Part shown: positions 1 through 37,076 of the stretch, one piece after another
How positions within the stretch are numbered: position 1 is the first letter of the stretch
Layout of the letters: each line of letters opens with the position of its first letter
DNA from: an uncultured Candidatus Saccharibacteria bacterium
GTDB taxonomy: Bacteria; Patescibacteriota; Saccharimonadia; Saccharimonadales; Saccharimonadaceae
DNA length: 37,076 nt
Assembly: GCA_949480205.1 (NCBI GenBank)
Contig: CASXXK010000009.1
Location: 1 to 37,076, forward strand
Reading direction: 5' to 3'
Notes under the pieces: generated by a model
Database searches by the model: none
What the model saw: the letters and a program-made list of their open reading frames with translations, nothing else
Told to the model about the DNA's origin: nothing
Translations under genes and position numbers: made by a program

Positions 1-59
1 CGCATTCCCGTAGTTTCGCTTTCCCCCTCCGCTGCCTTAGTACTGTATTAGACATGTAA
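1..59 (+). repeat. Partial lectin-like cassette C1 (3' end only)
   Basis: The first bases encode the last residues of a cassette, ending in FAFPLRCLSTVLDM and a TAA stop. The nearly invariant tail DNA runs from CCCCCTCCGCTGCC to GTATTAGACATG. The head lies outside the window. Bases 1-50 match the reverse complement of 37023-37072 exactly, including cassette-specific bases upstream of the conserved tail. Confidence 0.85.
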
Positions 60-74
60 AAACCATTATAACTA

Positions 75-103
75 TTGACAAAAATGGAGATGTGTGCTAA
101 TAT
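75..103 (+). promoter_or_regulatory. Sigma70-like promoter for the 211-aa gene
   Basis: TTGACA at 75-80 and TAATAT at 98-103 are separated by 17 nt. The downstream leader is about 80 nt and ends in a GAGGAGA ribosome binding site before the ATG at 190. The promoter lies 15 nt beyond the tail of cassette C1. Confidence 0.75.
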
Positions 104-189
104 TATAGTAAGTTCATGAGAATTTGAGCTTAGTTGTTGGTGTACTAAAACCAGAAGTATCTTAAAAATCAGAGAGGAGAAACGTAGTA

Positions 190-825
190 ATGAGTATTAC
201 AGAAAAGAGCGCTATCGTCAGAAACCATGGAAGTCACCTGCAGGTGACTCTGTTGCATGCAACAGAGTCAAAACTTATTTTCGAGGTCTCGGCAGCGGCA
301 AATTGGCAGTTAGCCATGACGCCGGTATCGATACGTGGGATCGAGAGTCAGTTGAATGTGAGAACCAGTGGGACGGTATTGGTTTTGTTGGGGAAGTTGG
401 TTAAAAGAGACCACGAGACGATTTTTCGGGTGATCCCGGAGTTGGTATTGCAGGAATTGTTAGAAGGTAAAGAACCGGAGGCATTAACTTGGCGCAATAC
501 GACGATGGCTGATTTGGACATTCTGATCCGTGATTCGTGGTCGGCGGCAAGCCCGTTGCTGAGACCGTATGCCAATGATGCGGCAGTCAAGGCGACTGAG
601 GAGCTTGCTAAGCAGCGGGGTGCAAAGTTTGTGCAGATTGGATACAATGCGGATATGGTTGGCCATTCGAATTGGGGAATTGACCATCTGGTCTATGCGC
701 TCAAGGACGTGGCTGACCCGGAATTTGCGGGGAATTATCTGTATCTGAAACGTTGCACTCGGGAAGTGTATGATTTCACGCATCGCAGAGCTGGGTTGGG
801 CTGGCATAACGTTGCTTTTGCGTGA
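190..825 (+). CDS. Hypothetical protein, 211 aa
   Basis: I do not recognise this family. The start is supported by a good ribosome binding site (GAGGAGA) about 9 nt upstream and by a full promoter before it. The protein is soluble-looking, with no signal peptide or membrane segment. The N-terminal half (about residues 1-90) is rich in beta-strand-like alternation; the C-terminal half contains a helical stretch (residues 105-140) and a segment rich in Tyr, His and Trp (residues 145-208, with GHSNWGIDH and HRRAGLGWH) that could hold metal or nucleic acid ligands, which is a guess. It is monocistronic: its own promoter precedes it and a hairpin terminator follows 20 nt after the stop. The stretch between is clean, so the gene is probably real and expressed. 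Confidence 0.75.
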   Translation: MSITEKSAIVRNHGSHLQVTLLHATESKLIFEVSAAANWQLAMTPVSIRGIESQLNVRTSGTVLVLLGKLVKRDHETIFRVIPELVLQELLEGKEPEALTWRNTTMADLDILIRDSWSAASPLLRPYANDAAVKATEELAKQRGAKFVQIGYNADMVGHSNWGIDHLVYALKDVADPEFAGNYLYLKRCTREVYDFTHRRAGLGWHNVAFA

Positions 826-845
826 GTAGCTCTGATTAAAAATTG

Positions 846-877
846 CCCTGGTCGAGTTCTATGACCAGGGAATTTTT
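846..877. terminator. Intrinsic terminator after the 211-aa gene
   Basis: Perfect 8-bp stem CCCTGGTC / GACCAGGG with a 9-nt loop, followed by AATTTTT. It separates the first gene from ftsK. Confidence 0.85.
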
Positions 878-897
878 GTGTTTTGGAAAAAGTCGTG

Positions 898-903
898 TAT
901 AAT
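898..903 (+). promoter_or_regulatory. -10 element of a leaderless ftsK promoter
   Basis: TATAAT lies 9 nt upstream of the chosen ftsK ATG (913), leaving room for at most a few leader nucleotides. There is no Shine-Dalgarno sequence before the ATG, consistent with leaderless translation. Confidence 0.6.
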
Positions 904-912
904 ATATGTTAT

Positions 913-3207
913 ATGGCAAAACGGAGGTCGACGTCCAAGAAGACGTCAAATAAGAAGCGAACAGCGAGTGCGAAAGCGCGAGCCAAAGAAGTTGCACTAG
1001 AGCATGAATTGCCCGGTGGTTTTTGGCGACAAATTATGGCAGTATTGATGTTGGTGCTAGCCGTGGTGTTGATTTTTGCATGGTTGGGCGATGGTGGTCC
1101 AGTGCTGAACTCTGCGATTGGCTGTTTGTCTTGGCTGATTGGTTACGCACAGTATTTGTTACCTTTCCTTTTGGTGTGGTTGGCGGTGAAGATTTTTCGG
1201 AGTGATGACAATCGGCTGCCGGTGGTGATGTGGCTGGCGTCGTTTTTGATGATTTTCTGGGTGGCAGGAATTGCGGGAATCCCGACGATTGGCATGGACG
1301 ATCCGACCGGTGGAATTGTAGGTGAATGGCTGAATGGCCTAATGACACAGATTGTGAATGCTGGCGTAGCCATCTTTATTTATGTGGTATTGATGTTTGT
1401 GACGGCGATTTTTATTTTGCAAACAAATCCATTGACGGTTTTTCGGGGGATTGCGGCGATTTTCCATACCGGTGAGAGTGAGGATAAACGCAATGAGAGG
1501 CTGGCGCGTAAAGCTGAAAAGGGTGAAAAAGTTAAGGGTGGTGACTTGGAAATTAAGGTTAACTCTGGGGTAGCCGTGGATGATACACCGGCCAGCGAGC
1601 CGATGCCATTGAAGGCACGGTTGGGTGGTAAGCCAGCTAAGGTTGGTAAAGATGCGCCGGCGGCGCCGGAGCCTGAGCGAGCATTGGTGGCAGTGAGTGA
1701 TCCAAACTGGAAGATGCCGGATATTAATCTGTTAGAAAAGAAGCAATCACCGGCAAATCCGGGTGATATTCAGCAGAATGCACAGATTATTAAGACAACT
1801 TTGGGCGAGTTTGGCATTGAAGTGGAGATGGAAGGTGCTAACGTTGGCCCAAGGGTGACGCAGTATACGATGCGGCCGCCACAGGGTGTGAACTTGTCTA
1901 AGATTTTGGCGCGTGATAAGGAGTTGGCGTTGAATCTTGCTGTGGATAAGATTAGGATTGAGGCACCGATTCCGGGGACACGTTCGGTGGGTGTGGAATT
2001 ACCGAATGCGAAGTCGGCTGATGTGCGCTTGCGCGGAGTGTTGGAGAGTAAAGAGTGGAAGAATGCTACCGATCCGCTGACTTTTGCAGTGGGGAAGGAC
2101 ATTTCTGGTAAAGCTGTGGTGGCGAATCTGGCCAAGATGCCACACCTCCTGATTGCTGGTACGACTGGTTCGGGTAAGTCGGTGATGACGAATACATTAA
2201 TTTCTTCGCTTTTGTATCGAAATGCACCAAGTGACATGAAATTAATCATCGTGGACCCGAAGCAGGTGGAAATGGCACAGTATGATGGGATTCCACATCT
2301 GCTTACACCGATTATCACGCAGGTGGATAAGGCTCTTTCTGCGATGCGTTGGGCCGTGAATGAGATGGAAAAACGCTATACCTTGATGGCAGAGGAGCGA
2401 GTAAAGAACATCGTGGACTATAATGCTAAGATGGCGAAGCAGGCGGAGAGCGAACAAAAGGAAGGTGAAGAAGGCCACAAAGGTGAACAGATGCCATACA
2501 TCGTGATTTTGATCGATGAGATGGCGGACTTGATGATGATGGCGGGGAAGGATTTGGAGATGCCAATTGTGCGCATTGCGCAGAAGGGGCGGGCAGCGGG
2601 TATTCATCTGGTGCTAGCCACGCAGCGTCCAGAAGTAAAAGTGATTACAGGTTTGATTAAGGCTAACATTCCAGGGCGGATTGCCTTTGCGGTGGGGAGC
2701 CAGATTGACTCGCGCGTGATGTTAGACATGACTGGCGCTGAGAAGCTTTTGGGTAAGGGTGACATGCTGATGCTAACTACGGAGATGATGGGTAAACCAC
2801 GACGAATTCAGGGTGCTTGGGCGAGCGATGATGATGTGGCGAAGTTGGCCGATTTCTTGCGTGAACAACGTGGCCCAGATTATAATGACGAAGTTGTGGC
2901 ACAGCCAGTACAGATTAAGGGTATGGGGCCATCTGATGGTGGGGCGATTGGTGATTTGGGGCGACGTTATGATCCGAATGATCCAGTGGTGCGCAAGGCG
3001 ATAGAGATCACTCTGAAAAACGGTAAGTTCTCAACGGCGAGTTTGCAAACTTGGTTGGGCAAGGGACATGGATTTGTGTCGGGTTTGGCGATTTGGTTGG
3101 AAGAAATCGGTGTGATTGGGCCAGCAAATGGCCATAAACCACGGGATGTACTGATTAGCTCGATGGATGATTTTGACCAGCTAGCAAATGGTGGTGGCGG
3201 AGAATAG
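913..3207 (+). CDS. ftsK: DNA translocase FtsK/SpoIIIE
   Basis: About 764 aa. This hexameric DNA pump at the division septum clears and aligns chromosome termini and activates Xer recombination. The order is: basic N-terminus (AKRRSTSKK), four hydrophobic segments (roughly residues 40-180), a charged Ala/Pro-rich linker, then the motor. Walker A is GTTGSGKS (about residue 415), followed by the DPK and VEMAQYDGIPHLLTPI region, the Walker B strand VILIDEMADLMM and the ATQRPEVKVITGLIKANIP motif. The C-terminus (LQTWLGKGHGFVSGLAIWLEE) fits the winged-helix gamma domain that reads KOPS-like polarity sequences. The frame is open from a TTG at 883, but the ATG at 913 is preferred because a TATAAT overlaps the upstream part and the protein then starts MAKRRS. 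Length and motifs are normal for the family. Confidence 0.95.
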   Translation: MAKRRSTSKKTSNKKRTASAKARAKEVALEHELPGGFWRQIMAVLMLVLAVVLIFAWLGDGGPVLNSAIGCLSWLIGYAQYLLPFLLVWLAVKIFRSDDNRLPVVMWLASFLMIFWVAGIAGIPTIGMDDPTGGIVGEWLNGLMTQIVNAGVAIFIYVVLMFVTAIFILQTNPLTVFRGIAAIFHTGESEDKRNERLARKAEKGEKVKGGDLEIKVNSGVAVDDTPASEPMPLKARLGGKPAKVGKDAPAAPEPERALVAVSDPNWKMPDINLLEKKQSPANPGDIQQNAQIIKTTLGEFGIEVEMEGANVGPRVTQYTMRPPQGVNLSKILARDKELALNLAVDKIRIEAPIPGTRSVGVELPNAKSADVRLRGVLESKEWKNATDPLTFAVGKDISGKAVVANLAKMPHLLIAGTTGSGKSVMTNTLISSLLYRNAPSDMKLIIVDPKQVEMAQYDGIPHLLTPIITQVDKALSAMRWAVNEMEKRYTLMAEERVKNIVDYNAKMAKQAESEQKEGEEGHKGEQMPYIVILIDEMADLMMMAGKDLEMPIVRIAQKGRAAGIHLVLATQRPEVKVITGLIKANIPGRIAFAVGSQIDSRVMLDMTGAEKLLGKGDMLMLTTEMMGKPRRIQGAWASDDDVAKLADFLREQRGPDYNDEVVAQPVQIKGMGPSDGGAIGDLGRRYDPNDPVVRKAIEITLKNGKFSTASLQTWLGKGHGFVSGLAIWLEEIGVIGPANGHKPRDVLISSMDDFDQLANGGGGE

Positions 3208-3236
3208 TTGACAGGGGTGGGGATTCGTGCTAAACT
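3208..3236 (+). promoter_or_regulatory. Promoter of the rpsF-ssb-rpsR operon
   Basis: TTGACA (3208-3213), a 17-nt spacer and TAAACT (3231-3236) begin immediately after the ftsK stop codon. This predicts a leader of about 60 nt for rpsF. Confidence 0.8.
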
Positions 3237-3254
3237 GGTAGGGAATATTAGCTC

Positions 3255-3283
3255 AGCGAGCAGGTGAGAGAGCCGTGCTTGCT
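3255..3283 (+). promoter_or_regulatory. rpsF leader hairpin, possible S6:S18 autoregulatory site
   Basis: AGCGAGCA pairs with TGCTTGCT (one G-U), extended by GG/CC. The 3' side carries an unpaired CCG just before the stem closes, and the AAGGAG ribosome binding site of rpsF follows about 10 nt later. The known rpsF leader motif bound by the S6:S18 complex also presents a CCG mimicking helix 23 of 16S rRNA. The match here is by eye only. Confidence 0.4.
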
Positions 3284-3301
3284 TTAACCAAAGGAGTTGT
3301 A

Positions 3302-3664
3302 ATGAAAAATTACGAACTTACGGTTCTGGTGCACCCAGATTTAGAGATGAACTTAGAACCAGCCACTACCAAAATCAAAGATTTGATTGAGAAGAATGGT
3401 GGCAAAATTACCAAAGAGCAAAATGATGGCAAAAAGCGCCTAGCTTATAGCGTCAAAGGTCAGGATTTTGCTGTGTACTATTATTATGAGGTAGAGTTGC
3501 CAGCCGAAGCTCCAGCCAAGATTGAGAGTACACTCAATATTACGGATGAAGTCTTGCGCCACTTGCTGGTGACTGTGGACGAGCGCAAATTGAAAGCCGA
3601 AGCTAAGCAGGCTGCTCGTCAAGCTCATGCTGCCGAGGCTGAGGAAGCTGAGGAGGAGAAATAG
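3302..3664 (+). CDS. rpsF: 30S ribosomal protein bS6
   Basis: 120 aa, normal length for bS6, which binds the platform of the 30S subunit as a heterodimer with bS18. The sequence MKNYELTVLVHPDLE at the start and the strand KKRLAYSVKGQDFAVYYYYEVELP are typical. The C-terminus has an Ala/Glu-rich tail (AAEAEEAEEEK). The ATG at 3302 is chosen because AAAGGAG sits 8 nt upstream; the frame is open further upstream but that stretch overlaps the leader hairpin. The gene overlaps ssb by one base (TAGTG) and is followed by rpsR, the classic rpsF-ssb-rpsR order. Confidence 0.96.
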   Translation: MKNYELTVLVHPDLEMNLEPATTKIKDLIEKNGGKITKEQNDGKKRLAYSVKGQDFAVYYYYEVELPAEAPAKIESTLNITDEVLRHLLVTVDERKLKAEAKQAARQAHAAEAEEAEEEK

Positions 3665-4134
3665 TGCGCGGATTTAGTAAGGCGATCATCGCTGGTAACA
3701 TTACGCGTGATCCAGAGATGCGCACGACCGGTAGCGGTTCGCAGGTATGTAGCTTTGCGATTGCTGTGAATCGTTCGTTCAAAGATAGCAGCGGCAATCA
3801 ACAAGATCAAGTGTCTTATCTTGATTGTGTGGCTTGGGGCAAGTCAGCTGAGATTATTTGTCAGTATGTACACAAAGGGTCGGCACTTTTGGTGTCGGGT
3901 CGTTTGGAGCAGCGTAGCTGGGAAGACAAGAATTCCGGCCAGAAGCGTTCCCGTACCGAAATTGTGGTGGAAGATTTTTCTTTCATCGGTAACGGTAATG
4001 GCGGAAACGGCGGGAGTTACAGCAGTAATCGTGGCGCTAGCAAGAGTGCGGATACTGATATTGACATGGGCAGCGATGTGGTGCCAGATGATGTACCAGA
4101 TGACCAAATTAACTTGGATGAAATTCCATTTTAA
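3664..4134 (+). CDS. ssb: Single-stranded DNA-binding protein
   Basis: 156 aa. An N-terminal OB fold covers residues 1-105, with the typical GNITRDPEMRTTGSGSQVCSFAIAV region, SYLDCVAWGKSAE, and GSALLVSGRLEQRSW. A Gly/Asn/Ser-rich linker (residues 115-135) follows, and the protein ends in the acidic tail LDEIPF, which docks SSB partner proteins. The start is GTG overlapping the rpsF stop, giving translational coupling. Function: coats ssDNA in replication, repair and, in competent cells, incoming DNA. Confidence 0.95.
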   Translation: MRGFSKAIIAGNITRDPEMRTTGSGSQVCSFAIAVNRSFKDSSGNQQDQVSYLDCVAWGKSAEIICQYVHKGSALLVSGRLEQRSWEDKNSGQKRSRTEIVVEDFSFIGNGNGGNGGSYSSNRGASKSADTDIDMGSDVVPDDVPDDQINLDEIPF

Positions 4135-4156
4135 CGGGTGGTAAAGAGGAGAAATT

Positions 4157-4354
4157 ATGAGAAAAGTAAAAGTTAACCCAAATTTGTATTTTGATTATCG
4201 CGATGTGAAGACTTTGCAACGCTACATTGATATTTATGGTCGGATTGAGCCAATTTCTAAGACTGGTTTGACGGCTAAGCAGCAACGGCAGTTGGCGGTG
4301 GCGGTGAAGCGGGCGCGGCATCTGGCTTTGCTTCCATTTGTAGCTAGCAATTAG
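4157..4354 (+). CDS. rpsR: 30S ribosomal protein bS18
   Basis: 65 aa, compact for bS18. The signature [17 protein letters not shown], then [29 protein letters not shown], is diagnostic; it binds 16S rRNA with bS6. AGAGGAGAA before the ATG is a strong ribosome binding site. There are no zinc-binding cysteines. It is the last gene of the rpsF operon; its stop codon merges with the first base of a 120-nt structured element. Confidence 0.95.
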
Positions 4355-4472
4355 GCTTGTTATTGGAGCGAGTTACTACGTTAAGGGCTGTGCTGCGCGG
4401 GAGTAGGGCGGTAAGCCCAACTCCCTTGCGCGGCTCGCCCTTGCCTTGTACCTCATCTCCACTAATGTCGCC
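4354..4472 (+). ncRNA. 120-nt structured element, copy A (after rpsR)
   Basis: This is one of three related 119-121-nt elements. Pairings visible by eye are GGC/GCC at the ends, TTGGAG/CTCCA, AAGGGC/GCCCTT, GCGCGGGAGT/ACTCCCTTGCGC, and an inner GGGC/GCCC around GGTAA. Copies B and C pair at the same places with different bases. Conserved unpaired parts include CTTGTT near the 5' end and CCTTGNAC-TCATC near the 3' end. No U-run follows, so it is not a simple terminator. Confidence 0.6.
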
Positions 4473-4509
4473 TACAGAATACTAAACTGTAAAGGAAGGA
4501 AACTATAGC

Positions 4510-5070
4510 ATGTATGGTCCAACCGATTTAAAGAAAAATGTGTTGATTACGCTGGATGGTCAGCCGTATAAAGTGGTGGAATATTCGCAGAAAGTGATGG
4601 GGCGGGGTGGCTCGATTGTGAATGTTAAGGTGAAAAACCTGATGACTGGAGCGCTTTTGCCAAAAACCTTTAAGGGGCAGGAGAAAATTGAGCCAGCCGA
4701 AGTAACGACGCGCAAAGTGCAATACCTCTATAAGGATGATGAGAAGTTTTATTTCATGGATCCAGAGACTTTTGAGCAGTACGAACTGAACGCGGATATG
4801 GTGGGTGATTCTAAGGATTTTATGCGCGATGGTGACGAAATGGAAATTCAGTTCTATAATGGTACGCCAATTAACTTGGTTTTGCCAAAGAATATTTGGT
4901 TAAAGGTGACTTATACCGAAAACGCAGTGAAGGGTGATACGACGAGCTCAGTGCAGAAGGATGCTACTTTGGAAACGGGCGTAGTAGTGAAGGTGCCAGC
5001 GTTTATCAAAGAAGGCGATGTAGTATCGATTGATACTGAGACATACGCTTATCGCGAGCGACAGAAATAA
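4510..5070 (+). CDS. efp: Translation elongation factor P
   Basis: 186 aa, the normal length, with three beta-barrel domains. EF-P rescues ribosomes stalled at polyproline. The start MYGPTDLKKNVLITLDGQPYKV, the middle YLYKDDEKFYFMDPETFEQYEL, and the C-terminal signature VKVPAFIKEGDVVSIDTETYAYRER are characteristic. The domain I loop reads QKVMGRGGSIVNVK, so the residue at the usual modified-lysine position is arginine and the common Pro-Gly is Met-Gly. A GGAAGGAA ribosome binding site precedes the ATG. It is flanked on both sides by copies of the 120-nt element. Neighbouring pilus and surface proteins contain Pro-rich stretches that would be plausible EF-P clients. Confidence 0.95.
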   Translation: MYGPTDLKKNVLITLDGQPYKVVEYSQKVMGRGGSIVNVKVKNLMTGALLPKTFKGQEKIEPAEVTTRKVQYLYKDDEKFYFMDPETFEQYELNADMVGDSKDFMRDGDEMEIQFYNGTPINLVLPKNIWLKVTYTENAVKGDTTSSVQKDATLETGVVVKVPAFIKEGDVVSIDTETYAYRERQK

Positions 5071-5072
5071 GA

Positions 5073-5193
5073 GGGCTTGTTCTTGCAGCGAATTGCTGCG
5101 TCAGAAGTTCCAGTACGCAGAGGCAGGGCGCTAAGCCCAGCCTCTTTGCGTGCTTCACTTCTTCCTTGCACTTCATCTGCAATAACTTCGCCC
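5073..5193 (+). ncRNA. 120-nt structured element, copy B (after efp)
   Basis: It begins 2 nt after the efp stop. Pairings: GGGC/GCCC at the ends, TTGCAG/CTGCAA, AGAAGT/ACTTCT, ACGCAGAGGC/GCCTCTTTGCGT, and an inner GGGC/GCCC around GCTAA. Relative to copy A nearly every stem has changed on both strands while keeping pairing. Confidence 0.6.
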
Positions 5194-5215
5194 CAGTCCA
5201 TCCCCTTTGCGATGC

Positions 5216-5239
5216 TTGACAAAAGTTCAGATATATAAT
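5216..5239 (+). promoter_or_regulatory. Possible promoter for the 50-aa membrane peptide
   Basis: TTGACA (5216-5221) and TATAAT (5234-5239) are both perfect hexamers but only 12 nt apart. TAGATT at 5239-5244 would give 17 nt. The exact -10 is therefore uncertain. Confidence 0.45.
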
Positions 5240-5282
5240 AGATTAATAATGAGTTCATGAAGGCTGGGCAATAAGGTGTTCC

Positions 5283-5435
5283 ATGGACGTTGGAGGTGGG
5301 GCTGCAATGTTGCTGGCTGGCATATTCGGTTTATTTGGCATCATGGGTGTTGTTCTGTGGGGTATGCAGATTAGTTGCATAAAGATTATGCGAAAGATGA
5401 ATGATGAAATTAAAGCCCTCAAAGGTGAGCGCTGA
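5283..5435 (+). CDS. Small membrane protein, 50 aa
   Basis: A short open frame starts with MDVGGGAAMLLAGIFGLFGI, continues through a hydrophobic helix of about 22 residues ending near VLWGMQ, and finishes with a basic amphipathic tail (KIMRKMNDEIKALKGER). This is a plausible single-pass peptide with a cytoplasmic tail. A promoter-like sequence lies 45-65 nt upstream and a strong hairpin terminator 50 nt downstream, so the peptide sits in its own transcription unit. No family is recognised. The ribosome binding site is weak, so the start codon is uncertain. Confidence 0.5.
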   Translation: MDVGGGAAMLLAGIFGLFGIMGVVLWGMQISCIKIMRKMNDEIKALKGER

Positions 5436-5486
5436 CGAAGAAAGATTATGGAAGATGATTTTGATTGATTTGTCGAGTGCAAATGC

Positions 5487-5514
5487 AAAAGGCGACCATT
5501 TGGTCGCCTTTTCT
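5487..5514. terminator. Bidirectional terminator
   Basis: AAAAGGCGACC / GGTCGCCTTTT hairpin with a 4-nt loop; A-run on the left and T-run on the right, so it can serve the 50-aa peptide (+) and the 84-aa gene (-), which converge here. Confidence 0.9.
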
Positions 5515-5519
5515 CAGGG

Positions 5520-5774
5520 TTAGATAGTAAATTGCCCAGTGGAGAAGATTTCTTCGGCGGGGATGTCTTGGTCGAGTAAATGTTGGATAATGGCACCAGC
5601 AACGGCAGAGAGTAGAAGTTTGGCTGTGAGGGAAAGGTTGGGTAGAGGTGCAATTCGTGTGGCTTCCATTTGGCCAAGAGAGTAGGTTTGTCCGGCAAGT
5701 TCGCCAAAATATTCGCTGGCAGCCCAAGTGATTTGTCCGGAAGTGGATGTGGTGTGATATTTGATAGTTGTCAT
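5520..5774 (-). CDS. Hypothetical protein, 84 aa
   Basis: Small soluble protein starting MTTIKYHTTSTSGQITWAAS. A perfect TATAAT on the minus strand (5786-5781) is followed by 6 nt and the ATG, matching the leaderless layout of several neighbours, so I consider it real. It contains SLTAKLLLSAVAGAIIQHLLDQ (about residues 47-69), a probable amphipathic helix, and ends just before the shared terminator. Family unknown. The tail of cassette C2 ends 4 nt upstream of its -10 element. Confidence 0.6.
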   Translation of the reverse strand: MTTIKYHTTSTSGQITWAASEYFGELAGQTYSLGQMEATRIAPLPNLSLTAKLLLSAVAGAIIQHLLDQDIPAEEIFSTGQFTI

Positions 5775-5780
5775 ATAGAT

Positions 5781-5786
5781 ATTATA
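5781..5786 (-). promoter_or_regulatory. -10 element of a leaderless promoter (84-aa gene)
   Basis: TATAAT on the minus strand, 6 nt from the ATG. Any -35 would fall inside the conserved tail of cassette C2. Confidence 0.6.
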
Positions 5787-5789
5787 CTA

Positions 5790-6014
5790 CTACATGTCTA
5801 ATACAGTACTAAGGCAGCGGAGGGGGAAAGCGTGCCAGCGTGTGTCTGGGCCATAGGATGGAGTGACTGCCGTATTAAATACAAGGAGGTAGGCGGTTGC
5901 TGCAGTAGAAGATGTATACGTTCCAGCCCGTGATACCCAATAGTCACCATTGATGCCGGCAGATCTGAATGTAGCTTCACTAAGGCCAGGCAGGTTCAAG
6001 AAGCCGCTGCGCAC
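5790..6014 (-). repeat. Lectin-like cassette C2
   Basis: Translation on the minus strand runs VRSGFLNLPGLSEATFRSAG, then DYWVSRAG, ATAYLLVFNTAV, PSYGPDTRWHAFPLRC and LSTVLDM, then TAG. This matches the C-terminal part of FISUMP/DUF1566-like C-type-lectin-fold proteins. The frame is open for 20 codons upstream of the head but without an obvious gene start. It forms an inverted pair with C3, with the RhuM-Fic gene between the two heads. Confidence 0.8.
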
Positions 6015-6066
6015 GAAGAGTGTTTTATCGATAAGAAAATTGTTGCACTTAACAGATATAGAATTG

Positions 6067-6101
6067 ACTGCCAACTAGTAATGCCGTTACTAGTTGGCAG
6101 T
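6067..6101. repeat. Long perfect palindrome in the cassette-unit spacer
   Basis: CTGCCAACTAGTAA and TTACTAGTTGGCAG flank a 5-nt loop: a 14-bp perfect stem, extendable by one A-T pair. It has no T-run. The inner part (AACTAGTAA / TTACTAGTT) recurs in the palindrome at 21789-21819, also beside a cassette head. Confidence 0.8.
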
Positions 6102-6120
6102 TGTAACATGGAGTGTTAGT

Positions 6121-6129
6121 TGATATACT
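6121..6129 (+). promoter_or_regulatory. Extended -10 promoter of the RhuM-Fic gene
   Basis: TGA-TATACT, an extended -10, about 28 nt upstream of the first likely ATG (6158). A TAAAAT lies further down (6141-6146). Confidence 0.45.
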
Positions 6130-6157
6130 GAGAGTAATACTAAAATAAGTGGAGACG

Positions 6158-7153
6158 ATGAAGATGGTAGAGATGGATGACTGTGTGATGATTTATGAGA
6201 CGGGTGCAAAGGCGGTAAAGTTTAACCTGGACGAGGAGACGGAAACGCTATGGGCAACGCGGACGCAGATGGCGGAACTTTTTGACGTGACGCCGCAGAA
6301 CATTACGATGCACATGAATAATGTTTATAATGAAGGTGAATTAGATAAAGAGCGAACTAGTAAGGAAATGTTACTGGTTCAAAATGAAGGTGGGCGTGAG
6401 GTGACGCGTAAAGTCAAAGTTTACAATCTCGATGCAATTATCTCGGTGGGGTATCGAGTGAGCTCGCGTAAGGCAACAGACTTTCGGATTTGGGCGACGA
6501 ATGTGTTGCATAAATATGTGGTGGATGGTGTGGCGGTAAACGAGGGACGCCTCAAGGAATTATCCAGTAAACGTTTGGAAGAGGTGAGCGGAACGCTGAC
6601 GATTGTGCAGCGACTTTTGGCGCAGAATAGCTTTTCGGGTGAGGAAGCGAAAGGTGTGTTGGAGGTGATTGCAAACTATGCGCGGACTTTCCGGACGTTA
6701 AAAGAGTATGATGAAGGCTTTGTGAAGTTCCAGGGTAAGGTTAGGGCGCGCAAAGTGCTGGAGGCTGGACAGTGCGTGGAGATGATTGATGCTTTGCGCG
6801 AGGAAATGCACGCTGGGGAGATGTTTGGTAAATTGCGGGGAGATGAGTTTGAGGGGATTCTGCGGACGATTTATCAGACTTTTGGTGGGGAAGAAGTCTA
6901 TCCCACGCTGGCAGAGAAGGCGGCGAATTTGCTGTATTTTATTATCAAAGATCATCCATTCTTTGATGGGAATAAGCGGATTGCGGCACTCTTGTTTATT
7001 AGTTTTCTTATGATGAATGGCTATCATTTGACCAACGATGGCGAGGTGAAGATTTCTGATCGGGCGCTAGTAGCGATTACGCTAATGATTGCTGAAAGCG
7101 AACCGCGTGAAAAAGGTTTGATGACGGCGGTAGTGTGTAAGATTTTGGAGTAG
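6158..7153 (+). CDS. RhuM-family protein with C-terminal Fic/Doc domain
   Basis: About 331 aa. The N-terminal part (residues 1-150) is the RhuM/virulence-protein family: KFNLDEETETLWATRTQMAELFDV resembles a helix-turn-helix, then YNLDAIISVGYRVSSRKATDFRIWA. The C-terminal part (about 190-330) is a Fic/Doc domain with the motif HPFFDGNKR (near residue 267). Fic enzymes transfer AMP or phosphate to target proteins; the GNKR ending resembles Doc-type phosphotransferases more than GNGR AMPylators. No inhibitory alpha-inh motif or antitoxin gene is seen beside it. The start could be GTG 6149, ATG 6158 or ATG 6164 (GGAG at 6151). It is the only gene between inverted cassettes C2 and C3, so it looks like cargo of that unit. 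Role inferred: phage defence or toxin-like control. Confidence 0.85.
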   Translation: MKMVEMDDCVMIYETGAKAVKFNLDEETETLWATRTQMAELFDVTPQNITMHMNNVYNEGELDKERTSKEMLLVQNEGGREVTRKVKVYNLDAIISVGYRVSSRKATDFRIWATNVLHKYVVDGVAVNEGRLKELSSKRLEEVSGTLTIVQRLLAQNSFSGEEAKGVLEVIANYARTFRTLKEYDEGFVKFQGKVRARKVLEAGQCVEMIDALREEMHAGEMFGKLRGDEFEGILRTIYQTFGGEEVYPTLAEKAANLLYFIIKDHPFFDGNKRIAALLFISFLMMNGYHLTNDGEVKISDRALVAITLMIAESEPREKGLMTAVVCKILE

Positions 7154-7164
7154 AGTTGGGGTTC

Positions 7165-7386
7165 GTGCGCAGCGGTGATCTTCGGCCGAGTGATGGTAAA
7201 TCTTGGTATGCTGGTCAGGGCGGCTATTGGTGGTCATCTCGCGGAGGGGATAATGTTTGGGGTTCGGCTGGTCTAGGTAGTTATCGCTTTGATTTTGGTG
7301 TAACTGGAGTAACTCCATCAAACGGCCCTACGTACCGTTATTATGGTTTCTTCCTCCGCTGCCTTAGTACCGTATTAGACATGTAG
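7165..7386 (+). repeat. Lectin-like cassette C3
   Basis: Starts GFVRSGDLRPSDGKSWYAGQ 11 nt after the RhuM-Fic stop, then YWWSSRGGDN, SYRFDFGVTG, PSNGPTYRYYGFFLRC and LSTVLDM, TAG. The tail has two base changes relative to the consensus (TTCC for CCCC, ACCGTATT for ACTGTATT), making it the most diverged tail here. Confidence 0.8.
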
Positions 7387-7475
7387 GAGATGAGTGAAGA
7401 ACTAAGCAAAAAAGCTTTGCTTAGTTCTTCCGAGTCGACACTATGTCATATAACGTAGTTATGTGACATGTAGAG

Positions 7476-7484
7476 TGATATAAT
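7476..7484 (+). promoter_or_regulatory. Extended -10, leaderless promoter of the tlyA-like gene
   Basis: TGA-TATAAT followed by 6 nt and the ATG at 7491; no ribosome binding site is present. Confidence 0.7.
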
Positions 7485-7490
7485 GTAGAT

Positions 7491-8111
7491 ATGAATAATG
7501 AAGTGGTTGGTCGCGCCGAATTGAAACTGGCGGGAGCAGTACGGGCGTTTGGTTATGATTTTCGGGGGAAGACAGTGCTCGACATTGGCTCGTCTACGGG
7601 TGGGTTCACGGAGCTGGCGCTGCGGCAGGGCGCAGAAAAGGTGATTGCGATTGAAATTGGCACTAAGCAGATGAAAGCGCCGCTGAGGTATGACCAGAGA
7701 GTGGAGCTCCATGAAAAAACGGATTTTTTTGAGGTGCGTGGAGTTGATAAGACTGGAAAATTGGTAGTACAACAGGGAGAAAATCTGAGTGAACTTGTAA
7801 CGGAGTTACAAGTTCAAACCGTGGTGGCTGATGTGTCGTTTGTAAGTTTGAAGGAGATTTTAGCGCACGCTAGGGAAGTTATTAATAAAAAAGCAGATTT
7901 TTTGGTAATGCTAAAGCCACAGTTTGAGGCGCGATCAGACCAGCTTAATCGGGGTGTGGTGAAGAATGAGCGAATGCGGCGAGAGATTATTAAAGACTTT
8001 GAACGATGGTTGGCGCGGAATGGTTTTGTGGTGGTGAAGAAGCGCGATAATGATGTGACTGGAAAGGTGGGAAAAAACCAGGAGCGGTTTTATTGGCTGA
8101 AGATAGTGTAA
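7491..8111 (+). CDS. tlyA: TlyA-type rRNA 2'-O-methyltransferase (no S4 domain)
   Basis: 206 aa. A Rossmann SAM-dependent methyltransferase of the FtsJ-like TlyA/hemolysin A group, which methylates cytidines of 16S and/or 23S rRNA. Motif I is VLDIGSSTGGFTELALRQGA, preceded by GRAELKLAGAVRAFG, the usual SRGGLKL-like entry; DVSFVSL and MLKPQFEA are the later motifs, and GVVKNE precedes the C-terminal helix. Typical TlyA proteins are about 250-270 aa with an N-terminal S4 RNA-binding domain; here translation starts directly before the methyltransferase, and the leaderless promoter leaves no room for an S4 domain. It lies between two cassette units. Confidence 0.88.
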   Translation: MNNEVVGRAELKLAGAVRAFGYDFRGKTVLDIGSSTGGFTELALRQGAEKVIAIEIGTKQMKAPLRYDQRVELHEKTDFFEVRGVDKTGKLVVQQGENLSELVTELQVQTVVADVSFVSLKEILAHAREVINKKADFLVMLKPQFEARSDQLNRGVVKNERMRREIIKDFERWLARNGFVVVKKRDNDVTGKVGKNQERFYWLKIV

Positions 8112-8115
8112 ACTT

Positions 8116-8334
8116 TTACATATCTAATACAGTACTAAGGCAGCGGAGGGGGAAAGCAAGCCAACAGCTATTTGGACCATCAGATGATCGAACATCACTA
8201 GTATTAAATCCAAGATAATAGGCTGAGGCAGAGGTTGCTGATGTATAGACGGCTGCTTGTGATGACCACCACTGGCCAATAGCACCAAGAGTCCAAGATT
8301 TACCAACACTCAAAGAAATGAGACCGCTGCGCAC
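8116..8334 (-). repeat. Lectin-like cassette C4
   Basis: Minus-strand translation: DYFVRSGLISLSVGKSWTLG, then QWWSSQAAVY, SASAYYLGFNTS, SSDGPNSCWLAFPLRC and LSTVLDM, TAA. Its tail starts 5 nt after the tlyA stop. Head-to-head with C5, 16 nt apart. Confidence 0.85.
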
Positions 8335-8350
8335 GAAGTAATCTGGCCTC

Positions 8351-8611
8351 GTGCGCAGCGGGTATCTTGTACCAACTGCTGGCAAGTCATGGAGTACTGG
8401 AGAAATTAGTTATACTTGGTCATCACGTGGAGCGAACGTACGATCGGATGGTATTGTTACGCCAAGTGCCTATAGTTTAAACTTTGCTACTAGGGTAAAT
8501 CCGTCCGATGGACCAAATAGTCGTTATCTTGGTATCCCCCTCCGCTGCCTTAGTACTGTATTAGACATGATGAGATGGTGTAAAAATAAAAATCCCGCTT
8601 GCGCAGAATAA
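8351..8611 (+). repeat. Lectin-like cassette C5
   Basis: GLVRSGYLVPTAGKSWSTGE, then YTWSSRGANV, SAYSLNFATRV, PSDGPNSRYLGIPLRC and LSTVLDM. The usual stop after LDM is missing, so the frame runs on for 14 codons to TAA; the conserved DNA ends at 8569. The region between the heads of C4 and C5 is a palindrome with arms CCGCTGCGCACGA and TCGTGCGCAGCGG. Confidence 0.85.
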
Positions 8612-8627
8612 AAAATAAGCATATAAT
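8599..8627 (+). promoter_or_regulatory. Promoter of the pilM operon
   Basis: TTGCGC (8599-8604), 17-nt spacer, TATAAT (8622-8627), and then only 6 nt to the pilM ATG: a leaderless transcript driving the pilus operon. Confidence 0.7.
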
Positions 8628-8633
8628 ATTAGC

Positions 8634-9680
8634 ATGAGCTTAATTCATGGAGTGGGCGATTTCTTCGCACTAGATATTGGGACAACTGCCATTCGTTTGG
8701 TGCAGCTGTCGGGTGATGCTGGGCATGGCTGGTCATTGCAAAAGTTTGCGTACGTACCAGTGGAACGTAAAGTCTTGGAAGACGGTTCGGCATCTGGTGT
8801 ACGGCGTTTGGGGGAGACGATTCTTGGTGCCATGCAACAAGCTGGGATTACGACTAAAAATATTGCAGTAGGTATGCCGGCGGTCAAGACTTTTACGACG
8901 ATCGTAAAAGTAGAGAATCAATCCGAGGCTGAGCTGATGAACACCGTCAAATATCAGCTGGATAAATATATTCCGATGCCACTTGATGAGGCGACAGTGG
9001 ATTATGTGAGTTTGGGGGTATGCCCGAATGATGCCAGTAAAGTGGAAGTTTTGGTTTCTTCTACGGCGGTGGATTTCGCTGAAGCACGAATGGAATTGAT
9101 TGAATCTTTTGGTTTAAACGTGATTGCGCAGGAGCCAGAGAGTTTGGCGATGGCGCGAGCTTTGATGCCGCCAGGAGCGCAAGATGCTCGTTTGATTATT
9201 GACTTGGGTGAGCGCAGTACAGATATCGTAATGATGTATCGTGGGGTGCCAAGATTGGTGCGTTCAATTCCGGGTGGTTTTGCATTGTTGATTCGGACGG
9301 TAGTGTCGGCTTTGACGGTACGTGAGGAACAGGCGCGGCAGTTTATTCTGAAGTTTGGTTTGGCGCAGGACAAAGTGGAAGGTCAAGTATTCAAGGCGCT
9401 GGATTCGACGTTGGAGAGCTTTGCTAGTGAGTTGTCGAAATCGATTCGTTTCTTCCAGTCAGAATATATGAATGCACCGGTAGGGGGAATTATCTTGTCT
9501 GGTTTTGCGGGGATGATTCCATTTATCGCTGAATATATTGAGGCGAAGACCAATGTTCCAACTACTCAGGGAAATCCATGGCAATTGGTTAAGGTTTCAC
9601 CAGAGCAACAGCAAGTATTGCGACCCGTGGCTAGTGAGTTTGCTGTGGCAATTGGTTTGGCAGAAAGGAGCAACGACTAA
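8634..9680 (+). CDS. pilM: Type IV pilus assembly protein PilM
   Basis: 348 aa, normal for PilM, the actin-fold cytoplasmic protein of the pilus alignment subcomplex, which binds the N-terminus of PilN. Seen: the phosphate-1 loop FFALDIGTTAIRLVQLSG near the start, GMPAVKTFTTIVKV, the second nucleotide-binding strand LIIDLGERSTDIVMMYRG, and PVGGIILSGFAGMIPFIAEYI for the adenosine motif. It opens the pilus operon and shares one base with the next gene (TAATG). Confidence 0.92.
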   Translation: MSLIHGVGDFFALDIGTTAIRLVQLSGDAGHGWSLQKFAYVPVERKVLEDGSASGVRRLGETILGAMQQAGITTKNIAVGMPAVKTFTTIVKVENQSEAELMNTVKYQLDKYIPMPLDEATVDYVSLGVCPNDASKVEVLVSSTAVDFAEARMELIESFGLNVIAQEPESLAMARALMPPGAQDARLIIDLGERSTDIVMMYRGVPRLVRSIPGGFALLIRTVVSALTVREEQARQFILKFGLAQDKVEGQVFKALDSTLESFASELSKSIRFFQSEYMNAPVGGIILSGFAGMIPFIAEYIEAKTNVPTTQGNPWQLVKVSPEQQQVLRPVASEFAVAIGLAERSND

Positions 9681-11062
9681 TGAAAGAGTGGTTTGAAAAC
9701 CTAATCGCAAAGATTATCGGTAAGAATGCTGAGCCGAAGGAAAATTTGATTACTACGGTGGCAACGACTTATGAGATTAACTTGGTGCCAGAAGTTAAAG
9801 CTCAAATGATTCGGGCGCAGAAGTTACGTAATCTTGTTTTGTTCATTTGTATCATGGTGGCGGTGGTTTCTATTGGCGTAGTGTTGGTGTTGTTTGGCAT
9901 CAAGTCTGGTCAAGATATCGCGATTCACAATCAAGATAAGCGTCTCGAAACGATGTCGGGGAAATTGCTTGGTTACGAAGAGCTTAGTGATTTGATTACG
10001 ATTCAAAATCAACTTTCGCGTTTGGATGCGATTGCTGATGAAAAAACAGTTTTGTCGCGCGTATTTGGTGCGCTCGGCGTGATGTTATCGCAAGGGGATG
10101 ATTTTGTGAAGTTGTCTGAGTTGCGCGTAGATCTAGATAATTATACTCTGCGTATGGAAGGCCAGACCGATGCGCGAGTGGCGCCGTTGATTGACTACCG
10201 TGTGTTGGAGGCGTTCAAGAAGAGTGTTGCTTTGACCAAATATGACTATGGTCGCTATGTGGATGTGAATGGTAATGAAATTCCTACATGGTGTATGAAT
10301 GAGTCAGATGCCGACGGTAATGCCTATCGCGTGGGTGATAGCTACTATGCTTGGTGGGATTTGACCACCGAAGGCTGTGCAGCATTAGCTTTGGGTGAGA
10401 TGGTGCCAGAGAATTCAAACATCCAACTTTTCTACAATAGCGAGTCGGAAGTTGAAGTAGCGGAGCAGGAGATGAGCTACGAAGATTTGGAGGCTGCTGG
10501 GATTAAGGTAGAGGTGGATGAAGAAGGTAATACGACGCTTTCGGATGAAACGGTTGAGATTCGTGACGTGGAAGGTGAAACTAAATATTACCGTATGACT
10601 GTGGCACGAGTGAAGGTTTGGCGGACGCCACAATTCACTGAGTGGCATAATGGTGGCTTGATGGAACTTGATGGTGTGGTCTCGGGAATTGAACATTTTG
10701 AGAGTGCCTGTACGCATTATAGTGGTCAAATGGTGAGCAGTTCGCCGGTTGCGAAATGGACGTCAACCAATGAGTGTATGATTGCTCCAGATGGTTTGAC
10801 GGTGACGGATTCATCTAATGGCCGTGATGAGAGCGAGAATTTGGTTTTGAAGTTTACCGCAACGATGAAAGTGGATCCAGCATTCTTTGCCTTCCAGAAT
10901 AAGCACATGATTGCGATTGGCCCAATGGGGCAGAACGTGACGGACTCTTTTGTCCAGATTGGCAATATCTTTACTCAAGAAGCGCATGAATGTGGTGAAA
11001 ATGATACTGAATGTTTGACGAATTCAACTAACACGGGAGGGAGTGCACAAAATGGCAGATAA
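9680..11062 (+). CDS. pilN: PilN-like pilus assembly protein, enlarged
   Basis: 460 aa. Order and N-terminus identify it: TYEINLVPEVKAQ (residues 30-43) matches the INLLP motif by which PilN binds PilM, followed by one membrane helix (about 51-76, LVLFICIMVAVVSIGVVLVLFG) and a coiled coil. PilN proteins are usually about 200 aa; here the periplasmic-side part is more than twice as long, with Cys-containing segments (CMNESDADGNAYRVGDSYY and a later pair of Cys) and an acidic insertion around residues 255-300. In a single-membrane cell this part would lie outside the membrane. It is translationally coupled with pilM and overlaps the following gene by 11 nt. The extra region is unassigned. Confidence 0.75.
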   Translation: MKEWFENLIAKIIGKNAEPKENLITTVATTYEINLVPEVKAQMIRAQKLRNLVLFICIMVAVVSIGVVLVLFGIKSGQDIAIHNQDKRLETMSGKLLGYEELSDLITIQNQLSRLDAIADEKTVLSRVFGALGVMLSQGDDFVKLSELRVDLDNYTLRMEGQTDARVAPLIDYRVLEAFKKSVALTKYDYGRYVDVNGNEIPTWCMNESDADGNAYRVGDSYYAWWDLTTEGCAALALGEMVPENSNIQLFYNSESEVEVAEQEMSYEDLEAAGIKVEVDEEGNTTLSDETVEIRDVEGETKYYRMTVARVKVWRTPQFTEWHNGGLMELDGVVSGIEHFESACTHYSGQMVSSSPVAKWTSTNECMIAPDGLTVTDSSNGRDESENLVLKFTATMKVDPAFFAFQNKHMIAIGPMGQNVTDSFVQIGNIFTQEAHECGENDTECLTNSTNTGGSAQNGR

Positions 11063-11963
11063 CACTAAGAGACCAGCGGAAGCAAAGCGTGAGAAAATTT
11101 CCAAGGCACAGCAGTATACTATGCTGGAGGTTTTGGGTGCTTCTATCGTGCTGGGTGCTTGTATCGTGATTGCAATTTTCATGATTAAATACATCAAGTT
11201 TAATGCGATGGTGATTGGTGAGAAAAATGAAGCTATTACAGCGTATGACCAGTCTATCCGTAACGTTGGTGTTTGTGTAGACACAGATAATAATGGGCGT
11301 TTGAGTGCGGAAGAGTTGGAGAAGTGTAATCCGAATGAGGTTTCTCTGGAAAAAGTGACAAATAGTTTGCGTTATAAGATTTTGACACAGATGGCGCAAA
11401 ATACAGATTTGGAGTCAGTGGCACGGCAGCGTAACGAGAATTGTTTTGATGAGACGGGCACACGGATTGATTTTAACAAGTTATACGAAGAGTCAACTGA
11501 CGAGAAGGAAAAGCAACAATATTTGCAATCTTCTAAGATTTGTTCCGCTTTGCGTGTGATTCCAGATGCTTTGCCGGCTTTGAAGAATACTGAAGCTTTG
11601 ATGGCAAGTCTGAACCAAATCTTTGTACTGGCGGGTTGGGAACCAGAGCGGATTTCTCCGCGGGATGATAGCACAAAGTCCGACATCAGTGGCGTGGATG
11701 TGATTCCAGTGACACTGCGAATTGAGGGTGCAGACGATGTAGTATTGGGTGTATTAAATAAGATTGAGCAATCGATTCGGGAGTTTGATATTACTAACGC
11801 CACAGTAGAGTGGACTTCTGCCGGGTTGAGCTTGCAAGCTTCGGCGAACGCCTATTATTTGAGCGAACAAGAACCAATTGAAACGATGGTAAAATTGTAT
11901 GCCTCAAACAAAGCACGTGTGAACGAACGTAGAAATAGCAATGCAAACAAGGAGAGCGAGTAA
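11052..11963 (+). CDS. pilO: PilO-like pilus assembly protein with an EF-hand loop
   Basis: About 303 aa. One N-terminal membrane helix (LEVLGASIVLGACIVIAIFM, about residues 20-45) is followed by an extracytoplasmic domain; position after pilN and topology suggest PilO. A canonical calcium-binding loop, DTDNNGRLSAEE (about residues 77-88), is bracketed by cysteines (CV before, LEKC after). The C-terminal half (VIPVTLRIEGADDVVLGVLNKIEQSIREF) resembles the ferredoxin-like fold of PilO/PilN. The ATG at 11052 has GGGAGG 10 nt upstream; a GTG at 11043 is also in frame. It shares one base with the next gene. Confidence 0.7.
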   Translation: MADNTKRPAEAKREKISKAQQYTMLEVLGASIVLGACIVIAIFMIKYIKFNAMVIGEKNEAITAYDQSIRNVGVCVDTDNNGRLSAEELEKCNPNEVSLEKVTNSLRYKILTQMAQNTDLESVARQRNENCFDETGTRIDFNKLYEESTDEKEKQQYLQSSKICSALRVIPDALPALKNTEALMASLNQIFVLAGWEPERISPRDDSTKSDISGVDVIPVTLRIEGADDVVLGVLNKIEQSIREFDITNATVEWTSAGLSLQASANAYYLSEQEPIETMVKLYASNKARVNERRNSNANKESE

Positions 11964-12298
11964 TGAAGCAATCAGATATTTTCACCTTGATTCTAATTGC
12001 GGGGATTGGGACTTTGGCGGCGTTTTTCTTGTGCAATGCGATTATGGGCGATCCAGATTTGGCAACGACGGAATATAAGACTCTAAGTAAAGTGATAGAA
12101 AACCGATTAGCAACGCCAGATCCAGAGATTTTTAATGGTTATGCTGTAAATCCAACGGTGGAAGTTTATGTGGGAAGCTGTGTGGATATGGATCAGAACG
12201 GGATTTTGGATATGGCCGAGTTGATTGCTTGTGGTCGTGAAGAAGCGCCAACTGAAGAAGAAACTGAGGAAACACCAGAAGACACAACAGGAGAATAG
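11963..12298 (+). CDS. Small membrane protein with Cys-bracketed EF-hand loop
   Basis: 111 aa. One N-terminal membrane helix (FTLILIAGIGTLAAFFLCNAIM, residues 7-28), a short extracytoplasmic region, then an exact EF-hand-type loop DMDQNGILDMAE (about residues 75-86), preceded by CV and followed by LIAC. This is the same Cys spacing as in the PilO-like gene just upstream. The C-terminus is a Glu/Thr-rich tail (EEAPTEEETEETPEDTTGE). Its position between pilO and pilB corresponds to pilP in other operons, but it does not resemble PilP. It probably belongs to the pilus inner-membrane platform and may sense or be stabilised by calcium, which is an inference. Confidence 0.75.
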   Translation: MKQSDIFTLILIAGIGTLAAFFLCNAIMGDPDLATTEYKTLSKVIENRLATPDPEIFNGYAVNPTVEVYVGSCVDMDQNGILDMAELIACGREEAPTEEETEETPEDTTGE

Positions 12299-12299
12299 G

Positions 12300-14066
12300 G
12301 TGGCATTATTAACTAAGGATGGGCTTGACAGAGTAATTCAACTTCTCGTAAATGAGGGGTTGGTTGATGCTGGTGAAGTTGCAAGCGTACAGCAAGAAGT
12401 CGCCCAGACCAAGCAGCCACTGTTGGCAACGCTTTCGAACAAGAAGTTGGTGACCAATGAAATGATTGCACATGCGACGGCGACAGTTATGGGCGTGCCG
12501 TATGTGAACTTGCGTGATGTGGAGATGGGGCAGAATGTTCTGAAGCTTTTGCCGTATGATGTGGCGGAGCGGAGCATGGTGGTGCCACTTGGCGAGAGCA
12601 ATGGCCAAATGGTGGTAGCAATGCTAGACGTGGGGAATGTGCAAGCGGTAGATTATCTATCGACCTTGACTGGGCGCCCAGTGCGAGCTGTGATGTCTTC
12701 GAGCGACGGAATTCAATCGGTTTTGAATCAGTATAAGGGCGACTTTACTGGTGTGGCGCAGGCGGTGAAGGTTACTAATCAGGAAGTGGCGCAAAAGGCT
12801 GCAAGTGCGAATGTCAAAACGATTACGCAAGATTCACCAATCTCCAAGGCTTTGACTTCGATTTTGGAATTTGCCGTCAAAAGTAAGGCTTCGGATGTGC
12901 ACATTGAGCCTTTGGAAAATGCCTTGGTAATTCGTTGTCGGATTGATGGTGTGCTGCGCAAGGTGATGGAACTACCCAAAGCAATTGAGCCGGCGTTGGT
13001 GTCGCGAATTAAAATTCTGTCGAATTTGAAGATTGACGAACACCGTATCCCGCAGGATGGCCAGTTTGCTGTGATGGTGAGTGACAAAGAAGTGGATTTG
13101 CGTATTGCGATTTCTCCGGTGGTGTGGGGTGAGCAAGTGGTGATTCGCTTGCTGGATAAGTCAGGTACAAGTATGGAAATTGAAGCGATGGGTATGACGG
13201 GCCGAGCGCTGCGAACGGTTTTGGCGGGAATTAGTCGACCAAATGGTATGATTTTGACTTCTGGCCCAACTGGTTCAGGTAAAAGTACGACTCTGTATGC
13301 TTTGATCAAGAAAATCAAAAGTGAGCGGATTAATATTGTGACTCTGGAAGACCCGGTAGAGTACAAGATGGATGGAGTGAATCAGATTCAGGTAAACGTA
13401 GATGCTGGCTTGACGTTTGCTTCGGGATTGCGCAGTATTTTGCGTCAGGATCCAGATGTGGTGATGGTGGGAGAGATTCGTGATAGTGAGACGGCAAACT
13501 TGGCAGTGCAGGCATCTTTGACGGGGCATTTGGTGTTTTCTACTTTGCACACGAACTCGGCGGCAGGGATTTTGCCGCGGTTGCTGGATATGGGAATTGA
13601 GCCGTTCTTGTTGGCGTCGACTTTGAATACAGTGATTGGTCAGCGGTTGGTGCGGCGAGTTTCAGAAAAACGCACTGTAGTGCAAAGTACAGAAATGCAG
13701 ACTGAAGAAATTAACAATGTAGTGGGTGGCTTGTTACCAAAATCACAGGAGGATGTACCTGAAGTGAGCGAAGATTTGGGCTATGCGGGTTTGCCGTTAG
13801 CCAATCAGAACTCTTATACTTTAGTCAAAGGGGTGGACGATCAAGATTCGCCGGGTGGGTATTCGGGTCGAGCTGGTTTGTATGAAGCGATTGACGTTGA
13901 TGAAGATATTCAGAAATTGATTATTTCGCATGCGACGTCGGCTGAAGTGATGCGGATAGCGAAAGAAAAAGGCACGGTCACAATGCGTCAGGATGGGATG
14001 CTAAAAGCACTATCGGGGATAACGACAATGGAAGAGGTTAATCGGGTGGCGAGCGACCTCGCATAA
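12300..14066 (+). CDS. pilB: Type IV pilus extension ATPase PilB
   Basis: 588 aa from GTG 12300, chosen because AGGAG lies 6 nt upstream and the protein then begins VALLTKDGLDRVIQLLVNEG, the usual N-terminal domain; longer frames would overlap the previous gene. The T2SS_E_N domain spans about 40-150, the ATPase core 190-560. Walker A is GPTGSGKSTTLYALI (about 325), Asp box GEIRDSETANLAVQAS, Walker B region RQDPDVVMVG, His box HLVFSTLHTN. The tetracysteine zinc motif usual after RLVRR in PilB/GspE is absent: the segment reads RRVSEKRTVVQSTEMQ and continues with an acidic insertion. It powers pilus polymerisation at the cytoplasmic face. Confidence 0.93.
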   Translation: MALLTKDGLDRVIQLLVNEGLVDAGEVASVQQEVAQTKQPLLATLSNKKLVTNEMIAHATATVMGVPYVNLRDVEMGQNVLKLLPYDVAERSMVVPLGESNGQMVVAMLDVGNVQAVDYLSTLTGRPVRAVMSSSDGIQSVLNQYKGDFTGVAQAVKVTNQEVAQKAASANVKTITQDSPISKALTSILEFAVKSKASDVHIEPLENALVIRCRIDGVLRKVMELPKAIEPALVSRIKILSNLKIDEHRIPQDGQFAVMVSDKEVDLRIAISPVVWGEQVVIRLLDKSGTSMEIEAMGMTGRALRTVLAGISRPNGMILTSGPTGSGKSTTLYALIKKIKSERINIVTLEDPVEYKMDGVNQIQVNVDAGLTFASGLRSILRQDPDVVMVGEIRDSETANLAVQASLTGHLVFSTLHTNSAAGILPRLLDMGIEPFLLASTLNTVIGQRLVRRVSEKRTVVQSTEMQTEEINNVVGGLLPKSQEDVPEVSEDLGYAGLPLANQNSYTLVKGVDDQDSPGGYSGRAGLYEAIDVDEDIQKLIISHATSAEVMRIAKEKGTVTMRQDGMLKALSGITTMEEVNRVASDLA

Positions 14067-14089
14067 TGGTAAAAGTGAAAGGCTTATGG

Positions 14090-14095
14090 TAAAAT
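14090..14095 (+). promoter_or_regulatory. Possible -10 of a leaderless pilT promoter
   Basis: TAAAAT, 6 nt before the pilT ATG at 14102, the same distance as in the clearer leaderless promoters. No ribosome binding site precedes the ATG. Confidence 0.4.
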
Positions 14096-14101
14096 AAAGA
14101 T

Positions 14102-15685
14102 ATGGATAATGGTATGCAAGATACAAATATGACAACACCAACTTCACCGTTTGCGCCAGCGGATATTCCGGATATCAACAGCGTGCCAACATCTGGGGCG
14201 ATGCCTCCGATGAATGTGAGTATGTCTAGTGCTGGAACTACACCTGCACCTGTGCCAAATCCAGCCATTCCGGCAGCTGATTCTGTGCAAGCGATGCCTA
14301 CTGCTCCGACTCAGGCGCCAGTGGCAATGGATGTGAGCATGGCCGATATTCCAGAGCCGAAATTAGCGGTAGAGGAAGCGCCCAAAGATTTGACAGCTAA
14401 GCCGCCAGTGATTGAAAGTCAGATCCCGAAGGTGGGAGGCGCAAAACCACCGGTGGTGTCGAAACCTGTTGTTGAGGCGAAGAAGCCGGAGGCAAAATCG
14501 GTAGCGGGAACTGAAGCGAAGTCCAGTGAAAAGAAGCCTGCGCCGAAGGCGGCTACGAATCCAGCGGTGACCGATGTGGAGGTTGCGGCTACGAGTTTGC
14601 CAGCAAATAATTCTGTAGTGCCGAATGGAGTGACGATTGAGATTTTGTTGGATGAATGTTTGCGCCATAGTGCTTCGGACTTACATTTGCAAGCAGGATT
14701 GCCACCAGTTTTGCGTATAGACGGAGTTTTGCGACCGTTATCGACTTATCCGGCTTTGGATGATATGGCGATTCAGCAGTTGGTATTCTCGACTTTGGAT
14801 TCTAACCAAAAGATGATTTTGAAAAAAGATAAAGAATTTGACTATTCTTTTGCTTTTGGGGATTTAGCACGTTTTCGTGTTAACGCATTCTATGAAAAAG
14901 GGAATTTGGCGGCGGCTTTTCGTTTGATTCCAAATGTCATTCGTAGCATTGAGGACTTGGGCTTGCCTGGTGTAGTAGGGACTTTTGCCGACCATCCGAA
15001 TGGTTTGGTGTTGGTGACCGGTCCAACTGGTTCGGGTAAAACTACGACTCTGGCGGCTTTGGTAGACAAAATCAATTCCGAGAAGGCTGTACATATTATT
15101 ACGATTGAAGATCCGATTGAATTTACGCATCAGTCAAAACGTGCGGTAGTGGCGCAGCGTGAAGTACACTATGATACTTACAGTTTTGCGGCGGCGCTCC
15201 GGAGCATTCTGCGTGAAGACCCAGATGTGGTATTGATTGGTGAGATGCGTGACCTAGAGACGATTCAAGCGGCGATTACGGTGGCGGAGACGGGACACTT
15301 GGTGTTTGCGACTTTGCATACTAATAGCGCAGCGCAGAGTATTGATCGTATGATTGACGTGTTCCCGGCACATCAGCAACCGCAAGTGCGAGCACAGTTG
15401 GCGAACATCTTGGTGGGGATTTGTAGTCAAAGGTTGGTGCCAGCAATTGAGGGTGGACGCGTAGCAGTAACGGAGATTCTAGTAACGAATTCAGCAGTGC
15501 GTAGCATTATTCGTGAAGGTAAGACTCATCAGCTGGATATGACGATTCAGACTGGCATGAGTCAGGGAATGCAGACAATGGATCGGGAGTTAGCTAAGTT
15601 TGTGAAGAGCGGTGTGATTGCTTATGATGTAGCACGTGAGTATGCAGTAGACATGGCGGAGTTTGACCGGTTAGCAAGAGGTTAG
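14102..15685 (+). CDS. pilT: Type IV pilus retraction ATPase PilT with long N-terminal extension
   Basis: 527 aa, against about 350 for usual PilT. Residues 1-175 are low-complexity Pro/Ala/Lys/Ser/Thr (for example SKPVVEAKKPEAKSVAGTEA) and probably disordered. From about 178 (VTIEILLDECLRHSASDLHL) the normal PilT fold follows: GPTGSGKTTTLAALV (Walker A), EDPIEF, REDPDVVLIGEMRDLETI (Walker B/Asp box) and HLVFATLHTNSAAQSIDRMI (His box). PilT drives pilus depolymerisation for twitching and DNA uptake. The C-terminus lacks the usual AIRNPN-like end and finishes AEFDRLARG. The pilC start follows one base after the stop. The tail may tether the ATPase to other components, which is a guess. Confidence 0.9.
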   Translation: MDNGMQDTNMTTPTSPFAPADIPDINSVPTSGAMPPMNVSMSSAGTTPAPVPNPAIPAADSVQAMPTAPTQAPVAMDVSMADIPEPKLAVEEAPKDLTAKPPVIESQIPKVGGAKPPVVSKPVVEAKKPEAKSVAGTEAKSSEKKPAPKAATNPAVTDVEVAATSLPANNSVVPNGVTIEILLDECLRHSASDLHLQAGLPPVLRIDGVLRPLSTYPALDDMAIQQLVFSTLDSNQKMILKKDKEFDYSFAFGDLARFRVNAFYEKGNLAAAFRLIPNVIRSIEDLGLPGVVGTFADHPNGLVLVTGPTGSGKTTTLAALVDKINSEKAVHIITIEDPIEFTHQSKRAVVAQREVHYDTYSFAAALRSILREDPDVVLIGEMRDLETIQAAITVAETGHLVFATLHTNSAAQSIDRMIDVFPAHQQPQVRAQLANILVGICSQRLVPAIEGGRVAVTEILVTNSAVRSIIREGKTHQLDMTIQTGMSQGMQTMDRELAKFVKSGVIAYDVAREYAVDMAEFDRLARG

Positions 15686-15686
15686 C

Positions 15687-16895
15687 ATGAAGCGATATAA
15701 CTACAAAGCAAAGGACAAGAAAACTGGGCGCGTAGTTAGCGGTAGCGTGCAAGCTGATAATGAACGTGCGGCTGGTCGGATTTTGATTGACCAGGGGTAT
15801 TCGCCACAGAAAATCGTGGAAGAGCGTAAGGACGGCTGGTTGGCGCGGTTTCAGAACCGGGTAACTAGCAAGCAGCGTATTATCTTTACGCGGCAGTTTG
15901 CGACTTTGATTGGCGCTGGTTTGCCATTGCCAACTGCTTTGCGGATGGTGGCGGAACAGACTGAAGACAAGCCGACTAAGGCGATGATTGAGGACATTTT
16001 GGCGCAGGTGGAAGGCGGTAAGACTCTGCGTGAGGCTTTTGGAAGATATCCGCAAGTGTTTAATAAAGTTTATTTATCTTTGATTGCGGCGGGTGAAGCT
16101 TCGGGCACGTTGGATATATCATTGCAAAGATTGGCTGAACAGCAGGAAAAAGATGCTGCAATGATTTCTAAGATTCGGGGTGCGATGGTTTATCCAGCGA
16201 TTGTGCTGTTAGTGATTGTGGTAGTCATTATCTTTATGATGGTGGCGGTGGTGCCGCAAGTGGAAAGCCTTTACCGTGATTTGGGCGAAGAATTGCCGTG
16301 GATGACCAAGATTTTGGTGGGAGCGTCAAATTTTGTCGTGAATTACTGGTGGATGATTCTGGTTATTATCGGATTCCTGGTTTGGTTCTTCTTACAATTC
16401 CGCAAGACGGACGTGGGGAAGAAGTGGCTGGCGACGTTTAAGCTAAATGTGCCAGTGTTTAAGGGATTGTTTCTAAGGCTTTATAATGCACGGTTTGTGC
16501 GGACGGCACAAATGCTGCTTTCGGCGGGGGTGCCCATGTTGGAGGCGATGACGATTTCTGGCGAGGCAATGAACAACATTGTCTTGGAAGATCAAATTAC
16601 GCAAGCTGCGACGATGGTGCGTAGCGGTAAACCTTTAAGTGTAGCCTTGAAAGGACGAGATTATATCCTGCCGCTATTGCCGCAGATGTCGGCGACTGGT
16701 GAACAGTCAGGTAAAATTGACGAAATGTTGGGTAAGGCAGCGAAAGTCTATGAAGATGAGTTGGATGAGCGTATTGCGGCGATTAGCACGATGATTGAGC
16801 CGATTTTGATGGTGGCGTTGGCTTTGGTGGCTGCCGGAATTGTGGGAGCGGTATTGTTCCCGATTTATAGCTTGGTAAGTAAGATTGGTGTGTAA
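15687..16895 (+). CDS. pilC: Type IV pilus platform protein PilC
   Basis: 402 aa, typical for PilC/GspF, the inner-membrane platform on which PilB and PilT act. Two T2SSF domains: the first begins near ISKQRIIFTRQFATLIGAGLPL, the second near RFVRTAQMLLSAGVPMLEAM. Three membrane segments are seen (about 170-195, 213-236 and 368-395, the last with LMVALALVAAGIVGAVLFPI). PilC-specific PQMSATGEQSGKIDEML is present. It starts one base after the pilT stop. A new promoter for the prepilin follows. Confidence 0.93.
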   Translation: MKRYNYKAKDKKTGRVVSGSVQADNERAAGRILIDQGYSPQKIVEERKDGWLARFQNRVTSKQRIIFTRQFATLIGAGLPLPTALRMVAEQTEDKPTKAMIEDILAQVEGGKTLREAFGRYPQVFNKVYLSLIAAGEASGTLDISLQRLAEQQEKDAAMISKIRGAMVYPAIVLLVIVVVIIFMMVAVVPQVESLYRDLGEELPWMTKILVGASNFVVNYWWMILVIIGFLVWFFLQFRKTDVGKKWLATFKLNVPVFKGLFLRLYNARFVRTAQMLLSAGVPMLEAMTISGEAMNNIVLEDQITQAATMVRSGKPLSVALKGRDYILPLLPQMSATGEQSGKIDEMLGKAAKVYEDELDERIAAISTMIEPILMVALALVAAGIVGAVLFPIYSLVSKIGV

Positions 16896-16920
16896 AATTT
16901 GCTAGCAAGCATAAAAGGTA

Positions 16921-16929
16921 TGTTATAAT
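16921..16929 (+). promoter_or_regulatory. Extended -10 promoter of the prepilin gene
   Basis: TGT-TATAAT, with a possible TTGCTA 19 nt upstream. It gives a leader of about 40 nt with GGAAAGG before the ATG, unlike the leaderless neighbours: the major pilin can be transcribed separately at a high level. Confidence 0.6.
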
Positions 16930-16974
16930 AAAAGCAAAATTAAAATAGTTTATTCTAAAAAGGAAAGGATTAAT

Positions 16975-17574
16975 ATGATGTCAAATTCGCGAAAGACTAC
17001 ACGCAAAATGGGCACAGGTGATAAGGGTGGTTTTACTATCATTGAGGTGGTCTTGGTTTTAGCAATTGCTGGTTTGATTTTCTTGATGGTATTTATTGCT
17101 TTGCCGGCTTTGCAGCGGAGCCAACGTGATACTGAGCGGCGTACGGCTCTGGCAAATGTGGAGAGGGGCATTATGAATTATCAAAACAATAATAATGGTA
17201 AATTGCCAAACAGTGGCAAAGTGGATGCCGTGCCAGATGGTCAGTATGAACCAATGGATACGTGGGAATGTTCACGAACCAACCCGAATGCAGCGAAGTG
17301 CTTTATTCGTAATTATATGAATGGTGTTAATGCGACTGAGAACGAGTTCATTGATCCACAGGGTTGGGCTTATGGTTTGACGATTGATGATTTGGGTGAG
17401 TTGTCGGATGGTGAGTTCACTTTGTCGAATGAGGATTATGATGACTACATGGTATATATCATCAAGAAAGCTAAGTGCGATGGAGAAAAGGCAGTGTCAT
17501 CTAGGAATGCTCGTGACTACGTAGTGATGTATAAGCTAGAGGGTGCTGGCGTTTATTGCGAAGGCAGTAAGTAG
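16975..17574 (+). CDS. Type IV prepilin (major pilin candidate)
   Basis: 199 aa. A basic leader of about 19 residues (MMSNSRKTTRKMGTGDKGG) precedes the prepilin peptidase site G|FTIIEVVLVL; Glu at +5 and a 25-residue hydrophobic helix (to FIALPAL) are exactly as required. The globular domain has four cysteines (WECS, AKCF, AKCD, VYCE) that could form two disulfides, and the segment SRNARDYVVMYKLEGAGVYC at the C-terminus. The first two codons are both ATG (16975, 16978). It is processed by the PilD encoded downstream and polymerised by PilB/PilC. A 120-nt structured element follows 5 nt after the stop. Confidence 0.92.
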   Translation: MMSNSRKTTRKMGTGDKGGFTIIEVVLVLAIAGLIFLMVFIALPALQRSQRDTERRTALANVERGIMNYQNNNNGKLPNSGKVDAVPDGQYEPMDTWECSRTNPNAAKCFIRNYMNGVNATENEFIDPQGWAYGLTIDDLGELSDGEFTLSNEDYDDYMVYIIKKAKCDGEKAVSSRNARDYVVMYKLEGAGVYCEGSK

Positions 17575-17579
17575 ACTAA

Positions 17580-17700
17580 GGGCTTGTTCTCTCGGACTAT
17601 TGCGTTGTCAAGAGTTCCGCTTCGCAGGAGACGTACGTTAAGTACGTCTCCTTTGCGGTGCTCACTCTTTCCTAGCACTAGTTCCGAGATAACTAAGCCC
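17580..17700 (+). ncRNA. 120-nt structured element, copy C (after the prepilin gene)
   Basis: Pairings: GGGCTT/AAGCCC at the ends, CTCGGA/TCCGAG, AAGAGT/ACTCTT, and a long central hairpin whose arms GGAGACGTAC and GTACGTCTCC enclose GTTAA, with outer CGCA/TGCG. The order of stems and the unpaired conserved words match copies A and B. A short open frame over it (from 17584) is considered spurious. Confidence 0.6.
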
Positions 17701-17754
17701 AAAGCTGAGTCTAGTTTTTTATGGTGTAGAAAACTTGGCGTTCTTGGTAAGGTG

Positions 17755-17863
17755 GGTAATACGCTTTTTGGCGAGCACTGTGGCTTGATCACTGGGGCTG
17801 CGCCGGGCGCGATTCTTTAGATGAGCAGAGGCGCACCCGTGCGATGGCGAAAAGCGTATTACC
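17755..17863. ncRNA. 109-nt long-hairpin RNA candidate
   Basis: A perfect 14-bp outer stem (GGTAATACGCTTTT / AAAAGCGTATTACC) is followed by an internal loop carrying GGCGA on both sides, then GCAC/GTGC, then GGG-bulged C-TGCGCC paired with GGCGCA-CCC, and a loop of about 25 nt. It lies between copy C and the pilD promoter. No known RNA family is recognised and the strand is unknown; TTGGCG with TAATAC (16-nt spacing) could be a plus-strand promoter. Confidence 0.45.
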
Positions 17864-17881
17864 TGCTTCACTAGAAAGTTG

Positions 17882-17890
17882 TGATATAAT
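17882..17890 (+). promoter_or_regulatory. Extended -10, leaderless promoter of pilD
   Basis: TGA-TATAAT followed by 6 nt and ATG 17897. The in-frame ATG directly after the hexamer (17891) would overlap the transcription start, so 17897 is favoured. Confidence 0.65.
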
Positions 17891-17896
17891 ATGTTT

Positions 17897-18760
17897 ATGG
17901 TTGATACAGCGGTTACAATTGCAATTTTGGCGATGATGTTTGTGCTTGGTGCCGTGTTTGGCTCGTTTGCGTGCTGTCAGGCGTGGCGTTGGCGCTATCA
18001 TGCCGTAAAAAAGAAAGATCTAGGGCAGTGGTCAGTATGTATGCACTGCAAAAAACGCATCAAATGGTACGATAATATTCCGATTTTTTCGTGGCTGATA
18101 CTGCGAGGGAAGTGCCGCTATTGTCACAAGGAAATTGGTTGGGCAGATTTTTTGTCAGAAATTAGCTTGGCGGTAGCATTTTTAATGATGAGCTGGGCTT
18201 ATTTGTTGCCGATTTTGACGCAGTGGGATATTTTGGCGTTACATCCGGAGTTCTTGGCGGTACGTTTGGCGATTTTTGTGGTTATCTTGATTTTGTTAGT
18301 GGTATTGATGGTGCTGGCGGTCTATGATGCGAAATGGGGTGAATTACCAACGGTTTTGTTGATCTTGGCGATTATTATTGGTGCGATGGTATTTTTGCTA
18401 AAGATTTATGAAGTGCGGTTGATGGATGATGTTGACCTGCCTGGATTTTTGTGGAGTGCGCTAGGTGGTGTTTTGATTTTGTCGGGAACGTGTTTTGTAA
18501 TCTATAAAGCTTCGAAGGAGCGATTGATGGGCGGTGGGGACTGGCTTTTGGCTTTGTCTCTGGCGTTGGCGTTGTCGGATTGGTGGTTGGCATTATGGAC
18601 GATTTTCCTGGCGAATTTATTGGGGGATATAATTGCGCTTCCAAGCGCGTTGAAGCGTAAGGGGCATGTAGTACATTTTGGGCCGTTTTTGGTGGCGGCA
18701 TTTGTGATTGTGATGGTACTAGGGAATTGCTTGCCACTACTGATTAAAGTAGGGTTGTAA
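17897..18760 (+). CDS. pilD: Prepilin peptidase PilD (A24 family)
   Basis: 287 aa, multi-pass membrane aspartic protease that removes the prepilin leader and N-methylates the new Phe1. The N-terminal GAVFGSFACCQAWRWR, the zinc-type four-cysteine loop CMHCKKRIKWYDNIPIFSW ... CRYCHKEIG and the two catalytic Asp regions (YDAKWGELP and GGGDWLLALSLAL) are all present. About seven further membrane segments follow. Many A24 enzymes have the first Asp in DxxxxxIP; here the Ile is Leu. It is followed without a gap by the glycosyltransferase gene (stop 18758-18760, ATG 18761). Confidence 0.93.
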   Translation: MVDTAVTIAILAMMFVLGAVFGSFACCQAWRWRYHAVKKKDLGQWSVCMHCKKRIKWYDNIPIFSWLILRGKCRYCHKEIGWADFLSEISLAVAFLMMSWAYLLPILTQWDILALHPEFLAVRLAIFVVILILLVVLMVLAVYDAKWGELPTVLLILAIIIGAMVFLLKIYEVRLMDDVDLPGFLWSALGGVLILSGTCFVIYKASKERLMGGGDWLLALSLALALSDWWLALWTIFLANLLGDIIALPSALKRKGHVVHFGPFLVAAFVIVMVLGNCLPLLIKVGL

Positions 18761-20320
18761 ATGACGGCTACACCAAAGAACTTTGCTTTGAGCAAGAAGG
18801 CTGAGATTGTGCTGGCGGGCATATTGGCAGTGTTTTTGGTGGCGGTTTTGACGTTTAAGCTAGGAGAAGTGCCAGCTGGTTTGCACGTGGATGAAGCGGG
18901 AATGGCTTATGATGCGATGGCGCTGGCAAAAGACGGCATGGATCGATTTGGCTATCATAATCCAGTATATTTGATTAACTTTGGTGGTGGACAGAATGCC
19001 CTATATACTTATTTAGCTTCAATTGTGGTGCGGGTTTTTGGGTTTAGCATTTGGGCGATTCGAATTCCGGCTGTAGTGATGGCGTTGGTGGCAGCGGGGG
19101 TGCTTTATGCGTTGATGCGCCGTGCCAAAGGCAAGTTGGCGGCGCTGACAAGTTTAGCACTGATGGCGATTTTGCCGTTTGCGGTGATGCATGCGCGGTG
19201 GGGATTGGAATCATACTTGCTATTTCCGATGGTAATTTTGGCGGTGGCGGCCTTATGGTGGGCCTTGAATGAACATAAGATGTGGCAGTTTGTGCTTGCA
19301 GGGATTTTGTTGGGCGTTACGCTATATACTTACGCGGTTTCTTATGTGATTTTGCCGATATTCTTGGCAATTGTGATAATCTATGCGTTGGTGACGAAAC
19401 GTATGCGATGGATGGAACTTGTGGCGTTGGTTGTGCCACTGGGATTGCTGGCGTTGCCGTTAATGTTAATGTTGGCGGTTAATCAAGGTTGGTTGGGTGA
19501 AATTTCTACGCCGTTTTTCTCTGTACCTAAGATGTGGTTTTATCGGGGCGGGGAATTTAGCTTGTGGAATATCGGACAGAATCTGCACATTTTGGCAGTG
19601 ATTTTCGGTTGTGATTTCTTGCGTTACAATGCGAGTGCAAAGTTTGGTACGATGTACTACGTGAGTGTACCGTTGGTGGTTTTGGGAATTGGATTGATGG
19701 CGCGGCAGGTAGCCGTGTGGGCAAGGGGTGACAAAACTACGCAGAAAAAGACTAAGGGATTTTCTTTGGACGCAATGATGTTGGCGCTTTTGGTGGCAAG
19801 TTTTGGCTGTGCGATGATTATGGCGCAACCAAATATTAATAAAATCAATGCAATTTTTGTGCCGTTGATTTATGCTTTGGTAGTGGCGATCGTGTGGCTA
19901 TATCGCCGTTGGCGATGGAGTTTGATGGTACTTGGTATAATTTATGCAGTGGGATTTGGGTGCTTTGCGAAATGGTATTTTTGGGAATATCCGGTGGAGA
20001 CGAGAAACGAGGATTTGTTCGTGTCGATGGAAGGTCTGGCGGAGGCGTTGGATTTTGCTAAGACTAAGACCGATGGTGAGATTGTGGCGCAGGTAGCACC
20101 GCAGCAGCCATATATCTATGTTCTGCTAGCTGATGGGATTGAGGCGGAGGAGTTTCGGCGAGATAAGGTCGTAGAGAATAACGGCGTAGTGCGAGTGGGA
20201 CGATATAATTTTGTGATGAACCCCGAAGCTGAGGTTTTTGTGACCTTGGGTGAGTCGGAGAATTTGCAAGGATTACAACAAAAGCAGTTTGGGGATTTTG
20301 TGGTGTATTTTCGCGATTAA
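18761..20320 (+). CDS. GT39/ArnT-like membrane glycosyltransferase
   Basis: 519 aa with about 11-12 membrane helices in the first 430 residues. The first loop has GLHVDEAGMAYDAMALAKDG, with the acidic pair expected in PMT/ArnT-type enzymes that use polyprenyl-phosphate sugar donors, then LYTYLASIVVRVFGFSIWAIRIP, the family's conserved second loop/helix. A soluble C-terminal domain of about 90 residues (LAEALDFAKTKTDGEIVAQV and on) lies outside. It is co-transcribed with pilD, so pilin or another surface protein is a plausible target, which is an inference. The stop lies only 5 nt before the promoter of the Xer gene. Confidence 0.8.
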   Translation: MTATPKNFALSKKAEIVLAGILAVFLVAVLTFKLGEVPAGLHVDEAGMAYDAMALAKDGMDRFGYHNPVYLINFGGGQNALYTYLASIVVRVFGFSIWAIRIPAVVMALVAAGVLYALMRRAKGKLAALTSLALMAILPFAVMHARWGLESYLLFPMVILAVAALWWALNEHKMWQFVLAGILLGVTLYTYAVSYVILPIFLAIVIIYALVTKRMRWMELVALVVPLGLLALPLMLMLAVNQGWLGEISTPFFSVPKMWFYRGGEFSLWNIGQNLHILAVIFGCDFLRYNASAKFGTMYYVSVPLVVLGIGLMARQVAVWARGDKTTQKKTKGFSLDAMMLALLVASFGCAMIMAQPNINKINAIFVPLIYALVVAIVWLYRRWRWSLMVLGIIYAVGFGCFAKWYFWEYPVETRNEDLFVSMEGLAEALDFAKTKTDGEIVAQVAPQQPYIYVLLADGIEAEEFRRDKVVENNGVVRVGRYNFVMNPEAEVFVTLGESENLQGLQQKQFGDFVVYFRD

Positions 20321-20325
20321 TGGAG

Positions 20326-20334
20326 TGCTATAAT
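20326..20334 (+). promoter_or_regulatory. Extended -10, leaderless promoter of the Xer gene
   Basis: TGC-TATAAT followed by 6 nt and ATG 20341; an ATG at 20335 touches the hexamer. Confidence 0.65.
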
Positions 20335-20340
20335 ATGGTT

Positions 20341-21294
20341 ATGCAAGACGAATTATATGTGTCGGATTTGATTACAGATTACTTGGAGCATTTGGAGGTG
20401 GAACGCGGACGTTCGACGCGAACTTCGATTAATTACGAACGGTACCTGTTTCGGTTTCTGGACATAGCGGAGGAAATTGCGGGGAAGGATGGGGGTTTGA
20501 AGCCGGAGGATATTACACGGGAATTAGTGCGGAAATTCCGGTTGCAGTTGAACCGGATTCAGAATGAACAGGGTGAGGGGCTAAAACCAATTACGCAGGC
20601 TTACCATTTGATTGCTCTGCGCGGGTTTTTGAAGTATTTGGCGCAGCGTGAGATAAAATCGATGGATCCGAGTTTGATTGAACTGCCGCATATCGTACGG
20701 CCACAGGTGACTTTTTTGCATTTTGATGAGGTAGAGGCATTGTTGAAAGAGATTGATACGAGTACGGAAAGTGGCTTGAGGGATCGGGCAATTATTGAGC
20801 TGCTATTTTCAGGTGGATTGCGTGTGTCGGAATTGACAAAGCTAAATCGAGACTCGATTAATTTGCAGCGACGGGAATTTATCGTGCGGGGGAAGGGAAG
20901 CAAAGATCGTCCAGTCTTTATTTCGCCATCAGCGGCGGATTGGGTAGAGCAATATTTGAATGCGCGAACAGATACTTTGGCGCCACTCTTTTTGAGTAAT
21001 AGTAAGCGGACGCAGGCGGTGGATACAAGTGGCGATTATCGACGCTTGACGCCGCGTTCGGTGGAACGGATTGTGCAAAAGTATGCTAAGCTGGCTGGTA
21101 TCACCAAGCACGTGTCGCCACATACTTTGCGTCATAGTTTTGCGACGGATTTGTTAATGAATGGAGCGGATTTGCGCTCGGTGCAAACGATGTTGGGGCA
21201 TGCGGATATTTCCACCACGCAAATTTATACACATGTGACGGATCAGCATTTGAAAGAAGTGCATGATCGGTTTCATACGGAAACAACGGAATAG
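20341..21294 (+). CDS. xerD: Tyrosine recombinase XerC/XerD-like
   Basis: 317 aa from the ATG favoured by the leaderless promoter. SAM-like core-binding N-domain (residues 1-110, LYVSDLITDYLEHLEVERGRS) and C-terminal catalytic domain. Catalytic residues seen: Arg in FSGGLRVSELTKLN, Lys in VRGKGSKDRPVF, His-Arg in SPHTLRHSFATDLL, His in MLGHADISTTQIYTHV, with Tyr as the nucleophile. The size and motifs fit chromosomal XerC/D, which resolve dimers at dif with FtsK (encoded near the window start). Cassette C6 begins 4 nt after the stop, so a role in cassette movement should also be considered. A dif site was not found. Confidence 0.88.
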   Translation: MQDELYVSDLITDYLEHLEVERGRSTRTSINYERYLFRFLDIAEEIAGKDGGLKPEDITRELVRKFRLQLNRIQNEQGEGLKPITQAYHLIALRGFLKYLAQREIKSMDPSLIELPHIVRPQVTFLHFDEVEALLKEIDTSTESGLRDRAIIELLFSGGLRVSELTKLNRDSINLQRREFIVRGKGSKDRPVFISPSAADWVEQYLNARTDTLAPLFLSNSKRTQAVDTSGDYRRLTPRSVERIVQKYAKLAGITKHVSPHTLRHSFATDLLMNGADLRSVQTMLGHADISTTQIYTHVTDQHLKEVHDRFHTETTE

Positions 21295-21298
21295 CCTT

Positions 21299-21532
21299 CT
21301 ACATGTCTAATACAGTACTAAGGCAGCGGAGGGGGAGACCGTAGTAGCGATCACTTGGTCCACTAGATGCATTAACTACCGCTCCTGAGATAATTAGATG
21401 GTAGGCGCTGAGCGCAGTAGTTCCATCGTAGCGCATGCTAGAACCACGTAACGCCCACCAGTAACCATTAATACCAGCATGCCAGAATGTTGCGCTACTG
21501 ATATTGGCTAAAAGTATTAACCCGCTGCGCAC
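21299..21532 (-). repeat. Lectin-like cassette C6
   Basis: Minus strand: VRSGLILLANISSATFWHAG, then YWWALRGSSM, SAYHLIISGAV, SSGPSDRYYGLPLRC and LSTVLDM, TAG. Paired with C7, but the heads are 288 nt apart. Confidence 0.85.
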
Positions 21533-21580
21533 AAAAAAGAAGGTAACCTATTGCTCAATACTGAGCGCATCTACCTTCTA
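21533..21580 (-). terminator. Terminator of the 36-codon minus-strand ORF
   Basis: On the minus strand GAAGGTA ... TACCTTC encloses an inner GCTCA/TGAGC hairpin and is followed by TTTTTT directly before the head of cassette C6. Confidence 0.7.
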
Positions 21581-21584
21581 ATAG

Positions 21585-21695
21585 TTAGAGTGTATCGGGA
21601 AACTCATATGATGTCAATAATTTTGCAACTGTTTGCTCCTGTTTATTAGGCTGTGGCTTAAGGTTGATCGGTATAATAAAATGATAGTTGTTCAT
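21585..21695 (-). CDS. Small ORF, 36 aa, inside the cassette-unit spacer
   Basis: Minus-strand ATG frame MNNYHFIIPINLKPQPNKQE followed by 16 more residues ending in EFPDTL and TAA, then a convincing terminator. No ribosome binding site is clear. It may be a genuine micro-protein or the fragment of a larger lost gene. The surrounding 288 nt are much more A+T-rich than the neighbouring genes, like the VanZ-like gene, which hints at foreign origin. No family is recognised. Confidence 0.35.
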   Translation of the reverse strand: MNNYHFIIPINLKPQPNKQEQTVAKLLTSYEFPDTL

Positions 21696-21788
21696 ATTGG
21701 CGTTTAGTTTAGCATATTTAAATATAAATTACCAAGCACAAGCATGATAAAACTACAAAATTATATCATAGAACAGAGATAAATTTGA

Positions 21789-21819
21789 ATTGAACTAGTA
21801 ACGCAGTTACTAGTTCAAT
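21789..21819. repeat. Palindrome abutting the cassette C7 head
   Basis: ATTGAACTAGTAAC and GTTACTAGTTCAAT (14-bp perfect stem, 3-nt loop) end one base before the C7 head. It shares the core AACTAGTAA / TTACTAGTT with the palindrome at 6067-6101; the flanking stem bases differ between the copies but remain paired. Confidence 0.8.
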
Positions 21820-21820
21820 C

Positions 21821-22030
21821 GTGCGCAGCGGATGGACTGGGCCAGATGGCGGCAAATATTGGCATGCTGGGCAACGAGGACATTGGCAATCATCACGGAC
21901 ATTCTCTACGGTTACACACGCTTATGCGCTACATTATGGTGCTAATGGCGTATACGCTTCACATGACACTTATCGCTTTTATGCTTTCCCCCTCCGCTGC
22001 CTTAGTACTGTATTAGACATAGTGAGATGA
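21821..22030 (+). repeat. Lectin-like cassette C7
   Basis: VRSGWTGPDGGKYWHAGQRG, then HWQSSRTFST, HAYALHYGANG, ASHDTYRFYAFPLRC and LSTVLDI; the terminal ATG is ATA here and the frame ends at TGA two codons on. Confidence 0.85.
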
Positions 22031-22086
22031 GGAAGGTGCCTTGCTGGGTTATTTGGCGGGGTATTTTTTATTTTGGTAAATTATAG

Positions 22087-22092
22087 TATAAT
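22087..22092 (+). promoter_or_regulatory. -10 element of the ndk promoter
   Basis: TATAAT about 22 nt before the ndk ATG, leaving a short leader that contains the AAAGGAG ribosome binding site. Confidence 0.5.
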
Positions 22093-22113
22093 TAGGAAAA
22101 GAAAAGGAGTTTT

Positions 22114-22629
22114 ATGGGAAAAGAAAAAGACCTAGTAGAACGTAGTTTGGTAGTGTTGAAGCCAGACTCAGTGCAACGTGGTATTGTGGGCGAGATTATC
22201 ACGCGGTTTGAGCGTGTGGGCTTGAAAATCGTTGGTCTTAAGATGGTGATGCCAGACGAGGACCAGTATCGGGCGCACTACGAAGATATTGGTCAGATGA
22301 TTACGCGTCGGGGTGAACAGGCTTTTCGTTATAACTTGAATTACATGATGACTGGTCCAGTGATTGCAATGGTGCTTGAGGGAATTGAGGCGGTGCCATT
22401 GGTGCGTAAGATTGTTGGCCCAACTGAGCCAAAATCAGCAGAAATGGGTACAATTCGTGGCGATTACGCGCACATGAGCTTTGGTTATTCCGATGCGAAG
22501 GGTGTGGGCGTGCCAAACTTGGTACATGCTAGTGGTAGTAAGGACGAAGCGAAGAAGGAAATCGCTTTGTGGTTTAAGCCAGAAGAGCTGTACGATTATT
22601 CTGATTTGAATGAGAAGTACACTCGTTAG
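22114..22629 (+). CDS. ndk: Nucleoside diphosphate kinase
   Basis: 171 aa, somewhat longer than the usual 140-150. Transfers the gamma phosphate from ATP to NDPs through a phosphohistidine. Seen: LVVLKPDSVQRGIVGEIITRFE at the start, the active-site His in PNLVHASGSKDEAKKEI (the family pattern is NxxHGSDS, so Gly and Asp are replaced by Ala and Gly), GPTEPKSAEMGTIRGDYAH, and ALWFKPEELYDY at the end. The extra length comes mainly from the segment YEDIGQMITRRGEQAFRYNLNY, which replaces the short helix before MMTGPVIAMVLEG. AAAGGAG before the ATG supports the start. Confidence 0.94.
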   Translation: MGKEKDLVERSLVVLKPDSVQRGIVGEIITRFERVGLKIVGLKMVMPDEDQYRAHYEDIGQMITRRGEQAFRYNLNYMMTGPVIAMVLEGIEAVPLVRKIVGPTEPKSAEMGTIRGDYAHMSFGYSDAKGVGVPNLVHASGSKDEAKKEIALWFKPEELYDYSDLNEKYTR

Positions 22630-22689
22630 AGTGAATCTTTCTGTGACACACCGGGTTTACTAATTTCTCTAAATCTGGTGTCGTCTCCC

Positions 22690-22716
22690 AAAAAAAGAGC
22701 CTATCAGGCTCTTTTT
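22690..22716. terminator. Intrinsic terminator after ndk
   Basis: AAAAAGAGCCT / AGGCTCTTTTT stem of 11 bp with an ATC loop; A-run and T-run make it usable in both directions. A second weaker hairpin (ACACCGGGTTT ... AAATCTGGTGT) precedes it at about 22649-22680. Confidence 0.85.
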
Positions 22717-22727
22717 GATTCGATGCG

Positions 22728-22946
22728 CTACGATTTCTCCATGTCTAATACAGTACTAAGGCAGCGGAGGGGGAAACCATGCCAACGGTTGTTTGGACCA
22801 TGTGATGGGTAGACACCTGTAGCGTAAAAATCAAGATAGTAGGCACTGGCCAAATTGTTCATTCGTAACGACCAGCCGTAGCCTCCATTGCCAGCGCCCC
22901 GAAAAGCACCATCAGTGCCAAGTAGGTTTATCCACCCGCTGCGCAC
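22728..22946 (-). repeat. Lectin-like cassette C8 (single)
   Basis: Minus strand: VRSGWINLLGTDGAFRGAGN, then YGWSLRMNNL, SAYYLDFYATG, PSHGPNNRWHGFPLRC and LSTVLDM, then EKS and TAG. It has no inverted partner nearby; the VanZ-like gene runs into its head. Confidence 0.85.
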
Positions 22947-23421
22947 GAAAAACCTTATCTAATATTCTATTAGTTAGGGGTTTAAATATTAAGTAAAATA
23001 TATAACCAATAATTCCGCCCGTTACGTTTGTTATTAAGTCAGTTATATCTGCTGATCGAAAGCCGTTTATTAAGGGTTGCAACAGCTCAATGGTCAAACT
23101 TAACAAGAAACAATAAAAAACGGTCTTTAAAAATTTAGAATTTTCTTTGCCTGTGAGAGGGAATAAAAAGCCGAAAGGAATGGTCATTAAGACGTTTAAC
23201 CCTACTTGTCTGGCAAAATCTCCCCTCCTGGATAGGACATCTATAAACGGAACTAAATTCATCGGATTGTATGAGTGATTAAATATAAAAGGAAGAGAGG
23301 TTATTATTGGCATTAAAGTAAAATATAAAACAAAAGACAAATATACATACATGACCGTATTTATAAATAATATGTTTTTTCCTTTTGATTTCCATTTTTT
23401 ATAAAATACGAAGGCGTACAA
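22912..23421 (-). CDS. VanZ-like membrane protein, 3' end fused into a cassette
   Basis: About 169 aa from a TTG at 23421; the frame is open further upstream without an ATG, so the start is unsure. Four membrane segments and the family pattern are visible: FTLMPIITSLPF, NLVPFIDVL, NVLMTIPFGFLFPLTG, LSLTIELLQPLINGFRSADITDLITNVTGGIIGY. VanZ-family proteins are poorly understood and are linked to low-level teicoplanin resistance or lipid transport. The last 11-12 codons (RAQRVDKPTWH) read the head of cassette C8 in another frame, so the native C-terminus has been replaced or lost. The gene is far more A+T-rich than its neighbours, suggesting transfer. Confidence 0.75.
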   Translation of the reverse strand: MYAFVFYKKWKSKGKNILFINTVMYVYLSFVLYFTLMPIITSLPFIFNHSYNPMNLVPFIDVLSRRGDFARQVGLNVLMTIPFGFLFPLTGKENSKFLKTVFYCFLLSLTIELLQPLINGFRSADITDLITNVTGGIIGYIFYLIFKPLTNRILDKVFRAQRVDKPTWH

Positions 23422-23503
23422 TATACCTAATGCTAAAAAATCTATTATATAGTTAATAACTATCCTTTTCCAAATTATGAGTTATATTTATGTAATTATA
23501 ACA

Positions 23504-23512
23504 TGTTATAAT
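23504..23512 (+). promoter_or_regulatory. Extended -10 promoter of tRNA-Arg
   Basis: TGT-TATAAT 8 nt before the tRNA. TTATAA is palindromic, so it may also serve the divergent VanZ-like gene. Confidence 0.55.
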
Positions 23513-23520
23513 TACCCTAT

Positions 23521-23597
23521 GGCTTGGTAGCTCAATTGGATAGAGCAGCTCCGTCCTAAGGAGAAGGTTGTGGGTTCAACTCCCGCCCGAGTCACCA
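23521..23597 (+). tRNA. tRNA-Arg (CCT)
   Basis: Acceptor GGCTTGG pairs with CCGAGTC (two G-U), D stem GCTC/GAGC, anticodon loop GTCCTAA with anticodon CCT, T arm GTGGG TTCAACT CCCGC, discriminator A and an encoded CCA. The anticodon stem has one mismatched outer pair. Confidence 0.93.
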
Positions 23598-23609
23598 TTT
23601 TTGTTTCTT

Positions 23610-23840
23610 CATGTCTAATACAGTACTAAGGCAGCGGAGGGGGAAACCATAGTAGCGATAATCAGGGCCGCCAGATGGGGCTACTACTGAAGTGGTAAAA
23701 CCAAAATAATAGCCGCTAGGGATAGTAGTACCATCACTACGGGTTGAGGCTAAGTATGATGACCATTCACCGCCATTGGTGCCGGCAACTCTAAAGGTAG
23801 AGCCACTTACTCCAGGTAAATGTATCCACCCGCTGCGCAC
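23610..23840 (-). repeat. Lectin-like cassette C9
   Basis: Minus strand: YFVRSGWIHLPGVSGSTFRV, then GEWSSYLAST, SGYYFGFTTSV, PSGGPDYRYYGFPLRC and LSTVLDM. No stop follows directly; the frame runs into the tRNA-Arg 3' end (TGA at 23592). An open frame continues upstream of the head through C10 on the opposite strand and is not regarded as coding. Confidence 0.85.
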
Positions 23841-23854
23841 GAAGTAAAACCAAA

Positions 23855-24079
23855 GTGCGCAGCGGGTACGTTGGTACGGCTTATGCTGAGCCTCTAAAGT
23901 ATCCTGGTGGGCGTAGTTATTATTGGACGTCGCGCATGGGGCCATCACCAGATTTTGCTTATCTACTTGATTTTAACGATAATGGGCTAGTACCATCACA
24001 TCATGGAACATATTATCGTTGGTTCGCTTTCCCCCTCCGCTGCCTTAGTACTGTATTAGATATGTATGCTATAATGTAA
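23855..24079 (+). repeat. Lectin-like cassette C10
   Basis: VRSGYVGTAYAEPLKYPGGR, then YYWTSRMGPS, FAYLLDFNDNG, PSHHGTYYRWFAFPLRC and LSTVLDM, then YAIM and stop. It is head-to-head with C9 (14-nt spacer). The conserved tail ends about 3 nt before the extended -10 of the next gene. Confidence 0.85.
24067..24075 (+). promoter_or_regulatory. Extended -10, leaderless promoter of the bPH gene
   Basis: TGC-TATAAT, then 6 nt and ATG 24082. The -35 region falls inside the cassette C10 tail. Confidence 0.7.
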
Positions 24080-24081
24080 AT

Positions 24082-24567
24082 ATGAGCACAATGGCATTTG
24101 AGGGTCAGCGCGAAGGGGAACAAGTGGAGTTGATTTTTCGGCGACATATGGTGACGATTTGGCGAGGTGTGATTTGGTTGATGATGTGGGCTGTGCTAGG
24201 TGCGATACCAATGGTGTTGTGGCGAGACGATCAGAGGATGTTTTTTGTGTGGTTGGGCGCATTATTGGTAGGTGTCTTGGGTTTGTTGTATGGTTATATG
24301 TTGTGGCATTTTTCTTATTATTTGGTAACGAATCAGCGCATTCGCCAGGTGCGGCAGAAGGGGCTATTTCGTAAGACGGTGGTGGATTTAGGTCTGGACA
24401 AAATTCAGAGCATTAGCTACGAGGTTCCGGGAATCAAAGGGGGAATGTTTGGCTATGGTACGCTTTTAATTCAGACACAGGTGTGCGATATGACAATTAG
24501 TATGGTGCGAAAACCAGAAAAGATTTATAATATATTACAAGATTTAGCGGATAAGGCAACAAGATGA
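24082..24567 (+). CDS. Bacterial PH-domain (bPH2/YdbT-like) membrane protein
   Basis: 161 aa. N-terminal cytoplasmic strand (FEGQREGEQVELIFRRH), two membrane helices (about 28-45 and 53-75), then a PH-like domain beginning YYLVTNQRIRQVRQKGLFRKTVVDLGLDKIQSISYEVPG, the typical bPH_2 signature, and MFGYGTLLIQT. Such proteins are membrane-associated with unclear roles, sometimes in envelope stress. The stop overlaps the next ATG by 4 nt (ATGA), so the two proteins are coupled. Confidence 0.85.
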   Translation: MSTMAFEGQREGEQVELIFRRHMVTIWRGVIWLMMWAVLGAIPMVLWRDDQRMFFVWLGALLVGVLGLLYGYMLWHFSYYLVTNQRIRQVRQKGLFRKTVVDLGLDKIQSISYEVPGIKGGMFGYGTLLIQTQVCDMTISMVRKPEKIYNILQDLADKATR

Positions 24568-25604
24568 GTTTATTTGAGAAGAAACCAACAACCGAGCGAG
24601 AAAAAGTAGAACAACGGCGTGAAGAGGTGTTGGCACAGGGGCGGAAGTTCAAATATCCGATGCAGTACGCCAAGCATAAATTGATCATCAATACTGTGCT
24701 GGTGGCGGTGATTGCAATTGTCTTGATGGTGGTGGCCGGATGGGCGATGCTCTACAAGGTGCAAGATACTGGAAATATGGTTTATCGAATTACGCAGGTG
24801 TTGCCAGTGCCAGTGGCGGAAGTTGATGGTGCTAAAGTGCGATATAGCGATTATCTGATGATTTATCGGAGTAATTTGCAGGCGGCCGAGCAGCAAGGCG
24901 GGCAATTGGGTGAGGGGGAAGATGCTGAGATGGTGCGCGAAGGATATAAAGAGGCAGCCATGGAACAGGCGGTAATGTATACTTATGCCTTGAAGTTAGG
25001 GCGCGAAATGAACATTACTGTGACGGATGACGAGATTACGCAGGCGTTTGACGAACATCGTAAGGTAGGTGGCGTGGAGCGGAGCGAGGAGAGCTTTCTT
25101 AAGATTGTGCGGGATAATTTTGGCATGAACCGGACCGAGTATCGTCGAATGTTGTATTTGACCTTGATGAAGTCAAAAGTGGCGCAAGCGGTGGACACGC
25201 ATGCACAGGATTTGGTGGGGCAGGTAGATAATTTGATTACGGAGAAGGATGGCGACCTGTGGGCGGTAGCTGATGCTTTGGGTGCCGAGGTAGAATATGA
25301 AGCGACTGGGCAGTTGGTGGATAACAAGAACGTGGATGGAGGACGCTCAAATAAAGCAATGACGCTGGAAGTGGGGCAGGTAAGTGATAAGTTTCTGTCT
25401 AGTAATGGTGATGGTTATTACTATGTGAAACTGGCCGAGAAGACCGATGATCAGGTGAACTATTCATCGATTAAGATTACGTTCTCAGAGTTTGATTTGC
25501 GGGTGGCGAATCTGTATGATGAAGGAAAAGTGAAGGAATATATTACTTTTGGCAATTTGCAGATTGAAGCTGGCGCAGAAGAAACGTCAACGACTGAAGA
25601 ATAG
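24564..25604 (+). CDS. SurA/PrsA-like membrane-anchored foldase candidate
   Basis: 346 aa. A short charged cytoplasmic N-terminus, one membrane helix (about residues 44-66, LIINTVLVAVIAIVLMVVAGWAM cut at its edges), then an extracytoplasmic part beginning PVAEVDGAKVRYSDYLMIYRS, the SurA_N/PrsA entry motif, with a helical chaperone-like region (YKEAAMEQAVMYTYALKLGR, VTDDEITQAFDEHRK). The C-terminal part (residues 230-325) has GDGYYYVKLAEKTDDQVNY, reminiscent of a parvulin fold but without clear catalytic residues. Likely an extracytoplasmic chaperone or isomerase for secreted proteins. It ends in an acidic tail. Coupled with the bPH gene upstream. Confidence 0.7.
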   Translation: MSLFEKKPTTEREKVEQRREEVLAQGRKFKYPMQYAKHKLIINTVLVAVIAIVLMVVAGWAMLYKVQDTGNMVYRITQVLPVPVAEVDGAKVRYSDYLMIYRSNLQAAEQQGGQLGEGEDAEMVREGYKEAAMEQAVMYTYALKLGREMNITVTDDEITQAFDEHRKVGGVERSEESFLKIVRDNFGMNRTEYRRMLYLTLMKSKVAQAVDTHAQDLVGQVDNLITEKDGDLWAVADALGAEVEYEATGQLVDNKNVDGGRSNKAMTLEVGQVSDKFLSSNGDGYYYVKLAEKTDDQVNYSSIKITFSEFDLRVANLYDEGKVKEYITFGNLQIEAGAEETSTTEE

Positions 25605-25606
25605 TG

Positions 25607-25615
25607 TGCTATAAT
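25607..25615 (+). promoter_or_regulatory. Extended -10 promoter of tRNA-Gly
   Basis: TGC-TATAAT 9 nt before the tRNA 5' end. Confidence 0.65.
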
Positions 25616-25624
25616 ATAGGCATT

Positions 25625-25699
25625 GCGGGTATCGTATAACGGCTATTATGTATCCTTCCCAAGGATGAGATTGGAGTCCGACTCTCCATACCCGCACCA
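25625..25699 (+). tRNA. tRNA-Gly (CCC)
   Basis: Acceptor GCGGGTA pairs with TACCCGC, anticodon stem TATCC/GGATG around loop TTCCCAA (anticodon CCC), T arm GGAG TCCGACT CTCC with the pairs continuing, discriminator A and encoded CCA. Confidence 0.93.
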
Positions 25700-25833
25700 C
25701 ACCCTGTGGAAAAGTTGCGCGAATTCTGTCGAGAGGCAGAATGTTTTCTTTTTGATAAAAATATAGTACAATGAAGAAAATAACTTGAACTTGGTGGGCA
25801 AAAACTTGTTCATCGAAAATAGGAGGCAAAAAA

Positions 25834-26517
25834 ATGGCAACAGGTGCTGCGGCAAAAAAGACAGCGTCAAAGAAGTCAACTCGGTCAGCTAAAACGACCA
25901 GTACAAAGTCAACAAAGACTACAAAATCAGCTAAGACCACTAGCAGTCGTAAGAGTGCGCCAAAGGCAGAAATGCCAGTGATGCGTCGGGCAAAGAGCGT
26001 GAGTTGGTTGGCGATTTTGGAATCGCTTGTAGTTGGTTTGTTTGGTGTGCTGCTATTGATCAACCCAGAGGGAATCACTAAGATTATCTTCTATGTGGTA
26101 GGTATCTTCTTGATGATTAAAGGTGTGTACAAGATTATTAATTATTTTGCCGTACATGGTAAATATGATTTCTACAATAATGATTTGCTTTATGGCATTG
26201 TAGCGTTAGTGTTCGGTGTAATTGCCGTGGTGCTATGGGAGCAACTTGGCCAGGTAATCGGTATTGTGGTGGGGGCTTGGATGATTTACGGTGCTTTGGT
26301 TCGTATGAATGCGGCAATCAAGATGCATACGGCTGGAATTAAAGAGTGGTTCTATGTACTTTTGCTTTCGATGGTGATGCTGGCACTTGGTATTTATATG
26401 GTGATTAGTGTCGGTGCGGTGTTAGCAATCGTTGGCTGGGCAATGGTGGCTTCAGCGGTGATTGGCATTGTGGATGATTTGATTTTCATTCGTCATTTGG
26501 ATGCAGTTGCACAATAA
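25834..26517 (+). CDS. DUF308/HdeD-like membrane protein with basic N-terminal tail
   Basis: 227 aa. Residues 1-50 are a Lys/Ala/Ser/Thr tail (KKTASKKSTRSAKTTSTKST and on), similar in composition to histone H1-like tails and possibly DNA- or membrane-binding. Residues 55-220 hold six membrane helices in three pairs, as in HdeD/DUF308 proteins: LVVGLFGVLLLINPEGITKI, then YGIVALVFGVIAVVLWEQLG, then VMLALGIYMVISVGAVLAIV. HdeD is an acid-resistance membrane protein; the function here is unknown. AGGAGG 7 nt before the ATG is a strong ribosome binding site. A terminator follows 15 nt after the stop. Confidence 0.85.
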   Translation: MATGAAAKKTASKKSTRSAKTTSTKSTKTTKSAKTTSSRKSAPKAEMPVMRRAKSVSWLAILESLVVGLFGVLLLINPEGITKIIFYVVGIFLMIKGVYKIINYFAVHGKYDFYNNDLLYGIVALVFGVIAVVLWEQLGQVIGIVVGAWMIYGALVRMNAAIKMHTAGIKEWFYVLLLSMVMLALGIYMVISVGAVLAIVGWAMVASAVIGIVDDLIFIRHLDAVAQ

Positions 26518-26531
26518 AGATAGCTAGAAAT

Positions 26532-26564
26532 ACAAAACTCCTGCTTTTATGGCGGGAGTTTTGT
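26532..26564. terminator. Bidirectional hairpin terminator
   Basis: ACAAAACTCCTGC pairs with GCGGGAGTTTTGT (13 bp, one G-U) around a 7-nt loop. Confidence 0.8.
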
Positions 26565-26604
26565 ATGGGAAATATCAGAAACCCTAGGTGTAATATATAG
26601 CTCT

Positions 26605-26835
26605 CTACATGTCTAATACAGTACTAAGGCAGCGGAGGGGGAAACCATAAAAGCGATTATATGGACCGTCTGACGGATTTATTCCAGTGGAGCCAAGATT
26701 AGGATAATAAGCACTAAGTATCAATACTCCGTCAAAGCGTGTGCCTGAACCACGTGACGTCCATTCATAGCCGTTCTGAGCGGCGTTTCTAAGGACGTTC
26801 GCTATCTCCTCCATATTAATATACCCGCTGCGCAC
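26605..26835 (-). repeat. Lectin-like cassette C11
   Basis: Minus strand: DYFVRSGYINMEEIANVLRN, then YEWTSRGSGT, SAYYPNLGSTG, PSDGPYNRFYGFPLRC and LSTVLDM, TAG. Head-to-head with C12; the 16-nt spacer differs from that of C4/C5 at one base. Confidence 0.87.
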
Positions 26836-26851
26836 GAAGTAATCTAGCCTC

Positions 26852-27064
26852 GTGCGCAGCGGGTTGATAAACCTGCCAGGAGTTGATGAGGCTACTCTTA
26901 GGCGTGTTGGTGAGTTTATTTATGATTGGTCGTCAAGAACTTACTATGTTGACACATTTGCATATTATCTTTCTTTTGGAGACGGAGAAATGAGCCCATC
27001 ATACGCCAATAATCGCTGGTACGCTTTCCCCCTCCGCTGCCTTAGTACTGTATTAGACATGTAG
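26852..27064 (+). repeat. Lectin-like cassette C12
   Basis: LVRSGLINLPGVDEATLRRV, then YDWSSRTYYV, FAYYLSFGDGE, PSYANNRWYAFPLRC and LSTVLDM, TAG. The tail ends 5-8 nt before the tRNA-Thr extended -10. Confidence 0.87.
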
Positions 27065-27068
27065 TATG

Positions 27069-27077
27069 TGATATAAT
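27069..27077 (+). promoter_or_regulatory. Extended -10 promoter of tRNA-Thr
   Basis: TGA-TATAAT 11 nt before the tRNA. Confidence 0.65.
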
Positions 27078-27088
27078 GGGAAGGTGAT

Positions 27089-27164
27089 GCCATTGTAGCT
27101 CAGTTGGTAGAGCAGCTCATTCGTAACGAGCAGGTCACAGGTTCGATCCCTGCCAATGGCTCCA
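27089..27164 (+). tRNA. tRNA-Thr (CGT)
   Basis: Acceptor GCCATTG pairs with CAATGGC, D stem GCTC/GAGC, anticodon loop TTCGTAA (anticodon CGT), T arm ACAGG TTCGATC CCTG-type, discriminator T and encoded CCA. A TTTTTT run follows. Confidence 0.94.
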
Positions 27165-27172
27165 TTTTTTGT

Positions 27173-28150
27173 TTAGTTTTGGTAATTAATTTGTTCAGTT
27201 TCAATAATTGGGAGACGGACGAGTTCGGTGCTATCGAGGTTGGCGTTATGAAGTTTGATAGCGGAAATTTGGTGATTGTTGTAGGTGGTGTAGTAGAAGA
27301 CACCTTCATTTAGGTTGTAGCAGGAGCTATAGAGGGTATGTTCGTATTTGCCGTTGCCAAGGTCACAACAACCGTTTTGTTGGTCGACAGAGTGAAGAAT
27401 GTGGAAGAATTGGCTAACGCTAGAAAGCTCATCATCGGCAGATAGGGAATGGAGTTTGGTGAAGCTAGCTTTGACAAAACGCGAAGCGGAACTAAGGTCA
27501 CCCGGTAGGCCGATGGCGCCCATGCCACGGCTATAGGTTTGCAGAGGAATATTTGGTGCAAAAGTGTTGACTGGGTTGGTGGCAGAAAGATGCATATAAT
27601 TGTTTAGCCCAAAGAGCTGTTCATCAAAGGGAGGGTTATTTGTGAGTACGCCAACTGGATTATCATAGACTTTGAGGCCACTAGCGACAGACTCCACTAC
27701 AATACTGGCACCAGTAGTATCAGAAATCATCCAATGTAGTTCGGCTGCCGGGAGTTGTTCGCTAAAGGAAATATTGCGAAAATTCATTTTGGCGAGTAGG
27801 ATTTTGGCTTCGGCTACGGTGGCGCACTGGCTCAGGATCCAGTCTAGGAACTCAAATTGAGCGATATTATCTTTGCCATCAACGTGTTCATTATAAATGG
27901 CGTTGCCAACAAAATTGAGTCCAGCTACGCCTAAACCTTTTTCGTTGATGCCATCGTAGAGTAGCGGTGTGCCATCGGGGACATAGGCAATGCCGATGAT
28001 AGCGTAGTGGGAATTAAGTGTGCCGACTTCACGAAAGTTAAAGGGGAAATTGCGGGGGATTATGACGGCTTCTTCGCCATAGGAAAATTCATAGTCGAGA
28101 TTGCGTCCAAAATAAGTATTTTTGGTTTGATAGGTGGCGGCAGTGCACAT
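27173..28150 (-). CDS. cbh: Choloylglycine hydrolase (bile salt hydrolase-like)
   Basis: 325 aa from the ATG at 28150, chosen because it exposes Cys2 as the Ntn nucleophile after Met removal (MCTAATYQTKNTYFGRNLDYE) and has AAGGA upstream. It hydrolyses the amide of conjugated bile salts or similar amides (penicillin V acylases are related). Family landmarks: GRNLDYE near the N-terminus, INEKGLGVAGLNF, LHWMISDTTGASIVVE, VGVLTNNPPFDEQ, GLPGDLSSASRFVKASF, SQFFHILHSV, TLYSSCYNLNEGVFYYTTYN and NHQISAIKLH. From memory it is close to clostridial bile salt hydrolases along its whole length. There is no signal peptide, so it is cytoplasmic. It suggests a gut habitat and probably transfer from Firmicutes (inference). 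Confidence 0.93.
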   Translation of the reverse strand: MCTAATYQTKNTYFGRNLDYEFSYGEEAVIIPRNFPFNFREVGTLNSHYAIIGIAYVPDGTPLLYDGINEKGLGVAGLNFVGNAIYNEHVDGKDNIAQFEFLDWILSQCATVAEAKILLAKMNFRNISFSEQLPAAELHWMISDTTGASIVVESVASGLKVYDNPVGVLTNNPPFDEQLFGLNNYMHLSATNPVNTFAPNIPLQTYSRGMGAIGLPGDLSSASRFVKASFTKLHSLSADDELSSVSQFFHILHSVDQQNGCCDLGNGKYEHTLYSSCYNLNEGVFYYTTYNNHQISAIKLHNANLDSTELVRLPIIETEQINYQN

Positions 28151-28214
28151 GTTGGTTTTCCTTTTGATTTTTGAATTATTTGTATATAGTATAGCACAAA
28201 CTAAACAATTGCCG

Positions 28215-28351
28215 AGTAAATACTTTCCGTGAGGACGTCCGGAGCCAGTCGCCAAAATTCGAAGATTTTGGCGACACGTGGCGAGGATGAGGCGGCCTGA
28301 CCCCGTAACGACGGGGGTCAGGAACGCCGTTTCTCACTGGAAGTATTTACT
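28215..28351. other. 137-nt multi-stem structured element
   Basis: An 11-bp closing stem (AGTAAATACTT / AAGTATTTACT) encloses GTGAG/CTCAC, a perfect 11-bp hairpin GTCGCCAAAAT / ATTTTGGCGAC, and an 11-bp hairpin CCTGACCCCGT / ACGGGGGTCAGG (one offset G) on a GGCG/CGCC base: a four-way-junction-like fold. It lies between two minus-strand genes, 20 nt after the HD gene. It is not evidently related to elements A-C. No family is recognised. Confidence 0.6.
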
Positions 28352-28371
28352 TGGTGTTTAGATTAGTTTGT

Positions 28372-30030
28372 TTATTCTGTGTATGGTGTGAATTCAAAAT
28401 CAAAACCAACGTATTTTGACTGTTTGGCGTCGAGATATTTGACTATGGCTTGGTTGACACTCTTGGAAAGTTCGGTAATGCGACGGTCTCCGGTTTCGGA
28501 ATCGCCTTGAACTAGGGGTACGATGTAACGTACTTTTGCTTTGACGTTGGTACAGTAACGATCTTTTTTGGCGGTGTTGCTGTTATATACGGAAGTGGCG
28601 CGCTGGAATTGGCGGAAGGCTTCGCTGAGAGTCTTGTCGCCACAACTAAGAATCCAGTCAGCGACTTCACGTTCACTCATACTGTAGAGATCGTCCATAG
28701 TGAGGTAATCGCGGAGCATCATAGATTTGAGAATGTCGGCGAGGAATTGCATAATAGCGCGGTCGTTGTCGCTGTGATAGACGGCGGAGTAATCCAGAAT
28801 ACTTTTTGTATATTCTTTAGCTATTTCGAGGTCACGGAAGCCAATTTCTTTGATGTCGTTTTCGTTTTTGAGAATAGTAAGATTTTCAGAGAAACGTTTA
28901 ATTTGCTCAATAGTTAAGGCATCATAGGTAAAATAACCATTGGAGAAAGAATACTCTAGTCTGTCAGCGGCAAGATGAGGCATCTCGTTGTCGGCTAGAG
29001 GAAAGAGCTTGTAGTCAGAAACTTCACCCGGCATAATACCGTCACGCTTGAGTTGGCGAGTGATAACGCGTGAATTACGGATAATTTCTCCAGTACGTTC
29101 TTCGGTGGACTCTTGAGTTTCGGCATCACCGTTCATGTAGTCGATGGTATGTTTGAATGCGGGGTTAGCAATGTCATGAAGTAGGCCGGCAAGAGTCTGT
29201 TTCTTATCATGCGTGAAACGCCAGAGTAGTAGTGCTACACCGATACTATGAGTAAATACGGTGTGGTAATTGCGGTTGTTGTAAACTCCACTGAATGAAG
29301 CACCGCAGTCCATGCTAACACCACTTAGCCGTTGAAATTCGGGTGCAGCGATGTATTTGAGCAACCAAGCTGGAAATTCGGGAGAGAGAACTTGCAAATA
29401 TTCGCGCTGGGCATGGGTGAGCTTGTGTAGACAGCGTTTCTTGCAGGTGAGGATGTTGATAGTTTTTTCGTTGGTCTTGCCTAAGAGGTGAGTATGCTTA
29501 TGAACGGTAACGGGTTGCGTTGGAGTAGCCTCGGTGACTGTGACAGAGGGGGTTTCGGCCATATCAGGTTCAGCTTCTGTTTCTTCTTCAGTAGGTGTGG
29601 TGGGAACTGGGATAGTAGCTTTTTTGCCAGTGGGGCGATCGTAAATTTTAACCCACTCTTGGTCGAGCCAAAATTTAACTTCTTCATAACAAGCTTGGTC
29701 AGAAGAAGGCTCTTGTAGCAGATTGATTTCAACTTTTTTGCCACGGTTGAGGTTGCCTACTACAACATAACTGAGCTCGGAAAAGGCACTGGGGCCGATG
29801 TAACCGCCAAACCCGTTTTTGTCTTCGTTCATCAGAAAGAAGACATCGGCGCGGTCGAGATTTTGATAATAAGAGCAGTAGATATCAGTGAGGTTTTCGG
29901 CATAATCGCCTTCGTTCGAAACGGCTACTGGATAATCGATGACCTCATAACCCCGACCCTCGAAATATCCGCGCCAATAGGCAGCACGTTCTTGTAGTTT
30001 GGAACTACCCGCAATAATTAACTTCTTCAT
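28372..30030 (-). CDS. Deoxyribosyltransferase-like / HD phosphohydrolase fusion
   Basis: About 552 aa from the ATG at 30030 (an ATG at 30042 overlaps the TATAAT). Residues 1-145 resemble nucleoside 2-deoxyribosyltransferase-like folds: KKLIIAGSSKLQERAAYWRGYF, VFFLMNEDKNGFGGYIGPSAFSELSYVVV. A Glu/Thr/Pro-rich linker (150-190) follows. The second part is an HD domain of dGTPase/SAMHD1-like type, with FTHSIGVALLLWRF, LAGLLHDIANPAFKH and LAADRLEY giving the His, His-Asp and Asp metal ligands. Both halves act on nucleotides or nucleosides in known families, so a role in nucleotide salvage or nucleotide-based defence is plausible; this is inference. Cytoplasmic. Confidence 0.75.
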   Translation of the reverse strand: MKKLIIAGSSKLQERAAYWRGYFEGRGYEVIDYPVAVSNEGDYAENLTDIYCSYYQNLDRADVFFLMNEDKNGFGGYIGPSAFSELSYVVVGNLNRGKKVEINLLQEPSSDQACYEEVKFWLDQEWVKIYDRPTGKKATIPVPTTPTEEETEAEPDMAETPSVTVTEATPTQPVTVHKHTHLLGKTNEKTINILTCKKRCLHKLTHAQREYLQVLSPEFPAWLLKYIAAPEFQRLSGVSMDCGASFSGVYNNRNYHTVFTHSIGVALLLWRFTHDKKQTLAGLLHDIANPAFKHTIDYMNGDAETQESTEERTGEIIRNSRVITRQLKRDGIMPGEVSDYKLFPLADNEMPHLAADRLEYSFSNGYFTYDALTIEQIKRFSENLTILKNENDIKEIGFRDLEIAKEYTKSILDYSAVYHSDNDRAIMQFLADILKSMMLRDYLTMDDLYSMSEREVADWILSCGDKTLSEAFRQFQRATSVYNSNTAKKDRYCTNVKAKVRYIVPLVQGDSETGDRRITELSKSVNQAIVKYLDAKQSKYVGFDFEFTPYTE

Positions 30031-30040
30031 CTTATGCGAC

Positions 30041-30046
30041 ATTATA
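30041..30046 (-). promoter_or_regulatory. -10 element of the HD-fusion gene
   Basis: TATAAT on the minus strand, 10 nt before the ATG at 30030; divergent from the promoter at 30088-30096. Confidence 0.5.
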
Positions 30047-30087
30047 TAACAGATAAGGGAATTTGACTAGACCCCTTATTGTGGTTG

Positions 30088-30096
30088 TGATATAAT
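30088..30096 (+). promoter_or_regulatory. Extended -10, leaderless promoter of the GT2 operon
   Basis: TGA-TATAAT followed by 7 nt and ATG 30104. Confidence 0.65.
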
Positions 30097-30103
30097 TGGA
30101 GCA

Positions 30104-30535
30104 ATGGTACGTGATAAAGATGATGAAGAACAGTCGGTAAAGCCGAAAAAGTTGAATTTTGCCGCAACTTGGAAAGAAGTGATGCGCAAGCAACGCGGTT
30201 TAATGGTGGCGATGATTGCATTGTTGATCGTGAGTGTGGTTTTGTTAATTTTTGCTCTGGTAACTTTGCATCCCCAGGGGACAGTAGTGATTGTGGGGTA
30301 TGGCGATGTTTACGGTGAGATTGCGGGGCTTTCGGGTGGATATCGGCGCGACAGTTGGTTGAATATGTTAGCCTTTCCGCTGCTCGCGATTCTGTTTGGT
30401 TTAGTGCACAATTTGTTAGCGCTTCGAATTTATCGTAAATATGGCAAAACTCCGGCTTTGATGTTGATTTTTGTAACAATTTTGCTGGTGCTGGGAACAT
30501 TTGTGGTGATGTTGCGCTTGCTTGGAGAATGGTAA
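30104..30535 (+). CDS. Three-helix membrane protein, 143 aa
   Basis: A charged cytoplasmic N-terminus (MVRDKDDEEQSVKPKK) precedes three membrane segments at about residues 33-55, 86-106 and 115-138. Between the first two lies a short outside loop, GTVVIVGYGDVYGEIAGLSG. No family is recognised. It is the first gene of a two-gene operon: the glycosyltransferase ATG follows its stop without a gap, so a joint function in export or attachment of a polysaccharide is likely (inference). Confidence 0.75.
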   Translation: MVRDKDDEEQSVKPKKLNFAATWKEVMRKQRGLMVAMIALLIVSVVLLIFALVTLHPQGTVVIVGYGDVYGEIAGLSGGYRRDSWLNMLAFPLLAILFGLVHNLLALRIYRKYGKTPALMLIFVTILLVLGTFVVMLRLLGEW

Positions 30536-32161
30536 ATGGCCAAATCTAATTTAGACCTTCCAGAAGGGAAGCGCACACGGTTGTATCGGTTTTTTGAGAT
30601 TCTGCCTGGAGCGTTGAGCTATGGATTGGTAATTCTACTGTTCGTATTGTCTTGGATTAATCCGGTGCTTGGGGCAATTTATCTTTTGGTGGTGGTTGCG
30701 ACTACTTTTGTGAAGGCAATCGCAACGGCATTTCGGACGATTCAGGGTTACAAGGCCGTGCAGCGGGCGATGCGGGTGGACTGGCAACACCGATTGGCGG
30801 ATTTGGAAGACCCGCACGCTGCGTTTGAGCGTTTGCATGGGAAACATGAAGAGGGATATGGTTTTGCAGAGCATGTACAGAATTTGTGTTTGCTTTCGGT
30901 AGTAGAAGGAAAAAGTGAGCCAAAGCCGAGTGAAATTTATCACGCTACGATTATGGTAGCTTACGATGAGGGGTTAGAGACATTAGTACCTTCGATTGAG
31001 GCGGTTAGAAATACAACTTTTCCTAACGAGCGGATTATTTTTGTATTAGGCTACGAAGAGCGGGGTGGTGAAGCCATGGAGCAGACCGCGCAAGCTTTGG
31101 CAGAAAAGTTTCGCGGAGTGTTTAAGGACTTTTTGCTGGTAAAGCACCCAGATGGTATAAAAGGCGAGATTGTGGGTAAGGGGCCAAATTTGACCTATGC
31201 GGGAGAAAAGTTGACAAAATATGTACAGAAAAACCGGATTCCACTTGAAAATGTGATTGTGACGTCGTTGGATAGCGATAACCGTGTGCACGAGAAGTAT
31301 TTGGATTATGTGGCTTATGAATTTTTGGTGCGGCCAGATCGGCAGCATTATAGTTATCAGCCAGTATCGTTGTTTACGAATAATATTTGGGAGGCGTCGG
31401 CGCCGATGCGGGTGATTGCGATGTCAAATTCGTTTTTTAATGTAGTTTCAACGATGCGCCCGCACTTATTGAAGAATTTTGCTTCACATTCGCAGCCGTT
31501 GGCGGCGCTTGTCGGCATGGATTTTTGGAGTAAGCGGACGATTGTAGAGGACGGCCATCAGTATTGGCGGTCGTTGTTTTACTTTGAAGGTAAATATGCC
31601 GTGGTGCCGATTCGAGTGCCGATTTACCAGGACGCCGTGATGTCGGATACGTTTAAGTCGACTCTAAAAGCACAATTTGTACAACTTAGACGGTGGGATT
31701 ACGGTGCAAGTGATGTACCATATGTGGGGGTTAGGCTGTTTAGTAAAAATCGTCAAATGCCATTTTTGCCATTGTTTATAAAATTCTGGCGGTTGTTGGA
31801 TGGACACGTGACGCTGGCGATTATGGCGCCGATTGTGGCATTTGGTGGTTGGGTACCGATGTTGATGAATTTGCGTTCGCGTGGGGCAGTGGCATTTAAT
31901 TTGCCGAATGTGGTAGGAATTATTCAGACGGTGGCGGCGATTGGGATTCTGGTGACGATTTTTATGTCTTTGAAGATGTTACCAAAGCGTCCCGAGAAAT
32001 ATAATAGTAAACGTACGATTATGATGGTAGTGCAGTGGATTTTGTCGCCAGTTATTGCAATTGTCTATCAGAGTGCGGCAGCGTTTTATGCTCAAACGCG
32101 TTTGATGTTGGGAAAATACATGGAAAAATTTGACGTTACGAAGAAAGTCGTCAAGGGCTGA
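30536..32161 (+). CDS. Membrane GT2-family glycosyltransferase (cellulose-synthase-like)
   Basis: 541 aa. Two N-terminal membrane helices (about 25-70), a GT-A catalytic domain (about 135-400), and three further membrane helices (about 425-515). The domain begins IYHATIMVAYDEGLETLVPSI, has the metal-binding TSLDSDNRVHEKYLDYV (DxD type), GMDFWSKRTIVEDGHQYWRS with the acceptor-site acidic residues, and FVQLRRWDYGASDVPY, corresponding to the Q/RxxRW motif of processive beta-glycan synthases. Its product could be an exopolysaccharide or a lipid-linked sugar. A promoter for the secreted protein genes follows directly. Confidence 0.85.
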   Translation: MAKSNLDLPEGKRTRLYRFFEILPGALSYGLVILLFVLSWINPVLGAIYLLVVVATTFVKAIATAFRTIQGYKAVQRAMRVDWQHRLADLEDPHAAFERLHGKHEEGYGFAEHVQNLCLLSVVEGKSEPKPSEIYHATIMVAYDEGLETLVPSIEAVRNTTFPNERIIFVLGYEERGGEAMEQTAQALAEKFRGVFKDFLLVKHPDGIKGEIVGKGPNLTYAGEKLTKYVQKNRIPLENVIVTSLDSDNRVHEKYLDYVAYEFLVRPDRQHYSYQPVSLFTNNIWEASAPMRVIAMSNSFFNVVSTMRPHLLKNFASHSQPLAALVGMDFWSKRTIVEDGHQYWRSLFYFEGKYAVVPIRVPIYQDAVMSDTFKSTLKAQFVQLRRWDYGASDVPYVGVRLFSKNRQMPFLPLFIKFWRLLDGHVTLAIMAPIVAFGGWVPMLMNLRSRGAVAFNLPNVVGIIQTVAAIGILVTIFMSLKMLPKRPEKYNSKRTIMMVVQWILSPVIAIVYQSAAAFYAQTRLMLGKYMEKFDVTKKVVKG

Positions 32162-32174
32162 CAGGGGTAGAGCC

Positions 32175-32202
32175 TTGACTTTTTGGGAATAAGCGTTATA
32201 CT
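32175..32202 (+). promoter_or_regulatory. Promoter of the 955-aa secreted protein
   Basis: TTGACT (32175-32180), 16-nt spacer, TATACT (32197-32202). The following CTAGGG-CTACGAGGTAT resembles the region after the second paralogue's TATACT (CTAGAGAGACGAGGTAT), so the two genes probably share control. Confidence 0.75.
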
Positions 32203-32209
32203 AGGGCTA

Positions 32210-32360
32210 CGAGGTATAAGAAAAGATACTCCTCTGTTTTTTTGGTAGTTAAACAAAAGACAGGGCAACATCCTCTCGTTTGAGGGGTCAATTATTTATT
32301 CGCTGATGTTTGAGAGAAAAGCGAATAGACGAAAATTAATAATTTAGGAGGTGTATGCAT
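32210..32360 (+). promoter_or_regulatory. Long structured 5' leader
   Basis: About 150 nt untranslated before a strong AGGAGG ribosome binding site. Hairpins visible: CCTC-TCGTTT-GAGG at about 32272-32286 and TATTCGCT ... AGCGAATA at about 32297-32328. Long leaders are unusual in this window. Not recognised as a known riboswitch. Confidence 0.4.
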
Positions 32361-35222
32361 ATGAAACAACGTATGCGGGCTAGTTTAGCCATGTTTTTGG
32401 CGCTGGTCATGATGCTGACATTGATCCCCTCGACGGGAGTGATGGCAGCGGAACCAAACGGTAGCGGCATAGAAGTTGCTAACACAGAAGTAAGCAGCAC
32501 CAATGCGAAGGTACCTTCGCTGAGAAGTCTTTTCTCAGCGACATACTATTCGGAGCATAACCCGGATGTGAAGGCAGCATATGGCGATAATGAAAACTTG
32601 CTATACCGTCATTATCTTTATTATGGTCTGAAGGAAGGGCGCGACATCAGTCCGATTTTGGATGTGCGAGCCTATCGAGCCGGAAACCCGGATTTGGATG
32701 CTGCTTTTGGCGACGATTGGAAGGCTTACGTGGTGCATTTTTTGCAGTACGGAATCTTTGAAAATGCGGCTGGACAGCGGTCGTCCAAAGGGATTAAGTT
32801 TAATCCGGTAAAATTCCTGAATGAACATCCGGAAGCGTGGCGGACTACTGGTGGTGATTTGATTAAGGTAGTGGAATACTACATTGATCAGGGCATGCCG
32901 GTAGGAAGTTGGGTAAACACTCCGGAAGATGAACAGCGTACAGTGCAGTCTGACAATAGTTCGTCTACAAGCAATAGCTCAACGTCGGGCACTACGCCGG
33001 ATAATGGTGGAGGATCCACTAAACCGACAGTGCCGACTGAACCGGGCGTATCGGATAACGATCCGGTGAAACCCGTTGACCCTGTTGAGCCAATTGAGCC
33101 GGTAGAACCCGTGGACCCGGTAGTACCGGAGCATGAGCATACTCGGGGTTCGTTTGATGCAGATGGAAACTGCAAGGTTGAAGGTTGTGATTATACTTTG
33201 GCAGATTTGCAGAAAGCCTGCAAATTGCCGCATAGTGCAATTGCAATTGGACAGACTTGTCCGGGATGTGGAGCTCCGGGAACGAAAGAACCGGAAGAAG
33301 AGCACACAAGAGATTCTGTGCATGATAAGAATACGTTCGATGAGAACGGAGACTGCATGCTGGGGTGTGATCTGACGCTGGCAGAGTTTCAGGAGAGTTG
33401 TCCGGATAAGGACAATCATAGTAATATTCCGTCCACAGAAAAATGTGAAGTTTGTGGAGCTTCAGGAACGAAGGTGGAAACTCCGGTAGATCCGCCGAAA
33501 CATGAGCACAGTTGGGCTGCAGTTTGGACTAATGACGCTGATGCGCATTGGCATGAGTGTGAAGCGGCTGACTGTGATGTGGTGGCGAATGCCGACAAGG
33601 ATGGCTATGCTGTGCATACGTTTGGCGAATGGGATGTGACTAAAGAGCCTACAACGGAAGACGTTGGCTCTAAAATTAGAACTTGCACGGTATGTAGCTA
33701 CGAAGAAACGGAAGAAATTCCGAAATTGGAAGTAACTGATCCTGAACCTCCGCAGCACACAGCTGATTCGGAGCACACCAAAGAATCGTTTGATGATAAC
33801 GGTAGTTGCAAGGAAGGTTGCAATCTGACTTTGGAAGCGTTCCAGAATGCTTGCCAGAGCGAAGAGCATGAGACCTTGAAGGCTACGGGCGGAGAATGCT
33901 CGGTTTGCGGCAAGGTGATAGAGCAGGAGGAAAAACCTTTTGTTTGTCCGAAAGCAGATAGCCATGATGCACTGCACGATGGTGTAGCTTGCGACGGTGA
34001 AGGCTGCGATTACGTGGGCGAAGCTGAGCATAATTTTGAGGACGGGGCGTGTATTGGTTGCGATGCGACTTGTACGCCGGAAACTTGTCCGGAAAAAGAA
34101 AATCACGCCAACATTTTGACTACGGCAAAGTGTGATGTGTGCGGTGGCGCAGGAACCAAGGTGGAAGAACCGATACCGCCGGCGCATACTAAAGAGTCTG
34201 ACCATGTTTTGGCGGATTTTGAGGATGGAGTTTGTAAAGAGAATTGTGGCTTAACGCTGGCGGAGTTTCAGCAGAATTGCACGGAGCACAATGACCTACA
34301 TCAGGGCCAAATTTGCACAAACTGTGGAACCGAGGGGACAGTGGAGCATAAGTTTGAGAATGGGAGTTGTGCTTGTGGCGCGACTTGTACCGAAGAAACT
34401 TGTCCAAACAAAGATAACCACGCTGCAGTAGCTTGTAGTGAGGGTTGTGGGATTTGTCCTTATATTGCACCGGCGCACAGCTACAATTCTGGTAATCCTG
34501 AATGCATAAGATGTGGCAAGGAATGCACGCATAACTTTGGCGATGATGGAAATGGCAGTGAATGCGCATGGTGCCATATGCACAATAACGCTTACTGCAA
34601 TAGTGATTTTCATGATCATTGTAATGCGGATCCCAATGCTCATTGCCCGAATGATTGGTGCGAGCGGCCGGCAGCGGATCATAGTTGGAATGTGGAAACT
34701 GGTAGTTGCCGCGATTGTGGTGCTGCTTGCCCGAATACAGATAATCACGTTGAAGGAGAGGCTTGTGGAACTTGTGGTCACACGAAGCCACAATCGGAGC
34801 CGTCATGCACGGACGAGAGTCATGCGCAGTTAGCTTGTGGTGCTCAGTGCGATAAATGTGATTTTGTAGGTGAGCACAATTATGGAGATGACGGCGAATG
34901 TACAAAATGTCATCTGGTGAAGCCAACAGAAGGGGAATCTGGCGGACAGGATGACAGTGACGATCCTACGAATAATGGCAACAGTGGCACGGGCGGTGGT
35001 AGTAATACTGATAATGCAGACGGGATTCCGGCAACTCAGAGTCTGCCGGATGCTTTGCCGGTAGAACCGGTGAGTGGTGTTCCCGATACTATCCCGGATC
35101 CCGATTCTGAGCCCAAAGGGAATCATGATGAGTTTGATGACGATCCGGAGGAGGAAGATGAAGAACCGGAATTGGAAAATGCCGATTCAGCTGCGGATGA
35201 AGCTGACAATGTCGGCGAATAA
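32361..35222 (+). CDS. Secreted Cys-rich repeat protein, 953 aa
   Basis: ATG 32361 lies 9 nt after AGGAGG (ATG 32355 is too close). The signal peptide (RMRASLAMFLALVMMLTLIP, then a cleavable GVMAAEP) is followed by an alpha-helical domain (about 50-185) with the pattern SATYYSEHNPDVKAAYGD ... YRHYLYYGLKEGRDISP, seen in many clostridial secreted proteins. A PVEPVEP-type Pro/Glu spacer precedes about 600 residues of Cys/His-rich repeats of the form H-x-FD-x-G-x-C ... C-x-LTLAxFQ-x-x-C ... C-x-x-CG, plus one HSWAAVW ... HWHECE ... RTCTVCSYEETEEIP module. The repeats look like zinc- or disulfide-stabilised units. The C-terminus is acidic (DDDPEEEDEEPELE) with no LPXTG or membrane anchor. Probably a surface or host-contact protein. 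Confidence 0.85.
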   Translation: MKQRMRASLAMFLALVMMLTLIPSTGVMAAEPNGSGIEVANTEVSSTNAKVPSLRSLFSATYYSEHNPDVKAAYGDNENLLYRHYLYYGLKEGRDISPILDVRAYRAGNPDLDAAFGDDWKAYVVHFLQYGIFENAAGQRSSKGIKFNPVKFLNEHPEAWRTTGGDLIKVVEYYIDQGMPVGSWVNTPEDEQRTVQSDNSSSTSNSSTSGTTPDNGGGSTKPTVPTEPGVSDNDPVKPVDPVEPIEPVEPVDPVVPEHEHTRGSFDADGNCKVEGCDYTLADLQKACKLPHSAIAIGQTCPGCGAPGTKEPEEEHTRDSVHDKNTFDENGDCMLGCDLTLAEFQESCPDKDNHSNIPSTEKCEVCGASGTKVETPVDPPKHEHSWAAVWTNDADAHWHECEAADCDVVANADKDGYAVHTFGEWDVTKEPTTEDVGSKIRTCTVCSYEETEEIPKLEVTDPEPPQHTADSEHTKESFDDNGSCKEGCNLTLEAFQNACQSEEHETLKATGGECSVCGKVIEQEEKPFVCPKADSHDALHDGVACDGEGCDYVGEAEHNFEDGACIGCDATCTPETCPEKENHANILTTAKCDVCGGAGTKVEEPIPPAHTKESDHVLADFEDGVCKENCGLTLAEFQQNCTEHNDLHQGQICTNCGTEGTVEHKFENGSCACGATCTEETCPNKDNHAAVACSEGCGICPYIAPAHSYNSGNPECIRCGKECTHNFGDDGNGSECAWCHMHNNAYCNSDFHDHCNADPNAHCPNDWCERPAADHSWNVETGSCRDCGAACPNTDNHVEGEACGTCGHTKPQSEPSCTDESHAQLACGAQCDKCDFVGEHNYGDDGECTKCHLVKPTEGESGGQDDSDDPTNNGNSGTGGGSNTDNADGIPATQSLPDALPVEPVSGVPDTIPDPDSEPKGNHDEFDDDPEEEDEEPELENADSAADEADNVGE

Positions 35223-35271
35223 CCCAATAACAGTTTAATACTGATCATATAGATATATACCTCGTAAATTT

Positions 35272-35299
35272 AAACGACCGGCAATTGTCGGTCGTTTTT
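35272..35299 (+). terminator. Terminator between the two secreted protein genes
   Basis: ACGACCG ... CGGTCGT hairpin followed by TTTTT. Confidence 0.85.
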
Positions 35300-35306
35300 A
35301 ATGGTA

Positions 35307-35335
35307 TTGCTTTTCTTTGCAACAATGAGTATACT
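35307..35335 (+). promoter_or_regulatory. Promoter of the 420-aa secreted protein
   Basis: TTGCTT (35307-35312), 17-nt spacer, TATACT (35330-35335), followed by a sequence resembling the start of the other paralogue's leader. Confidence 0.7.
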
Positions 35336-35389
35336 AGAGAGACGAGGTATGGGGGAACTGAGAGGACATTAGGAGGTAGATAATTAAGC

Positions 35390-36652
35390 ATGAAAACTAA
35401 ATATGGGAAGCCCTGGTGGGCGAATTGTTTAGCGGTGACTTTGGTTTTGGCACTGATGTTGGTTTTGATGCCGACGGTTACTGCGCAGGCAGCACCGGCC
35501 GATACGGCGGTGACGGAAAGTACAGAAGGTACAGATGTGGAAGATACGGCGGTTAAGACTGCGACCAAGCTTGACAAGGAAACGGTTTTGGCATTGAAAA
35601 GTATCTTCTCGCTTGACTATTATGCCAAGTGTAACCCGGATGTGTTGCAGGTCTTCGGCTATAACGAGGCAGCAATATTCCAACACTTTTTGGACTACGG
35701 CTTAGAGGAGGGGCGTGTAGTTAGTCCGATTGTAAATTTGCAGGCGTATCGTGATGCCAGCCCGGACTTGGTGGAAGTCTACGGCGATGACTGGAAGGGT
35801 TTGGCTGGGCATTTCGTAACATACGGAATTTATGAAACCGCCAATGGCGACCGTCCGTCGAACGGAGTTTTGTTTAATCCGGTAACGTATTTGCAGGAGC
35901 ATCCGGAAGCGGAGCTGGCGACCGGGGGCGATGTGCTGAAGGCGGCAGAACTGTTCATTGACGAAGGCATGCCGGCTGGAGAATGGGCAGATGAGACTAT
36001 AGTGGCCGTAATGCAGGCAGAGAGCTACGAAGAAGTACAGAATATCCTGACTGAAGCTGAAGTCTCCAGAGATGTTGAAGGTAATTGGAAGCCCGAAGCA
36101 ACTGAAAGTAACGGGAACAATTCTTCAACTATGACTACGCCTTCAGAGCCGACTATTACGCCGCCGCAATTAATTGATCCGCCCGTATTGCCGGAAACAC
36201 CTGATACGCCGGATGGGCCTGACGAACCGGAAGTTCCGGAAGTTCCCGAACCGCCCGTGATACCGGATCCGCCGGAGCCGGTTTGTGGGGAAGACCACGC
36301 AGCGTTGCGTTGTGGTGAGGCTTGCGGTTCTTGCGACTATGTCGCTCCGGATCATGAATATGAGAGCGGCTATTGTGTCAAATGTGGTATATCGAGGGTG
36401 CAGGCGACCTGTCAGCATAATTTCGTGAATGGCACGTGCGTGAAGGGTGGAAATACGCAGGGTTGCGGTTTCCATGATCCCAACTATGTCAATCATGAGC
36501 ATGAATACGGTGATGACGGATATTGTAAGCTGTGCAAGGAGCGAAACCCGGAATTGCCGCCCGAAGAAGTTGAAGGCGAACCGGAGGTAGTACCTCCGAC
36601 ACCGCAGGAGCCGATTCCTACGGTGTCGGGAGGAGATGCTATTGCTGCGTGA
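35390..36652 (+). CDS. Secreted Cys-rich protein, paralogue, 420 aa
   Basis: Signal peptide (ANCLAVTLVLALMLVLMPTV, then TAQAAPAD) and the same N-terminal domain as the upstream gene: SIFSLDYYAKCNPDVLQVFG, HFLDYGLEEGRVVSPI, GIYETANGDRPSNGVLFNPV, then FIDEGMPAGEW. A Pro-rich spacer (PPVLPETPDTPDGPDEPE) leads to a shorter Cys/His part (CGEDHAALRCGEACGSCDYV, CVKCG, CKLCKERN), giving a roughly half-size version. The end is PTVSGGDAIAA without an anchor. AGGAGG lies 13 nt before the ATG, longer than usual. The pair probably arose by tandem duplication, each copy with its own promoter and terminator. Confidence 0.85.
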   Translation: MKTKYGKPWWANCLAVTLVLALMLVLMPTVTAQAAPADTAVTESTEGTDVEDTAVKTATKLDKETVLALKSIFSLDYYAKCNPDVLQVFGYNEAAIFQHFLDYGLEEGRVVSPIVNLQAYRDASPDLVEVYGDDWKGLAGHFVTYGIYETANGDRPSNGVLFNPVTYLQEHPEAELATGGDVLKAAELFIDEGMPAGEWADETIVAVMQAESYEEVQNILTEAEVSRDVEGNWKPEATESNGNNSSTMTTPSEPTITPPQLIDPPVLPETPDTPDGPDEPEVPEVPEPPVIPDPPEPVCGEDHAALRCGEACGSCDYVAPDHEYESGYCVKCGISRVQATCQHNFVNGTCVKGGNTQGCGFHDPNYVNHEHEYGDDGYCKLCKERNPELPPEEVEGEPEVVPPTPQEPIPTVSGGDAIAA

Positions 36653-36718
36653 TGTAATGTTGTGGTGATAGTTTTGTAACCCGTAGTTTGTTTTTTGTAA
36701 AACCATACCTCTAAAACT

Positions 36719-36746
36719 AGCAGTTGGTGAAAGCCAGCTGCTTTTT
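36719..36746 (+). terminator. Terminator after the 420-aa protein gene
   Basis: AGCAGTTGG pairs with CCAGCTGCT (9 bp, one G-U) around TGAAAG, then TTTTT. Confidence 0.85.
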
Positions 36747-36798
36747 AAATGGGATTATGCTGCAAAAATCTTGGTTTTATGTTAGAATAAGTGAAGGT

Positions 36799-36888
36799 GG
36801 AAGTGTGTCCGAGTGGTTTAAGGAGCACGCTTGGAAAGCGTGTGTGCGGGCAACCGTACCGGAGGTTCGAATCCTCTCGCTTCCGCCA
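36799..36888 (+). tRNA. tRNA-Ser (GGA)
   Basis: Acceptor GGAAGTG/CGCTTCC, anticodon stem ACGCT-type around TTGGAAA (anticodon GGA), the long variable arm of class II tRNAs (TGTGCGGGCAACCGTAC), T arm GGAGG TTCGAAT CCTCT, discriminator G and encoded CCA. Confidence 0.94.
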
Positions 36889-36950
36889 AAATGCAGACAA
36901 GGGAGCTTGCTCGCTTGGCGGCATTTTGAAGGTAGCACAGAGGAAGAATT

Positions 36951-36967
36951 TCCTCTCGCTTCCGCCA
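36951..36967 (+). repeat. 17-bp duplicate of the tRNA-Ser 3' end (att-like)
   Basis: TCCTCTCGCTTCCGCCA repeats exactly the last 17 bases of tRNA-Ser (36872-36888), 79 bp apart start to start, in direct orientation. The sequence between holds no gene. Confidence 0.75.
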
Positions 36968-36969
36968 GG

Positions 36970-37010
36970 AAGTAAAATCATCATGCTGTAGGTATGGTGA
37001 TTTTACTTTT
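36970..37010. terminator. Hairpin terminator beyond tRNA-Ser
   Basis: AAGTAAAATCA pairs with TGATTTTACTT (11 bp) across a 17-nt loop, then TTTC. It lies 8 nt before the last cassette's tail. Confidence 0.65.
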
Positions 37011-37017
37011 CTCTACA

Positions 37018-37076
37018 TATCCTAATACAGTACTAAGGCAGCGGAGGGGGAAAGCGAAACTACGGGAATGCGAATA
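37018..37076 (-). repeat. Partial lectin-like cassette C13 (3' end only)
   Basis: Minus strand reads SHSRSFAFPLRCLSTVLG; the tail has GGATATG instead of GACATG (one extra base), losing the usual Asp-Met-stop. The rest of the cassette lies outside the window. Confidence 0.85.

What the first reader, a model, noticed from the sequence alone, without database searches (positions are those of the whole stretch)
8116..8611. Cassettes form head-to-head units with inverted terminal repeats and a conserved palindromic centre
C4/C5, C9/C10 and C11/C12 form units of about 451-455 bp whose tails act as inverted terminal repeats of at least 34 bp. The centres share arms GTGCGCAGCGG and a spacer that differs by one base between C4/C5 (GAAGTAATCTGGCCTC) and C11/C12 (GAAGTAATCTAGCCTC); the C9/C10 spacer is a variant (GAAGTAAAACCAAA). 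The centre and ends are thus copied as one element while both bodies diverge completely. This is not a normal transposon pattern and suggests that the ends and centre are recombination or transposition signals, with bodies exchanged separately.
Basis: seen in the sequence. Interest (0 to 1): 0.82.

Follow-up and report, generated by a model that had tools for sequence, protein, structure and literature searches.

The report
Dispersed cassette library written by retroelement
The paired repeats are gene-less copies of the variable tail of one surface protein, scattered by the dozen through a tiny bacterium's genome and rewritten by a known mutation machine (a diversity-generating retroelement), apparently as a stock of spare variants that can be copied into the working gene.

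Summary
The repeats are real. Each cassette is an open but promoterless frame of 60-70 codons (VRSG...FPLRCLSTVLDM), the C-terminal third of a FISUMP/C-type-lectin-like surface protein. This Saccharibacteria-related genome has at least 84 such tails; adjacent ones are head-to-head in 22 of 24 cases.

They are variable repeats (VRs) of a diversity-generating retroelement (DGR). The genome also holds about 10 stand-alone Asn-rich cassettes with a different 3' tail, which act as template repeats (TRs), plus a DGR-like reverse transcriptase and an accessory gene. TR-to-VR substitutions concentrate at template adenines (closest pair 14/35 against 8/125; relatives OR 5-12), while TR orthologues show no such bias.

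Between species at about 80% DNA identity, cassette sites and orientation are conserved but the bodies share no more identity than random pairs. The unit at 8116-8582 is absent in the relative; no target-site duplication is seen.

In a sister species the full-length gene carries a VR identical to a silent cassette elsewhere, so cassettes are also copied whole between sites. DGRs are known; a large gene-less VR library fed by dispersed TRs was not found described. Direction of copying and biological role are inferred.

The parts
1..60 (+). 3' end of a VR cassette cut by the contig start
   Evidence: tail at 26-51; identical (51 nt, inverted) to the contig's other end
5798..6014 (-). VR cassette; body identical to a cassette on contig C22 (232 nt, 1 mismatch)
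7165..7378 (+). VR cassette; its site is occupied in the same orientation in G064 with a different body
8124..8334 (-).
8324..8361 (.). palindromic centre: two inverted heads around a 16-nt spacer
8351..8564 (+).
21307..21532 (-). VR cassette, pair with 288-nt spacer
21821..22016 (+). VR cassette, partner of the above; pair present at the orthologous site in G064 with other bodies
22745..22946 (-). unpaired VR cassette
23615..23840 (-). VR cassette (C9)
23855..24059 (+). VR cassette (C10); 14-nt spacer to C9
26613..26835 (-). VR cassette (C11)
26852..27056 (+). VR cassette (C12); 16-nt spacer to C11
37022..37076 (-). 3' end of a VR cassette cut by the contig end

Best explanation
The cassettes are variable repeats (VRs) of a chromosomal diversity-generating retroelement whose targets are mostly not genes but silent, promoterless copies of the C-terminal third of one secreted FISUMP/C-type-lectin-like protein. 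SHOWN from sequence: one DGR-like reverse transcriptase with a neighbouring accessory gene (contig C2); about 10 dispersed stand-alone template repeats (TRs) with their own conserved 3' tail; at least 84 dispersed VR tails with a different conserved 3' tail; adenine-biased TR-to-VR change; a shared 11-bp 5' head; sites conserved but bodies replaced between species; whole-cassette copying between sites, including between a silent site and the full-length gene in a sister species. INFERRED: TR RNAs are reverse transcribed in trans with errors at A, and the cDNA is primed at the VR tail and joined by the short head homology. Ordinary recombination through head and tail then copies whole cassettes among sites, including into the expressed gene, so the genome keeps a large reserve of ligand-binding variants of a surface protein. 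Head-to-head pairing probably reflects how cassette sites multiply; that step is unexplained.
For: Whole-genome counts and open frames: 66 of 68 complete VR cassettes are open for at least 55 codons upstream of LRC. TR class with tail CGCGG..GGTGCCGATCTTT: 10 in G000 and 6 found in G064, four compared orthologue pairs at 81-93% nt identity. The same TR tail lies beside the RT in G067 and G121. Adenine bias: G000 closest pair A 14/35 against 8/125, OR 9.75, p 5e-6; five closest VRs A 68/185 against 89/660, OR 3.7, p 2e-11; G067 OR 5.3, p 6e-9; G121 19/36 against 12/139, OR 11.8, p 2.5e-8. Controls: TR-TR orthologues 0.08/0.09/0.07/0.16 for A/C/G/T, VR-VR pairs nearly flat. RT in G000 at C2:65763-66962 and accessory at 64808-65800; best solved relative 8ub7_A, E 2.4e-20. 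Full-length gene and expressed-silent identity. Site conservation with body turnover. Moderate fold similarity to C-type-lectin folds including Mtd, the BPP-1 DGR target (Z 5-6.7). Published requirement of at least 8 bp 5' identity and a 3' IMH for retrohoming (PMC3240598).
Against: In G000 itself no TR lies beside the RT before the contig end, and the G000 full-length gene (C20) is cut by the contig end just before its VR, so the expressed VR of this species is not seen. Most VRs also differ from every known TR at many non-A positions, and in G064 none is closer than 0.71 at non-A sites. So much of the present divergence is older mutation, lost templates or recombination. Identical mutated bodies at two sites cannot come from independent retrohoming, so a second copying process is required; its direction is unknown. 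The accessory protein matches no family and its model is poor.
Confidence: 0.8

Rival explanations
1. Gene-less VRs are by-products: ectopic retrohoming targets that spread as repeats and decay, with no role as a reserve; only the VR in the full-length gene matters.
For: No promoter, start codon or signal peptide recognised in the cassettes. Most VRs carry many non-A changes, and in G064 none is close to a TR. One cassette is frameshifted and one tail has no cassette. Gain or loss of sites is visible (one unit present in G000, empty in G064).
Against: 66 of 68 complete cassettes remain open, even those with 30-50% change at non-A positions. Body replacement at conserved sites is complete. A full-length gene carries an exact copy of a silent cassette. 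Openness could in part be kept by refreshing from TRs, because AAY codons cannot mutate to stops by A changes.
Confidence: 0.25
2. Classical silent-cassette antigenic variation by gene conversion (as pilS/pilE or vls) without a retroelement; the RT is unrelated.
For: Silent cassettes with short conserved ends, one full-length gene, identical bodies at different sites with boundaries at head and tail, some partial tracts.
Against: Adenine-specific change from a distinct, Asn-rich template class in three genomes, absent between TR orthologues. TRs lie beside a DGR-like RT in two relatives.
Confidence: 0.08
3. The head-to-head unit is a mobile element (MITE- or REPIN-like) with inverted terminal repeats, and the bodies are passengers.
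For: Tails form 34-40 bp inverted terminal repeats; 22 of 24 close neighbours are head-to-head; a whole unit is absent at the orthologous site in G064.
Against: No target-site duplication (mean shared string 5.09 against 4.77 +/- 0.19 shuffled); no Y1 transposase in G000 or G064; centres differ in length and sequence; tails encode the protein end FPLRCLSTVLDM and the full-length gene of G024 has the corresponding tail.
Confidence: 0.05

Closest known systems
Bordetella phage BPP-1 diversity-generating retroelement (Mtd target)
   Same: RT, TR and VR with adenine-specific change, short 5' identity and distinct 3' ends of TR and VR, target at the C-terminus of a C-type-lectin-like protein
   Different: BPP-1 has one TR beside the RT and one VR inside the target gene; here about 10 TRs are dispersed, at least 84 VRs are mostly outside any gene, and the accessory protein is 331 aa with no family match
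Multi-VR cellular DGRs (survey PMC6642488) and the Patescibacteria-restricted DGR clade (PMC8144416)
   Same: Several VRs per RT and several TRs are reported; DGRs are common in this phylum
   Different: Reported multiple VRs mostly lie in target genes; a dispersed silent cassette library in head-to-head pairs is not described in the passages read
pilE/pilS and vlsE silent-cassette antigenic variation
   Same: Promoterless cassettes with short conserved ends; exact cassette copies at the full-length gene
   Different: No retroelement, adenine bias or templates there (own knowledge); those cassettes lie in tandem arrays or a few loci, here they are dispersed over the whole chromosome
DGR target proteins with Fib_succ_major or DUF1566 domains (PMC4159848)
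   Same: Same kind of C-terminal domain is diversified
   Different: There the VR is part of the target gene and is written directly

Membership tests
Diversity-generating retroelement | reverse transcriptase of DGR type | tested here: met
   G000 C2:65763-66962, 73% identical to the G067 RT, as are those of the other library genomes at 71-73%; best solved relative 8ub7_A E 2.4e-20, other RTs no better than 3e-4; that 8ub7 is the BPP-1 DGR RT is from my own knowledge
Diversity-generating retroelement | TR/VR pair with substitutions concentrated at template adenines | tested here: met
   G000, G067, G121; control TR-TR orthologues not biased
Diversity-generating retroelement | TR and VR share short 5' identity but differ at the 3' end (IMH* against IMH) | tested here: met
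   shared head GTGCGCAGCGG; VR tail CTTAGTACTGTATTAG, TR tail CGCGG..GGTGCCGATCTTT
Diversity-generating retroelement | TR lies beside the RT (typical, not essential) | tested here: inconclusive
   seen in G067 and G121; not found between the RT and the contig end in G000
Diversity-generating retroelement | VR at the 3' end of a target gene for a ligand-binding C-type-lectin-like domain | tested here: inconclusive
   met for the full-length gene of G024 (fold Z 5-6.7); G000 gene is cut before the VR; the many other VRs are not in full-length genes
Diversity-generating retroelement | Avd-type accessory protein | tested here: inconclusive
   conserved 331-358 aa protein beside the RT in six genomes, no convincing family match, poor model
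Diversity-generating retroelement | hairpin/cruciform just downstream of VR | not tested
   no systematic test of VR downstream hairpins was made
Silent-cassette antigenic variation | promoterless cassettes copied into one expressed gene | tested here: inconclusive
   silent cassettes and an identical body in the full-length gene of G024 shown; direction and change over time not testable here
Silent-cassette antigenic variation | RecA-dependent gene conversion | not testable with these tools
   needs genetics
MITE/REPIN-type transposon | target-site duplication | tested here: not met
   22 pairs, shared strings not clearly longer than in shuffled pairs
MITE/REPIN-type transposon | matching Y1 (RAYT) transposase in the genome | tested here: not met
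   PF01797 not found in G000, G064, G013, G067, G121; other transposase families not tested

The most novel reading that the evidence does not exclude
A two-tier diversification system: a DGR with many trans-acting template RNAs writes adenine-mutated sequence into a chromosome-wide library of silent cassettes, and recombination through the short shared ends then copies single library entries into one expressed surface gene. It combines DGR hypermutation with pilS/vls-like cassette switching.
Probability: 0.5. Interest if true: 0.9.

Novelty: new variant of a known kind. Interest (0 to 1): 0.8.

Why it matters
Saccharibacteria have tiny genomes and, where cultured, live on other bacteria. This one gives about 2% of its genome (84 tails at roughly 210 bp over 855 kb) to spare endings of one secreted lectin-like protein. 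If the library feeds the expressed gene, it is a new way to use a DGR: mutate in silence first, then install ready-made variants. It would suggest a molecular basis for changing attachment or evading recognition. It also predicts that assemblies break at this gene, as they do in several MAGs.

Tried and rejected
(1) Transposon or TIR element: target-site duplication test negative, no Y1 transposase in G000 or G064. (2) DGR was at first set aside because PF00078 found only an AbiP2 defence RT in G000 and none in G064; a direct search with the G067 accessory+RT sequence then found the DGR-like RT in both, so PF00078 is too insensitive for this RT. (3) Pure gene conversion without RT: rejected by the adenine bias. 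(4) Foldseek on the target domain gave no significant match; only the VIA second look gave moderate C-type-lectin hits. (5) Accessory-protein model too poor for a fold search. (6) Spacer core motif AACAGRGGTRRA: recurs in longer spacers but its function stays unknown. (7) A literature search for Saccharibacteria with antigenic variation or silent cassettes found nothing relevant; a search for DGR with silent copies found no such system. Only open-access papers are held.

Full report
WHAT IS THERE. The window is one whole contig (C9) of an 855-kb, 28-contig genome. The whole genome has 84 tails and 75 exact heads. Sixteen tails are cut by contig ends; of the 68 complete ones, 66 stand at the end of a frame open for at least 55 codons upstream of LRC, usually reading VRSG...FP|LRCLSTVLDM. 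Neighbouring tails closer than 700 bp are head-to-head in 22 of 24 cases (p = 9e-12). Spacers between heads are 14-16, 84-85, 120-129, 265-288 nt or longer, so the short palindromic centre is one of several types.

WHAT THE CASSETTES ENCODE. They are the C-terminal third of a FISUMP-like domain. The only Fib_succ_major hit in the genome is the upstream part of such a domain, in a 468-aa signal-peptide frame that runs off the end of contig C20 just before the expected VRSG. In several related MAGs the same gene also ends at a contig edge at or near the cassette. A model of the domain (mean pLDDT 84) shows moderate similarity to C-type-lectin folds, among them Mtd and a Bacteroides fimbrial protein (Z about 5-6.7); Foldseek alone found nothing significant. 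NCBIfam gives a sub-threshold FISUMP match.

CASSETTES ARE COPIED WHOLE. In G024 the VR of the full-length gene is identical, apart from one base after the coding end, to a silent cassette on another contig. A second, 5'-truncated copy of the gene carries another VR that matches a different silent cassette at 99%. In G000 three pairs, and in G064 four pairs, of silent cassettes at different sites share their body; most tracts run from the head to the tail with unrelated flanks, and a few are partial.

SITES ARE OLD, BODIES ARE NEW. Eight window cassettes have a cassette at the same place and in the same orientation in G064. Their bodies are no more alike (0.289) than random pairs (0.316 +/- 0.058). 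The unit at 8116-8582 is absent: G064 has 34-35 bp between the two flanking conserved stretches. Tails are homogenised within each species (G000 ..LDM, G064 ..LGM, G024 ..VY). Target-site duplications are not seen.

THE WRITER IS A DGR. Ten cassettes in G000 have another tail, CGCGG..GGTGCCGATCTTT, Asn-rich bodies, no head-to-head partner, and often an upstream GTGAACTTCT motif and a downstream terminator-like hairpin. Six such cassettes were found in G064; the four compared pairs are 81-93% identical to G000 orthologues. In G067 and G121 a cassette with the same tail lies just downstream of an accessory gene and an RT gene. These are template repeats. From template to VR, changes fall on adenines: 14/35 against 8/125 in the closest G000 pair, OR 3.7 (p 2e-11) over the five closest, OR 5.3 in G067 and 11.8 in G121. 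TR orthologues between species show no such bias, and VR-VR pairs are nearly flat. The bias weakens with distance, as expected if ordinary mutation and recombination accumulate later. G000 has the RT (C2:65763-66962) and accessory gene (C2:64808-65800), found only by direct search. The RT's best solved relative is 8ub7_A (E 2.4e-20), which I know as the BPP-1 DGR RT. The other G000 RT is AbiP2.

MECHANISM. Shown: template and variable classes, adenine bias, RT, conserved boundaries, site conservation, whole-cassette copying. Inferred: template RNAs act in trans; cDNA is primed at the VR tail and finished at the 11-bp head, which exceeds the 8-bp minimum reported for BPP-1 (PMC3240598); recombination then moves finished cassettes, including into the expressed gene. 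Not explained: why cassettes sit head-to-head, how new sites arise, and what the two-hairpin spacers with AACAGRGGTRRA do.

COMPARISON AND NOVELTY. DGRs with several VRs and TRs are known (PMC6642488), and one DGR clade is restricted to Patescibacteria (PMC8144416). Fib_succ_major domains are known DGR targets (PMC4159848). I found no description of a large silent VR library served by dispersed templates (open-access papers only). Large libraries occur in only some genus members: of 118 genomes searched, seven (G000, G013, G024, G064, G067, G074, G121) reach 87 or more first-look candidates.

Noticed in passing
window 6149-7153: A RhuM/Fic-domain protein gene lies between two diverging VR cassettes (5798-6014 and 7165-7378); the same arrangement with different cassette bodies exists in G064.
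   Followed up: partly
G000 C8:26400-26900 (L308:1102-2607): An AbiP2-type defence reverse transcriptase, the only RT that PF00078 detects in this genome.
   Followed up: yes
longer spacers between heads, e.g. window 21533-21820; standalone copy L352:9590-9650: Longer centres share a core like AACAGRGGTRRA flanked by two hairpins in three species; a copy without a nearby cassette lies downstream of the RT gene. Function unknown.
   Followed up: partly
TR loci (L031, L034, L053, L055, L062, L064, L066, L068, L337): Template repeats are often preceded by GTGAACTTCT about 60-90 nt upstream and followed by a terminator-like hairpin; several sit near tRNA genes.
   Followed up: partly
G024 C24:17958-18326 (L136): A 5'-truncated copy of the full-length gene beside a dehydrogenase gene, with its own VR; real second site or assembly artefact is unclear.
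   Followed up: partly
genome G001: Two RT copies about 55% identical to the library RT but almost no cassette matches, so the RT occurs without the library.
   Followed up: no
window 32355-36652: Two large secreted proteins with Cys/His-rich repeats (CxxC...H) of unknown function.
   Followed up: no
ends of contigs C1, C3, C7, C9-C13, C15, C18, C21, C24, C27 of G000: Many contigs end inside cassette tails shared by two places, so cassettes shape how such genomes assemble and some are missed in counts.
   Followed up: partly

Follow-up and report, generated by a model that had tools for sequence, protein, structure and literature searches.

The locus analyzed here, from a very small parasitic bacterium, raises the question of whether two adjacent genes of a type IV pilus platform encode EF-hand-type calcium loops held between cysteines, how such loops are distributed among related genomes, and what they could do at the base of the pilus. 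A sequence-only reading of the same DNA had proposed a disulfide-stapled calcium module shared by three platform proteins, and the results below bear out part of this proposal and remove another.

Composition of the pilus locus

The window, that is, the whole stretch of 37,076 bases analyzed, contains a type IV pilus locus with overlapping or abutting genes in an operon-like arrangement. The plus strand encodes pilM (8634 to 9680) for a PilM-like platform protein with an ATPase fold (Pfam PilM_2, 138.5 bits against a cut-off of 27 bits), a pilN-like gene between PilM and PilO (9680 to 11062), pilO (11052 to 11963) for a PilO-like platform protein with one transmembrane helix and a genus-specific insert, a gene for a small bitopic membrane protein filling the gap between pilO and pilB (11963 to 12298), and the assembly ATPase gene pilB (12300 to 14066; T2SSE domain, 403 bits), whose start was inferred at the GTG codon at 12300 compared to a mechanical open reading frame start at 12225. 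A second ATPase of the same locus (14102 to 15685, plus strand; T2SSE domain, 166.6 bits) is probably PilT judging by gene order, and pilC, pilin, and prepilin peptidase genes were identified by eye downstream of it. An additional T2SSE ATPase was encoded on another contig of the same genome, and a PilB scan of viral contigs returned no relative. Locus one of Nanosynbacter lyticus TM7x is reported to comprise pilM1, pilN1, pilO1, pilB1, pilT, pilC1, and pilD; deletion of its targeted pilins did not succeed, and it probably powers twitching (PMC12206443). Gene content suggests that the window locus corresponds to this TM7x locus one.

Several further features were observed around the locus. Three short open reading frames situated directly upstream (7156 to 7386, 8116 to 8385 on the minus strand, and 8351 to 8611) have near-identical tails (LRCLSTVLDM) and repeats 42 to 81 bases long in both direct and inverted orientation, resembling repeated C-terminal gene fragments. 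Two large secreted-looking proteins (32355 to 35222 and 35390 to 36652) share similar N-terminal regions (YY...NPDV...) and contain many repeated Cys-rich CxxC segments. In genome G001 of the same genus, listed as 100 percent complete, neither PilO nor the core of the small protein was detected, and this locus may have been lost there or may have diverged strongly.

The assignment of 11052 to 11963 as a PilO platform protein is supported by a PilO-type periplasmic domain together with gene order. A profile of 46 PilO relatives matched the PilO chain of PDB entry 3jc8 (E 3.4e-7, positions 171-265), Pfam PilO matched 11 of these 46 relatives, and the gene neighbors pilM, pilN, and pilB, the flanking members recognized through Pfam PilM_2 and T2SSE. 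The identity of PilN is mainly positional, with a Pfam PilN match (E 0.0048) for a single one of the 15 short relatives drawn from other genera. Its DADGN turn (amino acids 210-214; 10307 to 10321, plus strand), put forward earlier as a third calcium site, has neither Gly6 nor Glu12, and its equivalents in PilN relatives form a variable Asp-Gly turn beside a conserved Cys, including in genomes without EF loops. No canonical EF loop was found in any PilN of 150 loci of the genus, and the turn was dropped as an EF-hand loop and from the calcium module.

The small protein has a single membrane helix, and its core terminates in NPTVEVxIG. This core is kept across the order and, within the class, was present in 158 of 195 genomes, compared to an EF tail restricted to the genus; in most other genera read, the protein stops right after the core. 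A 24-row alignment of the core identified no relative in Pfam or the PDB. An identity as PilP was rejected at the sequence level, the same alignment giving no PilP match in PDB sequences or Pfam. The outgroup genus (L013, L014, L015, and L019) carries in the same place another Cys-bracketed tail, C-x12-C, without EF ligands, and a stapled tail of the small protein may predate the calcium loop.

Two cysteine-bracketed loops in neighboring genes

The PilO loop (residues 75-92; 11274 to 11327, plus strand) reads CVDTDNNGRLSAEELEKC and the loop of the small protein (residues 73-90; 12179 to 12232, plus strand) reads CVDMDQNGILDMAELIAC. Both have the canonical 12 residues with D1, D3, N5, G6, L8, S or D at position 9, and E12, and both place one Cys two residues ahead of D1 and the other four past E12. 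The EF ligand pattern (positions 1, 3, 5, 9, and 12, with Gly6 and a hydrophobic position 8) was present in both window loops as well as in the 56 small-protein and 24 intact PilO loops placed on the tree described below.

A degenerate DNA pattern for the full 18-residue motif matched the window exactly twice and none of 100 dinucleotide shuffles, confirming that two neighboring pilus proteins have canonical Cys-bracketed loops with equal Cys spacing. Applied to 174 genus genomes, the pattern gave 67 forward matches in 46 genomes, a count that can miss loops with different Cys spacing or Tyr at position 8, and the reversed-pattern control gave 0 matches in the same genomes. All 67 were placed in the same two neighboring genes, including 20 in pilO and 47 in the small gene (46 in fetched loci and one on a separate contig from a split locus). 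A chance match was ruled out by the 100 shuffles and by the genus-wide counts with their reversed control. The motif occurred in 46 of 394 genomes of a family sample covering 61 genera, all of this genus, and in one of 379 genomes of a phylum sample, which was the window's own. A relaxed EF pattern without cysteines is uninformative (nine matches in the window's genome vs. five in the control). The Cys-bracketed loop is a discrete module under selection and was probably already present in the ancestor of the genus.

Distribution and history of the loops

PilO matches were found in 157 of the 174 genus genomes, from which 150 loci were read and seven were not fetched. The tree included 147 of the 150 loci, three being left out for want of PilB in the stretch, and L062, apparently the same genome as L034, was left out of the counts. 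The first tree was built on PilB plus PilN with 147 genus and four outgroup rows, and the second on a 75-row subset under a mixture model. Rooting rests on the four outgroup rows, one of them long-branched, and the order of the earliest branches is insecure.

One crown clade (support 100) divides the treed genomes: the small-protein loop was identified in all 56 that fall outside this clade and in 0 of its 91 members. PilO loops (24 intact and five near-intact, giving 29 of 147) were confined to the 56 non-crown genomes; these counts follow the tree labels, as the crown-clade rows L096 and L104 fit the loose EF expression without having the ligands. The small-protein trait undergoes two changes on the 75-row tree, one of which marks the transition to the outgroup, compared to seven to eight changes of the PilO trait. 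On the simplest reading, both modules would date back to the origin of the genus, with PilO ligands lost repeatedly and the small-protein loop lost by the crown clade. Conservation across Saccharibacteria, which the sequence-only reading had offered as a test, was not supported, as the motif was found in 0 of 220 sampled genomes from other genera of the family; within the genus, the loop residues were strictly conserved in the 56 early-branching genomes and replaced in the crown clade. Because 91 of the 147 treed genomes have neither loop, this pilus can do without calcium binding in the genus as a whole.

Conservation of the 56 small-protein loops was specific to position. Both Cys were invariant and position 12 was Glu in all 56, position 3 was D in 46 and N in 10, position 5 was N in 37 and D in 19, position 8 was L in 46 and I in 10, and position 9 was D in 30, S in 22, and N in four, with the non-liganding positions 2, 4, 7, 10, and 11 variable; the search expression itself demanded the first Cys, D1, and G6, yet it was matched by every treed non-crown genome. 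More than one loop was found only in L043 and L089 among the 56 small proteins, with three tandem copies in L043, each with its own cysteines, and two in L089. The L043 small pilus protein with its three tandem Cys-bracketed EF loops is encoded at 995-1456 on the minus strand.

The L089 small protein scored above the Pfam EF-hand_1 and EF-hand_5 cut-offs, the window PilO was below the Pfam EF-hand cut-off (16.9 bits vs. 25.9), and the window small protein had no Pfam EF-hand match. EF-hand_5 matched seven of the 56 small proteins at E 0.01. Most single proteins scored below the Pfam EF-hand cut-offs, and in our reading such short loops seldom attain whole-domain cut-offs. Against the PDB, the small-protein profile had calmodulins as its top but weak matches, located at the loop (E 0.012). 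The two AlphaFold models, each built from only two sequences, had a mean pLDDT of 49 and 38, too low to serve as evidence on burial or metal geometry.

The PilO bracket constitutes an insertion of about 33 residues that follows the first coiled-coil-like segment and has no counterpart in the closest outgroup genus or in the other aligned genera. PilO loops are looser than the small-protein loops; of the 32 that matched loosely, 30 have a basic residue at position 7. Most PilO proteins of the genus without an EF loop have a loop one residue shorter and without ligands (GxC-KxPxGxxYSxxELxxC), and this 21-residue form, which keeps the Cys pair together with the exit helix (SxxELxxC), accounts for 108 of the 111 non-EF brackets. 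Intermediates such as CESKDKSGRLSDKELSEC, CIPKNNSGKFSDADLKSC, and CKKTKSGTYSDKDLEDC were found in one small clade. Ligands were probably lost in several PilO lineages with the Cys pair retained. A second PilO Cys pair, C131 and C164 (11442 to 11543, plus strand; from the alignment), brackets no calcium loop and is common to the nearest outgroup genus; four Cys after the transmembrane region were present in 143 of 150 PilO proteins of the genus.

The persistence of the Cys pair and exit helix around the ligand-less KPxGxxYS loop in those 108 brackets indicates that the staple is clearly of value without calcium, and would suit loops that are disulfide-stapled loop-helix hairpins only, their acidic residues being incidental and no metal being bound in the cell. 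Such hairpins are a distinctly unlikely explanation for the loops, as positions 3, 5, 9, and 12 are confined to classic EF sets in 56 genomes with varying neighbors, Gly6 and the hydrophobic position 8 are kept too, and one relative (L089) exceeds the EF-hand profile cut-off. Recent gene conversion or copying between the two loops was rejected from similarities of 8.76 of 18 positions within and 8.28 of 18 between genomes (25 genomes), leaving room for an old common origin of the two loops.

A candidate calcium module at the pilus base

Both loops are on the predicted extracytoplasmic side, with the topology judged by eye from the sequence and the known PilO family. Three DsbA-like CxxC proteins with membrane anchors (judged by eye) are encoded in the genome and could form the disulfides, and a search of the genome for VKOR gave no match. 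The reading preferred here, with a probability of about 0.72, is that of a portable, disulfide-clamped micro-module with one structural Ca2+, present in two adjacent platform proteins of a retraction-type type IV pilus. The earlier proposal of a disulfide-stapled calcium module in the pilus platform is supported for the two Cys-bracketed calcium-type loops, with their predicted extracytoplasmic location and position-specific conservation, and fails for PilN.

The module would consist of the 12-residue EF-hand loop and its exit helix, clamped by a Cys–Cys disulfide (Cys at -2 and +4), and would lie outside the membrane, after the first coiled-coil-like segment in PilO and in the C-terminal tail in the small protein. 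It most likely holds one structural Ca2+, which would be largely occupied at millimolar outside calcium, and the ion and disulfide may jointly fold a segment too short to fold alone. Once folded, the module could stiffen the platform outside the membrane, giving contacts around the base of the pilus a rigid surface, and pilus function may be calcium-dependent in the species that carry it. It was probably present in both proteins of the genus ancestor, PilO having lost its ligands several times with the staple and helix kept and the crown clade having lost the small-protein loop as well.

The location of the modules on the platform beside the ATPases, and the existence of a calcium-regulated pilus protein in PilY1 (PMC3123361), could by analogy point to calcium sensors that gate the pilus, with occupancy altering the contacts of PilO or of the small protein and switching extension or retraction. 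This seems unlikely, as both loops were lost in the crown clade and gating of this type would not be general. The sequence evidence fits a sensing ion and a structural ion alike.

Canonical EF-hands work in pairs. Such pairing is usual in the superfamily, though not demanded of single-handed loops; the window proteins have one loop each, and no partner loop was evident within PilO or within the small protein. As EF loops usually pair and each protein normally has one, the PilO and small-protein loops might dock as an intermolecular EF-hand pair joining the two proteins, consistent with 29 of 29 treed PilO loops occurring in genomes with the small-protein loop and 0 in genomes without it. This docking is nevertheless very unlikely, since 27 treed genomes have the small-protein loop but no PilO loop, the nesting reflects shared ancestry with a small-protein trait that changes only twice on the tree, and the two loops are barely more alike within a genome (8.8 of 18) than between genomes (8.3). 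It is likewise rather improbable that the two loops form a calcium-bridged, disulfide-stapled joint in which outside calcium would set the firmness of the pilus-base assembly, and from which the crown clade escaped stepwise by losing PilO ligands first and then the partner loop.

The micro-module with one structural Ca2+ in each protein, if true, would put calcium control or stabilization at the motor base in bacteria with a lifestyle of attachment to other bacteria, where calcium may stabilize or tune the pilus base. The genus provides a natural experiment, since the loop of one and the same gene is present in 56 treed species and absent from 91, with intermediates in PilO, which allows the site's cost and use to be compared across species. 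With its predicted disulfide clamp, the module also represents a minimal EF unit that spans 18 residues and can be duplicated.

Comparison with known calcium sites

The likeness to the canonical EF-hand of the calmodulin superfamily lies in the 12-residue ligand pattern and the exit helix, whereas the loops described here usually occur singly in each protein, with a Cys clamp, a very short context, and no evident pair. The Excalibur domain and other "single-handed" extracellular DxDxDG loops of bacteria are small one-site calcium loops, with bracketing cysteines in the Excalibur domain. The candidate module resembles them as a small, predicted extracellular one-site loop but has the full EF pattern with Glu12 and an exit helix, and no Excalibur match to Pfam was found in the window proteins or the relatives scanned. 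The general class of single-handed extracellular DxDxDG loops is discussed in PMC3123361.

Compared to the PilN-PilO-PilP alignment complex, the locus shares the PilO domain and the gene order pilM-N-O-(small)-pilB-pilT-like, and differs in the genus-specific insert of PilO with its candidate calcium loop and in a small protein without a PilP match. Known effects of calcium on type IV filaments involve the tip or the filament subunits, the latter including the PulG-type pseudopilin of the type II secretion system with its calcium site. The tip protein PilY1 carries a calcium site (PMC3123361). The likeness to PilY1 and PulG is a calcium site inside a type IV filament system, in contrast to which the candidate sites described here are in inner platform proteins rather than at the tip or in filament subunits. 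A literature search on pili of Saccharibacteria and Patescibacteria combined with calcium, EF-hand, and PilO/PilN retrieved no such site in titles or abstracts. Calcium sites in type IV filament systems are already known, and the predicted platform site appears new within the literature searched.
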